From: Desulfoarculaceae bacterium
GTDB taxonomy: Bacteria > Desulfobacterota > Desulfobulbia > Desulfobulbales > Desulfocapsaceae
Direction of reading: 5' to 3'
Assembly: GCA_019429465.1 (NCBI GenBank)
Contig: JAHYIV010000002.1
Span: 1-64,000, forward strand
DNA length: 64,000 bases
Shown: positions 1 through 64,000 of the stretch, piece after piece
Layout: every line of letters starts with the position of its first letter
Position numbering within the stretch: position 1 is the first letter of the stretch
Notes under the pieces: model-generated
Seen by the model: only the letters and a program-made list of their open reading frames with translations
Told to the model about the DNA's origin: nothing
The model's database searches: none
Made by a program: the position numbers and the translations under genes

Positions 1-300
1 AAGATTCCTCGTTCAAAATCGCGGAATCTGCTGGAGCGCCTTCGGGATTATGAGAGCGACGTCTTGCGATTCATGGATGATGATGCGGTCCCTTTTTCCA
101 ATAATCAGGCAGAAAACGATCTGCGGACGACCAAGGTTCAGCAAAAGATATCCGGCTGTTTCCGATCAATGGATGGAGCCAAGATATTTTGCCGCATCCG
201 GAGCTACTTGTCGACATGCCGAAAACATGGCCTGTCAGCTTCAAAGGCTTTATGCTTACTATTTGAGGGGGAAAACCCTCAATTTATGAGCTCCAGCTAA
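1..300 (+). mobile_element. IS66-family transposase, C-terminal fragment (cut by window edge)
   Basis: The frame is open from base 1 and ends at 298-300. It encodes the C-terminal end of an IS66 (Tnp_IS66) transposase. The recognisable stretch is FSNNQAENDLRTTKVQQK followed by SGCFRS and a 'SYLSTCRKHG' helix, which in this family contains the last catalytic Glu (here in QAEND) and the conserved C-terminal segment. The start lies upstream of the window, so it cannot be judged whether the element is complete or active. The bases after the stop run to a likely IS end at 340. Confidence 0.85.
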
Positions 301-326
301 ACGACAAAGTGGCCACAATCGATTTC

Positions 327-340
327 AGCTGGATAGTTAC
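327..340. repeat. Probable right terminal inverted repeat of the IS66 element
   Basis: The sequence CAGCTGGATAGTTAC lies 30-40 bp after the transposase stop. Its reverse complement starts GTAAC. IS66-family ends characteristically begin with GTAA, so base 340 is the likely right boundary. The left end is outside the window, so the repeat pairing and the 8-bp target duplication cannot be checked. Confidence 0.5.
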
Positions 341-463
341 ATAATTTATAGCGGCTCGGCGACGACTACGGCTGATAACCATTCTGAAACCGGTCAGGCT
401 TCTTGTGTTCATCGACAGCCAATAAGTTCTTCAAAGAGAGAGTGAACAAAATAAAAAGATAAT

Positions 464-621
464 AAAAGGGGTCGTCTATGGTGTCAAGCAAAGAACTCTT
501 ACGACTCAAACGTGCAAGGCAAGGTACTCCGGAATGGCACCCATCCAGCTATTAGAATAAAAGGGTAGAACAGCAAGCTGATTTACCGATTACCGACCGG
601 GACTTTTATATGACCCCTTTT
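464..621. repeat. Possible small MITE-like element with ~16-bp terminal inverted repeats
   Basis: The gene-free stretch 341-799 contains an inverted pair: AAAAGGGGTCGTCTAT at 464-479 and the reverse complement of AAAAGGGGTCATATAA at 606-621 (13 of 16 match). The 158-bp interval has no convincing reading frame. It may be a degenerate non-autonomous element. No clear target duplication was seen. Nothing else is recognised between the IS66 end and the ATPase gene. Confidence 0.3.
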
Positions 622-799
622 TTACCTCTGTTGTGAGCAACTGCCTGCGCCGCACGGGATGGGTTCCCATGCGGGAACCAGAACATCTATAAATTCCAGT
701 TTCTGCCTACTGCTCTTAAGGAATGGAGGAAGCTTGACAATTCAATCCAGCACCATTCTGGTCTGGCCGGAATTTCTCCCCAGCTTGTCCCTTGTTGCC

Positions 800-3526
800 C
801 TAAAGACCTGACTTCCGTCTCCCCTGCACCCACTTTTCAAACTCGACTATCTGGTAAGCGATGATACCGGCCAGGACGATGCGCAGCCAGGCCTCCATGG
901 AGATAGGCGCACTCTGGAACAGGGTATTCATGACCGGCAGATAGGTGTACACGATCTGCAGGAGCAGCATGGCGGCAGCACCGGCAAAGACCCACATATT
1001 ACTGAAAAATCCCAGCTGGAAAACCGACTTGGTTAACGAGCGGCAGTTAAACAGATAGAACAACTCCACTATGACAAAGACGTTCACGGCAACGGTGCGC
1101 GCCTCGGCAAGAGTGGCGCCTGCTGCCAGTTCCCACCGGAAAAGGCTGAAGCAGGCGAGCAGAAGCAGCCCTCCCACCAGCACGATCCGGCTGATGAGCT
1201 GCCCGGTGAGGATAGGCGTCTTGGGATCTCTGGGCGGACGGAGCATGATGCCCGGCTCTTTGGGCTCAAAGGCCAGCATCAGCCCCAGGAAACCGGCCGT
1301 GGTCATGTTGATCCAGAGGATCTGCACGGGGAGAACAGGCAAGGTGACCCCCAGGAAGATGGCGGCCATGATGACCAGGCCCTCTCCGAGGTTGGTGGGC
1401 AGGGTCCAGACGATGAACTTCGTCAGGTTATCAAAGACCCCGCGCCCCTCTTCAACAGCGGCCTCGATGGAGCTGAAGTTATCGTCGGTCAGCACCATGT
1501 CGGCAGCCTCCTTGGACACCTCGGTGCCGGTAATCCCCATAGCCACCCCGATATTGGCCTGTTTCAGGGCCGGGGCATCATTGACCCCGTCCCCGGTCAT
1601 GGCCACGACCTGTCCTCTAGCCTGCAGGGCCTCGACCAGCCGTAGTTTCTGCTCCGGAGTCACCCTGGCGAACACTGCCGTATTTTCAGCCGCGTCGATC
1701 AGCTCACTGTCCGACAGTTTCGCCAGATCGCTTCCGGTGAGCACGGTCACAGCCCTGGCATCCAGTTCCACCGCCCCGCCCAGTCCGAGTTGCCCGGCAA
1801 TAGCGGCGGCGGTGAGGGCGTGGTCACCGGTAATCATCTTGATCCTGATACCTGCGGCCTGGCAGACCTTGACCGCGGTGATCGCCTCGGCTCGCGGCGG
1901 ATCAATCATCCCCATCAGACCAAGAAAGGTCAGGCCTGATTCCACGTCTTCATGGTGAATCTCTCGAGTATCAGCAGGCATCTCCATAGTAGCAAAGGCC
2001 AGCACCCGTAAACCCTGGGCCGCCATTTTCTCGACATGACCGAGGATGGCATCACCATTGAGCTCGACCGTATCACCTTCTTCCCCGAGCATGGTACTGC
2101 TGCGGGCCAGGATCGCCTCCACCGCCCCTTTCACATACACACGACGCTGCTGCTTGCCGCCCTTGACCTCATGCAAGGTGGCCATGTACTGATGTGCCGA
2201 CTCGAACGGAATCGAATCCAGGCGGGGCGCCTCTTTTTCCAGGGCCGCCGGGTCCAGTCCGCCCTTGCGCGCCGCCGTCAGCAATCCTCCTTCCGTGGGA
2301 TCGCCCTCCACCTGCCAGCTGCCCTCTTTTTCCACCAGCATGCTGTCATTACAGAGGATCGAGGTCCGCAGACATTCCAGCAGCCCGGCATGGGCTGCGA
2401 CATCAATGTCAGCGCCGCCGGCCTGAATCTTTCCGCCAAAGGGGTTGTAGCCGCCGCCGCTCACCTCATACCAGGAGCCTCCGGCCAGGATCTCTTTGAC
2501 GGTCATCTGGTTTTCGGTCAGGGTGCCGGTCTTATCCGAGCAGATGACCGAGGTGCTGCCGAGTGTCTCTACCGCCGGCAGCTTACGAATGATGGCATTC
2601 TTCCGCGCCATTCTCGAGACACCGATGGCCAGCGTGATGGTCACTGCCGCCGGCAGTCCTTCGGGGATGGCGCCCACCGCCAGGGCAACAGCCGCCATAA
2701 ACATATCAAAAAGGGGCTGTCCGCGGAGGAGTCCGACGCCAACGGTGACCACCGCCAGACCAAGGATCACATAGAGCAGGATGTGGCTGAAATGATCGAT
2801 CTTGCGGGTCAGGGGCGTGGCCAGATCCTGGGCCGAGGAAATGAGCTCGGAGATGCGGCCCACCTCGCTGTGATCCCCGGTGGCCGTGACAATGCCCGCA
2901 CCCTGGCCGTAGGTGACCAGGGTGGAACCATAGGCCATGTTTTTGCGATCGGCCAGGGTCGTGTCACGTTCCAACTGTTTGACGGACTTCTGCACCGGCA
3001 CCGACTCGCCGGTGAGCGCCGATTCATCGATCTGCAGATCACGGATCTGGAAAAAGCGCATATCGGCCGGCACCTTGTCGCCGCTTTGCAGAAAGACGAT
3101 ATCGCCAGGCACCAGATCGATTGAGGAGATGCGGGTTTTCTCGCCCTGGCGCAATACCGTGGCCTCGCTGGTCATGGTCTTGGCCAGGGCGGCCAGGGCG
3201 CTGACCGCCTTGGCCTCCTGGATAAAACCGATAATGGCATTCACCAGCACCACCCCGAAGATCACCCCGGAATCGACCCACTCCTGGAGAGCCGCGGTAA
3301 TTACGCCTGCACCGATCAGAATATAGATCAGCGGCTGATGAAACTGCAGCAGAAAACGCAGCCAGGGGCCTTTTCCCTTCTTGGTGCTGATCGTGTTGAG
3401 GCCGTACTGCTCCGTGCGGTGCTTGACTTCGAACACATCAAGACCTTTCTCTGTATCACATTCCAGCAGCTCCGCCACTTCATCCATTGGCAGATGATGC
3501 CAATGTTTTCCCAGTAAATCATCCAT
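800..3526 (-). CDS. P-type cation-transporting ATPase (P2-like, HAD-IC family)
   Basis: This is a 908-aa integral membrane ion pump. Actuator motif TGES lies near residues 172-175, the M4 motif PEGLP near 288-292, the phosphorylation motif DKTGT with Asp331, and the hinge TGDGVNDAP near 635. The N-terminal cation-ATPase domain and a four-helix C-terminal domain are present, so the length is normal. The M5 residues matching SERCA N768 and E771 appear in TNLGE. The M6 segment reads NMTTAG, with Ala744 where SERCA has the Ca-binding Asp800, so calcium specificity should not be assumed. The start has a good AAGGAG site 6 bases upstream. The gene stands alone on the minus strand. Family assignment is firm; the transported ion is unknown. 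Confidence 0.93.
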   Translation of the reverse strand: MDDLLGKHWHHLPMDEVAELLECDTEKGLDVFEVKHRTEQYGLNTISTKKGKGPWLRFLLQFHQPLIYILIGAGVITAALQEWVDSGVIFGVVLVNAIIGFIQEAKAVSALAALAKTMTSEATVLRQGEKTRISSIDLVPGDIVFLQSGDKVPADMRFFQIRDLQIDESALTGESVPVQKSVKQLERDTTLADRKNMAYGSTLVTYGQGAGIVTATGDHSEVGRISELISSAQDLATPLTRKIDHFSHILLYVILGLAVVTVGVGLLRGQPLFDMFMAAVALAVGAIPEGLPAAVTITLAIGVSRMARKNAIIRKLPAVETLGSTSVICSDKTGTLTENQMTVKEILAGGSWYEVSGGGYNPFGGKIQAGGADIDVAAHAGLLECLRTSILCNDSMLVEKEGSWQVEGDPTEGGLLTAARKGGLDPAALEKEAPRLDSIPFESAHQYMATLHEVKGGKQQRRVYVKGAVEAILARSSTMLGEEGDTVELNGDAILGHVEKMAAQGLRVLAFATMEMPADTREIHHEDVESGLTFLGLMGMIDPPRAEAITAVKVCQAAGIRIKMITGDHALTAAAIAGQLGLGGAVELDARAVTVLTGSDLAKLSDSELIDAAENTAVFARVTPEQKLRLVEALQARGQVVAMTGDGVNDAPALKQANIGVAMGITGTEVSKEAADMVLTDDNFSSIEAAVEEGRGVFDNLTKFIVWTLPTNLGEGLVIMAAIFLGVTLPVLPVQILWINMTTAGFLGLMLAFEPKEPGIMLRPPRDPKTPILTGQLISRIVLVGGLLLLACFSLFRWELAAGATLAEARTVAVNVFVIVELFYLFNCRSLTKSVFQLGFFSNMWVFAGAAAMLLLQIVYTYLPVMNTLFQSAPISMEAWLRIVLAGIIAYQIVEFEKWVQGRRKSGL

Positions 3527-3616
3527 ATATTACTCCTTAACTCCCGCCGGTTTTATTGCAGTTGCGGTGCCAGCTATTGTTTCGCGTTACTTTCGCACTC
3601 AGAGTTCCACCTTACT

Positions 3617-3766
3617 ATGGAATGGCTGAACCCTCATCATCTCTAGTACTTCTGAACTGTCGTGCGTGAAGGGAACCTGACCACTGCCTCCTTCCGCCTC
3701 AGCCTGGTGCCGCCAACCATCAGCGCCCAGCTGGCGAAGCATAAGATTTCCGGGTTGATACGTTTC
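3617..3766 (+). pseudogene. Remnant of a LysR-family (NhaR-like) regulator, HTH region only
   Basis: From the ATG at 3617 the frame reads MEWLNPHHL, stop, YF, stop, TVVREGNLTTAS, then PPTISAQLA. This is the winged-helix N-terminus of LysR proteins of the NhaR subgroup (known pattern WLNYHHLxYFWTVAREGS...QPTISAQ). There are in-frame TAG (3644) and TGA (3653) codons, and similarity stops after about 50 codons. It is a decayed fragment between the ATPase and iorA genes. The similarity was recognised by eye. Confidence 0.7.
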
Positions 3767-3849
3767 ACCTGCACTAATGATAATGGATAGCCACAAAGTT
3801 TCAAGAGATATAATCCAGGGCCAACGAGGGTTTGCACTGCCGGGAAGAG

Positions 3850-4026
3850 ATGCACATGCATTTTCTTTTTGACATCCAGGCAGCAATGTCTTTTTATAGC
3901 AAAGATGTGCTCACCATCCTCCCTGATGAAGTCAAAAAATCACTCAGAATTGACTGGGACTCACATAAAGTCAATGAGGCGTGCCAGGTAATCACTTCCA
4001 GGATTATCACGGCTTGCCAGGAATAA
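3850..4026 (+). CDS. Possible small protein, unrecognised
   Basis: An open frame begins at ATG 3850 (or 3856) behind a purine-rich GGGAAGAG and encodes about 58 residues, including DVLTILPDEVKKSLRIDW. The composition looks protein-like and would form helices, but I recognise no family. It lies between a LysR remnant and a REP-like repeat, so it could equally be debris of an older gene. Confidence 0.25.
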   Translation: MHMHFLFDIQAAMSFYSKDVLTILPDEVKKSLRIDWDSHKVNEACQVITSRIITACQE

Positions 4027-4098
4027 AGAATGCGTGAGCCTGCAGAGGGATCTCATGGAGGCCGCTCACAGACGAAATTTTCCCGGATAATTCCCGGA

Positions 4099-4120
4099 TA
4101 AGGGACTCGGAAGATACTGA
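4099..4120 (+). repeat. REP-like dispersed repeat, half-site 1
   Basis: TAAGGGACTCGGAAGATACTGA matches the family consensus AAGGGACTCGGAAAATACTG that recurs at 9571, 9731 (inverted), 11539/11584, 36409 (inverted), 40124 and 54047 (inverted). It lies about 50 bases upstream of iorA. Such short palindromic units are often mobilised by RAYT (TnpA_REP) transposases; none is encoded in this window. Confidence 0.6.
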
Positions 4121-4171
4121 CATACTTGATCTGGCTCACTCAAGAGCCGACAATGAACAAAGGAAAGATAA

Positions 4172-6049
4172 ATGCACAAATTACTGACTGATGAACCGGG
4201 CAAAAAAATGCTGCTGCTCGGCAACGAGGCCATCGCCCGGGGGGCGATTGAGGCCGGAGTGGCGATCACCGCCGCCTATCCTGGAACACCATCTTCTGAG
4301 ATTTCTCTTAATTTTTTCCAGATGTCTCAGGAAAGTGATCTCTATTTTGAATACAGCGTCAATGAAAAGGTGTCTCTCGAGGTGACGGCGGCGGCGGCCA
4401 ATACCGGGGTGCGAGCCATGTGCGTCATGAAACATGTCGGCATGAATGTGGCAGCTGATGCCCTGGTGACCCTCGCCTATGTGGGAGTCAGAGGCGGCTT
4501 AGTCATCCTGGTGGCCGACGACCCTTTCATGTTCTCCAGCCAGAATGAACAGGACAGCCGTTATTATGCCAAACTGGCCGGTCTGCCCATGCTGGAGCCC
4601 TCTTCGGTTGCCGAGGCCAAGGAGATGACCCGACAGGCCTTTGATTTGTCCGAACAACTGCAGGAACCCGTTATCCTGCGCACCACCACCCGGGTCAATC
4701 ACTCGACGGACGTGGTAGAATTGGGGCCGATCAGCAAGGCGGAGACCAGGGGAACATTCAGCCGCAATCCCATGCGCTACGTGACCATCCCGGCGGTATC
4801 GCGCCAGCTTCATGTTCGTCTCCTTGACAATCTTGACAAGGCCATGGCCGTGGCCGAGCAGTCACCATTCAACTTTTCCGAGGGCAGCGGTCCCGGGGGC
4901 ATCATCTGCAACGGCGTGAGCTATAATTATGTGGCTGACGCGGTCCAGGATCTCAATCTGGATGGCCAGGTAAAAATCCTGCGCCTCGGCTTTACCCATC
5001 CCCTGCCCGAGCAGCTGATTAAAGACTTTCTCGGCGGCTGCGACAAGGTGCTCATCGTTGAGGAAGGTGAGCCGGTGCTGGAAGAGGGGATCAAGGCCCT
5101 GGCCCAGGAAGCAAAAATGACCATGACCATCTCCGGCAAGGACCAGGCGCTCTTTTCCCGGCTCTATGAATTTGACCCGGCCCTGGTCAGAGAGAAGATC
5201 GCCTTCTACTTCATGGGGGCCGATACCACGGCCACCAGCAGCCCGGCCCGGCCAGGCCAGGCAGGTCTGCCACCCCGGCCACCCACCTTGTGCGCCGGAT
5301 GCTCGCACCGCGCCGCCTTTCATGCCGTCAAAAAAGCGGCTGAAGGTCTGGATGTGATCTATCCCACCGATATCGGCTGCTACACCCTCGGCATGCTGCC
5401 GCCGTTGGGGATGGCTGACTTTCTGATCTGCATGGGCTCGTCCACCGGCACTGCCGCCGGGTTCAGCAGGACGCTCGATAAAAAGGTGATTGCCTTCTGC
5501 GGCGATTCAACCTTCTTTCACTCTGCCATGGCAGGGCTGGTCAACGCAGTTTTCAACAGGCACAACTTCACCCTGGTTATCCTCGACAACGGCACCACAG
5601 CCATGACCGGCCATCAACCCAATCCCGGAGTGGACATGGAAAAACTGGGTCTCTCCGGTTATGGCCGCATCGATATCGCCGAGGTGGTCAAGGCACTCGG
5701 TGTTCCCCACATGGCGGTGATTGAGCCGTACAAACTGAAGAAGAGCATTGCAACCCTGAAAGAAGCCTTTGCCTTTGAAGGCGTTTCGGTGGTCATTGCC
5801 CGGGAGCTCTGCGCCCTGTACGCCAAGAGCCTGAAAATACCGGCGATGAAGCCCTTTTATGTCAGTGATCGCTGCCGTAATCACAAGGACTGTATCGATC
5901 AGCTTGGCTGTCCGGCTTTTTTCATCAAGGACGGTCGGGTCGCCATTGACCCGGATCGATGCACCGGCTGCGCCGTCTGCGCCCAGGTCTGTCCTGAAAA
6001 CGCCATCCTGCCCATTAAAATAAAGGCTTCACCGGGAGACAAGATATGA
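4172..6049 (+). CDS. iorA: Indolepyruvate:ferredoxin oxidoreductase, alpha subunit
   Basis: This 625-aa subunit oxidatively decarboxylates aryl pyruvates from aromatic amino-acid transamination to aryl-acetyl-CoA and reduces ferredoxin in the cytoplasm. The N-terminal pyrimidine-binding domain starts at LLLGNEAIARGAIEAG. The C-terminal half carries the TPP-binding domain (LCAGCSHRAAFHA near 372, then CGDSTFFH). The last 60 residues form a ferredoxin domain with CTGCAVCAQVCP and an upstream DCIDQLGCPAF Cys group. The ATG at 4172 follows AAAGGAAAG. The stop overlaps the iorB start by 4 bp (ATGA), so the two are translationally coupled. Length is normal for the family. Confidence 0.95.
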   Translation: MHKLLTDEPGKKMLLLGNEAIARGAIEAGVAITAAYPGTPSSEISLNFFQMSQESDLYFEYSVNEKVSLEVTAAAANTGVRAMCVMKHVGMNVAADALVTLAYVGVRGGLVILVADDPFMFSSQNEQDSRYYAKLAGLPMLEPSSVAEAKEMTRQAFDLSEQLQEPVILRTTTRVNHSTDVVELGPISKAETRGTFSRNPMRYVTIPAVSRQLHVRLLDNLDKAMAVAEQSPFNFSEGSGPGGIICNGVSYNYVADAVQDLNLDGQVKILRLGFTHPLPEQLIKDFLGGCDKVLIVEEGEPVLEEGIKALAQEAKMTMTISGKDQALFSRLYEFDPALVREKIAFYFMGADTTATSSPARPGQAGLPPRPPTLCAGCSHRAAFHAVKKAAEGLDVIYPTDIGCYTLGMLPPLGMADFLICMGSSTGTAAGFSRTLDKKVIAFCGDSTFFHSAMAGLVNAVFNRHNFTLVILDNGTTAMTGHQPNPGVDMEKLGLSGYGRIDIAEVVKALGVPHMAVIEPYKLKKSIATLKEAFAFEGVSVVIARELCALYAKSLKIPAMKPFYVSDRCRNHKDCIDQLGCPAFFIKDGRVAIDPDRCTGCAVCAQVCPENAILPIKIKASPGDKI

Positions 6050-6633
6050 AAGTGACCAGAGTAATGATCGTGGCCGTTGGCGGCCAGGGCAACCTCCTGG
6101 CCGCCAAGGTGCTGGGCGAGGCCGCTCTGCTGGCCGGTATCGAGGTACGTATGAGTGAGATCCACGGCATGGCCCAGCGTGGAGGAGTGGTTGAATCGGC
6201 CATTGTCTTCGGGGGCGCCAGGAGTTCGCTGATTGCCGACGGAGAGGCCGACATCCTGGCCGGATTTGAGCCACTCGAGACCCTGCGGGCGGTGGCAAAG
6301 TGCAATAAAAACACCGTGGTGATTACCAGCACCGCTCCCCTGCCGCCCTTTGCCGCGGCAGTGGGCAAGGTGGCCTACCCTGATTTTTCCTCGGTACAGA
6401 AGCAGATCCTGAATGTGGCCGGCAGTCTCACGGCCTTTGATGCCGCGGAGCTTGCCCGTGAGGCGGGAAATGTCATGGCGGTGAACATGGTCATCCTGGG
6501 CGCCATGGCCGCGACCAGACGGCTGCCCGTTTCCGAGGAGCACATCAGAGAGACGATCCGCCTGAAAACCCGGCAGAACTTTGTGGAGACCAATCTCAAG
6601 GCCTTTGAACTCGGTCTCAGCCAGAAGAGCTGA
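6046..6633 (+). CDS. iorB: Indolepyruvate:ferredoxin oxidoreductase, beta subunit
   Basis: This 195-aa partner of IorA belongs to the 2-oxoacid oxidoreductase gamma/alpha-type POR domain. It opens with VMIVAVGGQGNLLAAKVLGEAA, the typical GGQG signature, and includes EIHGMAQRGG, a conserved substrate/TPP interface segment. Together the two genes form the complete heterodimer. It is coupled to iorA by a 4-bp start/stop overlap. Confidence 0.95.
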   Translation: MKVTRVMIVAVGGQGNLLAAKVLGEAALLAGIEVRMSEIHGMAQRGGVVESAIVFGGARSSLIADGEADILAGFEPLETLRAVAKCNKNTVVITSTAPLPPFAAAVGKVAYPDFSSVQKQILNVAGSLTAFDAAELAREAGNVMAVNMVILGAMAATRRLPVSEEHIRETIRLKTRQNFVETNLKAFELGLSQKS

Positions 6634-6682
6634 AGGGGAAATCAGAGGTCAAACCGGAATGAGCGATAGGTGCGGCCACGAC

Positions 6683-6730
6683 CAAGGATGAGGATGTGCT
6701 ACAGGTTAAAGACACACATCCTCATCCTTG
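6683..6730. repeat. 16-bp perfect inverted repeat between convergent genes
   Basis: CAAGGATGAGGATGTG (6683-6698) and its exact reverse complement (6715-6730) can form a strong hairpin with a 16-nt loop. It lies between iorB and the convergent CYTH gene. There is no U-tract on either side, so it is not a classical intrinsic terminator, though it may stabilise 3' ends. Confidence 0.55.
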
Positions 6731-6805
6731 CCGCTGGTCTGTCATGTGAAGATGCCAGGAAGGGCGGGGTGCCCCAGACCACGGACACCATAACAACAAC
6801 CAGCC

Positions 6806-7273
6806 TCACTTCCAGCCGGAATAGGGGTTTTGAACAAGACTGGCGTTGGCATAGCGACGATCAGAGCTGACCTCCTCTCCAATCCAGGACGGTTTTTCAA
6901 ACTCCTGCTCCTCTTCTGCAAGCTCGATCTCAGCGACAAGCAGTCCTTCGTTTTCACCAAAAAATTCATCCACCTCCCAGACAAACCCCAGGTGATTGAT
7001 CCGGTACCTCTTTTTTTCAATGACCGGCTGGATGCAGAGTTCTGCCAGCAGGACCCTGGCGTCCTCCAGCGGAATCGGATATTCATACTCCATCCGGCTG
7101 ATGCCGGAACTTTTCCCCTTGATGGTCAGGAAGGCCTTATCACCTGCTATCCGCACCCGGACCGTCCGCTCTTTCTCCAGACAGAGATAGCCCTGACAAT
7201 AGAACACACCGGCGGCCATACCTCGCCACTCATCCCCTGTTACCAGGAATTTTCGTTCAATTTCCGTCCCCAT
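6806..7273 (-). CDS. CYTH domain protein (inorganic triphosphatase-like)
   Basis: This 155-aa soluble enzyme of the CYTH/triphosphate tunnel metalloenzyme superfamily has the diagnostic ExExK at residues 4-8 (EIERK). Alternating charged strand motifs follow: RVRIAGDKAFLTIKG, EYEYPI and EVDEFFG. Bacterial single-domain members usually hydrolyse inorganic triphosphate; the substrate here is inferred only. It is the last gene of a minus-strand run with bioD. The start ATG at 7273 has only a weak GTAGGGA ribosome site. Confidence 0.88.
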   Translation of the reverse strand: MGTEIERKFLVTGDEWRGMAAGVFYCQGYLCLEKERTVRVRIAGDKAFLTIKGKSSGISRMEYEYPIPLEDARVLLAELCIQPVIEKKRYRINHLGFVWEVDEFFGENEGLLVAEIELAEEEQEFEKPSWIGEEVSSDRRYANASLVQNPYSGWK

Positions 7274-7330
7274 TCCCTACCCTGTCTGCTGTTTTCATGA
7301 AAATCAAGGCATTGCGACTGCCTGCAGAAT

Positions 7331-7573
7331 TCAGGTAATAATCCCGGTCCCGGCAGTGACCTGCAAGCCCTGCTCCCTGGCCAACTCTCCCTTGATCCAA
7401 CCGATGCGAATAAAGTATTGCTGACCGCAGTCCCGCCACTGATCACAACTGTCCCCGGTTGCCTTTACGGGATAGTCCGCAAGCCCCTTGACCACTTTGC
7501 AGACACCGGAAGAAGTATCCTGCAGACTAAAATTCCGGCAATCAAGACAGATCTTCTTTGGCACAGGTCTCAT
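7331..7573 (-). CDS. Small cysteine-rich protein, unrecognised
   Basis: An 80-aa protein starts MRPVPKKICLDC, with a CxxC at residues 9-12 and further Cys near 25, 43 and 49. The pattern suggests a zinc-ribbon or rubredoxin-like knuckle. The ATG at 7573 is preceded by AAAGGAAAAA, a usable ribosome site. A longer reading from TTG at 7630 would overlap the bioD stop but lacks such a site. It sits between bioD and the CYTH gene, about 55 bp from each, so it is probably co-transcribed. Function unknown. Confidence 0.65.
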   Translation of the reverse strand: MRPVPKKICLDCRNFSLQDTSSGVCKVVKGLADYPVKATGDSCDQWRDCGQQYFIRIGWIKGELAREQGLQVTAGTGIIT

Positions 7574-7626
7574 TTTTTCCTTTTTTTTAGATTGCGCACG
7601 GATAAACTTCCAGGCGACAGGCATGC

Positions 7627-8328
7627 TCAAGGATTGACCCGAAACAACGGGCTGAAATCCAGTTTTCTCTTCTGCTGGTCATACTCATCCACCCCAAACA
7701 GATCGATAACACAGTCATCATGACCATAGCGGTGCAGATACTTCGAAAAAATCCGGGCTGAATCCGCGGCAATCACCGGATCGCTCTCCTGATAGCGGTT
7801 ATAGATGATCCCCAGCACCCTCAGCCCCCGATGACGCGCCAGTTCCAGGGTTGAGAGGGTGTGATTGATCGACCCCAGACGGGGAGAAGTAACTACAATC
7901 AGAGGCCAGCCCTCCTGCTCCAGATGGTCAAGAAAGGTAAAATCTTCAGTCAAAGGAACATGCAGGCCACCAGCGCCTTCCAGCAGCACCAGTTCATAGC
8001 GGCTGGCAAGGGTGCGGGTGGCCTGACGGATAACGGCCGGATCAATCACCTGCCCGGCAAGTGAGGCCGCAAGGTGCGGAGAGCAGGGCTTGACAAAGAC
8101 ATAGGGACAGGTCAAGCCCTGGCGATCCTCAGGCTGGAGTTCCTGACCCATCAGCCTCCGATGGACCAGAACATCCTCAGCCAGCCCAAGACAACCGGTC
8201 TGCACAGGCTTCTGGGTAATGACCCGCCTCCCCTGCCCCAGGAGATAGCGGCCCAGCAGGCCGGTGGCCACCGTCTTACCGATATCGGTATCAATACCGA
8301 TAATGGCGATAACAGAGAGATCAGCCAT
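7627..8328 (-). CDS. bioD: Dethiobiotin synthase
   Basis: This 233-aa enzyme closes the ureido ring of dethiobiotin from DAPA, CO2 and ATP in biotin synthesis. The P-loop GIDTDIGKT lies at residues 11-19. The substrate loop KPVQTGC follows, then the LEGAGGLHVPL motif and late nucleotide-site residues. Length fits the family. No other bio gene is present in the window. The upstream rhodanese/MBL gene ends 17 bp before it, suggesting one transcript. Confidence 0.93.
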   Translation of the reverse strand: MADLSVIAIIGIDTDIGKTVATGLLGRYLLGQGRRVITQKPVQTGCLGLAEDVLVHRRLMGQELQPEDRQGLTCPYVFVKPCSPHLAASLAGQVIDPAVIRQATRTLASRYELVLLEGAGGLHVPLTEDFTFLDHLEQEGWPLIVVTSPRLGSINHTLSTLELARHRGLRVLGIIYNRYQESDPVIAADSARIFSKYLHRYGHDDCVIDLFGVDEYDQQKRKLDFSPLFRVNP

Positions 8329-8345
8329 GATGAGTTGGCCTCCGA

Positions 8346-9548
8346 TCAGACCACCTTTTTCAGTTCACTCCGTTCAAGCTCGGCGCTGACACCCACCTTG
8401 CCGTAATTGCTGGCCCCACACTCATTCTTACCCAGATCCATCACATCGGCCTCGGCCTCATTTACCTGCAGAAAACCGATATTGACCTGGCGAATCTCTC
8501 CGTACACAGGGGACTGCGGCCGCATGTTTTCCTTAATGAATTCAGCAAATTTATTTTCATGGGCCAGACGGAAGGCCGGCACGTTTTGACGCAGATGCCC
8601 CAGGCTCTCCATGAAGATGTTCTTGTCATTGGCCTCGTCCCAGGAGGTATAGTGACCGGGCAGCACCTGGGTATGATCAGGAAGAACACGCAGGCGCAGC
8701 ATAAGGGTCAGATAGAGTTCCCTGGCCCACTCCGCCCAGCGCCCGCCCAGATCAGGACGACCAGCGGTACTGATAAAGGCGGTATCACCGCTGAGCAGAT
8801 ACTTATTATCCACAAGATAACAGATGCTGCCCATGGTATGGCCGGGCGTGTGCATGACCCGCACCTCCGGCCCTTTTTTGGTAAAGGTGCAGACATCTCC
8901 GTCAACAACCGGTTCATAGGGAAAGGTCGCCCCGCTGAAATCATGCCTGCTCGCCCGCATCTTGCAGCCTTTTTCCAGGGCCAGTTGCGGACTGCCGGAG
9001 ATATAATCAGCCTGCCTGTGGGTCTCACATGTGCGAACGATCCTGCTGCCATGCTTCCTGGCCATCTCCTTATAGACCTCAATATTCCGGGAAGGATCAA
9101 AAACCATGGCCTCATCCTTAGAGATCAGCATATAGCTGCAGGAGGCCTTCCCCGGGCGGACAAACTGATAGAGGATATATTTTTCATCGTCACTGCTGAC
9201 CTTTTTCGGCACCAGGACATTGCCCCAACTGACAATACCCTGCTGCAGATAGCCGACATCGGTAAAGCCATGTGCGCAGAGAAGATCAGCCACATATTTT
9301 GCCGAACCTTCCTTGGCGCAGACGATTCGTATCTTCTGGCCCTTCGGCACCAGATCAATACTGCCCTGGACGTCTTCCATGAAATTAAAATAGGGGATAT
9401 TGATATATGGAAAGAAGGTCGGGGCTTCCACACAGAAATTGGTAAAATCATTGACATTGCGGACATCAAGCAGGACAAAATCTGGAGAGGTGCTCAACCA
9501 GTCAAAGAGTTCATTGGCGGTATACAAAAACGGGGTGGAATTTTTCAT
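8346..9548 (-). CDS. Rhodanese - metallo-beta-lactamase fusion (ETHE1-like)
   Basis: A 400-aa protein carries an N-terminal rhodanese domain (residues about 10-115, candidate catalytic Cys77 in IVCAKEGSA). An MBL-fold domain like persulfide dioxygenase ETHE1 follows. The first metal motif reads TH177-R-Q-A-D-Y instead of THxHxDH. The ETHE1 iron ligands are retained (H177, H237 in HTPGHTMGS, D255 in SGDTAF), while second-site residues are Gln179 and Tyr182. This is consistent with a mononuclear iron site and a sulfur-transfer or persulfide role. I chose ATG 9548 because GGAGA sits just upstream. A longer frame to 9635 would translate a REP-like repeat. Confidence 0.85.
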   Translation of the reverse strand: MKNSTPFLYTANELFDWLSTSPDFVLLDVRNVNDFTNFCVEAPTFFPYINIPYFNFMEDVQGSIDLVPKGQKIRIVCAKEGSAKYVADLLCAHGFTDVGYLQQGIVSWGNVLVPKKVSSDDEKYILYQFVRPGKASCSYMLISKDEAMVFDPSRNIEVYKEMARKHGSRIVRTCETHRQADYISGSPQLALEKGCKMRASRHDFSGATFPYEPVVDGDVCTFTKKGPEVRVMHTPGHTMGSICYLVDNKYLLSGDTAFISTAGRPDLGGRWAEWARELYLTLMLRLRVLPDHTQVLPGHYTSWDEANDKNIFMESLGHLRQNVPAFRLAHENKFAEFIKENMRPQSPVYGEIRQVNIGFLQVNEAEADVMDLGKNECGASNYGKVGVSAELERSELKKVV

Positions 9549-9570
9549 ACGGTTCTCCAGAATTATGCGA

Positions 9571-9752
9571 CAAGGGACTCGGAAAATACTGATGTACCTG
9601 AATTGCGACTGGATTTGGGCCAGATCTGACTGCACCGATTGAGTAAAACTGCAGATATAGTGTGCTGCATCGAGGATCTTACGATTGAAGTGCGGTCAAA
9701 GATGGCCCGAAGACGGGAAGCAAGATGGTATAGTAATATTTTCCGCGTCCCT
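9571..9752. repeat. REP-like inverted pair (half-sites 2 and 3)
   Basis: The left unit 9571-9613 begins AAGGGACTCGGAAAATACTG and continues GATGTACCTGAATTGCGACTGG. It is nearly repeated in inverted form at 54047-54087. The right unit 9731-9752 ends TTTTCCGCGTCCCT, the inverted core. The 50 bases up to 9752 (GATGGCCCGAAGACGGGAAG onward) are closely matched at 36380-36432. The interval looks like a small composite mobile repeat. The remaining gene-free DNA to 9885 is AT-rich and otherwise featureless. Confidence 0.6.
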
Positions 9753-9885
9753 AGGTTAAAAAGTACCTTCAGACGAATTAAACAACAATTTTATATTTCT
9801 AATCACTTAACTCTTTCTCCGCAATTACTTTCTTATAACAATTCCCCCGGAGGCTCAATCATCTTGTTTTCCCCTTGACCACCGT

Positions 9886-10101
9886 TTGAAAAAAGGACGT
9901 CACTTTTCCCTGATCCTGGTCACCAAGGCTGGAGCCGCAACCCGGAACCCCATCGGCCTGGTGCTGGTCGGCGGCATTGTTATCGGCACCCTTTTTGCCC
10001 TCTTTGTGGTCCTTTCAATCTATATATTGGTAGTTCAGGACCGGAAGATGAAAGATGAAAATCCGGAAATATGTTGTATATTCAAGAGACCCTCAACGTA
10101 A
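9886..10101 (+). pseudogene. C-terminal remnant of an RND efflux pump
   Basis: The frame reads FSLILVTKAGAATRNPIGLV, then LVGGIVIGTLFALFVV and SIYILV. This matches the last transmembrane helices of AcrB/HAE1-type RND transporters (known pattern GAGAASRxxIGxVxVGGxxxGTLFTLFVVPxxY). About 1,000 upstream residues are missing and no start codon precedes the segment. It lies directly before a TolC-like gene, the usual partner, so the pump gene was probably deleted and replaced by the repeats at 9571-9752. Confidence 0.75.
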
Positions 10102-10114
10102 TAAAGGAAACTCC

Positions 10115-11497
10115 ATGAAAAAGAGATTGTGTCGAGTAGCCATCATGCTGACCATTGGACTGGCAGGTCTATCCTTTAATTATTCAACCCTGCAGGCGCA
10201 GCCCCTTGCTCCGGTCACAGCGGAAAAAGAGCGGACCCCTTCCGTTCCCCTGACAATCAGCGCGGGGGAGATCCTTACCCTCAACAGGGTAGTAGCCATC
10301 ACCCGTCAGAATCAGCCGGCTATTCTTGCCGCCCAAGGAAATGTCAATGTCGGCCAGAGCAGGGTTGGCCAGGCCAGGGCGCCGTATTATCCGCAGATCA
10401 ACGGCAGCGCCGGTTACAACCGTTTGTCACCGGAAGGCACCTTCTACGGCACCACCGACAACAGTGCATATAACTGGCTGACCACCGGCATCCGCGCCGA
10501 GCAGCTGCTCTATGACTTCGGCCGAACCGCCACCCAGATCGACATCCGGCAGAACAGCTTGGAGGCAGCCCGTTCCGATCTGAACGCCACAGATAACCTG
10601 GCCGTCTTCAATGCCAAGCTGGCCTATTACAACATGCTGAAGATTGCCAGGGACAAAGAGGTCGCCGCTGAAACCGTCAAACAGTTCGAGCAGCATCTGG
10701 AGCAGGCCGAAGGTTTTTTCGAGGCCGGCGTGAAACCCAAATATGATGTCACCAAGGCGGAGGTGGACCTCAGTGCCGCTCAGCTCGTACAGATCCAGGT
10801 GAGAAACAACCTGCGTCTGGCCCGGGTCGTCCTCAATAACGCCATGGGTCTGCCCGATGCCCCTGACTACCTGCTGGAGGACAATCTGACCTTTGCCCCC
10901 TACACCATGCCCTTTGACCAGGCCTTAGATCTGGCCCTCAACCATCGGCCCGACCTCAAGGCCCTGATGCTTAAAAAAAAGGCGGCCGAGCAAGCCGTCA
11001 ATCTGGCCCGCAAAGGGGATGCTCCAACTCTCCTGGGCAATGCCGGCGCCGCCTACAGCGGTGACGTCGACACCATGGACGAAGGCTGGAGTGTCGGGAT
11101 TACCCTCACCGTCCCTGTTTTCAATGGCCATCTGACACGTCACCAGGTCGGTGAGGCCCAGGCCAACGCCGACATCCTGGCTGCCGATGAAACACTGTTA
11201 CGCCAGACCATCCACAAGGAGGTCCGGCAGAGCTATCTCAATCTGGAAGAGGCGGAAGAGCGGATCAGTGTCACCAAGCTTGCCATCCGCCAAGCCCAAG
11301 AGAATTTCCGGATCGCCTCCGGCAGATACAGCGCCGGTGTTGGAAGTCCGGTGGAGGTCACCGATGCCGATACCCTGCTGGTCGCGGCCAAGGCCAACCA
11401 CATCCAGGCCCTGTATGACTACCGGATGGCCCAGACCAGCATTGAACAGGCCATTGGCTCTGGTGGAGAAACCGGCCTGACGACAACAGCCGAATAA
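10115..11497 (+). CDS. TolC-family outer-membrane efflux channel
   Basis: A 460-aa outer-membrane protein. An N-terminal signal peptide (MKKRLCRVAIMLTIGLAGLS...LQAQ) is followed by two OEP repeats rich in long amphipathic helices with periodic Ala/Gln, as in TolC. The ATG at 10115 has AAAGGAA upstream. An earlier in-frame ATG (10055) lies inside the RND remnant and would spoil the signal peptide. It normally pairs with an RND pump and membrane fusion protein. Only the pump's tail remains upstream and no fusion protein is present, so the channel is an orphan here unless it serves pumps elsewhere. Confidence 0.9.
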   Translation: MKKRLCRVAIMLTIGLAGLSFNYSTLQAQPLAPVTAEKERTPSVPLTISAGEILTLNRVVAITRQNQPAILAAQGNVNVGQSRVGQARAPYYPQINGSAGYNRLSPEGTFYGTTDNSAYNWLTTGIRAEQLLYDFGRTATQIDIRQNSLEAARSDLNATDNLAVFNAKLAYYNMLKIARDKEVAAETVKQFEQHLEQAEGFFEAGVKPKYDVTKAEVDLSAAQLVQIQVRNNLRLARVVLNNAMGLPDAPDYLLEDNLTFAPYTMPFDQALDLALNHRPDLKALMLKKKAAEQAVNLARKGDAPTLLGNAGAAYSGDVDTMDEGWSVGITLTVPVFNGHLTRHQVGEAQANADILAADETLLRQTIHKEVRQSYLNLEEAEERISVTKLAIRQAQENFRIASGRYSAGVGSPVEVTDADTLLVAAKANHIQALYDYRMAQTSIEQAIGSGGETGLTTTAE

Positions 11498-11538
11498 AAG
11501 ATTCTTGAAATACGGTTTCCGAAAGAGTAAAAAACAGA

Positions 11539-11606
11539 TAAGGGACTCGGAGAATACTGACCCGGATGATTGCAGAATTCAGGTATTAGTATTTTCCGCG
11601 TCCATA
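11539..11606. repeat. REP-like palindrome (half-sites 4 and 5)
   Basis: TAAGGGACTCGGAGAATACTGA at 11539-11560 faces ATTAGTATTTTCCGCGTCCA at 11584-11603, its near reverse complement. The 23-nt spacer contains GCAGAATTCAGGT. This is the most compact complete copy of the repeat family and could fold as one long hairpin. It lies after the tolC-like gene and before a small gene. Confidence 0.65.
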
Positions 11607-11654
11607 AGGCATTCCCGGTGACACCACAATACAGATCAAACAAAGGAGACAAGC

Positions 11655-11846
11655 ATGGAACCAGAGAAGATAATGGAGGGCCTGTCCGAAGAATTATTTG
11701 CCGCCATAAAAGCAATGGCCAAGGCCAAGACCGTTGAAGAAAAGGTGGCATACAGTCAGGTGGTGAAAAACCTCAGCGAATCCATGGGGGTATTTCTCAG
11801 CCTGGCCGGCGACATGATGGAGGAGTATGACTTTGAAGATGACTAA
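11655..11846 (+). CDS. Small acidic protein, unrecognised
   Basis: A 63-aa protein starts MEPEKIMEGLSEELFAAIKA and ends in an acidic MMEEYDFEDD tail. It is predicted fully helical and has no Cys. The ribosome site AAAGGAG is strong and well placed, which supports real translation. I recognise no family. It is isolated between repeats, and no partner gene is evident. Confidence 0.6.
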   Translation: MEPEKIMEGLSEELFAAIKAMAKAKTVEEKVAYSQVVKNLSESMGVFLSLAGDMMEEYDFEDD

Positions 11847-11891
11847 AAAATAAATCGTACCTATTAATCTTGGTTACAGATTAATTATTGT

Positions 11892-12000
11892 GCCTCACCC
11901 CGGACCACGGGCGACCCACCGGGTCGCCCCTACGGGGATAATGCCGTTTTCGCTAATCAGTGATCAACCGGCATTCAATTGCCAACGGTAGGAGTGAGGC
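11892..12000. repeat. Nested inverted repeats, cloverleaf-like
   Basis: Within the gene-free stretch 11847-12141, GCCTCAC (11892-11898) pairs with GTGAGGC (11994-12000). Inside it GGGCGACCC (11909-11917) pairs with GGGTCGCCC (11921-11929), and ATGCCG (11941-11946) pairs with CGGCAT (11969-11974). The result is a closing stem with two internal hairpins. The GGGCGACCC/GGGTCGCCC hairpin resembles repeats common in other proteobacterial genomes. It could be a small non-autonomous element or a structured transcript. Confidence 0.4.
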
Positions 12001-12141
12001 GGTGACTCATGCGTGTTGCCATTATCAGAAAAAATACCCATAAAGCAGCTAGTTACTTACAATCATGTTGATTAGTTACAATTAAATTTTTCCTTAATCC
12101 GGCCAAGTCATAGGAAGGTTTGCTCAAACTGGGCATTTAGC

Positions 12142-13149
12142 TTAGAGGATAGCATTGATCCGCTCACCCATCTCCTGGTAATGGAACAATCTATCGTACT
12201 CCACCATGCCGGCCAAGGCCCGGAACTGCACCTTGAATCCAGTCTCCTCAAGAATAGCCAAGGGATTCAGTCCGCCGATGACAACAACCCCGGTTCTTCC
12301 TTCTGTAACTGGTATTTCCAGCAGCGGTTGGCCGGGCCATCCAACCAGCAGTATTCCATCCAGCCCGACTTTCTTCAGCTTCTCGCTCAGGGCGATCACA
12401 TTCTCCCGACTGTCGGCCGGAATTTCTCTGAAGCCGACGCCAATCCGGCCGTTGCCGTTTTTGATCGCTCCACCATAGTCAGTCATGCCGCTCCTGATAA
12501 AGACCTCCAGTGGATCAATGCTGGTTCCGTCATATTTGATGATCTCAACAAATCGGCTCGGTTGATAATTACGAAGCTCCAGGAGGCCGCCGAAGCTCGA
12601 ATGAGTCGGGATGCCATGGGCAAGCAGAACCCCGTTGAGGGTAATAGAGCAGACTGTGCCGATCCCTGTCATGCCATCCGGAATGATTGAGCTGCCCACC
12701 CTTTCACCAGATTTGAACAGAGCCATCATGGTTCCCATGGAATAACCAGCTTCATAGACCTGGCAGATCAGAGGTGCTACCCGAGGCAACATTTCGGTCT
12801 CGATAAAACTGATATTGGTAATGACCGTGCCGCTCCTCTTGTCCAGGTTAAAGCTCATCCGGTAGGTAAACTGATCTATCCTGGCGCCCAGGAAACCAAC
12901 CTTGTCAAAAACATTGGCCCGGCCCAGCTCCTTGAGGCCGAATTCCGTGATGACCCGCCCCTTCTTGCCATGGTTTTCAGTCAGCCCTTTTTCGTCAAGT
13001 ATCTTAAAATAATAGCGGACTGTCCGCTCACTGAACTCCTGGCCCATAGCATTCAGAGTTGCCATGACCTTGGCACTGGACAAGGGGGTTTCCGCATCTT
13101 TCAAGACGCGCAGGATCACAAGTTCTTTTCTGTCTGTTTTATCACTCAT
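12142..13149 (-). CDS. NrpR-like (DUF128) transcriptional regulator of nitrogen metabolism
   Basis: A 335-aa protein has an N-terminal winged helix (residues about 8-65, LVILRVLKDAETPLSSAKV...GQEFSERTVRYYF). One NrpR/DUF128 effector domain follows (MSFNLDKRSGTVITNISFI, ... PADSRENV, ... GMVEYDRLFHYQEM). In methanogens NrpR represses nif and glnA and is relieved by 2-oxoglutarate. Its position divergent to gdhA and upstream of the glt operon suggests the same signal here. I start at ATG 13149 (MSDKTDRKE). The longer frame has an implausible hydrophobic extension. No clear Shine-Dalgarno precedes the chosen start. Confidence 0.82.
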   Translation of the reverse strand: MSDKTDRKELVILRVLKDAETPLSSAKVMATLNAMGQEFSERTVRYYFKILDEKGLTENHGKKGRVITEFGLKELGRANVFDKVGFLGARIDQFTYRMSFNLDKRSGTVITNISFIETEMLPRVAPLICQVYEAGYSMGTMMALFKSGERVGSSIIPDGMTGIGTVCSITLNGVLLAHGIPTHSSFGGLLELRNYQPSRFVEIIKYDGTSIDPLEVFIRSGMTDYGGAIKNGNGRIGVGFREIPADSRENVIALSEKLKKVGLDGILLVGWPGQPLLEIPVTEGRTGVVVIGGLNPLAILEETGFKVQFRALAGMVEYDRLFHYQEMGERINAIL

Positions 13150-13273
13150 GAAATTTATTTTAGCGGGAACGATGATTGCTTGCAAATAAAATATGGCCAA
13201 TATGGCAAAATTGCCGAATCTCCCAGGAGGAACGCCCGGAAAATTCCCAGAACAGAATCCTTTCCAAAAAATG

Positions 13274-13291
13274 ATCGGCAGTTCTGCCGAT
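13274..13291. promoter_or_regulatory. 18-bp perfect palindrome, candidate operator between nrpR-like gene and gdhA
   Basis: ATCGGCAG-TT-CTGCCGAT is an exact inverted repeat in the 320-bp divergent intergenic region. Related TTGCCGA-type words occur nearby at 13205-13217 (GGCAAAATTGCC) and 13391-13398. A TATAAT at 13386-13391 could be the gdhA -10 element, with only a poor -35. The link to the NrpR-like protein is inference from position; archaeal NrpR uses a different operator (GGAA-N6-TTCC). Confidence 0.4.
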
Positions 13292-13334
13292 AACCGGTAA
13301 TTCATGAAGATCAAGAAATACTGCAGGGCCATGA

Positions 13335-14810
<1,476 letters not shown>

Positions 14811-14845
14811 GCATCCCTGCAACAGCTGCATTTCTGACTATTCCG

Positions 14846-14893
14846 TGACGATCACCCTGCCGCACCCGTGGCAGGGTGATCGTCATTTTTTTT
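14846..14893 (+). terminator. Intrinsic terminator after gdhA
   Basis: TGACGATCACCCTGCC (14846-14861) pairs perfectly with GGCAGGGTGATCGTCA (14870-14885) around an 8-nt loop and is followed by eight Ts. It ends the gdhA transcript before the broken PEP-synthase-like gene. Confidence 0.9.
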
Positions 14894-14960
14894 AAGGTAT
14901 TGACCTGGGATTGGGGTGAGCACGCCTACCAAACATCTTCAGTAACGATTGGTTAAGACC

Positions 14961-17441
14961 ATGGCTCAAGCAAAATCAAAACCATTATTCAGCTCCGGAC
15001 TTGAGCCCCCTTGATGAAATTCTGCAGGGGGTCGTCGCCGGCGACAATGCCGTCTGGCAGGTTGATGACATTCAGGATCAGATTCCATTCGTCCACGCAT
15101 TCTGCAGGTGCGCCCATCTTGACGGGAAGAGACTGGTCTATTTTAGATTCGCCGCCCATGAACCGCTCGTACCGGATCAATTCGAGCCCGAAGTGCACAC
15201 ATTGAATCCCAAAGCGGGATTCGAACAATTTATCACCAGGATCCTGGACATCGTCAAGGAGAGCGGCAAAGGTGCCTGCTACGTCTTTGACTGCCTGTCC
15301 GGCCTGGCAGAGGACTGGTACAGCGACAGGATGCTGGGAAATTTTTTCAAGCTGGCCTGCCCCTACCTCTATGCCTCCGATACGGTGGCCTACTTTGCCC
15401 TGATACGAAATTCACATACTTCTCTTTCCATTAACGCCATCCACTCCACAGCCCAGATCATCCTCGAGCTGTACCGGATTAATGGCAAGGACTACATCCT
15501 GCCTTTGAAGGTCAAGGGGCGGCACACGCCCACCATGTATACGTTCCATACACTGGAGAGAGGAAGTTTCACACCGGTGACCAGGAGCAGCATCGTGGCC
15601 GAGATCCAGTCCATGACTCCTCAGCCATGGATCGACGGGAGTATCGTTTACCAGGACGCCCGGACCAAGATCCTGAACAAGGCCCAGGCTGCCTGCTCAA
15701 CGCAAGGCAAGACCGGTTCGACTAAAAAACGGACATCTCTGCGCAAACAATTGATCGTGATGATGATAACCCGGAACAAAACAGTTTCCCGCCTCTGTGA
15801 AGACCATTTTGACCTGTCCGATCTTGTGTCCATCGGCAAACGAATGATCGGTACAGGGTTCGTCGGCGGGAAAGCGACCGGCATGCTGCTGGCTCGGGCT
15901 ATCCTGAAAAGTGCCGATCCCAAGTGGGAAGAACGGCTGGAGATCCACGACTCCTTTTTTGTGGGATCGGATGTCTTTTATTCCTTTATAATTAACTAAT
16001 TAACAACAAATGCTGGTGGGAACGACACCAGATGAAGGCATCGGCCGACCCTTACCTGGAGGCCGAAAAGATCAGGGGAAAACTCCTGCTTGGTAAATTC
16101 CCGAGGGATATCATCGCCCAGTTCAAGGATGCGGTACGGACGGTCTATGCCAGCTCATTGAGCCGGGATGTCCTGACCTACCGCTCACACCGGGGATTAT
16201 GGAACAAGTACGAGGAGATGGCCCTGCTGGTCCAAAGGGTGTCCGGTGATTTTTATGGCAACATCTATATGCCGCAACTCGCCGGGGTGGGCTACTCATT
16301 CAATCCCTTTGTCTGGGACCCGGAGATCGATCCGGCACAAGGGGTGCTGCGCCTGGTGTATGGTCTGGGAACTCGTGCCGTTGACCAGCATGATGATGAC
16401 TACACCCGCATTGTCGCCCTCAACACCCCCTTGAAACGTCCGGAAGTCAGCACCGATGACGTCCACAGGTACAGTCAGCATACTGTCGACGTCCTTGATC
16501 TGATAAACAATGTCCAGGCGAGTTCCGATTTTGAGACCCTGGTCAAGACAACGCCCGGACTGCCCCTGGAGCTCTTTGCCGTGCGTGATAGCGAAATGGA
16601 AAAGCGGGCCAGCCAATTCAACGTGCGAAACGTCTTTTCCTGGATGCTGACCTTTAAAAATGTCTTTACCAGAACAACAGTGGTTGAGGATATGAGGGAG
16701 ATGCTCAGCACCATTGCCAAGGCCTATGCCTATCCGGTTGATATAGAGTTTGCCATAAATTTTTCCAGCGACAACTCCTACCGGATCAACCTTCTGCAGT
16801 GCCGACCGTTTCAAATCAAGATGGAAACAGGAGAAATGATCCTGCCGGAAGATATCGAAGAAAAAGATATTATTCTGAAGACCAGCGGCCCCATCATAGG
16901 ACAGGCAGTTGCCAAACAAATTGACCGGATTATTTACGTTATCCCTTCAAAATACAGTGTATTGACGCCTTCAGAAAGGTTTTCAGTGGCCAGACTGATC
17001 GGAGAGTTAACCAATGAGCTGCCTGGCGATAAAAACACGATGATGGTCGGCCCGGGACGCTGGGGCACCAAGATGCCGGAGCTGGGGGTGCCTGTTTCCT
17101 TCAATGATATCAGAAATGTCTCTGTGCCCTGTGAACTCGCCATCATGCATGAGAAACTGACCCCTGATATTTCCCTCGGCACCCATTTCTTTAATGATCT
17201 TGTTGAAATGGGCATTGTCTACATGGGCGTTTTTCCGGGAAAAGAGGGTACAGTATTCAATGAAAAACTGCTTCTACAGGGAGCCAATATTCTGTCGACG
17301 ATCTATAAAAAGGCCGACCGTATCAGTGCGGCGCTGCATGTAGCCGACGTCAGCACTCCGGAAATGAGCGTCTTTATCCACGCCAACACACTCAATCGGG
17401 AAGGCATTGTCTTCCAGGAAAAAAACGGCCAGACAGGCTAA
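14961..17441 (+). pseudogene. Broken PEP/pyruvate-binding (PEP synthase-like) protein with RecA-like N-terminus
   Basis: Three pieces together match a family of ~850-aa proteins with a KaiC/RecA-like N-terminal domain and a PPDK_N-type ATP-grasp domain. The ATG at 14961 reads MAQAKSKPLFSSGL, then a +1 shift near 15003 is needed to continue LSPLDEILQGVVAGDN. The second piece stops at 15999 because TAATTAAC is duplicated exactly (15989-15996 and 15997-16004). Removing one copy restores SFIINNKCWWERHQMKASADP. Around 16125 FPRDIIAQFK joins DAVRTVYASS directly, so some 50 residues with the conserved RSSSLLED segment appear deleted. The C-terminal GPGRWGTKMPELGVPVSF is intact. Not functional as a whole. 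Confidence 0.8.
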
Positions 17442-17558
17442 CGGTTGCTTTTCCATAAAGAAGGAGAATAGCTTGATCTTTCTTGCCTTCTGCATAACTT
17501 GTCGAAGACTTTTTTTTCATTCTAGATTTTTTTCGTATCATACTAAAACAGTGTTCCT

Positions 17559-17599
17559 GGCTCTCGTTTCTTGACAGTTCGAAGAGCCAATAATATTGT
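17559..17599 (+). promoter_or_regulatory. Sigma-70-type promoter of the glt operon with overlapping inverted repeat
   Basis: TTGACA (17571-17576) and TATTGT (17594-17599) are separated by exactly 17 bp, 60 bases before the first glt gene. GGCTCT (17559-17564) and AGAGCC (17583-17588) flank the -35 box, placing a possible operator over the promoter. No other good promoter was seen in the interval 17442-17658. Confidence 0.6.
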
Positions 17600-17658
17600 G
17601 TTATTTCAAGGTCTGCCTATACCGGCAGTTTTTATTTTATTTATCAGGAGAACAAGAC

Positions 17659-18801
17659 ATGTGTCGTTTAGCCCTGAAAACAGCCAACGAACCTTTTTCG
17701 CCCTATGAGGTTCTCACGGCCATGGAAGCCATGAAGGAAGGCTATGACGGCTCCGGGCTTGGTTTATTATTACGTGGCCTGCATTTCGAAAATTTCAGAT
17801 ACAACCCCCAGCACCCTGTCCTGTCCGGGATTGCCCATAGTGAAGCGGCCTGGCAGCGCCTGAATGCCATCATGGAGCAACGTGGCTATGAGTTGGAATA
17901 TGACCACAAGTTTGAGACCCTTCCCACCCTGATCGAGGCCAAGGATCGCTATCGCTATTTTCTCAGGATCTACAAGATGCCTACAGCCTTTGGGGCCAAG
18001 AACGAGGCGGAGATCGAGGATGAGCTGATGTTCACCCGTCTATGCCTGCGGGCCAACGGCGAAGAAAATGGTAATGACCTCACCGTCTTTTCCTTCTGGC
18101 CCGATGTAGCCATAATAAAAGAAGTGGGCTGGCCTCTCGAGATCGGCAACGCCCTGACCCTCCATGACAACCGGATCACCTCCAGAATCTGCATGGCCCA
18201 GGGGCGGCAGAACACCAACTACGGCATCAATCTCTACGCCTGTCACCCCTTTTTCATCCAAGGTATTGCCACCATGACCAATGGCGAGAACACCGCCTTT
18301 GTTCCTATCCGTGACTGGCTGCTGGGCAAACACTTCCCCGGTTATACCGGCTATCAGAGTGACTCCGAGGTCTTTGCCCATATCCTCCACTATACCCTGA
18401 AGCAGCTCAAACTGCCCCTGCAGGCGTATAAGCACATCATCACCCCACTGAAGAATGCGGAACTGGATCAGCACCCCCAAGGCGTTTTCCTCAAAGGCTT
18501 GCGTGATGTCTGCCGCAGGCTGATTATAGACGGTCCCAATGCCATTATCGGCTCCCTGCCCGACGAGAGCTGCCTGCTGGTCATGGATCAGAAAAAGATG
18601 CGCCCGTCCACCGTCGGCGGCCGTGACGGGGTCTGGGCCTTTGCCTCAGAGATGTGTGGGGTGGCGGCCATGATTCCCGACCGTGATCCGGCCAATGACT
18701 TTCAACCCATGCGTGAACATACAATAATTGTACCACCAGATAGAAAGGAACTGACAATATGGTCTCAGCTCGATCCGTATCCGTTGGCCCAAGTAGCTTA
18801 A
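17659..18801 (+). CDS. Glutamate synthase glutaminase (GATase class II) subunit
   Basis: A 380-aa class II glutamine amidotransferase-type protein. Cys2, exposed after Met removal (MCRLALKT), is the predicted nucleophile. GYDGSGLGLL near residues 29-38 matches the GATase-II fold. It supplies ammonia from glutamine to the FMN subunit encoded next. ATG 17659 follows TCAGGAGAAC; an upstream in-frame ATG lies in leader sequence. The 3' end overlaps the next gene by 43 bp, showing tight coupling. It is the first part of a glutamate synthase split into three genes, as in archaea and some Desulfobacterota. Confidence 0.88.
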   Translation: MCRLALKTANEPFSPYEVLTAMEAMKEGYDGSGLGLLLRGLHFENFRYNPQHPVLSGIAHSEAAWQRLNAIMEQRGYELEYDHKFETLPTLIEAKDRYRYFLRIYKMPTAFGAKNEAEIEDELMFTRLCLRANGEENGNDLTVFSFWPDVAIIKEVGWPLEIGNALTLHDNRITSRICMAQGRQNTNYGINLYACHPFFIQGIATMTNGENTAFVPIRDWLLGKHFPGYTGYQSDSEVFAHILHYTLKQLKLPLQAYKHIITPLKNAELDQHPQGVFLKGLRDVCRRLIIDGPNAIIGSLPDESCLLVMDQKKMRPSTVGGRDGVWAFASEMCGVAAMIPDRDPANDFQPMREHTIIVPPDRKELTIWSQLDPYPLAQVA

Positions 18802-20399
18802 GCTACACGGACCTCCCCTGGATAATCCAGCACCGGGAAGACCGGTGCACCTTGTGCGGACGTTGCACCGCAGTCTGTCCGAAAGAAGCAATTTATCTGG
18901 CCTACCGGCGGCAGAGGATGCCGAAGCTCGATGTCCTCAAGAAGGCACGCGGCAATGAGTACCGCACCTTTGTCGGCATCCGCCAGAAGACCAGCATGGC
19001 CAATGCCTGTATCGGTTGCTCCATGTGCGCCATGGTCTGCCCCAATGAGGCGATCATGCCGGTGCCCAACACCAATGAACACCGCACCCTCTTCTTCCAC
19101 AACCAGAAGGGGCAGCCACAGACCCGCGGCGGCCGGAGAAATATCAGCGGTCCGAATCTGCTTGACCGGATCATGTTTGACCGCATCTCCATGCTCACCG
19201 ACCCGGCACTCGACGCCGGACGCCATGAGTTCAATCTGACCACCACCCTCGGCCGGGTCCTTTCTCCGGAAGAATTTCTCAAACGCACGGCCGGGGGCGG
19301 CTGGATTCCCCCGACCCGCGAGATCTTCCCCTTTGTCATCGGCTCCATGTCCTTCGGCGCCCTGTCTCCCAACATGTGGCTCGGCCTGCTCCAGGGCGTG
19401 GCCTACTGCAACGAGGTGCTGGGGATTCCGGTGGTCATGTGCACCGGCGAAGGCGGCTGTCCGCCCTGGATCCTGAAAAGCCCCTATCTCAAATACATCG
19501 TCCTCCAGATCGCCTCCGGTTATTTCGGCTGGGATGAGATCATCCGCGCCATCCCCGAGATGCAGTGCGATCCGGCGGCCATCGAGATCAAATACGGCCA
19601 GGGAGCAAAACCAGGCGACGGCGGCCTGCTCATGTGGTTCAAGGTCTCCAAGCTGATCGCCCGTCTGCGCGGGGTGCCGGAGGGTGTCGACCTGCCTTCG
19701 CCACCGGTGCACCAGACCCTCTACTCGATCGAGGAGAGCGTCATGAAGATGATCCAGACCATGTCCACCGCCTTTGGCCACAAGGTCCCGGTCTATCCCA
19801 AGATCTCGGCCTCGACCTCGGCCAAGTCGGTGCTCAACAATCTGGTGCGCAACCCCTATGCCGGAGGACTGCTCATCGACGGTATCGACGGCGGTACCGG
19901 TGCGGCCTACAACGTCTCCATGGACGCCACCGGCCATCCCATCGCCTCCAGTGTCCGCGAGTGTTATCTTGATCTTGTGGCCCAGGGCAAGCAGAACGAG
20001 ATCCCCATCTTTGCGGCCGGCGGTATCGGCAAAAACGGCAATGTGACCCAGAACGGCATGGCCCTGATCATGCTGGGCGCCTCCGGGGTCCATATCGGCA
20101 AATATATCATGCAGGCGGCGGCCGGCTGTCTGGGCAACGAGAAGAACCGCTGCAACGTCTGCAACCTCGGCATCTGCCCCAAGGGCATCACCAGCCAGAA
20201 CCCGAAACTGTACCGCCGTCTCGATCCTGATCTGGTGGCCGAACGGGTGAGCGAGGTGTTCATGTCCATCAGCACCGAGATGAAAAAGATTATGGCGCCG
20301 CTTGGCCGCTGCCAGAGTCTGCCTGTCGGCATGTCCGACGCCCTCGGCATCAGCGACAAGGACGCTGCGGAGAGGCTGGGGATCAGATACGTCTGCTAA
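18759..20399 (+). CDS. gltB: Glutamate synthase FMN/iron-sulfur subunit
   Basis: A 546-aa central catalytic subunit. An N-terminal two-cluster ferredoxin domain (CTLCGRCTAVCP near 31-42, CIGCSMCAMVCP near 85-96) precedes the FMN-binding TIM-barrel synthase domain (FPFVIGSMSFGALS, GGTGAAYNVS, AAGGIGKNG). The 3Fe-4S-type loop CNVCNLGICPKG lies near 464-475. The barrel makes glutamate from 2-oxoglutarate plus ammonia. In ferredoxin-fronted enzymes electrons may come from ferredoxin as well as from the GltD-like part. It starts inside the previous gene and ends about 90 bp before the next. Confidence 0.92.
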   Translation: MVSARSVSVGPSSLSYTDLPWIIQHREDRCTLCGRCTAVCPKEAIYLAYRRQRMPKLDVLKKARGNEYRTFVGIRQKTSMANACIGCSMCAMVCPNEAIMPVPNTNEHRTLFFHNQKGQPQTRGGRRNISGPNLLDRIMFDRISMLTDPALDAGRHEFNLTTTLGRVLSPEEFLKRTAGGGWIPPTREIFPFVIGSMSFGALSPNMWLGLLQGVAYCNEVLGIPVVMCTGEGGCPPWILKSPYLKYIVLQIASGYFGWDEIIRAIPEMQCDPAAIEIKYGQGAKPGDGGLLMWFKVSKLIARLRGVPEGVDLPSPPVHQTLYSIEESVMKMIQTMSTAFGHKVPVYPKISASTSAKSVLNNLVRNPYAGGLLIDGIDGGTGAAYNVSMDATGHPIASSVRECYLDLVAQGKQNEIPIFAAGGIGKNGNVTQNGMALIMLGASGVHIGKYIMQAAAGCLGNEKNRCNVCNLGICPKGITSQNPKLYRRLDPDLVAERVSEVFMSISTEMKKIMAPLGRCQSLPVGMSDALGISDKDAAERLGIRYVC

Positions 20400-20486
20400 C
20401 GGAAGAAGTGTTGCAAGGATGCCCTTGCCACAAACAGCTTCTACCGCCAATAACTTATTATTAAATCTGATTTTGAGGTGTTTTCA

Positions 20487-22853
20487 GTGGGTACGATTGT
20501 TGTAAAAGGTCTTGACGATAAGGGCCACCGCATCAGTTCCATGGTTTTTGAAGTCCTGGTGCGGGAGGCCGCTGACAAGACAAACCATCTCAGCCTGGAG
20601 ACCTTTGGCCAGCATAATATCGGCATTCGCCTCCAGCGCCCCGATGGCCTGACCATCGAGACCACCGGCCCTGCCGGTCAGCGTCTGGGCTGCATGGGCA
20701 TGCCCGGCACCTCCATCATCTGTCACGGCGCAGCCTCGGATGACGTGGGCTACCTTAATATCGGGGCCGAGATCACAGTTCTGGGGGATGCCACCAACGG
20801 GGTGTGCAGCGCCATGGCCAACGGCAAGGTGTACATCCGGGGCTCCATCGGCGCCCGCGGTCTGACCATGACCAAATGGAACCCCGAATACCAGCGACCG
20901 GAGCTGTGGGTGCTCGGTTCCACCGGCGACTCCTTTGCCGAGTTCAACTGCGGCGGTATCGCCGTGGTCTGCGGCGTTGATGCCAAGAATCCAGCCAATG
21001 TCCTGGGCTACAGACCCTGCGTCGGCATGGTTGGCGGCACCATCTATTTCCGCGGCCCGATCGACGGCTCCTACTCCAAGACCAATGCCCGCCTTACCCG
21101 GCCGACCGATGAGCAGTGGCTGTGGCTCATGGATGGAATAGGCAAGTATCTGGAAAAAATCGGCCGCACCGACCTGCTGCCCACCCTTTCCGTGCGCGAT
21201 GAATGGCAGATGTTCCTGACCGTCACCCCCCAGGAGCGGGCCCTGATGTTCTCCGGCCCCATGCCCATGGCTGAATTCCGCAACAAGCACTGGAACAAGG
21301 CCTTCGGCGGCGGCGATCCCCTGCGCGATCTGGCCCCCGGTCTTGACCGCAGCCCTATCGAGGCGGTACCCACCGGTGATCTGCGCCGCAAAAAACCCTT
21401 CTGGGCCAACCGCGAATCGGCAGCCCCCTGCACCTATTACTGCCCGGTCCACATCCCCACCGTCGATCGTCTGCGCCTTATCCGCGAAGGCAAGATCGAT
21501 GAGGCCTATGAGATGCTCCTGCGCTACACCCCGCTGCCGGCATCGGTCTGCGGGGCAGTATGTCCGAACCTGTGCATGCAGAACTGTTCGCGTGCAGGCG
21601 TTGATGAATCCATTGACGTCCAGCTTCTCGGTCGTGCCGTTGCCAATGTACCGGCACCGCCCATGGCGGCGCCCACCGGCCGGAAGGTGGCCATCATCGG
21701 TGGCGGACCGGCAGGCATAAACACCGCCTGGCAACTGGCCCAGGCCGGGGTTGAGGCCCATATCTTTGAACAGGACAAGCAGATTGGCGGTAAGCTGGCC
21801 CAGGTTATCCCCTGGGAGCGGTTGTCCAAGGCCGTCTGGGATCAGGAGATCAAGCGTTTTCTCGATACCCCCAACATTCATGTCCACTTAAATTCAGACA
21901 TGAACAGGGACAAATTTCAGGAACTGCAGAGCAGCTTTGATTATGTGGTGGTGGCAGTCGGCACCCATGAGCCGCGCCGCATCCCCTTTCCCGGCAATGA
22001 ACGGGTTATTCCGGCCCTCCACTTCCTGAAAAATGCCAAAAGTGCAGCCCCTGACAAGGTGGGCAAGGAAGTCGTCATCATCGGCGCCGGCAATGTCGGC
22101 TGCGATGTTGCCTGTGAGGCCTACCGGCTTGGCGCCGAAAAGGTGACGCTGGTTGATATCCAGAAGCCGCTGGCCTTCGGCAAGGAAAAAGAAGCGGCCG
22201 AGGCACTCGGCGCGGTCTTCCGCTGGCCGGTCATGACCCGCGAAGTGACCGATGAGGGTCTGGTCATGGATACCGGCGAGTTGATCCCGGCGCAGACGGT
22301 GATCATCTCCATCGGCGACGTCCCCGCCCTGAAGTTTCTGCCGGAAACCGTTGAGACCGTCACCGTTGGCGGGGCGGCCTGGATCAAGACCCAGGAGTCG
22401 CATCTCACCTCCAACGCCAAGGTGCTGGCCGTCGGCGATGTGGAAAAACCTGGTCTGGCCACCAACGCCCTGGGGGCCGGGAAGACAGCGGCCGAATTCA
22501 TCATTGCCGACTTCAATGGTGTCGAGTGGAAGCCCTTCACCCAACACCCCATCACCCAGCAGGCGCTGACCATCACCCACTATGTGCCGGATGAACATAT
22601 GCGCATCCACACCGAGCAGGCCCAGGCCGAGAGCTGCCTCTCCTGCGCCTCCTGCCGTGACTGCCATCTCTGCGAGACCATCTGTCCCTCCGGGGCCATC
22701 ACCCGGCGGGAGCTGCAATATGGGCATACCAAGGGCTACGAGACAGGGCTTCATGGCGGCTGGGAGTACACCTCGGACGACAAGAAGTGCATTGCCTGCG
22801 GCTTCTGCGCCGACACCTGCCCCTGCGGCATCTGGATGATACGTAGTTTTTAG
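20487..22853 (+). CDS. gltD: Fusion: glutamate synthase GXGXG domain - GltD-like NAD(P)H oxidoreductase - ferredoxin
   Basis: A 788-aa fusion. Residues about 5-220 form the GXGXG beta-helix normally at the C-terminus of the large glutamate synthase subunit (NIGAEITVLGDATNGVC, RGSIGARG). Residues about 305-690 are the GltD-like flavoprotein: N-terminal Cys motifs (CTYYCPVH, CGAVCPNLCMQNC), an FAD site VAIIGGGPAG and an NAD(P) site VVIIGAGNVG. The C-terminus has CLSCASCRDCHLCETICP and CIACGFCADTCP. It feeds electrons to the FMN subunit. I use GTG 20487 because TTGAGGTG sits 6 bases upstream; GTG 20478 is the alternative. Confidence 0.9.
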   Translation: MGTIVVKGLDDKGHRISSMVFEVLVREAADKTNHLSLETFGQHNIGIRLQRPDGLTIETTGPAGQRLGCMGMPGTSIICHGAASDDVGYLNIGAEITVLGDATNGVCSAMANGKVYIRGSIGARGLTMTKWNPEYQRPELWVLGSTGDSFAEFNCGGIAVVCGVDAKNPANVLGYRPCVGMVGGTIYFRGPIDGSYSKTNARLTRPTDEQWLWLMDGIGKYLEKIGRTDLLPTLSVRDEWQMFLTVTPQERALMFSGPMPMAEFRNKHWNKAFGGGDPLRDLAPGLDRSPIEAVPTGDLRRKKPFWANRESAAPCTYYCPVHIPTVDRLRLIREGKIDEAYEMLLRYTPLPASVCGAVCPNLCMQNCSRAGVDESIDVQLLGRAVANVPAPPMAAPTGRKVAIIGGGPAGINTAWQLAQAGVEAHIFEQDKQIGGKLAQVIPWERLSKAVWDQEIKRFLDTPNIHVHLNSDMNRDKFQELQSSFDYVVVAVGTHEPRRIPFPGNERVIPALHFLKNAKSAAPDKVGKEVVIIGAGNVGCDVACEAYRLGAEKVTLVDIQKPLAFGKEKEAAEALGAVFRWPVMTREVTDEGLVMDTGELIPAQTVIISIGDVPALKFLPETVETVTVGGAAWIKTQESHLTSNAKVLAVGDVEKPGLATNALGAGKTAAEFIIADFNGVEWKPFTQHPITQQALTITHYVPDEHMRIHTEQAQAESCLSCASCRDCHLCETICPSGAITRRELQYGHTKGYETGLHGGWEYTSDDKKCIACGFCADTCPCGIWMIRSF

Positions 22854-23105
22854 GTGCCGTTACTGAAAAGAGCAAGGGCCGTTACTTGCTCTTTTCAGTT
22901 TACGGCACCTTATGCCGTTTCCAGCAAACAGCCATCTTTCCCGGATGTTTGCGGGAAACGGCGTCTTGCCGTCTACAACTCCACCTCCTACGTTACTCAC
23001 AAGAGCAAGGGCCGTTACTTGCTCTTTTCAGTTTACGGCACCTTATGCCGCTTCCAGCAAACAGCCATCTTTTCCGGCTGTTTACTGGAAGCGGCATCTT
23101 GGTTA
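22854..23105. repeat. Two tandem copies of a two-hairpin palindromic repeat
   Basis: Copy one (22854-22977) has hairpin A, GTGCCGT...CTGAAAAGAGCAAG with CTTGCTCTTTTCAG...ACGGCAC, then hairpin B, GCCGTTTCC with GGAAACGGC. Copy two (about 22999-23105) repeats both but lacks the outer left arm. Hairpin B carries compensating changes (GCCGCTTCC with GGAAGCGGC), which suggests the structure is selected. The GTTTACGGCACCTTATGCCG stretch recurs at 56836. Copy one starts right at the stop of the glt operon. No protein frame here is believable. Confidence 0.7.
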
Positions 23106-23113
23106 CAGAATAC

Positions 23114-23155
23114 AAAAAAAAGCCCTTCAGAATATGACCCTGAAGGGCTTTTTTT
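23114..23155. terminator. Bidirectional intrinsic terminator
   Basis: AAAAAAAAGCCCTTCAG and CTGAAGGGCTTTTTTT form a 9-10 bp stem with an 8-nt loop, with A- and T-tracts on both sides. It terminates the glt operon on the plus strand and could also stop transcription from the other side. Confidence 0.85.
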
Positions 23156-23306
23156 ATGTCCATCTCACTTTAATCACAGCGAGAAGACGAAGACAGGTCA
23201 TGGGCAGCTCCATCACATAACAAATATTAAATTGTCTCCCATTCCCCCTCCGCCTATTTCGCTCTTGTCAGGTAGCGTTTCCAATGAGCTCCAGAGAGCG
23301 CCCAGG

Positions 23307-23459
23307 TTACAACCCTGCATCCTGACGAATCCGCAGAAATACCGGAAGCTTCGGCAGCCAGGAACGGTAGTGGCCGTAGTATTTAAACGTGATCGTCTCC
23401 CCGACCGAGGGTGGATTGAACCGCTGGGCGACAGTGAAGCCGGTACCGATTCTGAATCT
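23307..23459 (-). pseudogene. C-terminal remnant of an ATP-dependent DNA ligase
   Basis: Fifty codons read RFRIGTGFTVAQRFNPPSVG, then ETITFKYYGHYRSWLPKLPV and FLRIRQDAGL before a stop. This is the C-terminal OB-fold end of ATP-dependent DNA ligases (family pattern RFKIGTGFsDaqRxNPPPvGsTITFKY...FPVFLRvR). A TGA immediately precedes the segment and no adenylation domain is present, so it is debris of a lost gene. Confidence 0.7.
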
Positions 23460-23534
23460 TCAGTCGTTTCAAATCCTTCTCCCAATTTCCATGGGGGGAC
23501 AAATCGTCGATCGACCTTTTAGGTCGAATAAAAG

Positions 23535-23648
23535 TTGATAGTCTCGCAAAAAGTCTAAAATGTCAAATATCGCATTTGTAACCTGCTGAAATTACGAGGG
23601 CGAAATTTGGGGAAAGGCCTGTTTTGGGACTTTTTGCGAGACCATCAA
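23535..23648. repeat. MITE-like element, 114 bp, with 21-bp terminal inverted repeats
   Basis: TTGATAGTCTCGCAAAAAGTC (23535-23555) faces GACTTTTTGCGAGACCATCAA (23628-23648), with one mismatch in 21. There is no coding capacity. It is related by its ends to the next element at 23681. These ends resemble repeats I recall from other Desulfobacterota genomes. Confidence 0.6.
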
Positions 23649-23680
23649 AGTTAAATGGAGAATTGCTACCCTTCTCAAGT

Positions 23681-23839
23681 TTGATGGTTTCGTAAAAACT
23701 CAATTTCTGGGATGGCTAAGTAAAAAGCGTCAAATGCGAGGCGCGCAAATTTCGAGGAATGAGGCGTACTTGAGTACGCCGCAGTGACGAGATAATTTGC
23801 AGCAACGAAGCAGTTGGCGACTTTTTACGACGCCATCAA
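23681..23839. repeat. MITE-like element, 159 bp, with 21-bp terminal inverted repeats
   Basis: TTGATGGTTTCGTAAAAACTC (23681-23701) faces GACTTTTTACGACGCCATCAA (23819-23839), about 18 of 21 matching. An internal palindrome GGCGTACT-TG-AGTACGCC lies near 23764. Its ends share the TTGATGG...CG-AAAAA pattern with the element just upstream, so both belong to one family in direct succession. Confidence 0.6.
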
Positions 23840-23863
23840 GTTTTTGCATTATTTACTTGAGGC

Positions 23864-24919
23864 CTACGCCTGCACATAGATGCCGTGGGCCTTGTTTTTA
23901 ATTTTTCCCTGCAGCTTCAGCCGATGCACGAGGGCGTAAATTTTTGTTTTGTCAAGCCCTGTTTTTGCAGCCAGAATATCGGCATTGACTCCATCCTCTT
24001 GGCCGGCAATGAGAGCAGCGATCTGGTCGATGGGAAGCAGGTCCGCTACAATCCGGCTGGTCATGGTTTTCCTGCCTGCCTGGCGCAGGTTTTGAGAAAC
24101 TGCCTTTGGGGGCCTTTGACCGACCACTTTCTTGTTCGTAACCTTGATGTTCTCGCGATCAAAGGGTGGCGGGGTGTCCAATTCAATGCCGAACAGGGAC
24201 GAGAGGTCATCCTCTTCCAGGACCTTGGCGCATCTTGCTTCGGCCTTTGCCAGGAGCTGCGCCGTCTTGTCCTTAATGGCCCCGGCCACCAGATCGTCAG
24301 TCCGCACGTCGCGCAGGGTAAAGAAGAGGCCAGGGTCTTCATCGATCCTGGCGCCAATGCCATAGAGGGTCGCCGCCACATGTTTGCACATTGAGGCCCA
24401 GTCAGGACAGCTGCATTCGAATGAAATATCCTTTGGCGACGGGAACAGCCCCTTGCCTTCGGTGAGAAAGATTGCACTCAAGTCCTTGGGGAATTTCCCG
24501 GCCAGCAGTTCCTGCAACGATTTCAAGCGACCATCGCACTGCCTCCTGATCACTGTCCATTGGGGACCACCCATGGCCTTGATGCTGATCTCTACCTCAT
24601 AGGGCCTGGACGATGAACCCTGGATAAGCGCCGTCACCTTGCCGGCTGCAATCTGCAGATCAAGCACGGCGCCGTGGCGGACATAGCTGCGTCCCCTGCC
24701 GATCCGATTGCTGTAATCCGCATAGCGTTCCAGGTTCTGATTCCATGACTTGCCCCACCATGTCCTGGCCAGGGCGCTCCCTTCGAGAATAACCGGTTTG
24801 ATCCCCGGCCTCTTCTTTTGCAATTGCTTCAGCTTCTCTGCCGCCTGTGCCTTCTTCTCAGCCACCGGCACATACTCAGGATACTCGGAATATCTGTTTT
24901 TATTACCCCGTTTCCGCAT
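23864..24919 (-). CDS. SWIM zinc-finger protein
   Basis: A 351-aa cytoplasmic protein. The SWIM signature CxCxnCxH appears as ECSCPDWASMCKHVAA near residue 168. The N-terminus has TWWGKSWNQNLERYADY, typical of the SWIM proteins that pair with SNF2 helicases. The C-terminal 60 residues look like a winged helix (DGVNADILAAKTGLDKTKIYALVHRL), perhaps for DNA binding. Start ATG 24919 is preceded by AGAGGAAG. The SNF2 helicase gene lies 120 bp upstream on the same strand. The pair likely acts together on chromatin or DNA repair; the exact role is unknown. Confidence 0.88.
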   Translation of the reverse strand: MRKRGNKNRYSEYPEYVPVAEKKAQAAEKLKQLQKKRPGIKPVILEGSALARTWWGKSWNQNLERYADYSNRIGRGRSYVRHGAVLDLQIAAGKVTALIQGSSSRPYEVEISIKAMGGPQWTVIRRQCDGRLKSLQELLAGKFPKDLSAIFLTEGKGLFPSPKDISFECSCPDWASMCKHVAATLYGIGARIDEDPGLFFTLRDVRTDDLVAGAIKDKTAQLLAKAEARCAKVLEEDDLSSLFGIELDTPPPFDRENIKVTNKKVVGQRPPKAVSQNLRQAGRKTMTSRIVADLLPIDQIAALIAGQEDGVNADILAAKTGLDKTKIYALVHRLKLQGKIKNKAHGIYVQA

Positions 24920-25040
24920 ATCTTCCTCTCTGCGCTTATAATGAGTTTAAGGTAAGCCGTTGTTCAAAAATAACTCCTACGATTCATTGTCATTTACGAT
25001 AAGGGGCCGTAAAGAAATGGCTAAAAGGTATGTGTATTTC

Positions 25041-27755
25041 TTAACGGCCACTAAAGAGACTCAACAGTTCCTCATTGTTCATCTCGGTAATCCAATTCTC
25101 GCCGCTTGGGGCGATGATATCCTGGGACATCCGTGATTTTCGTTCCAGCATGGCATCGATCTTTTCTTCTATGGTCCCCTTGGTCAGAAACTTGTGGACC
25201 ATCACATTTTTTTTCTGGCCGATACGGAAGGCCCGGTCAGTGGCCTGATTTTCCACCGCCGGATTCCACCAGCGGTCAAAATGAATGACATGACTGGCGG
25301 CCGTCAGGTTGAGGCCGACCCCGCCCGCCTTCAAGGATAAGACAAAGAACGGCACATAGTCATGACTTTGAAACCTGGCAACCAGTTCCTTCCGCTTACC
25401 GACCGGTACGCCGCCATGCAGCACCACCCCCTCGCGCTGAAAGATCCCGGCCAGAAAACGACTCAAAGGGCCGGTCATCTCCTGAAATTGGGTGAAGACC
25501 AGGACCTTTTCCCGTTTCTCGTAGATGGTCTCGCAGATCTCCCGCAGGCGCTCGAATTTACCGCTTTCTTTCTCATCGTAGACCTCAAGCCCCAGATACT
25601 GGGAGGGATGATTGCAGAGCTGCTTGAATTTCATCAAGGCGGAGAGGATCAAGCCCTTGCGCTGTATCCCTTCGGCCTCGACCAGCGATTCCTTGATGGA
25701 GTCGATGATCTCCTGGTAGAGAATCGCCTGTTTCTTGCCCAGAAGTGCCCAGGTCTTGACCTCCACCTTGTCGGGAAGATCGGAGATGATTGACTTGTCC
25801 GTCTTCATCCGTCTGAGAATAAAGGGGCTGATCACCCTGCGCAGGCCGGTATATCCGGCCGGGCTGTCGGCGAGTCCCTTGGTGAAGGCGGTGAACTCCT
25901 TGGCCGTGCCCAGTAGGCCGGGATTGACAAAATCGAACAGACTCCAGAGATCGGACATCCGGTTTTCGATGGGGGTGCCGGTCATGATGATCCGGTTGGC
26001 GGCGGTCAACCCCTTGACCGCCTTGGTCTGCTTGGCGCCGGGGTTCTTGATGGCCTGGGCCTCATCCAGAATCACCGCCTGCCACGGATAATCGCCAAGC
26101 CAGTCGTAGCGCTGAACAAGGGCATAGGTGGTGATCACCACATCCAGGCCATCAATTTCCTCTCTCGACAGGGACGGAACGCGCCGGGGCCGGTGAAAGT
26201 CGGGATGGGCAACAAAGAAGAGCAGATCGGGGGCAAAGGCGGTGATCTCGCTGCCCCAGTTTGACAGCAGCGAGGCCGGCATGACCAGGAGCGAGGCCCG
26301 GCCGGGTTGATCCGCCCGCCGGCCCTTCAACACATTGAGAAAGGCCAGGATCTGGACCGTTTTGCCAAGCCCCATGTCATCAGCCAGGCAGGCGCCAAGG
26401 TGCAGGCTGTGCAGAAAGCAGAGCCACTGCAGACCCTGCTGCTGATAGCCGCGCAGCGTGGCCTTAAAGCCTGGACCGGCAGCCACCCCGGCAATCAACT
26501 CGGGATGGTGCAGTTTTTCCATGACCGACTGCAGCCAGTCGCCATGGGAGACCCCGGAGACCGTCGTGGCATCCGCCGCGCCCAGCAACCTGTCGGGGTT
26601 CATGGACAGCCGCATGGCGTCCAGAAAGCTGAGTCCTTCATCCTCGCCCAGCTCCCGGGCCTTTTCATAGGCCGAAAGCGTCTGGCGCAGCTTCTCAGGA
26701 TCGACGGCGATCCATTTGTTTTTGATGAAGGCCAGACCTTCCGACTCCCGCAGCAGCCGGCGCGCCTCCTCCTCCGAGATCTCGGCGTCACCGATCATCA
26801 GTCGGGGCGTAAAATCGAGAAGCGCCGCCATGCCCACCATGGACGGGACCTTCTCGCCTATGCTGATATTGACGCCGATGCGCGCGGCCTGCCCCTTCCA
26901 CCAGTTCGGGATCCGGCAGAGGATGCCGCAATCCTCATAGATCCGGATCTCCTGGAGAAAGGTATAGGCCTCCCTCGTAGACCAGGAGAGCGGCGAAAAC
27001 AATTCACCCGACTCAAGCAGCCCATTGATCAGTTCACTCCGGCTGGCGGCATCGGAGACATTGACGAGGAGTTCCAGCAGTTTTGCATGATCGCCTCTGT
27101 ATTCCTCAAGGGCGTATTTCAGGGGCAGATGCCTCGATTCGCCATCCGCATTCAGGGCAGTGGAATAGGTGGCCAGAAAGGCGAACGGGGCGGCGCCCTT
27201 CCTGTTCTCGACCAGGTGAAAATAGATGCGGCCGACCAGATGAATATCCGGGCTGTAGCCCTTGATGAACTCCTCAACCGTCCCGGCAAAGCTGGCGATT
27301 TTCCGGGCAAAACTCGCATGCAGGAGCTGCCACGCGGAACGAAGCTGCTCTTCCCCCAGATACTCACTGCCGGTCATGGGGGGAATGCGGTCGGTGAGGT
27401 CCCGCACTTCAGCGGCGTCAAGAGGAATACCAATCCGCCCGCGCTGCTGTTCGATTTCCGGGGTCAGTCTCAGCTTTTCGGTGAACAGACTGACGAAGGT
27501 GCGCCAGAAGCCCAGAGAGGGCGAAAGATGGGGGGCCTTCTGACAGAAGCCGAGAGAGAGGAGCCAGTTGTCGGGGTCGGCAGAATAGTGCTCGAATATC
27601 GTATTCTGCAAGAGATCTGTGGCGTTGTTCTGCTTTTCCGACGACTGGGTCCATTCAAGCTGGATGGTGCCATCGGGCATCACAACGGACTCAAGCTCAG
27701 CGTGCGCCATAATTGAGATGGTCCTGTTTTTAGTAAAATCGATCCGGGTCAACAT
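25041..27755 (-). CDS. SNF2-family DEAD/DEAH helicase
   Basis: A 904-aa DNA-dependent ATPase. The helicase core begins near residue 440: Walker A DDMGLGKTVQ, motif II DEAQ, motif III MTGTPIENRMSDLWSLFDF, motif V LKAGGVGLNLTAA and motif VI ATDRAFRIGQ. The N-terminal 400 residues are the long accessory region found in bacterial SNF2 proteins. A second possible start, ATG at 27710 (MAHAELESVV), has AGGA about 11 bases upstream, so the first 15 residues are uncertain. It pairs with the downstream SWIM gene. It probably remodels nucleoprotein or assists repair; no direct evidence of substrate. Confidence 0.92.
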   Translation of the reverse strand: MLTRIDFTKNRTISIMAHAELESVVMPDGTIQLEWTQSSEKQNNATDLLQNTIFEHYSADPDNWLLSLGFCQKAPHLSPSLGFWRTFVSLFTEKLRLTPEIEQQRGRIGIPLDAAEVRDLTDRIPPMTGSEYLGEEQLRSAWQLLHASFARKIASFAGTVEEFIKGYSPDIHLVGRIYFHLVENRKGAAPFAFLATYSTALNADGESRHLPLKYALEEYRGDHAKLLELLVNVSDAASRSELINGLLESGELFSPLSWSTREAYTFLQEIRIYEDCGILCRIPNWWKGQAARIGVNISIGEKVPSMVGMAALLDFTPRLMIGDAEISEEEARRLLRESEGLAFIKNKWIAVDPEKLRQTLSAYEKARELGEDEGLSFLDAMRLSMNPDRLLGAADATTVSGVSHGDWLQSVMEKLHHPELIAGVAAGPGFKATLRGYQQQGLQWLCFLHSLHLGACLADDMGLGKTVQILAFLNVLKGRRADQPGRASLLVMPASLLSNWGSEITAFAPDLLFFVAHPDFHRPRRVPSLSREEIDGLDVVITTYALVQRYDWLGDYPWQAVILDEAQAIKNPGAKQTKAVKGLTAANRIIMTGTPIENRMSDLWSLFDFVNPGLLGTAKEFTAFTKGLADSPAGYTGLRRVISPFILRRMKTDKSIISDLPDKVEVKTWALLGKKQAILYQEIIDSIKESLVEAEGIQRKGLILSALMKFKQLCNHPSQYLGLEVYDEKESGKFERLREICETIYEKREKVLVFTQFQEMTGPLSRFLAGIFQREGVVLHGGVPVGKRKELVARFQSHDYVPFFVLSLKAGGVGLNLTAASHVIHFDRWWNPAVENQATDRAFRIGQKKNVMVHKFLTKGTIEEKIDAMLERKSRMSQDIIAPSGENWITEMNNEELLSLFSGR

Positions 27756-27821
27756 GAGTAAAAAGCGGATGATGCCCTCTTCCGTCCTCTTTCCTGCTCA
27801 TAGTACCGATCTTTGGTGAAT

Positions 27822-28433
27822 TCAAGAAAGAAGTGCAAAAACTGCCAACTTTTCAATCATCGCCGGAGAACTCCCGAGCTCTTTCAGAGGCTGCCCGAGT
27901 CCCCTGCAAAGATTCTCGCAGAAGAAATCGATCAGCAAGTCCTCGAGTACGGCCTGTTTCCTGAGCAGCTCCCCTGTTCGCTGCTCCAGAAAAATCAGGG
28001 TTGGGCCATCCTCTTTTCCCTTGATCTGACTGCAGTTATAGTTGAGACAGAACATCGGTTTCATGACCAGGACACATCCTGCCACCCCCAGAAAACAGCA
28101 CTCAACCGGGCCATCCTGCTGGATGGTCACCTGGACCCCGGCCAGGAGATTCATCAGCAGCTGCAGCACATCATTTTCACCGGTCATAAAGCGGCTGCAA
28201 CAGCCTCCTCCCGGACGGGAGGCGCACTGCGTACAGGTATTGCCCATGCCCATGGCACCCATCCGGGTCTGCAGGGCGTGCTCCGAGGCCGCCAGCGCCG
28301 CCAGTTGCGCCATGATATCCGGACGCAAGGCCAGCACCTTGCCATACTGGCTATACAGCTCCTGTGCCGCCGCCAGTTTCACCGCCACATCGCCGCTGTA
28401 GAAAAGCGCATAGATCTCAGATCGTGTTGCCAT
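27822..28433 (-). CDS. YkgJ-like cysteine-cluster protein
   Basis: A 203-aa protein with a CTQCASRPGGGCCSRFM cluster near residues 67-83, then CCFLGVAGC and FCLNYNC. This arrangement resembles the YkgJ (CxxCxxxCC) family, thought to bind zinc or an iron-sulfur cluster. The rest is helical. It lies between the SNF2 helicase and a penicillin-binding protein with short gaps on the same strand. Function unknown. Confidence 0.75.
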   Translation of the reverse strand: MATRSEIYALFYSGDVAVKLAAAQELYSQYGKVLALRPDIMAQLAALAASEHALQTRMGAMGMGNTCTQCASRPGGGCCSRFMTGENDVLQLLMNLLAGVQVTIQQDGPVECCFLGVAGCVLVMKPMFCLNYNCSQIKGKEDGPTLIFLEQRTGELLRKQAVLEDLLIDFFCENLCRGLGQPLKELGSSPAMIEKLAVFALLS

Positions 28434-28457
28434 AATTTCTCTGTGTACTGTCTTCCA

Positions 28458-30554
28458 TTATTGCGCCTGTTGCATGAAATCAAGCCAGATTGGCGCGGCG
28501 GCGCGGCCCCCGGTCTCATCACGGCCAAGACTGCTGTTCTGATCATAGCCCAGCCAGACGCCGGTAATCATCTTCCTGGTGAATCCGACAAACCAGGCAT
28601 CACGATTGTTGTCAGAGGTTCCGGTCTTGCCACCGCAGAAAACAGGGAGTCCACCGGCCCGTTTTCCTGTCCCTTCTCTGACAACCGCCGCCAGCATTTT
28701 CTGCATCTCTGCCGCCACCTTCGCATCCAGCACCCGTCGCGATTCCGGCCTGTTTTTCATCAGAACCCTGCCCGCCCCGTCTTCAATTTTGCGAATCAGC
28801 AGCGGAGAGGCAAACTGACCACCACAGACAAACGGTCCATAGGCCCCGGTAATCTCCAGCAGTGAGACACCGGTCGCGCCGAGGGCCAGAGAGAGATCCG
28901 CGGTGATCGGCTCGCTGATGCCGGAGGCCTTGGCCAGGGCCCTGACCTTGTCGACGCCCACCTTCTGCAGAAGCTTGACCGCCACGACATTGAGAGAATG
29001 GGTCAGGGCTTCAGCCAGGGACGTCTCGCCATGAAACGTACCGGAAAAGTTCTTCGGTTGCCATTGTTTACCACCATGGCCCTGTATGGAGATCGGCGCA
29101 TCAAGGATCATCGATTCCGGCCGCCAGCCGTTTTCCAGGGCCGTAGCATAGACAAACGGCTTAAAAAGCGAACCCACGGACCTCCTTCCTTGCGTTGCCC
29201 GGTCAAAGGGAGAGGCCCCAAAATCAAGACCTCCGACCAGGGCCCTGACCTCACCGCTGCAGGCCTCAAGGTTCACCAGCGCCCCCTGAGGCAGCTCTTG
29301 CTGCCCATTGTCTGTTGCTTCTTTTGACAACTGGCCGGAAGATCGTACCAGAGAGGCTATCACCCCCCGGCGGACAGCGCGTGTGGCCGCGAGCTGCAGG
29401 TCAGGATCCAGGGTCGTGAAGATCCTGACCCCGGCATAATTCAACGAAAGACCGAGCTCAGCTTCCGCCTGTTTGCGTACCATCTGCACAAAATAACCGC
29501 TGTTCTCACGGCCGACACCCTCCGACTGCCTGAGTTGCACCGGCGACAAAAAGGCCTGGCGCGCCGCCTCAGGGCTCACGTAGCCATCCTCTGCCATCCG
29601 GTTTAAGACATAGCGCTGTCGCTGCTGCGCCAGTTCCAAATGTTCCAAGGGTGAATAACGGCTTGGCGCCTGCGGCAGGCCGGCCAGGAGGGCCATCTCG
29701 CCGAGTGTCAGTTCCCGCGCATGTTTGTCGAAATAGAGCTGAGCCGCTGCCTCAACCCCGTGGGCACCGCCCCCGAGATAGATCTGATTGAGATAGATAT
29801 AGAGGATCTCGTCTTTCGTGAGCAGGCTGTCTATGCGCCAAGCCAGGATAGCCTCTTTCAATTTTCGCAGATATGTTTTTTCTGGAGAGAGCAACAGCGA
29901 ACGAGCGACCTGCTGGGTGATCGTGGAACCGCCCTGACCTCGCCGGCCCGCCATGGTATTATTGACAACAGCCCTGAACACCGACCAGATATCAAGACCG
30001 GGATGGTCATAAAAACGACCGTCTTCAGCAGCGACAAAGGCCTTGGGCAGCAGGGTCGGCATCTTCGAGAGCGGCAGCAGGGTTCTGTTTTCGATAAAAA
30101 CGCGGTCCATCACCTTGTTGTGCCGGTCAAGGATCTCAGTGGCCTGCAGGGGACGATAGTGCGAGACAGAGTTGATCGCCGGAAGCTCAAGGGACTTGAA
30201 GGCGGCCAGGAGCATCCAGATAAAAAGGGTGATGAGCAGACAGATGCCAAAGAGAAATCCGATGATATGTTTTTCATTCAACGGCTTTCTCCGGGGTGCT
30301 GACCGGCGCGGAGGTTTTGCTGGCTGACGGGGTCCTGCTTTTGGTCTGGAGGAGGGCACGGGGGCTTGTTGGTCTCGGCTAAAGATGGACAAGAGATGAT
30401 TGATATTTATAGACAACGGATCAATACCACAGACGAGACAGAGTTTACAGGGAGAAATTGATCCCCTGCTCAATAATTGTCGAAATGGAATAAGGTCAAA
30501 ATGCCTTTCTTGTGGTATAAAATAAAGCTGTCCACTAAATGCCTCACTATTCAT
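28458..30554 (-). CDS. Class A penicillin-binding protein (transglycosylase/transpeptidase)
   Basis: A 698-aa bifunctional peptidoglycan synthase. A cytoplasmic Pro/Arg-rich region (residues about 62-92) precedes one transmembrane helix (about 97-118). The GT51 domain follows with catalytic AAEDGRFYDHPG and GGSTITQQVAR. The transpeptidase domain has SLFKP (Ser-x-x-Lys), SLN and KTGTS near 660. The ATG at 30554 has an excellent AGGAGG 7 bases upstream, so the unusual 60-residue N-terminus (MNSEAFSGQL...) is probably real. Only 19 bp separate it from the divergent LOG-domain gene, so their promoters must overlap each other's 5' ends. Confidence 0.93.
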   Translation of the reverse strand: MNSEAFSGQLYFIPQERHFDLIPFRQLLSRGSISPCKLCLVCGIDPLSININHLLSIFSRDQQAPVPSSRPKAGPRQPAKPPRRSAPRRKPLNEKHIIGFLFGICLLITLFIWMLLAAFKSLELPAINSVSHYRPLQATEILDRHNKVMDRVFIENRTLLPLSKMPTLLPKAFVAAEDGRFYDHPGLDIWSVFRAVVNNTMAGRRGQGGSTITQQVARSLLLSPEKTYLRKLKEAILAWRIDSLLTKDEILYIYLNQIYLGGGAHGVEAAAQLYFDKHARELTLGEMALLAGLPQAPSRYSPLEHLELAQQRQRYVLNRMAEDGYVSPEAARQAFLSPVQLRQSEGVGRENSGYFVQMVRKQAEAELGLSLNYAGVRIFTTLDPDLQLAATRAVRRGVIASLVRSSGQLSKEATDNGQQELPQGALVNLEACSGEVRALVGGLDFGASPFDRATQGRRSVGSLFKPFVYATALENGWRPESMILDAPISIQGHGGKQWQPKNFSGTFHGETSLAEALTHSLNVVAVKLLQKVGVDKVRALAKASGISEPITADLSLALGATGVSLLEITGAYGPFVCGGQFASPLLIRKIEDGAGRVLMKNRPESRRVLDAKVAAEMQKMLAAVVREGTGKRAGGLPVFCGGKTGTSDNNRDAWFVGFTRKMITGVWLGYDQNSSLGRDETGGRAAAPIWLDFMQQAQ

Positions 30555-30573
30555 TTTTCATCCTCCTGGAAAT

Positions 30574-33081
30574 ATGCCCATGAAACGCCCGCCCTTGCTC
30601 ACCGAAGATGGCTACCTCCTGATTGCCCCTGAGACCGAACCGACCATTGACCAAAAGCTGGGTGTTCCCAAGCTGGCGGCAACGCTCCGTTTTGAGGAGA
30701 CCAGCGACACCGTCCGCGGCGTCATCAGTGACATCATGGCCCTTGGTCGCTCTTCATCCATCCCTGGCGCGCGCGACACAGCGCCGTCCATGGCCCCTGG
30801 TCGCTCTTCATCCATCCCTGGTGCGCGCGACACCGGGCCGTCCATGGCCCTTGGTCGCTCTTCATCCATCCCTGGTGCGCGCGACACCGGGCCGTCCATG
30901 GCCCTTGACAATCTGCGGCGGCGTTGCTCCCTGATTGGTCGAAGCGGCCATTCGCAGATCGGCCTCGATCTCGATTTCGGTGACAGTATGCCGGAAATTG
31001 ACACCCGGCACAAACGCATCGATATCCCCATCTACCTCTTTTCCTTGAACCCCAACATCCCGGATATCCTCTTTGCCGAGATCAAGTCCATGGCCGACCG
31101 CAACCGGCGGCTGACCGCGGGCAGGCTCTTCATCCCCATGACCGCTGCACTTGGACGCGCCGAGATCGAAGAAGCGGCAGCCAATCATTATCTGCTGTTG
31201 CCTCCCGGGGCCACCATTGACCAGGAGGGGGTCATCACCCTCCCCCTGGAAAACAGCCGTTATCTACTGTCAAACACCCTGCTCAGCGCCGGCCAGAATA
31301 TCCAGGTCGTGCTCAGCGAGAGCAAGGAGGGGTTGGGGCTGATTCAATACCCCTCCCGCTGCGGGCTGCCTGCCTCGCTCGCCCCCGGCGACTTTCTCTG
31401 TGGGGCCATCCGCATTTCTCTCGGCCCCTACAGCGCCCTGATCGACAGAGACCTCAACGAACCTAATGTTTTTCATCTGGCCGCCAGACTGCTTGATGCG
31501 GTGCGAACCAGCGGCATCAGGGTTCCAAGACAAGTTGAAATCTACAATGGCAGCGACCAGCCCATTTCCCCTGACAGACTGCAGGTGCGGCTCCGCCTCT
31601 TCCCCACAGACCTGAGCACCACCCGGATGACCAAGCGCCTGCTGAGCACCAGTCAGGCCAGGAGAATCATGGAGGAGGGAGTAGATTTTGCCGATGCCAC
31701 CAATATCTTTGATCTGGATGTCAGTGACGCCCTGTTCGACAATATAGGTAAAAATTCAACGATACGGGGAAATTACGGCCGCATATTGACCAGGAGCAAG
31801 TGCATAGATATCCAATGGGAGCTGCAGGAAAACGAGTGGCATGAGGCCGCCCAGAACCGGATTGTCTATGAGGCGGTCCGGGGCACAATTACCTCCGGCG
31901 TCCATCAGGGAGCCCAGATCGACTCTGATTTGAGGCAATTCACCGAGACCCTCGATCTGGTCGGCGGTGCCCAGAACCTGCGCAAGGTCTTTGTTGCCCA
32001 TCAATTCCCGACCACCGATACCCTCCGTGTACTCAAGCATAACAACGTCGGTGTTTTTATCGGACGCAGCATCCGCCAGGGCGAGTCACAGGAAAACGGC
32101 ATCCATTGCCATCCCCTGCTGCCGCCCCCGGACAATCTTTACTTCGGAGGAGCTACCTATGAAACCTTCTGCGAGATGGCCTGCCGCGAAGATGTCCGTT
32201 TTTACATGCTTTTCGGACAGAACGACGAAAGACACCTGCGCGAGTTCCACCGCGGATTCTGGATGACCAGAGAGGGCAAGGAGAGAATCGCAGACACCCA
32301 CACTATGATCGCCATGTTCGGCTCCCATATTGACGGGACGGAGGGGGTGCTCAGCCAGCAGATTCACGATTTCTTTGAGCAGCTCCGTTCCGTTCCCGAA
32401 ATCGGAGACCATTTTGCGGTCTGTCACGGCAGCGGCCCCGGCGTCATGAAGATCGCCGATGACACGGCCGCAGCCCTCGGCATCCTGCGCATCGGTGTCG
32501 GTATCGACTCCGAAAAGATAGGTCAGCGCGCCAATCTCGCCCCGCCGATCCTGCTCAATTTCAACAACTCCGCCCGCCACATGCGCCAGAACATCCTCGA
32601 CCGCACCTCCCTGTTCAAGATCTACAACATTGGCGGCATGGGCACCTTTGAAGAGATGCTCATTGCCGTCACCAATCTCAAACTCTTTGAGAGCCTGCCT
32701 GCCCCGCACATCTTTGTCGACCCCTTCGGCCTGGGCGAGAACGGGGCCCATCTGTGGCAATCCACCCTGAAACAGCTGCAGACCATCTCGACCACCAAGC
32801 AGATCGATAGCCACAGTGTCCGGCTGGCTCCGTCCTGGGTGCCCAATTTCTGTCATGTGGCCCCGGATTATAAGGCGGTGCTGGCCATCATCGCCGAATT
32901 TGTCCATGACCCGGTAAGCTACTGGCAGAAGACAGGAATCCCGGACCAGGATCTTCTCCAGGCCTGGGATAATGCCGTCCGCAACAAGGTGATCATTCCG
33001 CCCTATCTGCAACAGGCGATCCTGGTCGTGCACGGGCGGGCTGAGCATTCACTCTCTTCATCAGATGAGAGTGAGAACTGA
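30574..33081 (+). CDS. Large protein with C-terminal LOG (lysine decarboxylase-like) domain
   Basis: An 835-aa protein. Residues about 560-780 carry LOG/TIGR00730-like motifs: HGSGPGVMKIADDTAAALG and GGMGTFEEM at residue 687 (family PGGxGTxxE). Small LOG enzymes release cytokinin bases or act as nucleotide 5'-monophosphate phosphoribohydrolases. The 550-residue N-terminal part is unrecognised. Residues 55-108 are three perfect-phase 18-residue repeats (ALGRSSSIPGARDTGPSM) encoded by a 54-bp tandem repeat (30736-30897), a module also found in mutL. The start is ATG 30574 or 30580; neither has a strong ribosome site. Divergent to the PBP gene. Confidence 0.75.
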   Translation: MPMKRPPLLTEDGYLLIAPETEPTIDQKLGVPKLAATLRFEETSDTVRGVISDIMALGRSSSIPGARDTAPSMAPGRSSSIPGARDTGPSMALGRSSSIPGARDTGPSMALDNLRRRCSLIGRSGHSQIGLDLDFGDSMPEIDTRHKRIDIPIYLFSLNPNIPDILFAEIKSMADRNRRLTAGRLFIPMTAALGRAEIEEAAANHYLLLPPGATIDQEGVITLPLENSRYLLSNTLLSAGQNIQVVLSESKEGLGLIQYPSRCGLPASLAPGDFLCGAIRISLGPYSALIDRDLNEPNVFHLAARLLDAVRTSGIRVPRQVEIYNGSDQPISPDRLQVRLRLFPTDLSTTRMTKRLLSTSQARRIMEEGVDFADATNIFDLDVSDALFDNIGKNSTIRGNYGRILTRSKCIDIQWELQENEWHEAAQNRIVYEAVRGTITSGVHQGAQIDSDLRQFTETLDLVGGAQNLRKVFVAHQFPTTDTLRVLKHNNVGVFIGRSIRQGESQENGIHCHPLLPPPDNLYFGGATYETFCEMACREDVRFYMLFGQNDERHLREFHRGFWMTREGKERIADTHTMIAMFGSHIDGTEGVLSQQIHDFFEQLRSVPEIGDHFAVCHGSGPGVMKIADDTAAALGILRIGVGIDSEKIGQRANLAPPILLNFNNSARHMRQNILDRTSLFKIYNIGGMGTFEEMLIAVTNLKLFESLPAPHIFVDPFGLGENGAHLWQSTLKQLQTISTTKQIDSHSVRLAPSWVPNFCHVAPDYKAVLAIIAEFVHDPVSYWQKTGIPDQDLLQAWDNAVRNKVIIPPYLQQAILVVHGRAEHSLSSSDESEN
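30736..30906 (+). repeat. 54-bp coding module, three tandem copies plus 9 bp
   Basis: Copies lie at 30736-30789, 30790-30843 and 30844-30897, each ATGGCCCTTGGTCGCTCTTC followed by ATCCATCCCTGG and GCGCGCGACACCGGGCCGTCC. A 9-bp partial fourth copy (ATGGCCCTT) closes the array. Copies 2 and 3 differ at a single base; copy 1 differs slightly more. The unit is 18 codons, so the frame is kept. The same module occurs once in mutL, and its core in antisense in the PP-loop gene. Confidence 0.9.
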
Positions 33082-33084
33082 AAT

Positions 33085-33153
33085 CTCGCGCAGAGGCACT
33101 GAAACGCCGAAGAAAAATATTGCTATCTGGTTTTTTTTCATTCTCTGCGCGAG
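33085..33153. repeat. 11-bp inverted repeat between LOG gene and mutL
   Basis: CTCGCGCAGAG (33085-33095) and its exact reverse complement CTCTGCGCGAG (33143-33153) enclose 47 bp with a T8 run. The words resemble the common 'CTCTGCGCGAG' dispersed repeat of proteobacterial genomes. It might serve as a weak terminator for the LOG gene. Confidence 0.45.
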
Positions 33154-33245
33154 GAAAATTCTTTCTATTGAATAGTTATAAAATTGATATATTATTCGAT
33201 ACGGTACCTCCCTAAGAACCATTCATCCTTCAATCGCTGCCTATC

Positions 33246-35177
33246 ATGTCCAAGATCCGCATCCTCCCAGAGCAACTGGCCAACCGTATTGCCGCCGGCG
33301 AGGTCGTCGAACGTCCGGCCTCGGTGGTCAAAGAACTGCTGGAGAACAGTCTGGATGCCGGCGCCAGCCGAATCGAAATCGAGATTGAGGGCAGCGGCAC
33401 CCGCCTGATCCGGGTCATGGATAACGGCGAGGGCATGGACGAGGACGACCTGCTCCTCTGCCTGGAGCGACACGGAACCTCCAAGATCGCCAGCGACCAG
33501 GATCTGACCGCCATCTGTTCCCTGGGCTTCCGGGGCGAGGCCCTCCCCTCCATCGGCTCGGTGTCACGCATGACCATCACCTCCCGCACTCAGGATTCAC
33601 CCCTGGGCACCAGGGTCGTGCTCGATTATGGCAAACTGTTCAAGGTGCACGAGATCGGTTGCAGCCGCGGCACAATCTTTGAGATCCGCAACCTCTTCGG
33701 CAAAACCCCGGCCCGCAGAAAATTCCTGCGCACCGACAAAACAGAACAGGCCCATATTGAAGAGGTCGTTAAAAGCTACGCCCTGGCCGCACCGACCACC
33801 ACCTTTATCCTGCGCCGGGATGAACGTACGATCCTTCATTTTGAAGAAAACCAGTCTCTGACGGATCGGCTGAAGTCCATCATGCACTACCAGGGTCAAT
33901 TCATGGAGATTGGCAAAGCGGTAAACAGCAACCTGGCCTGCGGCCGCTCTTCCGCCGTCCTTGGCTCGAGCGCCACTGGGCCGTCCGTGGCCTGCGTCCA
34001 CGGCTATCTCCTGCCGCCGGAGGTAACCGTGACCGGCTCGGCCGGGATCCGGCTGCTGGTCAATGGCCGGGCCGTCCGCGACCGGATGATCGTTCATGCC
34101 GTTGCTGAAGGATTACGTAACTTTCTCATGAAAGGAAAAAACCCGGTCGGCCTCATCCACCTGTGCCTGCCGCCGGAGGATGTTGATGTCAATGTCCATC
34201 CGACCAAACAGGAGATCCGTCTGCACAACAGCCAGGCCATCCACCAGATGATCAGCCAGACCGTGGAACAGGCCATACAGCGACATCAAAAAAATATCCA
34301 GACCACCATCTTTCGGCCAACCCTGTTTCACGACAACCGGCCACAGCCACCACAAGCAGTACCTGAAAACAGTAGTCCGCAGGCGGCACCACCCAATTAC
34401 GCACCCAGACAGACATCATTTTTCACAGAATCAAGCCCCGCCCCGACATCACCCAGTCAGCCAGGACTCCACACCCGGCCACCAGCAGTCGGGATAACAG
34501 ATGGGCCTGCCCTGCTGCAGAGCGCGGAACCCGAACCGCCCCTCACCCGACATTCCCCCGGCAATCTGCAAAGTCCGCCTGCGCCACGCGTTCCCGGACA
34601 CGGCCTGAAGGTCATCGGCCACTATGACAATCTCTATATCTTCTGCCAGTCAGCCGACGGCGGGCTCCTGGTGGTTGACCAGCACGCCGCCCATGAACGC
34701 CTCCTTTTTGAAGACCTGAAACAGCAGTTCCTGCAGGGACAGATCGCCAGTCAGACCCTGCTTTTCCCGACGACCGTCGAGCTGTCCATTACCGAGACAG
34801 AACGGGTAGAATACTATACGACGGAGATCAAACAGATGGGATTTACGGTCAGGGAATTTGGAGGCAGCTCCTTTATCATCTCCGCCATTCCCGCCTTGGC
34901 TGGTCAATGCAATCCAGGGGAGCTCTTTCTCGATATCCTGGAGAGATTCGGTAGTACCGAAGAGAAGAAGGCAAGAGGTTCCATGCTCGACGACATCCTG
35001 GCCTCCATGGCCTGCAAGGCTGCGGTCAAGGCCGGAGATGAGCTGCACGCACGTGAGGTTGATGCCCTCCTCAACCGCATGGCCAGGGCCGATCTCTTCT
35101 CCCACTGTCCCCACGGACGGCCGGTCCTGAAACATTTCACCGCCACGGAGGTAAAAAAATGGTTCCACCGCACATGA
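33246..35177 (+). CDS. mutL: DNA mismatch repair protein MutL
   Basis: A 643-aa GHKL ATPase that couples MutS recognition to downstream repair. The N-terminal domain has IAAGEVVERPASVVKELLENS (catalytic Glu), DNGEGM and a GFRGEALPSI lid. The C-terminal dimerisation domain has DQHAAHERLLFE and ACKAAVKAGD. No DQHAxxExE-type endonuclease motif with the following Glu is obvious. Residues 230-247 (LACGRSSAVLGSSATGPS) are an insertion matching the LOG-gene 54-bp module, placed before VHGYLLPPE in the transducer domain. A Pro/Gln-rich linker covers about 360-455. Start ATG 33246 lacks a clear ribosome site. Confidence 0.95.
   Translation: MSKIRILPEQLANRIAAGEVVERPASVVKELLENSLDAGASRIEIEIEGSGTRLIRVMDNGEGMDEDDLLLCLERHGTSKIASDQDLTAICSLGFRGEALPSIGSVSRMTITSRTQDSPLGTRVVLDYGKLFKVHEIGCSRGTIFEIRNLFGKTPARRKFLRTDKTEQAHIEEVVKSYALAAPTTTFILRRDERTILHFEENQSLTDRLKSIMHYQGQFMEIGKAVNSNLACGRSSAVLGSSATGPSVACVHGYLLPPEVTVTGSAGIRLLVNGRAVRDRMIVHAVAEGLRNFLMKGKNPVGLIHLCLPPEDVDVNVHPTKQEIRLHNSQAIHQMISQTVEQAIQRHQKNIQTTIFRPTLFHDNRPQPPQAVPENSSPQAAPPNYAPRQTSFFTESSPAPTSPSQPGLHTRPPAVGITDGPALLQSAEPEPPLTRHSPGNLQSPPAPRVPGHGLKVIGHYDNLYIFCQSADGGLLVVDQHAAHERLLFEDLKQQFLQGQIASQTLLFPTTVELSITETERVEYYTTEIKQMGFTVREFGGSSFIISAIPALAGQCNPGELFLDILERFGSTEEKKARGSMLDDILASMACKAAVKAGDELHAREVDALLNRMARADLFSHCPHGRPVLKHFTATEVKKWFHRT
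33933..33995 (+). repeat. 54-bp coding module inside mutL (single copy with flanking 9-bp direct repeats)
   Basis: CTGGCCTGCGGCCGCTCTTC starts a 54-bp unit aligned to the LOG-gene module. The endings CACTGGGCCGTCC and CACCGGGCCGTCC correspond. It begins exactly on a codon boundary and is read in the same frame as in the LOG gene (GRSSxxxGxxxTGPS). NTGGCCTGC occurs at both edges (33933-33941 and 33987-33995), as ATGGCCCTT does in the LOG array. Confidence 0.8.
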
Positions 35178-35764
35178 CGCACCAGCAAACAGTTCCTGCC
35201 CTGGACATCCACCACGTCCGGACAGCCCTCATCATCCTTCTTGGTCTCACCCTGCTCTTCTCCGGCTGCGCCAAACGACAGATCGACAGCGGCGAGGGCC
35301 GTGGCCGGGCCATGGAGGTCACAGCTTACTGCAGTTGCTCTCAGTGCACCGGCTGGGATCGCGGGAGCTGGCTCTTTCTCAAGCTCGACTTCTGGAATCG
35401 CTATGTTAATTATGGAAGCCATGCCGGACGCCCCTATACCGGCCTGACCGCCAGCGGCACCACCCCCACTGAACCCCGGCCCGGCTTCTTCTCTGTCGAC
35501 TCCCTGCAACGCCCGTGGATGATCCCCGCCCGGCTTATCCTCTTTCCCTGGTACTTCCTGCCCGAGAAGGGCACCATTGCCGCCGACACCAAATACTATC
35601 CCTTCGGCACCCGAATGTTCATCCCCGGCTATGGTTGGGGAATAGTGGAAGACAAGGGCGGGGCGATTAAGGGTCCGGACCGGATCGATCTCTACTTTCA
35701 TTCACACCAGGATGCTCTCCAATGGGGGAGAAAAAAGGTCAACGTTGAGATTGAACGCCGCTGA
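35159..35764 (+). CDS. 3D-domain lipoprotein
   Basis: A 201-aa predicted lipoprotein. A hydrophobic segment TALIILLGLTLLFSGC has a lipobox LFSGC, giving an acylated Cys near residue 38. The mature part has a 3D (Asp-Asp-Asp, double-psi beta-barrel) domain: VTAYCSCSQCTGW, LTASGT, IAADTKYYPFGTRMFI, VEDKGGAIKGPDRIDLYF. This fold is shared with the catalytic end of MltA-type lytic transglycosylases and cell-wall proteins. ATG 35159 has GGAGG 7 bases upstream and overlaps the mutL end by 19 bp. ATG 35174 is also possible. Likely periplasmic and envelope-related. Confidence 0.82.
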   Translation: MVPPHMTHQQTVPALDIHHVRTALIILLGLTLLFSGCAKRQIDSGEGRGRAMEVTAYCSCSQCTGWDRGSWLFLKLDFWNRYVNYGSHAGRPYTGLTASGTTPTEPRPGFFSVDSLQRPWMIPARLILFPWYFLPEKGTIAADTKYYPFGTRMFIPGYGWGIVEDKGGAIKGPDRIDLYFHSHQDALQWGRKKVNVEIERR

Positions 35765-35792
35765 AAAAAAATCCAGAGGCCATAAAAAACAA

Positions 35793-35945
35793 AGTGGCTC
35801 TATACAATACTCAGCTAAAAGTTCCTATGTACCCCATAAATATCGGGTTTCTGCCCGTACAGAAATGACATCCATTAAATGCTGCGTCATTTCTCCGTAG
35901 CCGGGAGTTCAGGAAAGAGACAGCTGAGTTTCCTATAGCGGCATT
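35793..35945. mobile_element. MITE copy 1 (153 bp)
   Basis: A near-identical copy lies at 51401-51553. Ends AGTGGCTCTATACAATACTC and (complemented) AATGCCGCTATAGGAAACTC are imperfect inverted repeats that continue into CTCAGCT. The interior is palindromic around GAAATGAC...GTCATTTC. It is flanked by AAAAACAA on both sides (35785-35792 and 35946-35953), a likely 8-bp target duplication. It has no coding capacity and sits between the 3D-domain gene and a histidine kinase remnant. Confidence 0.85.
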
Positions 35946-35960
35946 AAAAACAATGAGAGA

Positions 35961-36378
35961 GCTGGAGACAGAACCCACCGAGATGATTATGACCAGGCCC
36001 GGATATTTGATACCGCCGGCCAGGAGCTTATCCGGGTGGACAAGAGAGACCAGCAGACCGAGACCTTCCTCCCGAGGAGTTAGGGGCCAAATCACCGGCA
36101 ACCTTTTTGATTGACCTGCAGCGGACAACAATTCCTTGACCTCTTTACCAGGGCAACAATTCACCCCCATGATCCCGGCGAACTTTTTAACAATAAACCA
36201 CAGATACTGAGTCAGTAAGGATATTGGCTACTGGCCTCCGACAAGGAAGATGAATGGGGATTTGTCCGTGATCCGCAGCGCCGTTTCGACCGCCGCTTCC
36301 CGGGGATCTGGTGGACCATGCGCAAGCAAGGCGGGGGCCAGGTCAAGACTGCGGATGGCCTGTTCACCTTGACAACTG
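35961..36378 (+). pseudogene. Remnant of a sensor histidine kinase periplasmic sensing domain
   Basis: In one frame DDYDQARIFDTAGQELIRVDKRD is readable. After stops and shifts comes DIGYW, then ASDKEDEWGFVRDPQRRFDRRF followed by GQVKTADGLFTLTT. These match a sensor domain common in Desulfobacterota kinases (yDQiRflDxxGxEviRV...GYWLkgpxxEDEWGFM...GLFTF). A TAG at about 36080 and at least two frameshifts destroy it, and no kinase domain follows. Confidence 0.65.
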
Positions 36379-36379
36379 T

Positions 36380-36432
36380 GATGCCCAGAAGACGGGAAAC
36401 AAGACGGTATAGTAGTATTTCCGGCGTCCTTT
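36380..36432 (-). repeat. REP-like dispersed repeat, half-site 6
   Basis: GATGCCCAGAAGACGGGAAA continuing to AGTATTTCCGGCGTCCTTT closely matches 9700-9752. The core is the inverted repeat-family consensus with a one-base transposition (CCGGCG for CCGCG). Confidence 0.55.
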
Positions 36433-36505
36433 AGCAGGCTGGGTTAACTGCCTTAGAGGCTAACCCAGCCAACGCATCAAAAACCTGAACCCAGTGAACT
36501 TCATC

Positions 36506-38207
36506 ATGAAAGCCGTCGCTACCATCCTCCACGCTGAAGACGACCCCCTGCTGCGCCGCTCCACAGCCCGGGATCTCAACAATCTTGGTTTCCGGACGCT
36601 GTAAGCCAAAAACGGCCTGGAGGCCTGGGAGATATTCCAGCAGGAAATGCCGGATCTGGTACTCACTGATCTGCGCATGCCGGTGATGAATGGTTTCGAG
36701 CTCTTGACCAGGGTCATAGCCGAGTCACCCGACACACCCATCATCATCTTTTCCGGAATTGGAATGATGCCTGATGTCATCGAGGCCCTGCACCTGGGCG
36801 CCTGGGGCTATCTCACCAAACCAATGACAGAGACGACCATCCTGCTTCATGCCGTAAACAAGGCCCTGGAACGGTCAAATATGCTGAGAGATTCCCGTCA
36901 TTATCAGCAGCTCCTGGAACAGACTGTCCGGGAGAGGACGAAAACGCTGGAGGACAAACTCCAGGAACGTAGAAAGGCCGAGGGACTGGTTATCAGGGCC
37001 AAACAGGAATGGGAATGAACCATGGATGCCATGCCGGACTTTATCGCCCTGCTTGATGTCAATCAGCATATAATCCAGGTCAATAAGCCCATGGCCATGG
37101 CCATGGGTCTGACGCCGGCAGAGGCAGTGGGACAAACATGTTATCATTGCATGCACAGCAAACGTTGCCCCCCTGAGCTATGTCCTCACCTCCAGATGTT
37201 GACCGATGGCCAGACACACATAGTCGAGATAGATGAAGAACGCTTGGGCGGTACCTTCGAGGTTATCGTCGTACCGCGCTATGATGTCGACAACACGACC
37301 ATGATCGGCTCAATCCATATCGCCAGGGACATCACAGCCCGTAAAGAGGCGAAAAAAGGGCAGAAGAAACTCCAGTCACAGCTGCGGCACGCCCAGAAGC
37401 TGGAATCGGTGGGGCAGCTGGCAGCCGGTATCGCCCATGAGATCAACACCCCAACCCAATATGTGGGCACCAATATTGATTTTCTCGATGAGGCCTTTCG
37501 CGATGTGGGTAAGATTATTGACCATTTCCAGACGCTGCTCAAGGCTGAAGAGAATGGTACACTGTCGCCGCAACAGTTTCAGGATGCCAGTCAGGCCCTC
37601 AATGATGCCGATTGGGACTACCTGTCCACCGAGATCCCCAGCGCCATCAATCAGTCACGGGAAGGGATAAAACGGGTAACAGCCATCGTCCGGGCCATGA
37701 AGGAATTTTCCCATCCAGGCAGCAAGGACAAGGTCTCGGTCAACCTGAATACCATTATCCAGACCACCATTACTGTGACCACCAATGAATGGAAATATGT
37801 GGCGGAGATCAAAACCGATCTTGATCCTTCCCTGCCCTCAATCTCATGCCTGGTCGATGAAATGGGCCAGGTTATCCTCAATATACTGGTCAACGCCGCC
37901 CATGCCATTGGCGAAAAGCTGGGCGATAATCCGCAGGGACAAAAGGGAGTGATTACCCTTTCAACCAGACAGGAAAAAAAAATGGGTGGAGCTACGCATC
38001 AGCGACACCGGCTCCGGCATCTCCGAAAAGATCCAACAACGGATCTTTGACCCCTTCTTCACCACAAAAAAAGTGGGTAAAGGAACCGGCCAGGGTCTGG
38101 CCATTGTCCATGACGTGATCACCAGTAAACACCAGGGAACCATTTCCCTTGAGTCTGAGGTCGGGGTGGGCACCACCTTTATCATCCGTCTGCCGCGAGA
38201 TGATTGA
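36506..38207 (+). pseudogene. Disrupted hybrid response regulator - PAS - histidine kinase
   Basis: The pieces give a receiver domain (ILHAEDDPLLRRSTARDL...VLTDLRMPVMNG...LTKPM), a coiled coil and a PAS domain (MDAMPDFIALLDVNQHI). A HisKA with GIAHEINTPTQY and a HATPase (NAAHAIG, SDTGSGISE, GTGQGLAIVHDV) follow. Lesions: TAA at 36602-36604 within the receiver; TGA at 37016-37018 in the same frame, where EWE-stop-TMDAMPDF suggests CGA to TGA; and a ninth A in the run at 37974-37982, which shifts the frame before WVELRISDTGSGI. All three would have to be bypassed for a full protein, so it is a pseudogene. Confidence 0.85.
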
Positions 38208-38265
38208 GATATAATAAATATTGTAACCTGACCCCTGCTTATTCCTCAAACCCTGGACACATCCT

Positions 38266-39483
38266 ATAAGCAAAAGACATATTCTCTTCGTTGATGACGA
38301 CCCTAATATCCTGGCCGGGATTCGCCGACTGCTGCACTCTTTACAAGATGACTTTGAACTGCAATTTGCAGAAAGCGGCAGAGAAGCCCTGGAGATAATG
38401 GAAGGGACTGCCTTTGACGTGGTAGTCTCTGATATGCGCATGGCTGGGATGGATGGCGCAGAGCTCTTGAAAAAAATTCAGGAGCTCTATCCCTGCACCA
38501 TCAGGATTATGCTGTCCGGACAGGCCGACGAGGAGGCAATCATGCGTACAGTAGGGGTGGTTCATCAGTTTCTCGAAAAACCGAGCAATCCTGAGCTTCT
38601 GAAATCAGTTCTGTTCCGGGCCAGCGCCCTCTATAAATTAGTTGCCGACGACAAGATCAAGGAGATCATTTCCCGAATTGAAAGTCTGCCCAGTCTACCC
38701 GACATCTACCTCAAGCTGCAACGGGCCATAAGCTCGCCAGATGTGTCAGTGGCCGAGGTGGCCGCAATAATTGAACAGGACATGGCCATGAGTGCCAAGG
38801 TGCTCCAGCTGGTAAATTCTGCTTTTTTCGGGATGTTCCAGCCGGTGGAAAGTCCAGCCCGCGCGGTTGGTCTGCTTGGGTTGGACACCATCAAGGGGCT
38901 GGTTCTGGGGGTCCAGGTTTTTTCGGGGATGAAGGGCGGCAGCAGGCTTTTTTCCCTGAACAGACTGATGGACCATTCCATCGCCGTTGGCGCCTGTGCC
39001 AAAAAAATCGCCGCCATCGAGACCGACGACAAGACCACTATCGATCACAGCTTTATTGCCGGCATCCTCCACGATGTCGGCAAACTGGTCCTGGCCTCAC
39101 ACCTGCAGGAGCAGTTTGATCAGGCAATCATGCTGGCCCGTGAGCAGAGCATCTCTCCGCGGGAAGCAGAACTCCAGATCTTTCACACAGACCATGGCAG
39201 CATCGGCGCCTATCTTATCGGGATTTGTGGGCTGCCTGGCACGGTGGTCGAGGCCATTGCCTTTCATCATTGCCTGGAGGACTATCCTGGACATGTCTTC
39301 AGTCCGGCCCTTTCCGTCCATGTTGCCGATGCCCTTTATCATGAAAACAGAGCAGATGAAGGAGGCACGCCAGGTCTTAATCTTGCTTATCTGGAAAGAC
39401 TCAGCCTCGCCGGCAGGCTTGAGGTCTGGCGGGAGAGCTGTGCGGAACCACTGAGGCAGGAGAAGAATAGCGGACGACACTGA
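38266..39483 (+). pseudogene. Response regulator - HDOD protein with lost start codon
   Basis: The frame is open from 38227 and encodes a receiver (SKRHILFVDDDPNILAGIRR, Asp in VSDMRMAGMDG, Lys in EKPS) plus an HDOD domain (IISRIESLPSLPDIYLKL...GILHDVGKLV). No ATG, GTG or TTG occurs before the receiver. The codon before SKRHILFVDDD, at 38266, is ATA, which looks like a mutated ATG. The first ATG in frame (38398) would drop half of the receiver. It may be expressed as a truncated HDOD protein, or be dead like the kinase gene just upstream. Confidence 0.65.
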
Positions 39484-39502
39484 TTCGTTATTGCACGATG
39501 GC

Positions 39503-40069
39503 TTACGGCAACAGGGTATGTTCGAGCAGGATCTTCACCCCGATGCCGCAGAGCACAAGACCACCGAAGACCTCCACCCGCTGTCCCCAGACACCGCTGA
39601 CACGCCTGCCCAGCAGCATCCCGACCACCGTCAGGGCACCGGCCACTAAGCCGATCACCAGAGACGGTACCCAGACACTGACATTGAGCAGGGCCAGGGT
39701 CAGGCCAACCGCCAGGGCATCAATACTGGTGGCCACCGACAGCATGACCAGAGACCAGCCGCGGGTCGGGTCACGGCCCTGATCATCTTCATCATGACCG
39801 ACAAAGGCCTCATGGATCATCTTGGTACCAACAAAGGCCAGTAGCCCAAAGCCAATCCAGTGAGCATAGCCGACAATCCAGGCCTGAATGCTCATCCCGG
39901 CCAGCCAGCCGAGAACCGGCATCAGGGCCTGAAAAAGACCAAAATGAAAGCCCAGACGAAACAGGTGCCGACCATTCATCAGGGGTAAGACCAGTCCGGT
40001 GGCCAGGGCCACCGCAAATGCATCCATAGCCAGGGCCACGGCAATGCCAAACAGGGTGATTGTATCCAT
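39503..40069 (-). CDS. mntP: Manganese efflux pump MntP
   Basis: A 188-aa inner-membrane protein of about six helices with the two MntP half-repeats: FGIAVALAMDAFAVALATG near the N-terminus and LSVATSIDALAVGLTLAL in the second half. Both contain the conserved Asp in a membrane segment. A central acidic loop is DEDDQGRD. It exports Mn2+ to avoid toxicity. I looked for a yybP-ykoY riboswitch in the 70 bases upstream and saw none. The upstream region has an AGAGAG ribosome site. A DtxR/MntR-type gene lies 3 kb away but is not adjacent. Confidence 0.92.
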   Translation of the reverse strand: MDTITLFGIAVALAMDAFAVALATGLVLPLMNGRHLFRLGFHFGLFQALMPVLGWLAGMSIQAWIVGYAHWIGFGLLAFVGTKMIHEAFVGHDEDDQGRDPTRGWSLVMLSVATSIDALAVGLTLALLNVSVWVPSLVIGLVAGALTVVGMLLGRRVSGVWGQRVEVFGGLVLCGIGVKILLEHTLLP

Positions 40070-40123
40070 TCTCTCTTTTCTTTCTTTCAGCAGCAGACAC
40101 AGAGGATCTCCCCTCTTGAAGCA

Positions 40124-40142
40124 TTAAGGGACGCGGAAAGAT
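40124..40142 (+). repeat. REP-like dispersed repeat, half-site 7
   Basis: TTAAGGGACGCGGAAAGATG matches the family consensus (GGGACGCGGAAAATA variant). It lies between mntP and the convergent end of the PP-loop gene. Confidence 0.5.
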
Positions 40143-40170
40143 GCTCATTGCCCACCGTCAACCTTCAAAC

Positions 40171-41214
40171 CTACTCCACTGCCCACCCCTGAAATATTGT
40201 ATCATCAAGGGGCAGAGCCATCAGAATTTGTGTTTCTTTTTCCGCAGTAACCCGTACTTCTCCTTCCGGAGAGCCCTCTTTTATCTTCCTGCCGAAGCGC
40301 ACTACCAGCGATGCCGCCAGTTGCAAGTCCTCCTGCGACACTGGGCCATCCATGGCCTGCGGTCTCCGGAGAATGGCTGTCGGACCGGGACGAACCGGCA
40401 TGGAGAGTACCACGTCATCCTCCTGGGCCATGGTCAACAGGCGATCATTTTCCTGCTCATTGCGCCCCAGGATCAACCAGCCGCCACCAGGAAGGACGAA
40501 CTGACGTCCCACCAGCAGCAGACAGACATCAGCCACCGTGATATCTTCGGCCTTGATAATAAATTTTCCTTGATAGATACGGGCTATCCGGCGGCTGAGG
40601 ATAGGATCAGCCAGGATACAGCCACCGGCCGGGCTCGGGAAATCCACAATCCCAAACTCCCTGGCAAGGGCAATCTGGCGGGAGCGGCTACGACCACTCA
40701 TATCAAACAGTTTTTCCCGATCAATCCAGCCTTGGGCCTCGGCCTCTGTCTCCGGCAGCAGCTTGGCCGACAGAGGCCGCAACAGGAAACGATCCGCTCC
40801 GGAATCCCGCTCAATCACCCGCAGGGTATCACGACGCTGGGACATGGGACGCTGGCCCAGCACCTCACCGGTAACCAGAAAAGAGGCGCCGAGTTCGGCC
40901 ATCATCGCTCTGGCCCGGGTAAGCATGAGAATCTTGCAGTCTATACAGGGATTGAAGTTTTTGCCGAAACCATGCTGGGGATTACGGAGCAGATCAAGAT
41001 AGATGTCGCTGAGATCTTCAAGAAACACCTCAATCCCATACTTTTTAAAGATCTCCTTCTGGTAGGCCTCACGAGAGGCCAGCAGCTTATAATCAAAAAA
41101 GGGGGTCACAAATTTGACGGCCATCACCCTGAGGCCCTGCGCCGCCACCACCCGGCAGGCAAGCATCGAATCAAGGCCGCCTGAAAAAAGGGCCAGGGCC
41201 GTTATCTGGGACAC
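40171..41214 (-). CDS. PP-loop ATP pyrophosphatase, tRNA thiolation-like (ThiI/MnmA type)
   Basis: A 347-aa protein. The N-terminal PP-loop SGGLDS near residues 11-16 and FNPCIDCKILML near 87-98 resemble tRNA 2- or 4-thiouridine synthases. LGQRPMSQ and SPAGGCILADP near 212 carry the second conserved Cys. The C-terminal 110 residues are an extra domain. Within it RRPQAMDGPVSQ is encoded by the antisense core of the 54-bp module (40335-40364). It overlaps the recN 3' end by 13 bp, so they are co-transcribed. The modified base is not determinable from sequence alone. Confidence 0.8.
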   Translation of the reverse strand: MSQITALALFSGGLDSMLACRVVAAQGLRVMAVKFVTPFFDYKLLASREAYQKEIFKKYGIEVFLEDLSDIYLDLLRNPQHGFGKNFNPCIDCKILMLTRARAMMAELGASFLVTGEVLGQRPMSQRRDTLRVIERDSGADRFLLRPLSAKLLPETEAEAQGWIDREKLFDMSGRSRSRQIALAREFGIVDFPSPAGGCILADPILSRRIARIYQGKFIIKAEDITVADVCLLLVGRQFVLPGGGWLILGRNEQENDRLLTMAQEDDVVLSMPVRPGPTAILRRPQAMDGPVSQEDLQLAASLVVRFGRKIKEGSPEGEVRVTAEKETQILMALPLDDTIFQGWAVE

Positions 41215-42932
41215 TGAGTCCCCTCTTTCTGCTGCACCTTCTCCTTCTGCCCATCCCTTCCCTTGGCCAGCAGCTCGAGGGCCCAGGCCCGGGTCTGGCC
41301 TGAGGCTGAATCACCTGCCAGCATCCGCGCCAGCTCATCCACCCTTTGGTCAGGGGCAAGCAGAGAAAATGAAGAGAGGGTTCGACCACGCTCCATCTGC
41401 TTGGCCACCAGAAAATGACTGTTTCCCCTGGCGGCAATCTGCGGCAGATGAGTGACACAAAAGACCTGATGATGAGTGGCCAGCTCCTGGATCTTGCGGG
41501 CCACCGCCTCTGCGGCCTCTCCGCCAATCCCCGCGTCCACCTCATCAAAGATGACGGTCTCGACCATATCTTTCCTGGCCAGCAGACATTTGAGCGCCAG
41601 CATCAGCCGGGAGAGCTCGCCACCGGATGCCACCTTGGCCAGAGGCCTGGTCGGTTCCCCCGGATTTGCCGAGAAAAAAAACTCCACCCGATCCCAGCCG
41701 TTACTTCGTATCGTCTCCAGCCCTTGCCCCTGTTCCTGAAAATGGACCTCAAATCCTGACTGGTTAAAGGCAAGCGAATCCAGCTCCGCCGCCATGGCCT
41801 GTGTCAACTGCCCTGCCGTCTGCCGACGGCTGTCGGAAAGGGCGGCAACCTGGCGCCTTGTTTCCTGTTCGAGGTCGGCTACCACCGTCTCCAGTTCACT
41901 CATATTCTTATCCATATTGTCAATGAGCTGCAGTTCACTTTCCGCGGCCTCCGCATAGGCAAGAACCGCCTCCAGGGTATCGCCATATTTACGCTTCAGA
42001 TGCTGCAGTCCGTTGATCCGCTCATTCACCTGTTCAAGACGGGCCGGGTTGTGGGCGAGCGAGTCCTTGTAACTGCGCAGCTGGCTGACAAAGTCCTCTG
42101 CCTGATAGCTGTAGGCGGTAAGCTCGGCCGCCAGCCCCGCCACTTCGGTGTCAAGCTGAACCACCTGTTCCATGTCCCGCCTCACTTCAAACATCCCGTC
42201 CACCAGGGTGGATGAAAAAAACCGATACACCTTCTGACTGAGCGCGATCAGGGCATCGGCATTTTTAAGCCGTTTTCTCTCTGCCGCCAGCTCCTCATCC
42301 TCACCCACAATCGGCCCGATCTGCCGGATCTCTTCAAGCTGATAGTGCAGAAAATCGCGCCGCTGCTCCTTGTCCCGTTCCTGCCTGCGAAGCCTGCTCA
42401 GTTCCTCCTTCTTCTGCTGCCACTGTGAAAAAATCCCGGAAAACCGGGTACGTTCCTCCCAGTGCTCACCTAAAGAATCAAGGAAATCAAGATGAAGGGC
42501 TGACTGCAGCAGCTGCTGATGGTCATGCTGGCTGGCGACATTGAGCAGATTCCCGGCCAGCATCGAGACCATTTTCACCGTTGCCAGGGAGCCATTCACA
42601 TAGAGCCTGCTCTTGCCGCTACTGGTAAGAATCCTCTTGAGCACCACGGTGCCATCATCCCCAAAGCCGGAATCCTGCAGGGAATGGAGCAATGCATGAT
42701 GGTTTGCATTGACCACAAAAAGCGCCTCCACCACACACTGATCCGCACCATTTCGTATCCAGTCCACCTGTGCCCGGCCGCCCATGAGCAGGTGAATGGC
42801 CCGCAGCATGATCGATTTCCCGGCACCTGTCTCACCCGTCATCACCACCAGGCCACTCCCCTCTTCCTGATCAAAATGGAGGTGCAGGGATTCAATCAGG
42901 GCCAGATTTTCAACCTTCAGTTCACACAGCAT
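41202..42932 (-). CDS. recN: DNA repair protein RecN
   Basis: A 576-aa SMC-like ATPase in double-strand break repair. The Walker A TGETGAGKSIMLRAI lies near residues 33-47. A long coiled coil covers about 150-370. ABC signature ASGGELSRLMLAL and Walker B VIFDEVDAGIGG follow, then CVTHLPQIAA. Length is typical. The start LCELKVENLALIES is the usual RecN N-terminus. It is followed by the PP-loop gene with a 13-bp overlap. Confidence 0.95.
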   Translation of the reverse strand: MLCELKVENLALIESLHLHFDQEEGSGLVVMTGETGAGKSIMLRAIHLLMGGRAQVDWIRNGADQCVVEALFVVNANHHALLHSLQDSGFGDDGTVVLKRILTSSGKSRLYVNGSLATVKMVSMLAGNLLNVASQHDHQQLLQSALHLDFLDSLGEHWEERTRFSGIFSQWQQKKEELSRLRRQERDKEQRRDFLHYQLEEIRQIGPIVGEDEELAAERKRLKNADALIALSQKVYRFFSSTLVDGMFEVRRDMEQVVQLDTEVAGLAAELTAYSYQAEDFVSQLRSYKDSLAHNPARLEQVNERINGLQHLKRKYGDTLEAVLAYAEAAESELQLIDNMDKNMSELETVVADLEQETRRQVAALSDSRRQTAGQLTQAMAAELDSLAFNQSGFEVHFQEQGQGLETIRSNGWDRVEFFFSANPGEPTRPLAKVASGGELSRLMLALKCLLARKDMVETVIFDEVDAGIGGEAAEAVARKIQELATHHQVFCVTHLPQIAARGNSHFLVAKQMERGRTLSSFSLLAPDQRVDELARMLAGDSASGQTRAWALELLAKGRDGQKEKVQQKEGTQCPR

Positions 42933-43115
42933 CTTTTTTTCCCGGACATAGACCCATGGTTCTTATCCCACCTTGACTCACTTCATAAACAACGCTATTC
43001 TGAAGTGCTAAAAAATTATTTCTCTTTTCAGGAGCCATCATCAACCAGCCAGTACTTTTCTGGCCATTTCACGACAACAGCCCCTGTTCTCTTTAACCGC
43101 CCAGAACAGACCACC

Positions 43116-43622
43116 ATGCCCAAAAAAATCAGCCTCAGTGCCAGTCTTGAAGATTACCTGGAGGCAATATACCATATTATTCAAGACAAACATGTAGCCC
43201 GCAGCAAAGAGATCGCCGCTCGCCTGCACGTCAGCCGCGCGTCGGTCACTGAGGCCCTGCGGGCTCTCGCCAAGAGAGAGCTCATCAATTACGCCCCATA
43301 CGAGGCCATCACCTTGACCACAAAGGGAGAAAAGGCGGCAGAAAGTGTCATCTTCCGCCACGATGCCCTGAAACAGTTTTTCATTGAGGTCCTGGCCGTC
43401 GACCCCAGCGTGGCAGAACAAGGCGCCTGCCGGGTCGAACATGCCGCCCCGCCGGAGGTCATCGCCCACATGATCTCCTTCATCGAATTCTTGAAGATCT
43501 GCCCCCGTGGCGGCAGCGAACTGCTCCAGGGCTTTGCCGACTACTGCCGGCAGGGCAAAACACGAACCAACTGCGACGAGTGTGTTTTACATTGTCTTAC
43601 TCAGGAGACCAAAGACAGGTAA
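43116..43622 (+). CDS. DtxR/MntR-family metal-dependent repressor
   Basis: A 168-aa regulator. The N-terminal winged helix (SASLEDYLEAIYHI...VARSKEIAARLHVSRASVTEALRAL) and the metal-binding dimerisation domain (ITLTTKGEKAAESVIFRHDALKQFF, EQGACRVEHAAPPEVI) are both present, including Cys and His ligands of the DtxR type. The C-terminus ends NCDECVLHCL, an extra Cys cluster. There is no SH3 domain, so it is MntR-sized. ATG 43116 is used because the preceding frame is antisense to recN. The metal (Fe or Mn) is not decided. Confidence 0.88.
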   Translation: MPKKISLSASLEDYLEAIYHIIQDKHVARSKEIAARLHVSRASVTEALRALAKRELINYAPYEAITLTTKGEKAAESVIFRHDALKQFFIEVLAVDPSVAEQGACRVEHAAPPEVIAHMISFIEFLKICPRGGSELLQGFADYCRQGKTRTNCDECVLHCLTQETKDR

Positions 43623-43670
43623 CAAAGAATCAAAATATTTTATCGCCAGGGGCGATCAACACCAGACCAG

Positions 43671-43886
43671 TCAGCCCAGCAATCGGGCTATCTCTCCCGC
43701 TTCAGGAAAACGGGCCAGTTCCTTCTTGGAAAAGATGGTCTTGCCGTTAACGGTGACCTCAAAGACCCCACCGCTTGATGGGATCAACTCCACTTCCGCG
43801 TCAAAGTCATTTTTCAACTCCTCTTCCAACCTGGAAGCACGAGGCAGATAGTTTCACTTTGTACAATATTCAATTGTGACCTTCAT
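43671..43886 (-). CDS. Rdx-family (SelW-like) selenoprotein with in-frame UGA
   Basis: Read through one TGA, the frame gives 71 residues: MKVTIEYCTKU, then NYLPRASRLEEELKNDF, ending PEAGEIARLLG. CxxU at 8-11 and the NYLPRA segment are the hallmark of Rdx/SelW/SelT/SelH thioredoxin-like proteins. The UGA (43854-43856) stands where selenocysteine is expected. No other stop interrupts the frame. AAAGGAG lies 5 bases before ATG 43886. Downstream of the UGA, CTTCC-AGGTT-GGAAG can form the apical hairpin of a bacterial SECIS. Probably a cytoplasmic redox protein. SelB/SelC are not in the window. Confidence 0.88.
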
Positions 43887-44143
43887 GGCATCTCCTTTCG
43901 GTAATTTCCACGTCCTTACTGTTCTTTTTAATCCGTACGGGTAACCATACAACACATCCGTTATGAGCAAATCGCCAGTGCCAGAAGATTATACCCAAAA
44001 GAACGGCTGGTTAATTACAACTAGCCCTAATATTCCATTTGATTCTCCCTCTAAGTAAGGTAGTATTATTTAATATACAAGAGCAAGATAGACAATAATA
44101 AAACTGGTTATCAGATTATTTGCAGTGTTAAGACTCGTTAACT

Positions 44144-46297
44144 ATGACTCATACAACTCATCTCTTTGCCCGCCTGCAAGATTCAAGAGACCTGCCCTCC
44201 CTGCCCCAGGTTCTGCTGCAGGTTATGGCCCTCGAGGAGCAGAAAGATTTTGATATCAAAGCACTTATCAAGATCATCGCTCAAGATCCAGCCATCACCG
44301 CCAAGGCCTTACGACTTGTCAACTCCGCATATTACAGCATGCAAGGAAAGTTCACCAGTCTCGAACGAGCGGTCCTGTACCTGGGGCCCGATGTCATCAA
44401 AAACATCGCCATATCCGCCTCCATACACCATGTCTTCAACGGCATAAAACAAAACAGCTCTTTTCCTATTGATAGTTTCTGGTGGAACTCTTTTTCCTGT
44501 GCCATATTTTCAAGAAGAATTGCCCAGCAGACAAAGTATGTCAATGTGGAAGAAGCCTATATGGCCGGCCTGCTCCATAACCTGGGCAAGTTATTACTCT
44601 GGACAAATTTCCCCAAGGAATACGCCGCCATATTACCGTTACTGACAGATCAGAGCGATGAATGCGAGGCGGAAAAACAACAGATCGGGATTACGCATTG
44701 CGAGGCAGGCTCCTGGCTCATAAAACACTGGAAGCTGAATTCCTTCATGGCTGATGCCGTCCTCTATCATCACGAGCCCCTTGCCCGCATCAAAAACGGC
44801 TTTCCCCTGGTCAAGATAACCTCACTGGCACACAGGCTCAGCAAGATGCGGAGCGAGGAGGAGCAAAGTTCAATACTTGCCATCGGCCTGGAACTCCTGA
44901 GGCTCGACAACCAACAGATGGAGTCTATCATCTCCGGGGCCCAGGAAGAAATAGAACATATCGCCGCCGTCCTGGAGTTGACCATGCCGGCCCCGGCCGG
45001 CAAAGAAGAACCTGCAACAGCTCCTCTCGATAAACACTCTCTGCAACTCGTCACCAAGGTCCAGGACAGTTCTCTCTTGACCTCCTTCCTGGAAGCTCTT
45101 CTACGATCCAATAACAGAGATACTATTCTGTGGGCCACGGAACAGGCGCTGCATGTGCTTTTAGAAATTGACACCATCCTCTTTTTTCTCCATAACCCTG
45201 ACGACAGGATCCTTTTTGGCTGCACCTCTCCCCAAAACCGCTTTCAAGAACTCGTCCAGGATCTGGCCCTTCCCAGTGAAGCCTCCACCAGTCTCCTGGC
45301 CAGGTCACTCCGTGAGCAGAGAATCATCAACGCCCAGGAACCGAAAGCCGCCAACGATCTCAGCCTGGCGGACGCCCAACTCCTGGACTTAATCGGCAAA
45401 AGCGGAATGGCCTATGTCCCCATGATGGTCAAGGATATCCCTGTAGGGGTGATTGTCCTTGGCCTGAATGAAGCCAGGCTCAAAGGCGACGCCAGAATCC
45501 TGCGCCTGATGGCCAGCCAGGCAGCGCAATCTTTGAACCTGCTTGAGATCAGGGAAAAACAGACTAAAATAATCCAGACAGAGCGACTGGCGGCCACATC
45601 CCTGGCTGCTGCCAAGATAGCCCACGAAATCAATAACCCTCTGGCCATTATCAAAAATTATTTCAAGATATTTGAGCTGAAATTTACCCATTCGTCAACG
45701 CTGAAAGAAGATCTGAAAATCCTTAATGACGAAATCGACCGGATCTCAAACATTGTTCAGCAATTAAATTGCTTTGCCCCTGCTGATAAAAAAGAACAGG
45801 AAAAAGTTGACCTCAACGCTTTATTGGCAGATGTAACCAAGATTCTTGCCAAATCTATCTTATATACCTCTAAGATCCGGATTCACTTTACCCCGGATCC
45901 TGACCTTCCTTCCATTGTGGCCACCGCCGACGATATCAAGCAAATCATCATCAATCTTGTCAAAAACAGTGCAGAGGCCATTCAGGAAGGCGGGAATATT
46001 TATCTGGAGGCCCATCAAAGAGATCTGACAAAGGCCAGCCTCCCCTCAGGCAGAAGGCATCTGCACCGCCAGGTTGTTGAGATCACCATCCGTGATGATG
46101 GTCCAGGTATTGCTGAAGAGATTGCCAGCAATCTTTTTGATCCTTTTGTCAGCACCAAAGAAGGGACAGGAAACTCGGGGCTGGGGCTGGCCATTGTCCA
46201 GAATATCATTGCCAAACTCCATGGGACCATCACCTGTGACAGCAACAACGAGAAAGGAACCTCTTTTACCATTGTTCTGCCCATTGATGATTTTTAA
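44144..46297 (+). CDS. HDOD - GAF - histidine kinase fusion
   Basis: A 717-aa signalling protein. The HDOD domain occupies about 10-215 (LPSLPQVLLQVM...AGLLHNLGKLL). A GAF-like sensory domain lies near 310-460. The kinase follows: H-box AAKIAHEINNPLAIIKNYF with His near 496, N-box NLVKNSAEAIQ, G1 RDDGPGIAEE and GNSGLGLAIVQNII. No transmembrane helix, so it is cytoplasmic. The next gene encodes a receiver-kinase hybrid 50 bp downstream and is probably its partner. The gene-free 257 bp upstream is AT-rich with no assigned element. Confidence 0.9.
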   Translation: MTHTTHLFARLQDSRDLPSLPQVLLQVMALEEQKDFDIKALIKIIAQDPAITAKALRLVNSAYYSMQGKFTSLERAVLYLGPDVIKNIAISASIHHVFNGIKQNSSFPIDSFWWNSFSCAIFSRRIAQQTKYVNVEEAYMAGLLHNLGKLLLWTNFPKEYAAILPLLTDQSDECEAEKQQIGITHCEAGSWLIKHWKLNSFMADAVLYHHEPLARIKNGFPLVKITSLAHRLSKMRSEEEQSSILAIGLELLRLDNQQMESIISGAQEEIEHIAAVLELTMPAPAGKEEPATAPLDKHSLQLVTKVQDSSLLTSFLEALLRSNNRDTILWATEQALHVLLEIDTILFFLHNPDDRILFGCTSPQNRFQELVQDLALPSEASTSLLARSLREQRIINAQEPKAANDLSLADAQLLDLIGKSGMAYVPMMVKDIPVGVIVLGLNEARLKGDARILRLMASQAAQSLNLLEIREKQTKIIQTERLAATSLAAAKIAHEINNPLAIIKNYFKIFELKFTHSSTLKEDLKILNDEIDRISNIVQQLNCFAPADKKEQEKVDLNALLADVTKILAKSILYTSKIRIHFTPDPDLPSIVATADDIKQIIINLVKNSAEAIQEGGNIYLEAHQRDLTKASLPSGRRHLHRQVVEITIRDDGPGIAEEIASNLFDPFVSTKEGTGNSGLGLAIVQNIIAKLHGTITCDSNNEKGTSFTIVLPIDDF

Positions 46298-46346
46298 CAC
46301 CGTTCCCGTATATTCATCCACTACCCGCATCAAGAGGTTTTTTTTG

Positions 46347-48257
46347 ATGGATCACTCGCAACATATTCTTCTTGTCGATGACGAGATACGTTTTGGTGAA
46401 ACACTCAAGCAGATCCTTGCACTCTCCGGATATCGGGTCACCATTGCCACCTGTGGCCGTGAAGCGGTCGTCCTGCTGGACACCCATATTTTTGACCTGG
46501 TCCTTCTCGATCTCGAGTTGCCAGACATGTATGGCTACGATGTGCTTGATTCGATAAAAGAGAATAACCGCTTTTTAGTCGCGATCATGCTGACCGGCAA
46601 CGGTTCAATAGAAGCAGCCATTCAGGCCTTGCGAAAAGGGGTCTATGATTATTTAAAAAAACCAATTGATCCGGATCTGCTTCTCAAAACCATAGAGAAG
46701 GCGATCAAGCATAAACAAATGGAAAAGGCCCTCAGCGCCAGTGAAGAGCGGTTCAAGATACTGGCCGATGCCTCCTGGGAAGGGATTATCATCCATGACC
46801 AGGGTATCCTTCTTGATGCCAATCAACAATTCTTCAATCTCTTTGGATACCAGCGAGAAGAGATGATCGGCACCAATATCCTTGAGAAGATATTTCCTCC
46901 CCAGGCACTGACTGCGATCAGCATAAGGATCAGCAATGGCGAAGTGGGTTTCCATGAGTCCATGGGACTCAAGAAAGACGGAGCACCCTTCCCCGTTGAA
47001 ACCAACAGCAGCTGCATGGAATACCATGACCGAAAAGTCAGGGTCTGCGCCATACGAGACATATCGGCCAGGATCAAGGCCGAACAGGAAAAAATAACAC
47101 TTCTGGAAAAGCTGGCAACAGCAAACAAGATTGAGACCCTTGGCTTGATGGCCGGCTCCATTGCCCATGATCTCAATAATATTTTATCAGGCATTGTCAC
47201 CTATCCGGAGATACTACTCATGCAGATGGATCAGGATGACAAACACCGAGAATCCATTGAATTTATTCGAGACGCAGGCAAGCGGGCGGCGGCAGTAGTC
47301 TCTGACATCCTCACCCTGGCCAGGGGCACCACAGCCGAAAAAAAAATCTGTGACCTGAACACCATCATCAAAAATCATCTGGCTTCCATTGAACAGCAGA
47401 CCATTATTTCCCAATTTCAAGGAGTGAGAATCGAAACACAATTTGCTGAGGACCTGTCCAATATCAGCTGCTCAGAAATCCATATCAGCAAGGCTGTAAT
47501 GAACCTGCTCAACAACGCCAATGAGGCCATAGAAAAAGATGGCCTCATTGGCGTTGCCACCAGCAATAGACTTCTTGAAACACCACTCCATGGATATGAA
47601 CACATCAATGCCGGTCAATATGTCGTCCTCACCATCTCCGACAACGGTCCCGGCATCCCTGAGCATACATTAAATAAAATCTTCGAACCCTTCTATTCAA
47701 AAAAGGTCATGGGCCGAAGCGGTACAGGGCTTGGCCTGGCCATTGTCTGGAGGACAGTGCATGATCACAACGGTTATATCAATGTGAGCAGCAATACAAC
47801 AGGAACGACCTTTGAACTCTTTTTTCCAGCCACCAGGAAACAGAAGGATGAAAAACCAACGGCCATCTCCATGAATGCGTATAAAGGGCATGGTGAGACC
47901 ATTTTAATCGTTGATGACCAGGAAGGCCAGAGGCTCATAGCCTGCAACCTGTTGAAGGAGCTTAATTATCAGGCCTGTGCAGTTGCCTGCGGTGAAGCAG
48001 CTGTCACTTACCTCCAACAGAACAAGGCAGATCTGGTTCTGTTGGACATGATTATGGAACCGGGGATGAATGGTCGTGAAACCTATGAGCAGATTCTCCA
48101 GACAAATCCCGCGCAAAAGGTTATTATTGCCAGTGGCTTCTCTGAAGATGAAGAGGTAAAAAAGATCCACGAACTTGGAGCAATCCTCTTTATCAAAAAG
48201 CCATATACTATAGCCCAGATCGGAATCGCCATAAAACAGACTTTGCGCCAGGGATAG
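46347..48257 (+). CDS. Hybrid histidine kinase (REC-PAS-HisKA-HATPase-REC)
   Basis: A 636-aa cytoplasmic phosphorelay protein. REC1 (HILLVDDEIRF, acceptor Asp in LVLLDLELPD, KKPI) covers residues about 4-120. A PAS domain lies at about 130-250. HisKA has GSIAHDLNNILSG with His near 273; the HATPase has NLLNNANEAIE, SDNGPGIPE and GTGLGLAIV. REC2 (TILIVDDQEGQR, VLLDMIMEPGMNG, KKPY) covers about 515-632. I start at ATG 46347 after AAGAGG; a longer frame runs into the previous gene. It lies directly after the HDOD-kinase gene. Confidence 0.92.
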   Translation: MDHSQHILLVDDEIRFGETLKQILALSGYRVTIATCGREAVVLLDTHIFDLVLLDLELPDMYGYDVLDSIKENNRFLVAIMLTGNGSIEAAIQALRKGVYDYLKKPIDPDLLLKTIEKAIKHKQMEKALSASEERFKILADASWEGIIIHDQGILLDANQQFFNLFGYQREEMIGTNILEKIFPPQALTAISIRISNGEVGFHESMGLKKDGAPFPVETNSSCMEYHDRKVRVCAIRDISARIKAEQEKITLLEKLATANKIETLGLMAGSIAHDLNNILSGIVTYPEILLMQMDQDDKHRESIEFIRDAGKRAAAVVSDILTLARGTTAEKKICDLNTIIKNHLASIEQQTIISQFQGVRIETQFAEDLSNISCSEIHISKAVMNLLNNANEAIEKDGLIGVATSNRLLETPLHGYEHINAGQYVVLTISDNGPGIPEHTLNKIFEPFYSKKVMGRSGTGLGLAIVWRTVHDHNGYINVSSNTTGTTFELFFPATRKQKDEKPTAISMNAYKGHGETILIVDDQEGQRLIACNLLKELNYQACAVACGEAAVTYLQQNKADLVLLDMIMEPGMNGRETYEQILQTNPAQKVIIASGFSEDEEVKKIHELGAILFIKKPYTIAQIGIAIKQTLRQG

Positions 48258-48344
48258 CGCGCAGCCCAACAGTTACTGATTCAAGATACCCTGCAACCAG
48301 ACCCACGTCATACTCACTGCCGTGTTCACCTCTCATAAAGTCAT

Positions 48345-49541
48345 ATGTCAGAATCAGACTCACAACCACTTCTTTTTGCCATCCAGGGCCAGCTTAATAG
48401 CGACGAGCAACGGCGCCTTTCTCCTGCCGCCAGCCTGAGTATTAAGGCCAGAAGAAGAAAGGAAGAGACAAACAGAGGTCACAGGCAGGCCTATTCCCTG
48501 GATGCCGACCGTATCCTCCATTCCAGGGCATACACCCGCTACATAGACAAGACCCAGGTCTTCTGTCTAATCTCAAACGACCACATCACCCATCGGGTCC
48601 TGCATGTGCAGTTGGTCTCCCGTATTGCCCGAACCATCGGCCGTTTCCTCTATCTCAACGAGGATCTTATCGAGGCCATCGCCCTTGGGCATGACATCGG
48701 CCATCCCCCCTTTGGTCACGATGGCGAACATTTCCTGGCCGAGCTCTGTAACAAACATGGCCTGCCGCCCTTTCAGCATAATATCCAGTCGATCCGCTTT
48801 CTCGATCAACTGGAACGCCAGGGCCGGGGCTGGAATCTCAGTCTGCAGACCCTGGACGGCATCCTCTGTCACGATGGTGAGCTGCATGCGCGCCACCTGA
48901 GCCCCATCCCCATTGTCGATTTCACTGATTTTGACCATAAGCTGGCTGCCAAGCAGGCTGATCCGACGCTCAATCTGTACCCGGCCACCATGGAAGGATG
49001 CGTCGTCCGCATGGCCGATACCATCGCCTATATCGGTCGAGACATAGAGGATGCCATCATCCTGGGCCTGATCAAGCGGACAGATATCCCTGCATCGTGC
49101 CGTCAGATTTTAGGAGAGAGCAACGGCTCCATTGTCTACACCCTGGTCACGGATCTGATCAGCCACAGTCAGATTGCAGCCCCGGGAGCACCGCCCGACA
49201 CGGCCAGCAATCACATAGGATTCAGTGACACTATCGCCAATGCCCTGCAAGAGCTCAAGCAGTTCAACTACACTTATATCTACCTGCATCCACTGACAAA
49301 AACAAACATGCCTCTCATAAAAAACTGCTACGAGACCCTCTTTGAGACCTACCTTGAGTGCCTGGCAGACAACGACACGGGCATGACCGCACCGATTGAC
49401 TTCATGACCAATATAACAGACCACTGTCCGCACAATCAGCCACCGGCCACCATGGTTCGTGATCATATTGCCGGTATGACCGATGACTTTTTCCTGAAAC
49501 AGGCCACGATTGCCGGCTGTAAGGTGCCGCAAAAACGATGA
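48345..49541 (+). CDS. dgt: Deoxyguanosinetriphosphate triphosphohydrolase-like protein
   Basis: A 398-aa HD-superfamily dNTPase. The metal site residues are in HRVLHVQLVSRIAR, GHDIGHPPFGHDGE (the HD pair) and MADTIAYIGRDIED. The N-terminal RHRQAYSLDADRILHSRAYTR is typical of dGTPases. It hydrolyses dNTPs to deoxynucleosides and triphosphate, adjusting dNTP pools. Its stop overlaps the ClC gene start by 4 bp (ATGA), so the two are coupled. Confidence 0.9.
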   Translation: MSESDSQPLLFAIQGQLNSDEQRRLSPAASLSIKARRRKEETNRGHRQAYSLDADRILHSRAYTRYIDKTQVFCLISNDHITHRVLHVQLVSRIARTIGRFLYLNEDLIEAIALGHDIGHPPFGHDGEHFLAELCNKHGLPPFQHNIQSIRFLDQLERQGRGWNLSLQTLDGILCHDGELHARHLSPIPIVDFTDFDHKLAAKQADPTLNLYPATMEGCVVRMADTIAYIGRDIEDAIILGLIKRTDIPASCRQILGESNGSIVYTLVTDLISHSQIAAPGAPPDTASNHIGFSDTIANALQELKQFNYTYIYLHPLTKTNMPLIKNCYETLFETYLECLADNDTGMTAPIDFMTNITDHCPHNQPPATMVRDHIAGMTDDFFLKQATIAGCKVPQKR

Positions 49542-51319
49542 AAGCCAGCCTGGAAAAATTCATGCCCGGTGAAAATGTCCGGATGATGGCCATTGCCGCC
49601 TTTATAGGCCTGATGGCCGGTATAACCATTATTCTCTTCCAGACCATGGTCAAAGGGATCGAAGCGCTTCTCTTTGAAGGCGGCAAAGAACTGCTGGGCA
49701 TCAATCAGGGCGGGTGGCGCCTGCTGCTCCTGCCCCTGATCCCCATGACCGGCATGGTCCTGCTGATCCCGCTGTCTCTGCTCTTTCCAGGAGAGATCAA
49801 CGGCTACGGCTTCACCAAGTTCTTGCGCAAAGTGAACCTGGAAGGTGGCTACATCAGGGCCCGGACCATCATTCTCAAACTCATCTCCACCGCCCTGACC
49901 ATCGGCACCGGAAACTCCGCCGGGGTAGAAGGACCGATTGCCGCTATCGGCGGGGCCATCGGCTCGCAGGTTGGTCAAGCCTCCAGGGTTTCAGGAGCGC
50001 GCATGAAGGTCTATATTGCCGCCGGCTGCGCCGGTGGTGTTGCCGGTATCTTTAACGCCCCCCTGGCCGGCATTTTTTTTGCCTCGGAAATTGTCCTGCT
50101 CGGCACCTTCGAGATCTCCTCCTTTTCCGCACTCGTCATTGCCTCAGCCATCGCCACCGTGGTGACCAGGGCCTATTATGGTGAAACCACTGCCTTCTCC
50201 ATTCCGGATTACCACCTGGTCAACCCCTTTGTCGAGCTGCCGCTCTACACCATCATGGCCGTCATCATCGGCCTGATCGCCGTCTTTCATATCCGCATCT
50301 TTTACTTGATCCGGGACAGATACCAGACCCTGCCCATCCATCCCCAGCTCAAACCGCTGACCGGGGCCTTTATCATAGGATGCATGGGCATGGCCTATCC
50401 CCAGGTCATGGGAGATGGCTATCATTTTATCGAGTCGGTGATCAATGGCCACGGCACCCTCGTGCTCCTGTTTGTCCTTATCTTCCTCAAGATCATCGCC
50501 ACCGCCATAACCCTTGGCTCGGGAGGTGCCGGTGGCGTCTTTGCCCCGGCCCTCTTTATCGGGGCCATGATCGGCGGCGCCTTTGGCCACCTGGCCAACA
50601 TGGTCTTCCCCACGATGACTGCCGCCCCGGGCGCCTACGCCACTGTTGGTATCGGTGCCTTTCTGGCTGCCTCCACCCACGCCCCGATGACCGCTATTTT
50701 CCTGCTCTTTGAGATGACCGGCAACTACATGATCATCGTTCCGATCATGCTCACCTCCATTATCGGCACGATTGTCGCCAAGAGATTCAATAAGGATTCG
50801 ATCGACACTGTGGATTTCACCCGCGAAGGCATCGACATTCACGAGGGCCGTGAAACGGCGGTCATGAAATCGATCAAGGTGGGTAAGGCCATCACCGAAG
50901 ATGTCGACTTTATCAGTGAAAAGGCGAACATCAATCAGCTGCTGGAGATATTCAGCATGGCCAAGGGAGGTTTTTACTTTCCGGTGGTTGACGACTCAGG
51001 GAAGATGACCGGGATCGTCTCCATGCAGGACGTGAAGAATATCCTCCACAAGAGTAATGCAGAGCGGGTCTGTTATCTGGTTGGCGGGATATGCAGCCGG
51101 GACGTGATCATGCTCACCCCCGACGACTCGCTCTATACGGCCATGCAGCTCTTTGACATCAAAGGCATTGAAGAGATCCCGGTTGTTGAAGATCTGGAGA
51201 ATAAATGGGTGTTGGGTATGCTCAAGCGGAGGGACGTGATTGCGGCCTACAATCATGAGGTGCTGAAAAAAGGGATCAGCGAAAAGGCGGAAACGATCAG
51301 GATAACCTGTGGCGATTAA
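49538..51319 (+). CDS. ClC-type chloride channel/transporter with CBS domains
   Basis: A 593-aa membrane protein. The ClC core (residues about 15-425) has GNSAGVEGPIAAIGGAIGS, where Glu in GVEGP matches the gating Glu of ClC-ec1. GSGGAGGVFAPALFIGAMIGG matches GxFxP, followed by the conserved TAIFLLFEMTGNY. The C-terminal 130 residues are two CBS domains (VGKAITEDVDFIS..., CSRDVIMLTPDDS...GIEEIPVVED), which bind adenine nucleotides in related proteins. It is translationally coupled to dgt. Chloride or proton-coupled function is inferred from the family. Confidence 0.92.
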   Translation: MKASLEKFMPGENVRMMAIAAFIGLMAGITIILFQTMVKGIEALLFEGGKELLGINQGGWRLLLLPLIPMTGMVLLIPLSLLFPGEINGYGFTKFLRKVNLEGGYIRARTIILKLISTALTIGTGNSAGVEGPIAAIGGAIGSQVGQASRVSGARMKVYIAAGCAGGVAGIFNAPLAGIFFASEIVLLGTFEISSFSALVIASAIATVVTRAYYGETTAFSIPDYHLVNPFVELPLYTIMAVIIGLIAVFHIRIFYLIRDRYQTLPIHPQLKPLTGAFIIGCMGMAYPQVMGDGYHFIESVINGHGTLVLLFVLIFLKIIATAITLGSGGAGGVFAPALFIGAMIGGAFGHLANMVFPTMTAAPGAYATVGIGAFLAASTHAPMTAIFLLFEMTGNYMIIVPIMLTSIIGTIVAKRFNKDSIDTVDFTREGIDIHEGRETAVMKSIKVGKAITEDVDFISEKANINQLLEIFSMAKGGFYFPVVDDSGKMTGIVSMQDVKNILHKSNAERVCYLVGGICSRDVIMLTPDDSLYTAMQLFDIKGIEEIPVVEDLENKWVLGMLKRRDVIAAYNHEVLKKGISEKAETIRITCGD

Positions 51320-51400
51320 GAGCAGTGTTCTTCTCGTACGCCATCATTTATTTATACAAACAATGGTAGAAGCATGGTAGAATAAATTTTTTGTATTGAA

Positions 51401-51553
51401 AATGGCTCTATACAATACTCAGCTAAAAGTTCCTGTGTACCCCATAAATACTGGGTTCCTGCCCGCACAGAAATGACATCCATTAAATGCTGCGTCATTT
51501 CTACGTAGTCGGGAGTTCAGGAAAGAGACAGCTGAGTTTCCTATAGAGGCATT
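51401..51553. mobile_element. MITE copy 2 (153 bp)
   Basis: This is almost identical over its length to 35793-35945. Terminal inverted repeats AATGGCTCTATACAATACTC / AATGCCTCTATAGGAAACTC continue into a shared CTCAGCT. The interior is palindromic. TATTGAA flanks it on both sides (51394-51400 and 51554-51560), a perfect 7-bp target duplication. It lies 43 bp upstream of tRNA-Arg. No frame of note. Confidence 0.88.
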
Positions 51554-51596
51554 TATTGAAATAAAGTGGATGCTGTTTCTTCCTGATTCATCATAG

Positions 51597-51673
51597 GCGC
51601 TCGTAGCTCAGCTGGATAGAGCACCGGACTTCGAATCCGGGTGTCGGGGGTTCGAATCCCTCCGGGCGCACCA
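51597..51673 (+). tRNA. tRNA-Arg (anticodon TCG)
   Basis: A complete cloverleaf. The acceptor GCGCTCG pairs with CGGGCGC (one G-T). The D-arm is AGCTCAGCTGGATAGAGC, the anticodon stem CCGGA/TCCGG holds loop CTTCGAA giving TCG, and the T-arm GGGGGTTCGAATCCC follows. The encoded CCA is at 51671-51673. It reads CGA codons. Confidence 0.96.
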
Positions 51674-51683
51674 ATAAACATAG

Positions 51684-51712
51684 GCACTTAGCTTGCTTAG
51701 GTGCTTCTTCGT
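51684..51712 (+). terminator. Probable terminator after tRNA-Arg
   Basis: GCACTTAG and TTAGGTGC form an 8-bp stem with two G-U pairs around CTTGC, followed by a T-rich TTCTTCGTTT. The remaining gene-free sequence to 51969 contains no feature I can support; a plus-strand frame at 51739-51993 has an unlikely composition. Confidence 0.5.
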
Positions 51713-51969
51713 TTGCGCTAATCCAACCAAGAACCCTTATGGCATTACCTGCCTTCTCCTGGCATATTCCAACATCCCTTTTGCGCAAAATTCTTTACAA
51801 GCAGGGAAGCATCACACTCGCCACCGGCAACAGCAGTAAACACAACAATACCGAGTCCACCTCTTCGCCCTCGACCCTGTTTCTCAAACTCCTCGCAGAT
51901 AATAAAATCAAGAATTACTGCTGTGCTGTTTTTTTTATCCCCTTGAAGAGCTGGTCTTTTTACTGCCCA

Positions 51970-53262
51970 CTATTGACGACCAACCTCAACTAACCCTGCT
52001 TCTGAATTCTCGACAATCTCCTGGCGGCGCGCCATGGCAATTCGCTCAAAAATTCTGATTATCACCGGCAATTTCTGAAAGTCATCGGTGGATATCTTTC
52101 TCACAACCATATCGGTTTTAGCCCGCACGGTAGCCGTACGCTTTTTTTCTCTGTCAAAATAGGCCATTTCACCAAAGATCGTCCCCGATTCCATAGTGGA
52201 AAGCAGCTCTCCTTTGGAGTTGAGGATCTCCACCGTCCCGCTGTCAAGGTAATAAATACCATCAGGGACGCTGTCTATACGGATTAGGATATCGCCCTTC
52301 TTACACCATTCCAACTTGAAATATCTCTCCCACTTGGTATCCACAACCAAGGCATGATAAAATTCTGCGTCCATCGCCCGCAACAGTTCTTTCGAGAGAT
52401 GGAATAAACGCTCGCCGAGAGAATCACGCTTCTTCTCCATCAGCTTCATCCCTTTCTGGCCAAAATCGCCAGGTGGCAGCGGGGTTTCCCTTATATATTC
52501 GAGAATTCTCTCTGTGGCAACATCCTCACTGCCGGTCAAGTCTTTGAAGATTTTCTGGACCGCAAGCAGTTCTTCCCGCACCCTTGGAAAGTCCGGCTCA
52601 ACGCCCAGTTGCAGATGTCCACTGAACAACTCCATCGCCTTATTTTTTATCTTAATAAATCCGAGCATTTGTGCTTCATCCACCTCTGCCGGACAATTCT
52701 GGATTCCCGGTTTATAGACAGTGAAGATATTCATCGGATGAAGTGAACTGGTCAGGCTGACCTTGGCTATATTTACCAGATTTCTGTCAAAACCCTTCTG
52801 GTTCCTGGCAACCTCCCGATCCATCAGCAGGTGAGTGCCAAAATAGCCGCAAAGCTCCTCAAGCCGATTGGCGACAGCAAAACTTGAGCCAAATTTGGCC
52901 ATTCTGGAACCCAGTTGTGCTTCAATGATACAGCCAAGAAAAAGCCCCATACGGGTCGGGGCCAGGGTGCCCTCGGCAATAGCCTCCGCCATCCTCAGCG
53001 CTCCACCCAGAGCCCGGGTGCAAATCCCGGAACAATCCTCTCCCGGGAGCTTGTCGAAGATTATCAGGTTGCCATCGCCGGCCGAAGGTTCAATCTCCAG
53101 AGGCATACTTTCTTGGCGATGGACAAGCTCATTGACTCTCCCATGGTAGCCGATCAGAAAATCTCTGATTTCCTCCGGAGGCATTCCAGAGGATTGTCGG
53201 GAATACTGAACCATGTCAGTCATCAAAATCACAACTTCCCTTTCCGGTCCGTTTATCAGCAT
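51970..53262 (-). CDS. Class III nucleotide cyclase-like domain fused to a cyclic nucleotide-binding domain
   Basis: A 430-aa protein. Residues about 8-185 resemble a class III cyclase catalytic domain: VVILMTDMVQYSR (first metal Asp) and PSAGDGNLIIFD (second metal Asp). In the segment FAVANRLEEL the usual catalytic VNxAxRL Asn is replaced by Ala while Arg is kept, so activity is doubtful. Residues about 300-415 form a CNB/CAP-type beta-barrel (GDILIRIDSVPDGIYYLDSGTVEIL, SGTIFGEMAYFDREKKRTATVRA) with the GEMAYF...RTATVRA phosphate cassette. It could be a cyclase regulated by its product or a sensor. Stand-alone gene. Confidence 0.75.
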   Translation of the reverse strand: MLINGPEREVVILMTDMVQYSRQSSGMPPEEIRDFLIGYHGRVNELVHRQESMPLEIEPSAGDGNLIIFDKLPGEDCSGICTRALGGALRMAEAIAEGTLAPTRMGLFLGCIIEAQLGSRMAKFGSSFAVANRLEELCGYFGTHLLMDREVARNQKGFDRNLVNIAKVSLTSSLHPMNIFTVYKPGIQNCPAEVDEAQMLGFIKIKNKAMELFSGHLQLGVEPDFPRVREELLAVQKIFKDLTGSEDVATERILEYIRETPLPPGDFGQKGMKLMEKKRDSLGERLFHLSKELLRAMDAEFYHALVVDTKWERYFKLEWCKKGDILIRIDSVPDGIYYLDSGTVEILNSKGELLSTMESGTIFGEMAYFDREKKRTATVRAKTDMVVRKISTDDFQKLPVIIRIFERIAMARRQEIVENSEAGLVEVGRQ

Positions 53263-53460
53263 ATCTTCTCAGTCATTGTCTACAATTCCCTGGTAAGGGA
53301 TAACTACTCTGGCGGGAAATCCATTTCCAACTGCAAAACGGAATACTTCACCCTCAACATAAGCGCTATGGATGAAAATTTGATAGCTTAAATATAATCT
53401 GACAGGTACGATCAAGAATTTGGTACGCCGTTAACAACCCAACAGAGCTGCCTCATCTCC

Positions 53461-54030
53461 ATGGCAAGAACGACAAGAGGAAACGCGGTGCAGAGGTTCG
53501 AAAAATATATCGACTCGTTGGTTACAACTCCCAATGTCAACTCAGGCCTGAACCACTGCACAAAAGATAACAGAATCTCCTTGGACAACTTCCTCCTCCA
53601 GCACAGCCTGGCCACCCTCTTTATCGTCAGTTTCCTGGCGGCAACCATCCTGCCACTCGGCTCCGAATGGCTGCTGGTCTCCCTGATCTTATTACGGGCA
53701 TACCAGTTAGAAGATGTAATTATAGTGGCAACCCTGGGCAACTTCCTCGGGGCCTGCACTACGTACGGAATCGGATTCTGGGGTTCCTCGTTTCTGGCAA
53801 CCAATATCCTGCGTATCGATGAAGTCAGGTTCCACAAGACGACACTTCTCTACCAGAAATACGGATCCTGGTCGCTCCTGCTCTCCTGGGTGCCTATCAT
53901 CGGCGACCCGCTTTGTCTGGTCAGCGGCTCATTACGTCTCAATTTCCTGCTGTTTTCTCTTATCACCTTCAGCGGCAAATTAATCAGATATATTGCTATC
54001 GCCACCATTACTGTCAGCACTATGATATAA
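53461..54030 (+). CDS. YqaA/DedA-like (VTT domain) membrane protein
   Basis: A 189-aa protein with about four helices. FLAATILPLGSEWLLVSLI and LGNFLGACTTYGIGFWG, then GSWSLLLSWVPIIGDPLCLVSGSLRL, match the YqaA branch of the DedA/VTT family. These proteins are membrane-integrity and lipid-scramblase-like. The first 45 residues are polar and not typical, so the true start may be later (no good ribosome site at ATG 53461). A REP-like repeat follows immediately. Confidence 0.75.
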   Translation: MARTTRGNAVQRFEKYIDSLVTTPNVNSGLNHCTKDNRISLDNFLLQHSLATLFIVSFLAATILPLGSEWLLVSLILLRAYQLEDVIIVATLGNFLGACTTYGIGFWGSSFLATNILRIDEVRFHKTTLLYQKYGSWSLLLSWVPIIGDPLCLVSGSLRLNFLLFSLITFSGKLIRYIAIATITVSTMI

Positions 54031-54046
54031 GCCAATTCAGCAAATC

Positions 54047-54087
54047 CAGTCGTAATTCAGGGTCATCAGTATTTTCCGAGCCCCTTA
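54047..54087 (-). repeat. REP-like dispersed repeat, half-site 8
   Basis: CCAGTCGTAATTCAGGGTCA followed by TCAGTATTTTCCGAGCCCCTT is the reverse complement of 9571-9613 with only a few changes. The match extends well beyond the core, showing that the mobile or amplified unit is at least 40 bp. Confidence 0.65.
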
Positions 54088-54126
54088 CAATTTCCATCAG
54101 TTAGACCAAATCAAAAAGCTGTTCCT

Positions 54127-54531
54127 CTAACAAAGGTCATTATCGAGGATCAACGAGGACAGAGAGATCACACCGACAAGCTCCCCCTTATCCTCAACCG
54201 GTGCTCTTCGAATACCGGCCCGACAGATCAAGCGGGCCACATAACGTATATCCATATCAGCCGGCACGGTGATAATAGGCTTTGTCATGATCTCATAGAC
54301 ATTCACCTCACTTGCTGAACGACCGGGTATAATCACCCCTTTAACGAAATCCTGAATGACCAGTATGCCCCAGGCGTCGTTGTCATGCCGTTTTCTAACA
54401 AGTAGAGACGCTACTTTCTCAGAACGCATTTTAGCCACCGCCTCCCTGGCTGTGGCCATTCCGTCAATCGAAACGATCCCCTTATGCATTACGTCTCTTG
54501 CCCGGATTATTGCAGTGCTGCCAGGTTCCAT
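54127..54531 (-). CDS. CBS-domain pair protein
   Basis: A 134-aa protein made of two CBS motifs: ARDVMHKGIVSIDGMATAREAVAKM and YEIMTKPIITVPADMDIRYVARL...RAPVEDKGELVGVISLSSLI. Such pairs sense adenosine nucleotides or related ligands. ATG 54531 follows AGGGAGG; a longer frame upstream is antisense debris. It is the last gene of the DUF1538-DUF1538-PII-CBS operon (34 bp after the PII-like gene), so it probably helps regulate that transport complex. Confidence 0.88.
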   Translation of the reverse strand: MEPGSTAIIRARDVMHKGIVSIDGMATAREAVAKMRSEKVASLLVRKRHDNDAWGILVIQDFVKGVIIPGRSASEVNVYEIMTKPIITVPADMDIRYVARLICRAGIRRAPVEDKGELVGVISLSSLILDNDLC

Positions 54532-54565
54532 ATTTTCCTCCCTCTCTAAGAATAAAAACCACTTC

Positions 54566-54913
54566 TTAAAAATAACTTTCCCGAACTTCTTCTTTAAATT
54601 TTTCAATCTGGCTTTCCAGGCCCACGACTTGCTCAATCGGCAGCACAAAAGCAATGCCGGTGCCAGGCCTATGAAACTCTCCGGCCTCACGTATCGCATC
54701 AAGAATCTTGATTACAACATGTTCTTCAACAAGCAGCATAATGATATCGGTCTGGGCCTCCAGCGAGAGACCAAAAAAGGTTTTCGCCTCATGGATACCA
54801 GTCCCCCTGGCCGGTATGATTGTGGCTCCCGTGGCTCCTGCCGCTTTTGCCGCATCAACAATACGGTTGGTGATATCGGCCTTAACCGAGGACAAAATAA
54901 GTTTAAAGCGCAT
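54566..54913 (-). CDS. PII-like (GlnB-fold) signalling protein
   Basis: A 115-aa PII-superfamily protein. MRFKLILSSVKADITNRIVDAAKAAGATGATIIPARGTG matches the beta1-alpha1-beta2 core of GlnB, and HRPGTGIAFVLPIEQVVGL its C-terminal strand. The T-loop is replaced by IHEAKTFFGLSLEAQ with no uridylylatable Tyr51 equivalent visible, so it is PII-like rather than classical GlnB. ATG 54913 follows GGGAG; it overlaps the upstream DUF1538 gene by 11 bp. The tight coupling suggests it gates that membrane protein. Confidence 0.85.
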   Translation of the reverse strand: MRFKLILSSVKADITNRIVDAAKAAGATGATIIPARGTGIHEAKTFFGLSLEAQTDIIMLLVEEHVVIKILDAIREAGEFHRPGTGIAFVLPIEQVVGLESQIEKFKEEVRESYF

Positions 54914-55700
54914 CACGTTTCTCCCTGAATTTTGTTTTGCGTTGGACACGCCAGTGCATAAACTGACTATAACCCAGAACTGTTATTATTGGAAAAAGAC
55001 TGGCAAAAGCAATAAGGCCAAAACCGTCCAGAGCTGGATTCCTCCCTGGGACAGTGGCGGACAACCCAAGGCCAAGCGCCGCCACCAGAGGTACTGTTAC
55101 TGTAGAGGTGGTGACACCTCCTGAATCATAAGCCAGAGGGATGATACTTTTAGGGGCCAAGAGAGTCTGGACAATAACAATCATATAGCCGACAAGAATA
55201 TAGAGATACAATGGGGTGCCGGTGACGATACGAAATGTGCCGAGACTTATGCCGAAGGCGACCCCTACAGCAACAGTAAGCCTCAGGCCCCATTGACTGA
55301 TAGTCCCGGCCGACACCTCGTTTGCCTTATAGGCCACGGCGATGAGAGACGGTTCGGCGATGGTGGTGGCAAAGCCGATCATAGCGGCAAAGAGATAAAC
55401 CCAGCCATACGCCTTCCAATCGGCCTGCAACAACTCTTCGCCTGCCCCATAAATAAAGACTGGATCAGAGAGCTGAGTCGCCATAATTTTACCCAGGGGA
55501 AAAAGTGCCTTTTCAAGCCCGGCCAAAAACAAGGCCAGACCCAGGACAACATAGACACCACCGACAACAAGACGACGTAAATGGGGAATCGGCTGACGCA
55601 GGACAAAGAGTTGGAAACAGATAATAAGAAGAATAATCGGCAGGACATCTTTACAGGTGGAGAGCAATATTTTACTGAAATCATAGATGAATTCCACCAC
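54903..55700 (-). CDS. DUF1538 membrane protein, second copy
   Basis: A 265-aa integral membrane protein with about seven helices. Family hallmarks are FATTIAEPSLIAVAYKANEVS, the SLGTFRIVTGTP helix, and [48 protein letters not shown]. It starts at GTG 55700 behind AAGGGGGA. It is paralogous to the gene 13 bp upstream; the two probably form a heteromeric transporter. The substrate is unknown to me. A link to nitrogen or carbon status is inferred from the PII-like partner. Confidence 0.88.
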   Translation of the reverse strand: MVEFIYDFSKILLSTCKDVLPIILLIICFQLFVLRQPIPHLRRLVVGGVYVVLGLALFLAGLEKALFPLGKIMATQLSDPVFIYGAGEELLQADWKAYGWVYLFAAMIGFATTIAEPSLIAVAYKANEVSAGTISQWGLRLTVAVGVAFGISLGTFRIVTGTPLYLYILVGYMIVIVQTLLAPKSIIPLAYDSGGVTTSTVTVPLVAALGLGLSATVPGRNPALDGFGLIAFASLFPIITVLGYSQFMHWRVQRKTKFREKRDAL

Positions 55701-55713
55701 AAGAGTCCCCCTT

Positions 55714-56448
55714 TCAACCGAATATTATAATCCCATAGCCCATGACAAAAATCATAGGGAGAAGAGAGGCAAAGGCAATCAGACCAAAGCCATCCACAAG
55801 AGGGCTTCGCCCTTTGATGATTGAGGCCAGCCCCACTCCCAGAGCAGTAACCAGCGGTACCGTAATGGTGGATGTGGTCACTCCGCCGGCATCATAGGCG
55901 ATACCGATGATCTCTTCCGGGGCAATCATCGTCATCAGCATCACAAGGACATACCCGCCGATGATCAGATAATGGATAGGCCAACCGCGAAGAATACGCA
56001 TGGCACCGATAAGGATGGCAAGTCCCACAGAAAAAGCGACAGACATGCGAAGGCCAAAGGCATAGTGTTGCAAGGATTCCCGGCTTGGATCAATAAGCCC
56101 CCCCTGGCCGGCAATTTCTGCTGCCTCTGCAGCCACTGCGATCAGAGCCGGCTCTGCCACGGTGGTTGAAAAGCCCAGCGCAAAGGCAAAACAGAGGAGC
56201 CAGAAGAGACTACCCTTCCTGGCCAGGGCATGGGCCATTGACTCCCCAATGGGAAACAGCCCCATCTCCAACCCTTGGACGAAGAGAGTGAGACCGGTCA
56301 CCACAAGAAGAGCACCGAAAAGAACATCTCCCATGTGCGGCAAGGGTTGTTTCAAGACAATAATCTGAAAGAAAGCGATCACCAGGACGATAGGCAGCAG
56401 ATCAGCGACAGCAGCTCTCATCTTTTTCAGAATTACAGTGATGATCAT
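55714..56448 (-). CDS. DUF1538 membrane protein, first copy
   Basis: A 244-aa membrane protein. [31 protein letters not shown] and [48 protein letters not shown] closely match its neighbour, so the pair arose by duplication. Each half keeps the TTxAEP and GGVTTST motifs, likely the conserved core of the translocation path. It is first in the operon; the ribosome site is AAGAG. Confidence 0.88.
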
Positions 56449-56667
56449 TGTTTTCTCTTACTCTTATAGAATGTCACGCCAACACTGGATCATACAGACA
56501 AAACCACAGACACAAAGTTTACTCCAAAGACAGCAACGGTGACAAGTCTTCTCTACCACGATTCCATACTTTTTCTTTTTTTTAAGGATATTTGCAACAT
56601 GGATCAACGAGACGACCTTGCCGAGAAACGGATCTGGACGGCATATAAATAACTGTAGAGATAGAAA

Positions 56668-56704
56668 CAAAAAGGGGTTAAGCCAACTTGACTTAACCCC
56701 TTGA
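56668..56704 (-). terminator. Intrinsic terminator after tRNA-Arg (CCT)
   Basis: On the minus strand AAGGGGTTAAGTC and its complement GGCTTAACCCCTT form a stem followed by TTTTTG. The rest of 56449-56667 shows no feature I can support; the minus-strand frame at 56464-56670 is Cys-rich but has no ribosome site and an unlikely composition. Confidence 0.8.
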
Positions 56705-56710
56705 TTTTAT

Positions 56711-56786
56711 TGGTGCCCGCGGCGCGAATCGAACGCGCGACTCCAGGATTAGGAATCCTGTGCTCTATCCCCTGAGCTACGCGGGC
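56711..56786 (-). tRNA. tRNA-Arg (anticodon CCT)
   Basis: On the minus strand: acceptor GCCCGCG/CGCGGGC, D-arm AGCTCAGGGGATAGAGC, anticodon stem CAGGA/TCCTG with loop TTCCTAA giving CCT, T-arm CGCGTTCGATTCGCG, and an encoded CCA (56711-56713 as TGG). It reads AGG codons. A terminator follows on the minus strand. Confidence 0.96.
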
Positions 56787-56802
56787 AGATTGGATTTCTT
56801 AT

Positions 56803-56872
56803 GTGCCGTAAACAATAAGGGCAAGGCTGTTATTGTTTACGGCACCTTATGCCGCCTCCAGTCAATCAAATG
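56803..56872. repeat. Palindromic repeat related to the 22.9-kb tandem
   Basis: GTGCCGTAAACAATAA (56803-56818) pairs perfectly with TTATTGTTTACGGCAC (56830-56845). The following CTTATGCCGCCTCCAG matches the start of hairpin B at 22909 and 23041. The stem core differs (AAACAATAA instead of ACTGAAAAGAGCAAG) but the outer GTGCCGT/ACGGCAC arms and the CTTATGCCG link are conserved. It lies just upstream of tRNA-Arg (CCT). The 110 bp after it up to glgC hold nothing recognised. Confidence 0.7.
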
Positions 56873-56981
56873 ACCATACTATTTTTTACAGCGGCGCAAA
56901 CAGAAAGGCATAATACCTGAATTTACTGAAAACACAATATTTTTCAGGATCATGGTTCCAGGTAAATTCTCTGCCGATTGG

Positions 56982-58247
56982 TTACACAGACTCACCATCC
57001 AGAACCTCATTTCCTGGATAGGCGTCATACTGGGTATGAGAATTGATTATACAATTTCGTCCAACTCTCTGCCCCCTCGGCACCACTGCCTCTTTACCGA
57101 TCAGGGTGATTCCGGTATAGAGATGGGTCGGTTGCTTGCGGTTAGGGATATGGTGATTACTCCCCGCGCCGATCACGGCCCCGGATCCGACATGAACAAG
57201 TTTGTCTAAAATGGCAAGGTCAACAGAGACGCCAGTCTCCACCACGCAATCGGCAAAAAGGATGGAATCTTTGACCATTGCCCCGCATTCAACCACCACC
57301 CCTGGGGCCAGCACTGAATTGATCACCGTTCCATTAACGGTAGAGCCGGCAGAGATCATGGAGCCCTTGACCACAGCCTCAGACCCGTAACGGGCCGGCG
57401 CCCGGTCAGCCCGCCGCTCTTCCGCCTCAACATTGGTTCGGATCCCCCATTTTTCAGGAGAGAGTTCACTCCCCGACCGGAGAAGGTCCATATTGGCCTC
57501 CCAATAGGCCTGGATCGTACCCACATCACGCCAATAGCCATAGAAGGGATAGGCAAAAACATTATCGTTGTCAATGGCCCACGGCAGGATATGGATACCG
57601 AAATCAACCTCATCACGATCTCTTGCCAGGGCATCGAGCAAATAGCGTCGGTTAAAGACATAGATCCCCATGGAGGCAAGGTTGCTCCTGGGATTTTTCG
57701 GTTTTTCTTCCCAGTCAACAATCCGGTTCTGGGCATCGATGATCCCGGCACCAAACTGATGCATCTCGCTTTTGGGAACCGCCATCATGGCCACGGTCAC
57801 ATCCGCCTTCTTGTACCGATGATACTCAAGCATGGCATCGAAATCCATATGATAGATATGATCACCAGAGAGCAGAATAACCTCATCGGCAGGATTTGCC
57901 TCCAGAAAATCAATATTCTGCCGCACCGCATCAGCCGTGCCCTTGTACCAGTCGGAGTCCTTGAAACCGGTACGCGGCGGCAGGATCTTCACCCCGCGGC
58001 TGCGTCCGGTAAAATCCCAGGCCTCACCCGTGCCGATATGCTTCATCAGCGAAAGCGGCTTATACTGGGTCAGGACTCCAACTCTTGTCAACCCTGAATT
58101 CATGACATTGCTGAGGCTGAAATCAATGATCCGGTACAGGCCGCCAAAAGGCACAGCCGGTTTGGCCCGGCTCTGAACCAGGATGTTTAACCGACTGCCA
58201 ACCCCACCGGCCAGCAGGAGAACCAGGGCGTCTTTCTTTCGGCTCAT
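56982..58247 (-). CDS. glgC: Glucose-1-phosphate adenylyltransferase
   Basis: A 421-aa ADP-glucose pyrophosphorylase, the first committed step of glycogen synthesis. The N-terminal nucleotidyltransferase has LLAGGVGSRLNILVQSRAKPAVPFGG with the GGxGxRL loop, then LSGDHIYHMD (metal Asp) and VDWEEKP. The C-terminal left-handed beta-helix carries hexapeptide repeats. ATG 58247 follows GGGAGGTGA, and it overlaps the paralogue upstream by 4 bp (ATGA). The canonical active-site residues are present. Confidence 0.93.
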   Translation of the reverse strand: MSRKKDALVLLLAGGVGSRLNILVQSRAKPAVPFGGLYRIIDFSLSNVMNSGLTRVGVLTQYKPLSLMKHIGTGEAWDFTGRSRGVKILPPRTGFKDSDWYKGTADAVRQNIDFLEANPADEVILLSGDHIYHMDFDAMLEYHRYKKADVTVAMMAVPKSEMHQFGAGIIDAQNRIVDWEEKPKNPRSNLASMGIYVFNRRYLLDALARDRDEVDFGIHILPWAIDNDNVFAYPFYGYWRDVGTIQAYWEANMDLLRSGSELSPEKWGIRTNVEAEERRADRAPARYGSEAVVKGSMISAGSTVNGTVINSVLAPGVVVECGAMVKDSILFADCVVETGVSVDLAILDKLVHVGSGAVIGAGSNHHIPNRKQPTHLYTGITLIGKEAVVPRGQRVGRNCIINSHTQYDAYPGNEVLDGESV

Positions 58248-59500
58248 CGCCTCACCTCCCCTGGTGCCACATCCTCTTTCCACTGTTCAGCAGGAAGATG
58301 GGGGTCAATGGTGGCACCTTCGCCAATAACGGTGTGCGCCGGGATCTGATTATTCCAGCCAATCACCGTCACCGCTCCCGCCTCCTGCCCAGAGATCGGA
58401 CCGACGCGCACATCCTCACCAAAAACACTGTTGACATCAGCCACGACCTTGCGCAGACAACAATTCTCCCCAATCACATTATTAAAAAAGAGCACAGATT
58501 GGTCTACCACCGCCGCTTTTCCCACCCGTACCCCGGGAAAGAGAATCGAATTTCGCACCTCTCCCTCAACGACACACCCATTATAGATCATACTGTTTTG
58601 CACCGTGGCCTCTGTTCTTATCAGGGTGGGTTGAAGATCACAGATGCCCCGATGGGCAAGGTTGGTTCGCACCCCCCATTGTTCCATATCAATCTTAGGA
58701 TTGTCCCCCAGCAGGTCCATATTGGACTGCCAGTATTCTTCAATGGTTCTGGTGTAACCCCAATATCCCTGATGTTTATAGCCATAGATTCGGCGATTCT
58801 GGGCCATGAGCATGGGAATAATATCCCGTCCGAATTCATAGGAATCCTGGCTGTGATTTTCCTCCAAGGCCCGATAGAGAACCTCGGGTCGAAAGCACAT
58901 GACCGTGAGAGAGGCCCAACGTGACTGCGGTTCTGCTGGTTTTTCCCAGTAGGAAAGGACCTTGCCACCCCGTTCCCCGTCTTCATCGTCAAGTGCCGCC
59001 ACCCCGAAACGATGGGCCTTTTCAAGGGGCACCTGGATACAGCCAATGGTAAGATCGGCCTTCTTTTCATGGTGATAGGCTATCATCTTCCGATAGTCCA
59101 TATTGTAGATATGATCTCCGGAAAGGATCAGGATCTCTTCAGGTTGGTGATAACGGATGAAATCAAGGTTCTTGTAGATCGCATCAGCTGACCCGAGATA
59201 CCAGTCGGCGCTGTCCTCCATACCCTTAAAAGGGGGAAGAATGGAGATCCCACGATAGCGGCCGATCATATCCCATGCCGCTCCGGTGCCGATATGATTG
59301 ATCAGGGAAAAGCTCCGATATTGACTGAGAATAGCAATCTGCTCAATACCGGAATTCATCAGATTACTCAGGGCAAAGTCTATCACCCGGCAGAATCCGC
59401 CAAAGGGCACGGCTGATTTCGGCCTGTAACAGGTCAGGACGTTCAACTCATCAACCCGGCTGCCCGCCAGAATCATCGCCAGAGTGGAAGGTGCGTGCAT
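58244..59500 (-). CDS. GlgC-family paralogue with altered nucleotide-binding loop
   Basis: A 418-aa homologue of GlgC. The sugar-phosphate parts are kept (KSAVPFGGFCRVIDFALSN, LSGDHIYNMD, SYWEKP) and the C-terminal beta-helix is present. The usual GGxGxRLxxL loop reads LAGSRVDELNVLT, so the second Gly and the catalytic Arg context are changed. Similar GGRVDELxVLT proteins occur beside a normal GlgC in other delta-proteobacteria. It may be a regulatory subunit, as GlgD is in Gram-positives, or use another substrate. Coupled by 4-bp overlap to glgC. Confidence 0.82.
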   Translation of the reverse strand: MHAPSTLAMILAGSRVDELNVLTCYRPKSAVPFGGFCRVIDFALSNLMNSGIEQIAILSQYRSFSLINHIGTGAAWDMIGRYRGISILPPFKGMEDSADWYLGSADAIYKNLDFIRYHQPEEILILSGDHIYNMDYRKMIAYHHEKKADLTIGCIQVPLEKAHRFGVAALDDEDGERGGKVLSYWEKPAEPQSRWASLTVMCFRPEVLYRALEENHSQDSYEFGRDIIPMLMAQNRRIYGYKHQGYWGYTRTIEEYWQSNMDLLGDNPKIDMEQWGVRTNLAHRGICDLQPTLIRTEATVQNSMIYNGCVVEGEVRNSILFPGVRVGKAAVVDQSVLFFNNVIGENCCLRKVVADVNSVFGEDVRVGPISGQEAGAVTVIGWNNQIPAHTVIGEGATIDPHLPAEQWKEDVAPGEVRR

Positions 59501-59557
59501 TCTTCACCCCCTAAAAGAAAGGGAACATTTTCTCTTCAAAACAATTTACCTCGCCAG

Positions 59558-60577
59558 TTACTTCATATGTCGGGTCGTAAGTCGTTTGAGAGTCAGAGAG
59601 GTAAATTCCTGGTATTCCGGCGACAGATTTTTCAAGGGAACCTCTGCCCGGGCAGCCTCTTTATGCCCGCCTGCTGACCCCACAGCGCCAAAGATGCGGG
59701 CAGCAAGTTTTCCCGCATTTTTTCGATAACCATCACAACGAAAGATCACAATCAGCCGCTCACCGTGGATACCCGAGACAAAGACCCAGTCCACCTCATC
59801 AACATGATTAAGAAAATCAGCAATCATCACTAGCACATCAGGACTACGAACCTTACCGACATGCGTGTATAGGCGCCGTTTTGAATATTTCATCTCTGCC
59901 AGTCCGGCAAGAAAATATTTGAGCTCAGAACGCCTCAGATCAGTAAGCTCAATCTTTCTCACCAGATTTCTATTGGCCAGGGTAAAGAGATAACGGAACG
60001 AGATCCCGTCAGAGAGACGGGATTGTTTCTCAAAATTACGGGTATCCACCTTGATCCCGTAAAAAAGAGCGGTGGCCGTGGCCACAGTGGGCTTGATGCC
60101 GGCCGCGCGCAGATACTCCACAAGCATTGAGGAGGCAGCACCATAATCCGGACGGATATCGACAAAAGTAGCCTGGCACTCGCCTGAAAAGGGATGGTGG
60201 TCAATCACGGCATCAAATTTAACCTTCTCAAAGCAAGGAAGATGTGCTGGTTGCGAATCAACCAGCACTTTCTTGCTGAAGGCATCGAGTTTGATTGTGT
60301 TCCACCGTTCCAGTGGAATCTTCAGCCGTTGCACCATGGCGATATTATTCAATCGTCGAATTTCATTCGGATGGGCGATAACGACATTCTTCACCCTGTA
60401 GCGAAGCAACTGCTTGATTGCCATGGCACAGGCCAGGGCATCGGGATCTGCACTGATACAGACAAGGACCTCATCCTCTTTTTCAAAGACATTCCAAAAT
60501 CCCTGTAAACGTTCCTTGGCAGTCTTGCAAGAGACACTCACCGGCGCGCAGACGCCATTTTTTTGTTTTATAGCCAT
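59558..60577 (-). CDS. DHH/DHHA1 phosphoesterase (NrnA-like)
   Basis: A 339-aa enzyme with the DHH motif set: SADPDALACAMA, VLVDSQ, AVIDHHP and, after the DHHA1 domain, GSAGGHKEAARAEVP. Family members degrade short RNAs (nanoRNase), pAp or cyclic dinucleotide intermediates. I use ATG 60577 (MAIKQKNG); the longer frame to 60676 is unlike the family. There is no strong ribosome site. It precedes the glgC pair by 60 bp on the same strand. Confidence 0.85.
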   Translation of the reverse strand: MAIKQKNGVCAPVSVSCKTAKERLQGFWNVFEKEDEVLVCISADPDALACAMAIKQLLRYRVKNVVIAHPNEIRRLNNIAMVQRLKIPLERWNTIKLDAFSKKVLVDSQPAHLPCFEKVKFDAVIDHHPFSGECQATFVDIRPDYGAASSMLVEYLRAAGIKPTVATATALFYGIKVDTRNFEKQSRLSDGISFRYLFTLANRNLVRKIELTDLRRSELKYFLAGLAEMKYSKRRLYTHVGKVRSPDVLVMIADFLNHVDEVDWVFVSGIHGERLIVIFRCDGYRKNAGKLAARIFGAVGSAGGHKEAARAEVPLKNLSPEYQEFTSLTLKRLTTRHMK

Positions 60578-60927
60578 TTCAATATATCCAGTCACTAAAG
60601 ACTGTAATTTTCCATGCAGGTTAGAAGTCGCAGCAAATAACCTTTCTATCCCTGACCATTGCGAAACACAGGCCAAGGTGGACCGAGTATCGCTCGCTCC
60701 ATGGGGGGGTAAAGAGCAATCGGATCCTAGTGCCGATCACAAAACGCCAAGAGAAAGATCTTTTTGACTACGACTTATCAAATTAAAATAATACTTTACT
60801 ACTATTCATTCAAGCAGCACATCAGGAATCCGCCGTTCCGCTGCCCCAGGAAACACCAGCCCATCAATTTCAATCATAGCATATCGCCAAGCAGGAGCGC
60901 AAGCCCGACACACAACACCAGGCCTCT
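60578..60927. other. Gene-free stretch, nothing recognised
   Basis: About 350 bp between the DHH gene and the end of the ASKHA gene. No RNA gene, repeat-family copy, terminator with a clear U-tract or conserved frame was seen. It probably contains the DHH gene promoter near 60600-60680, but no good -35/-10 pair stands out. Confidence 0.4.
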
Positions 60928-62571
60928 TCACAGATCTTCTTTCTGTTCTGCAAACAGAGGGACAGAGGGAAAAATCGACGGATCAGTATGGGGAATAAAA
61001 CGGGCGCCGGAGAAACGAATCATGAATTCCTGGTTCACATTCAATTCGACATAGGTGATTTTAGAGACGATATCCAGGCACTCCTGCCGGGATGAGCGGG
61101 AGAGCAGAACCTGCTGGGCCCCCTGAAGCGAACTGTTGCCAATGGCCCGGTAGACCGACAGGTCCAGATCCGGAAGCATCCCCAGGGTTATGGCCTGCCG
61201 CGGATTAAGGTGACTGCCGAAGGCACCGGCCACACAGATCTCAGCGAGGTCACCAAAATCCAGGTCAACCTGGCCCATCAGGGTGGCCAGGACCGCGTAC
61301 ATGGCGGCCTTCGAGCGAATCATCGCATCAATATCAATCTGCTCGAGGAGCACCTCGTCACCAGCACCGGCCGCCGATGGAGCCACCACGACAAAAGCCC
61401 GCTGGCCGTCCCGCACCACCAGCCGCTCCCGCATAAAGGCGGCACGACCCGGATCGCTTTCCCGCTCCGGGTCCCTGAATTTTCCCCGGACATCAATGAT
61501 TCTGGCCAGATAGAGCGCGGCCACCAGATCAATCAGGCCGGATCCGCAGATACCACGCGCCGGCGCGTCATCAATCGTCTTCACTTCAAGTACATAGGTT
61601 ACAGGATCTAAAGAGACATATTCGATGGCGCCGGGCGCTGCCCGCATCCCCATACGCGCCACCCCGCCTTCGAGCGCCGGACCTGCAGCCCCGGCACAGG
61701 CAATAAGCCAGTCCCGGTTACCCAGCACTACCTCGGCATTGGTGCCCACATCAATCAGCATGCGGGTCTGTGCCGATCCGGCCATGCCAGAGGCCAGAAT
61801 CCCGGCAATCAGATCGCCACCGAAATAACTGCCGACTGAAGGCATAATCCATATTGGCGCAGCCTCGTGCAGGGCCAGCCCGAGCTCTCGGCTCTCCATG
61901 GGTTCAATAGAATTGACCATCGGGATATAGGGTTCCCGGCAGATATGAAAGGGATCCAGGCCAAGAAGGAGATGGACCATGGTTGTATTGCCGGATAGCG
62001 ACAGAGCCCGGATGTCACCGGCATCCACCCCGCTGCCGGCGACCAGTTCAGCCGTCAGGGCATTGATACAGGAAACAATGTTCTGCTGCAGGAGAGCAAG
62101 ACCGGGATCGATGAAGGAAAAATCCACCTCCCGCATTTTCCTCCTCTCCTGAGTGGCCTGATGAATGCGGCTGAGAATATCGGCCCCATATTCGATCTGG
62201 CTGTTTTCACGCCCGGCCGAGGAAAGGACCCGGCCGGTAAGCAGATCCACCAGGGTCGCCTCCAGATGGGTGGTGCCAAGATCGAGGGCCATGGCCGGCA
62301 ACATTGCCGGCAGTTCAGGCAGAAAATCGGCCAGCACCCATCTCTCGGGGAGATCATTGACCAGGGCGACCCCGGCAAACCCGGCCTGACGAAAACGTCT
62401 GCACAGCGACACAACCCTGGCAAAAGGGATCTCCAGCGGTCGAGAATCGGGTAATATTGCCCTGAGGGCGCGGCGTAGACGATCAAGATCAGCACTATTG
62501 TCCTGCAGACTGGGCTTTTCCGCCGTCAGATGGACAGGAAGGACAAAAGAGGTTATCTTTCTTAATACCAT
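60928..62571 (-). CDS. ASKHA-domain (DUF4445, RACo-like) protein without N-terminal ferredoxin
   Basis: A 547-aa protein. The acetate kinase/Hsc70/actin-type ATPase fold is marked by MALDLGTTHLEATLVD (phosphate 1), LSLSGNTTMVHLLLGL, VGSYFGGDLIAGIL, LIDVGTNAEVVLGN and AGAAGPALEGG, ending with ICVAGAFGSHLNP. This is the C-terminal part of RACo/RamA-like reductive activators of corrinoid proteins. The usual N-terminal 2Fe-2S domain is absent: there is no CxxC group before residue 150. ATG 62571 follows AAGGAAAAAC. Partner unknown; no corrinoid protein lies in the window. Confidence 0.85.
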   Translation of the reverse strand: MVLRKITSFVLPVHLTAEKPSLQDNSADLDRLRRALRAILPDSRPLEIPFARVVSLCRRFRQAGFAGVALVNDLPERWVLADFLPELPAMLPAMALDLGTTHLEATLVDLLTGRVLSSAGRENSQIEYGADILSRIHQATQERRKMREVDFSFIDPGLALLQQNIVSCINALTAELVAGSGVDAGDIRALSLSGNTTMVHLLLGLDPFHICREPYIPMVNSIEPMESRELGLALHEAAPIWIMPSVGSYFGGDLIAGILASGMAGSAQTRMLIDVGTNAEVVLGNRDWLIACAGAAGPALEGGVARMGMRAAPGAIEYVSLDPVTYVLEVKTIDDAPARGICGSGLIDLVAALYLARIIDVRGKFRDPERESDPGRAAFMRERLVVRDGQRAFVVVAPSAAGAGDEVLLEQIDIDAMIRSKAAMYAVLATLMGQVDLDFGDLAEICVAGAFGSHLNPRQAITLGMLPDLDLSVYRAIGNSSLQGAQQVLLSRSSRQECLDIVSKITYVELNVNQEFMIRFSGARFIPHTDPSIFPSVPLFAEQKEDL

Positions 62572-62764
62572 ACAGTTTTTCCTTCTTTCTTTCATTGCTC
62601 TGCTGTCGCGACACAAGAACGGTCGTTCTTTATCCTCTTTGGTGCAAGCAACCAGACCAGCCAAGGACTTTGTCACCATATAGTGAGGAGCTGAGTGATT
62701 CTTGCGCCAGGGCTCCTGAATACTCACAGCTCCTCACCTGTCTTCTTCTTGACGAGAGAGCCGG

Positions 62765-63931
62765 ATGATGGTACCTAATTTCAACAAAGAAGTGTCAACT
62801 ATAATAGGTACCTTGCATAATAGGCACCGGAAAAAACAGGCTCTGATCTTGCTATTATTAAACCGCTACATACTGACCCAGTTTGTCAGGATCTTCTGCA
62901 CTGTTGCCGCCGGCTTTGCTGCCATCTATATTCTTATCGACTTCTTTGAGAAGATAGACAATTTCATGGAGGCTGGCAAGCCGCTGAGCCTGGTCTTTCA
63001 GTTTTTCATCCTCAGCATTCCCTTTATCCTTGATCAACTCGGCCCGGTGCTTATCCTGCTCTCAGGGGTCATTACCATAGGCCTGCTCACTCATCGCCAT
63101 GAGCTGACAGCACTCAAGGCCGGTGGTATTCCACTTCGTGCCATTATCAGGCCGGCGCTCATCGGAGGGCTCATCTGCACCCTGCTTTTTCTGGCCATGG
63201 CCCAATGGCTGCTGCCGGTAACCATGTCCAGCACCAATACTATCTGGTACGAAAACATAAAAGGCATGGTCCCGCTGGGAATCTTTCGCAACGGACGCTA
63301 CTACTACAAAGGCCATGAGGGATTCTACTCCTTTGCCAGGCCCGATCCGCGCCAGGCCGTCTTTTTCAATTTCTCCTACTCAAGCTGGACCGATGAGTAC
63401 GACCTGGACACCCTGATCAGCGCCGAATCTGCTGAATGGAAAGATCAGGAATGGATACTCCATAACGGTCAGACCCAGGTGCGCTCAGGCAAAGACAACT
63501 ACCAGACCACACTCTTTACCGAGAAGAGAATTTTCCTGGCCGAGACCCCCGATGTTTTTTTTGTGCCTAAATATGAGGTATCCGAACTTTCCATAACCGC
63601 TCTCTATCAACGGATCCATAATCAGCGGACAGATGCGGAAAAAGTCAAGGCATGGGCAGATTTTTACGGCCGTATCTCCTACACCCTGCTCGGCTTGCCC
63701 CTGCTGCTGCTTGGCCTGCCCGTGCTCCTCATCTCGTACCAGAAATGGGGCCGTGATCTTTCCATTGCCATTCCCGCCAGCTGCGGGCTGGCCTTTGTGG
63801 CCTGGGGCCTCTGGGGAGCCCTGCAGTCGCTGGCCAGGGCCGATTACGTCCATCCCCTGCTGGCCGCGGTGATTATCCATCTTCTCTTTGGCAGCGCCGG
63901 ACTTTATCTCCTGCACAGACAAAATAAATGA
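62765..63931 (+). CDS. lptG: Lipopolysaccharide export permease LptG/LptF family
   Basis: A 388-aa inner-membrane YjgP/YjgQ permease. Three N-terminal helices (RYILTQFVRIFCTVAAGFAAIYILID...), the conserved MHRHELTALKAGGIPLRAI coupling-helix segment (here LLTHRHELTALKAGGIPLRAI), a large periplasmic beta-jellyroll (about 150-290) and three C-terminal helices are present. It pairs with LptB2 to extract LPS for transport. ATG 62765 follows GAGAGCC; the first 25 residues are polar, and a later start is possible. It overlaps the next gene by 4 bp. Confidence 0.88.
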   Translation: MMVPNFNKEVSTIIGTLHNRHRKKQALILLLLNRYILTQFVRIFCTVAAGFAAIYILIDFFEKIDNFMEAGKPLSLVFQFFILSIPFILDQLGPVLILLSGVITIGLLTHRHELTALKAGGIPLRAIIRPALIGGLICTLLFLAMAQWLLPVTMSSTNTIWYENIKGMVPLGIFRNGRYYYKGHEGFYSFARPDPRQAVFFNFSYSSWTDEYDLDTLISAESAEWKDQEWILHNGQTQVRSGKDNYQTTLFTEKRIFLAETPDVFFVPKYEVSELSITALYQRIHNQRTDAEKVKAWADFYGRISYTLLGLPLLLLGLPVLLISYQKWGRDLSIAIPASCGLAFVAWGLWGALQSLARADYVHPLLAAVIIHLLFGSAGLYLLHRQNK

Positions 63932-64000
63932 TCAAAATGCGTAAGAGTTCTGAAAAAAAAAGAATCGGTATTGTCGGGGTCCCGCCACTGGCAATCATCA
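63928..64000 (+). CDS. Start of an unidentified gene (cut by window edge)
   Basis: The ATG at 63928 overlaps the lptG stop (ATGA). It opens MIKMRKSSEKKRIGIVGVPP, then LAII. The KRIGIVG start suggests a Rossmann-type beta strand, but 24 residues are too few to name it. Linkage to lptG suggests an envelope role only by context. Confidence 0.5.
   Translation, partial: MIKMRKSSEKKRIGIVGVPPLAII

Follow-up and report, generated by a model that had tools for sequence, protein, structure and literature searches.

Why should two unrelated neighbouring genes carry the same stretch of code in the same reading frame? The question is raised by the window analysed here, by which is meant the whole stretch of 64,000 nucleotides from a Desulfoarculaceae bacterium, in which a gene with a LOG-like domain and the mutL gene downstream of it share a 54-bp module. 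Coding-compatible palindromic elements are best known from Rickettsia, whose RPEs are short palindromic repeats that occur between genes and also, with the frame kept, within genes for unrelated proteins. Such elements are known from REPs too, and their mode of movement is unsettled. The initial annotation took the module for a coding-compatible selfish repeat in the manner of the Rickettsia elements, and this view is now supported by many copies, by close orthologues that lack the unit and by a set of unrelated hosts. Overall, we put the probability at roughly 0.7 that the module belongs to a family of mobile, non-autonomous palindromic elements of the REP/RPE kind, which, as we infer, would move as single strands by a Y1 transposase acting in trans, with guide pairing.

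The 54-bp unit and its two hairpins

The host genes in the window, the copies of the unit and their flanks are as follows.

30574..33081, + strand: first host gene, the LOG reading frame; 835-aa protein with a weak C-terminal LOG/lysine-decarboxylase-like match
30736..30744, + strand: 9-mer ATGGCCCTT on the left flank of the LOG array; target sequence, with ATGGCC native in several empty relatives
30745..30798, + strand: LOG unit 1, 54 bp; 63.4 bits with the covariance model
30799..30852, + strand: LOG unit 2, 54 bp; 71.5 bits with the covariance model
30853..30906, + strand: LOG unit 3, 54 bp; 71.5 bits, sequence identical to unit 2
33246..35177, + strand: second host gene, mutL, 643 aa, downstream of LOG; from reading frame and Pfam
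33933..33941, + strand: 9-mer CTGGCCTGC on the left flank of the mutL unit; equals the unit's own right end at 8 of 9 positions
33942..33995, + strand: mutL unit, 54 bp; 71.1 bits with the covariance model
33943..33974, + strand: hairpin 1 of the mutL unit (unit positions 2-33)
33979..33992, + strand: hairpin 2 of the mutL unit (unit positions 38-51); 5' arm the proposed guide, 3' arm part of the right end
40319..40360, + strand: shortened copy, antisense in a ThiI-like reading frame (40174-41310, - strand); 36.9 bits
60668..60721, - strand: decayed copy lying in frame in a DHH-family reading frame (59561-60736, - strand), at its N-terminal end; 34.2 bits

The arrangement first described, with three tandem units in LOG and one in mutL at equal phase and frame, is confirmed by the open reading frames, by Tandem Repeats Finder (period 54, 3.2 copies and 95% matches for the LOG array) and by R1, a covariance model built from 46 units. 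The LOG units encode GRSSSIPGARDT(A/G)PSMA.. and the mutL unit, in the same codon phase, GRSSAVLGSSATGPSVAC; the identity of LOG units 2 and 3 suggests a local tandem duplication. In the Pfam scan, PF03641 and PF18306 score below their curated cut-offs in the LOG frame. In mutL, the DNA_mis_repair (transducer) match has the unit at its N-terminal edge. The position of the inserts in the protein folds was judged by aligning the sequences of relatives and, in the case of MutL, also those of solved MutL chains. Besides the four LOG and mutL units, R1 reports the two decayed copies at 40319-40360 and 60668-60721, two more rows at E ≥0.6 being treated as noise, and a unit-derived 20-mer has five matches in the window at ≤3 mismatches against 0.02 expected by chance. 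No known RNA family reaches its gathering score in 30000-35200. Another palindromic-looking repeat, with a 133-bp unit in 1.8 tandem copies and 91% matches, occupies 22858-23101.

The repeated 9-mers said to bound the units are real as repeats, but they are not borders as such: they comprise the unit's right end (positions 46-54) and a look-alike left flank. At LOG the left 9-mer is partly host sequence, ATGGCC being already present in several insert-free relatives, for instance G004 (genomes are numbered, with G000 the bacterium's own).

The unit consists of two hairpins kept by compensatory changes, also when the coding copies are taken alone. The stem of hairpin 1 is formed by positions 2-8 with 27-33 and, further in, by 13-16 with 21-24, that of hairpin 2 by 38-42 with 47-51, and the apex of both reads CC(A/G)TCCNTGG; the consensus starts with GGTCGC and finishes with TGC. 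Across 44 distinct units, 90.5% of the cells are paired, as compared with 84.0% after shuffling and 31-42% when the partners are slid, and double-sided changes number 38 against 10.4 in shuffled sets. Among the 31 coding units alone the figures are 90.7% paired and 30 double-sided changes against 9.9, and the strongest pair, 40-49, is C-G in 30 units and G-C in 13. Less striking are the number of pairs with a double-sided change (17 of 500 shuffles) and that of further pair types (68 of 500). Folded as single-stranded DNA the consensus reaches -13.6 kcal/mol (z -3.1); a LOG unit (z -2.0) and the mutL unit (z -0.75) stand out less.

Dispersed copies, host genes and empty sites

Further copies, which had been expected elsewhere in the genome, are abundant. 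Own genome G000 (2.84 Mb, 72 contigs) holds at least 135 by R1 at E ≤0.01, a lower bound from 150 scored candidates, and a DNA search gave 47 matches, the last five at E >0.1. Among the other genomes of the genus, 14 of 16 carry 13-84 copies each (R1) and the two without are 55% and 63% complete; with the own genome included, units occur in 15 of 17. A sample of the class contains 31 genomes out of 257 with a match at E ≤1e-4, 15 in the genus and 16 in other genera, where 15 genomes have 1-5 copies and G057 has 17; these counts are low estimates, since 22 candidates were scored per genome under strict filters, and three of the 16 genomes show 7-8% contamination. In G057, which belongs to another family, four strong and two weak divergent units lie inside 1.5 kb (L144 / L211), with at least 17 overall, and one unit has its stem altered on both sides (GTCGGGC/GCCCGAC). 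A pattern scan of named genomes returned three contigs, all from Desulfobulbaceae MAGs (Kiruna2_bin-2539, UBA2213 and LH_M57). An ordinary minisatellite expansion, with LOG and mutL alike by chance, or an artefact of the assembly would fit the tandem LOG array with its two identical units, but the dispersed copies, found in 28 Pfam-supported reading frames of the own genome and in 15 of 17 genomes of the genus, refute both chance and artefact, and the chance of such an origin is negligible.

In the window and 30 further loci of the own genome, 45 arrays were examined (60 copies by DNA search, 60 by R1). A Pfam match at E ≤0.001 was found in 28 of the 30 host reading frames scanned and none in two, LOG being counted among the 28 although below its cut-offs. 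Named from their Pfam domains, the hosts include a Mur ligase, a PurF-like amidotransferase, PepN, HypE, HypF, IspD/F, a RecD-like helicase, RecC, HolB, CbiD, KdtA, a TilS-like protein, an RlmL-like methylase, a D-Ala-D-Ala carboxypeptidase and a B12 radical-SAM protein. One short cobalamin-gene stretch, L026 (C45:1-5000), with CbiD and a TP_methylase/methyltransferase frame, has six units in both orientations, five of them clear and one weak, and in a glycosyltransferase frame a complete unit is nested inside hairpin 2 of another (L020 1487-1581).

The 28 Pfam-supported frames contain 32 insertions, two weak copies (L018 1410-1463 and L021 182-217) included. Eighteen lie on the same strand in phase 0, with the consensus peptide GRSSSIPGASDTGPSMAC, and eight on the opposite strand in phase 2, with QAMDGPVSLAPGMDEERP; the remainder are in same-strand phase 2 (four), opposite-strand phase 0 (one) and opposite-strand phase 1 (one), with none in same-strand phase 1. 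Five of the six classes are thus occupied, in both orientations and in unrelated genes. The two leading classes take 26 of the 32 insertions against a share of 0.33 expected from GC^G sites in the same frames (binomial p 2.5e-8); they encode small-residue peptides with Pro/Asp, and the rare classes encode Trp-, His- or Met-rich ones. We read this bias as selection for tolerable peptides, bearing in mind that the hosts were chosen as open frames, a choice that alone disfavours the stop-containing class. The unit can be tolerated within genes because its 54 bp correspond to 18 codons and a stop occurs in just one of the six consensus frames, opposite-strand phase 0, the other five being open.

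The idea that most copies are genic had to be dropped, many of the own-genome copies being found in palindrome A, a second abundant and intergenic repeat of ~100 bp with the arms TAAGGAGCCGTAACGAAA / TTAGGAGCCGTTACGAAA. Genome-wide in G000 its arm has 177 matches at ≤3 mismatches, as against 2 for a control; the hairpin folds with a z of -7.8, and a divergent arm lies near 25000-25017 of the window. Some copies of palindrome A hold the unit between TAAGGAGCC and GTAACGAAA, the gain amounting to a whole multiple of 54 bp in L025 and in L015, where there are three units, with one base extra in L030 and three in L023. Because eight own-genome units, among the matches listed, stand 31-32 bases from an arm, palindrome A and the unit probably spread as one composite. 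Moreover, as the intergenic copies too are mostly 54 bp long, this length seems to belong to the element and not to be imposed by reading frames.

Orthologues from up to 17 genomes were compared at 13 sites, in mutL, LOG, HypE, IspD, HolB, Mur ligase, PepN, radical SAM, RecD-like, TIM barrel, RecC, HypF and a glycosyltransferase. At most of the sites tested the unit is a clean block of 54 bp or a multiple, tandem at some (LOG, Mur ligase), and the occupancy of a given site varies by species. In mutL (16 genomes, three diverged rows set aside) there is one unit in G000, G004 and G014 and more than two in G001, with decayed units in G006 and G012 and none in seven genomes. In LOG (12 genomes) three units in G000 and one in G001 are accompanied by decayed ones in G014, G010 and G003 and by seven empty sites, G004 reading ATGGCCGCC^GGTCTC. 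HypE has one unit in G012, G016 and G000 and is empty in G002 (ACATCCGGC^GATCCC), HolB gains 54 bp in G000 relative to the empty G009 (GATGCCTGC^GGTCAT), and the Mur ligase gains 54 bp in G003, 108 in G000 and 162 in G010. The RecD-like and TIM-barrel genes are filled in several genomes; PepN, radical SAM and HypF are filled in G000 and empty in all eight relatives aligned per gene, drawn from 15, 8 and 13 listed genomes, respectively. A filled and an empty site differ by an exact multiple of 54 bp at 10 of the 13 sites, the multiples for the Mur ligase being taken off its alignment; the difference is 66 bp in IspD and RecC, and the glycosyltransferase site is ambiguous.

The 18-residue blocks had been suspected of being lineage-specific, and close orthologues do lack them at the same sites, in 7 of 16 genomes for MutL and 7 of 12 for LOG. 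Given these unit-free orthologues and the exact multiples of 54 bp, the units are, as judged by alignment, lineage-specific insertions. Site states were called by eye, and 18 rows were excluded because they were too diverged, failed to align or had no place on the tree. The remaining states comprise 47 filled (decayed included) and 102 empty, and at least 33 changes are needed on the mutL tree, which has one internal node with a support of 0.20. Units that occupy one site in several genomes resemble each other more closely than units from different sites do (0.83 vs 0.76, p 0.0004, the units being picked from the mutL and other site alignments), and a rare variant at the RecD-like site is common to G006 and G001. 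On this evidence some insertions look old and shared, and their unit-free sisters seem to have lost them cleanly, in our view by slippage between the flanking repeats; independent gain at one same site is a possible alternative to a shared old insertion.

It is evident from the two orientations, the five occupied classes, the unrelated genes and the copies in intergenic palindromes that DNA spreads here, and not a protein domain. A linker or domain duplicated between genes and kept for its function in the protein would account for the one recurrent peptide of the commonest frame. However, antisense and shifted-frame copies yield other peptides, the intergenic copies in palindrome A share the structure, the hairpins covary and close relatives do without the unit at the same site, so that a protein-level module is barely credible and was rejected. 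Translational bypass, by which the ribosome would skip the 54 nt between like codons and leave the proteins without the peptide, is somewhat better placed and still highly improbable. The hairpins exist, and the codon before the unit equals its last codon in several same-frame G000 copies (LOG, mutL, RecD-like, TIM, HolB), but in HypE, PepN and IspD of the same genome these codons are unlike. Further, a skipped gap would tolerate stops, and the stop-bearing consensus frame (opposite strand, phase 0) is used by one of the 32 insertions and is open in that copy, although the host list was itself drawn from open frames.

Target sites and the proposed mode of movement

Target choice was examined at 12 empty sites, eleven from G004, G002, G009, G015, G012 and G008 together with palindrome A of the own genome, by scoring every position for its likeness to the last nine bases of the unit under a leave-one-locus-out profile and taking the rank of the true site. 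Unit ends were taken from G001 for LOG, G012 for HypE, G003 for Mur and otherwise G000. The tests were conceived after the sites had been seen, with ends and states picked by eye, and on that post hoc footing the empty targets resemble the element's own 3' end (Fisher p 5.8e-8, 12 sites). Half of the targets (Mur, TIM, LOG, RecD-like, HolB and radical SAM) rank within the top 2.6%; the other half fall outside the top tenth, at 0.100 for mutL, 0.108 for HypE, 0.19 for PepN, 0.29 for IspD, 0.40 for HypF and 0.56 for palindrome A. A target also fits the end of its own unit better than the ends of other units, with 65 of 108 matches vs 56.5 (p 0.003, the same 12 sites, likewise post hoc); by part, the last three bases give p 0.026 and the five guide-paired bases alone p 0.067. 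Units with a GGGCA arm sit at TGCCC (TIM in G000) and those with a GGCCA arm at TGGCC (LOG in G001, Mur in G000), and a like pattern is seen in the N-terminal copy of a phage terminase, known from the filled site alone, with GCGCCCTAC on the left and GTGCCCTAC as right end. These arm and target matches are what IS608-like guide pairing would give, and a right end derived from the target at some sites is also possible.

The latter thought leads to an insertion of the same palindromic element by a staggered cut, with a 45-bp core and a 9-bp target duplication from which the match between the 9-mers would follow. Across 34 arrays, the left 9-mer and the right end agree at 4.82 of 9 positions within a locus vs 3.89 between loci, a difference reached in 0 of 2000 shuffles. 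Moreover, left flank and right end can have an unusual last triplet in common (TAC/TAC for the unit in the phage terminase, GTT/GTT in the TIM-barrel gene of G009); that such triplets sometimes equal the target's is also what a partial target duplication would give. At LOG, the TIM barrel and other sites, where target and right end are alike, duplication and target choice look the same. However, HypF, PepN and palindrome A show a net gain of 54 bp without target duplication, with a right end (TGGCCTGC) unlike the target; some left 9-mers look like remnants of upstream tandem units; and a simple duplication leaves the covariation of core positions 38-42 with the right end unexplained. We consider a staggered cut unlikely.

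In the preferred reading, that of a palindromic element of the REP/RPE kind, the unit would move as single-stranded DNA by a transposase of the Y1 (HUH) type supplied in trans, and would insert 3' to a target resembling its own right end. The 5' arm of hairpin 2 may pair with the right end and with the target, in the way of the IS200/IS605 guide sequences, and precise loss, suggested by the patchy occupancy, could be helped by the short direct repeat that target and right end form around the unit. A more specific version is offered tentatively: a self-addressed micro-transposon, whose hairpin-2 DNA guide would pair with its own end and with the next target, differing guides homing to different gene sites, and whose length, open frames and flanking repeat would make gain and loss frame-neutral and reversible, with proteins being shaped genus-wide.

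A Y1 transposase is our best guess for the putative mover. Y1_Tnp matches are present in 17 of 17 genomes of the genus, and in the own genome this domain occurs in two long open frames, of 334 and 294 aa. No unit was found by R1 at E ≤1 around 33 Y1 loci of the genus, some Y1 matches being without a locus, and an association with a RAYT was thus looked for and not found. Collections of plasmids and phages gave no match to a two-unit query, and a pattern scan gave one viral contig with the unit. This contig, L304, has units at 2614-2667 and 4560-4613 (75.7 and 62.0 bits), one in frame at the N-terminus of the terminase large subunit and the second in another reading frame. Phages could be carriers of the element between hosts.

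Meaning and comparison with known systems

The value of this family lies in its many copies across 17 genomes at graded distances, and in core enzymes (MutL, RecC, RecD-like, HolB, HypE, HypF, PepN and IspD) whose occupied and empty sites can be matched. One can thereby follow at each site how targets are chosen, which frames are used, how tandem arrays grow and how units are lost. Whether hairpin arms serve to guide the DNA to its target becomes testable, and the inserts amount to a natural experiment that shows where a protein can take up 18 foreign residues. Many proteins of this group of uncultured bacteria seem to contain pieces of selfish DNA, usually with the reading frame unbroken. In the literature on palindromic elements in coding genes, Desulfobulbaceae included, no report of the 54-bp element stands among the matches listed.

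Like the RPEs, the 54-bp palindromic repeat lies in frame within genes as well as between them, a likeness of behaviour alone; it differs in belonging to another bacterial group and in its two hairpins, the lack of a CGTC tag, the self-like targets and the tandem arrays. The family thus works like an RPE and is not filed as one.

PMC3733652 counts RPE-4 and RPE-6 among the CGTC REPs and describes intragenic GTAG and CGTC REPs as small hairpin repeats within coding sequence in several bacteria, many of them located in genes for replication and repair. The 54-bp unit likewise occurs in some repair and replication genes (MutL, RecC, the RecD-like helicase and HolB), but its consensus ends contain neither the GTAG nor the CGTC tetranucleotide. 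It also departs from GTAG REPs with a RAYT in being absent around the 33 Y1 loci. In this respect it is like the CGTC class of that paper, the Y1 genes of the genus being present and not flanked by units. Intragenic REPs as such are already in print.

The unit resembles IS200/IS605 elements (IS608) and TnpA-REP systems in its hairpins and in its insertion 3' to a preferred kind of target that is retained in the left flank; a target duplication is lacking at clean sites such as HypF and PepN, whereas LOG, the TIM barrel and others would fit a duplication as well as target choice. Guide and target pairing is described for IS608 in PMC5934647 and PMC8266576. Unlike these systems, the unit is gene-free, and its proposed guide would be a hairpin arm and not a tetranucleotide 5' of the hairpin. 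Finally, with MITEs it shares its shortness, its non-autonomous nature and its many copies, whereas whole-unit terminal inverted repeats and a constant target duplication set the MITEs apart from it.
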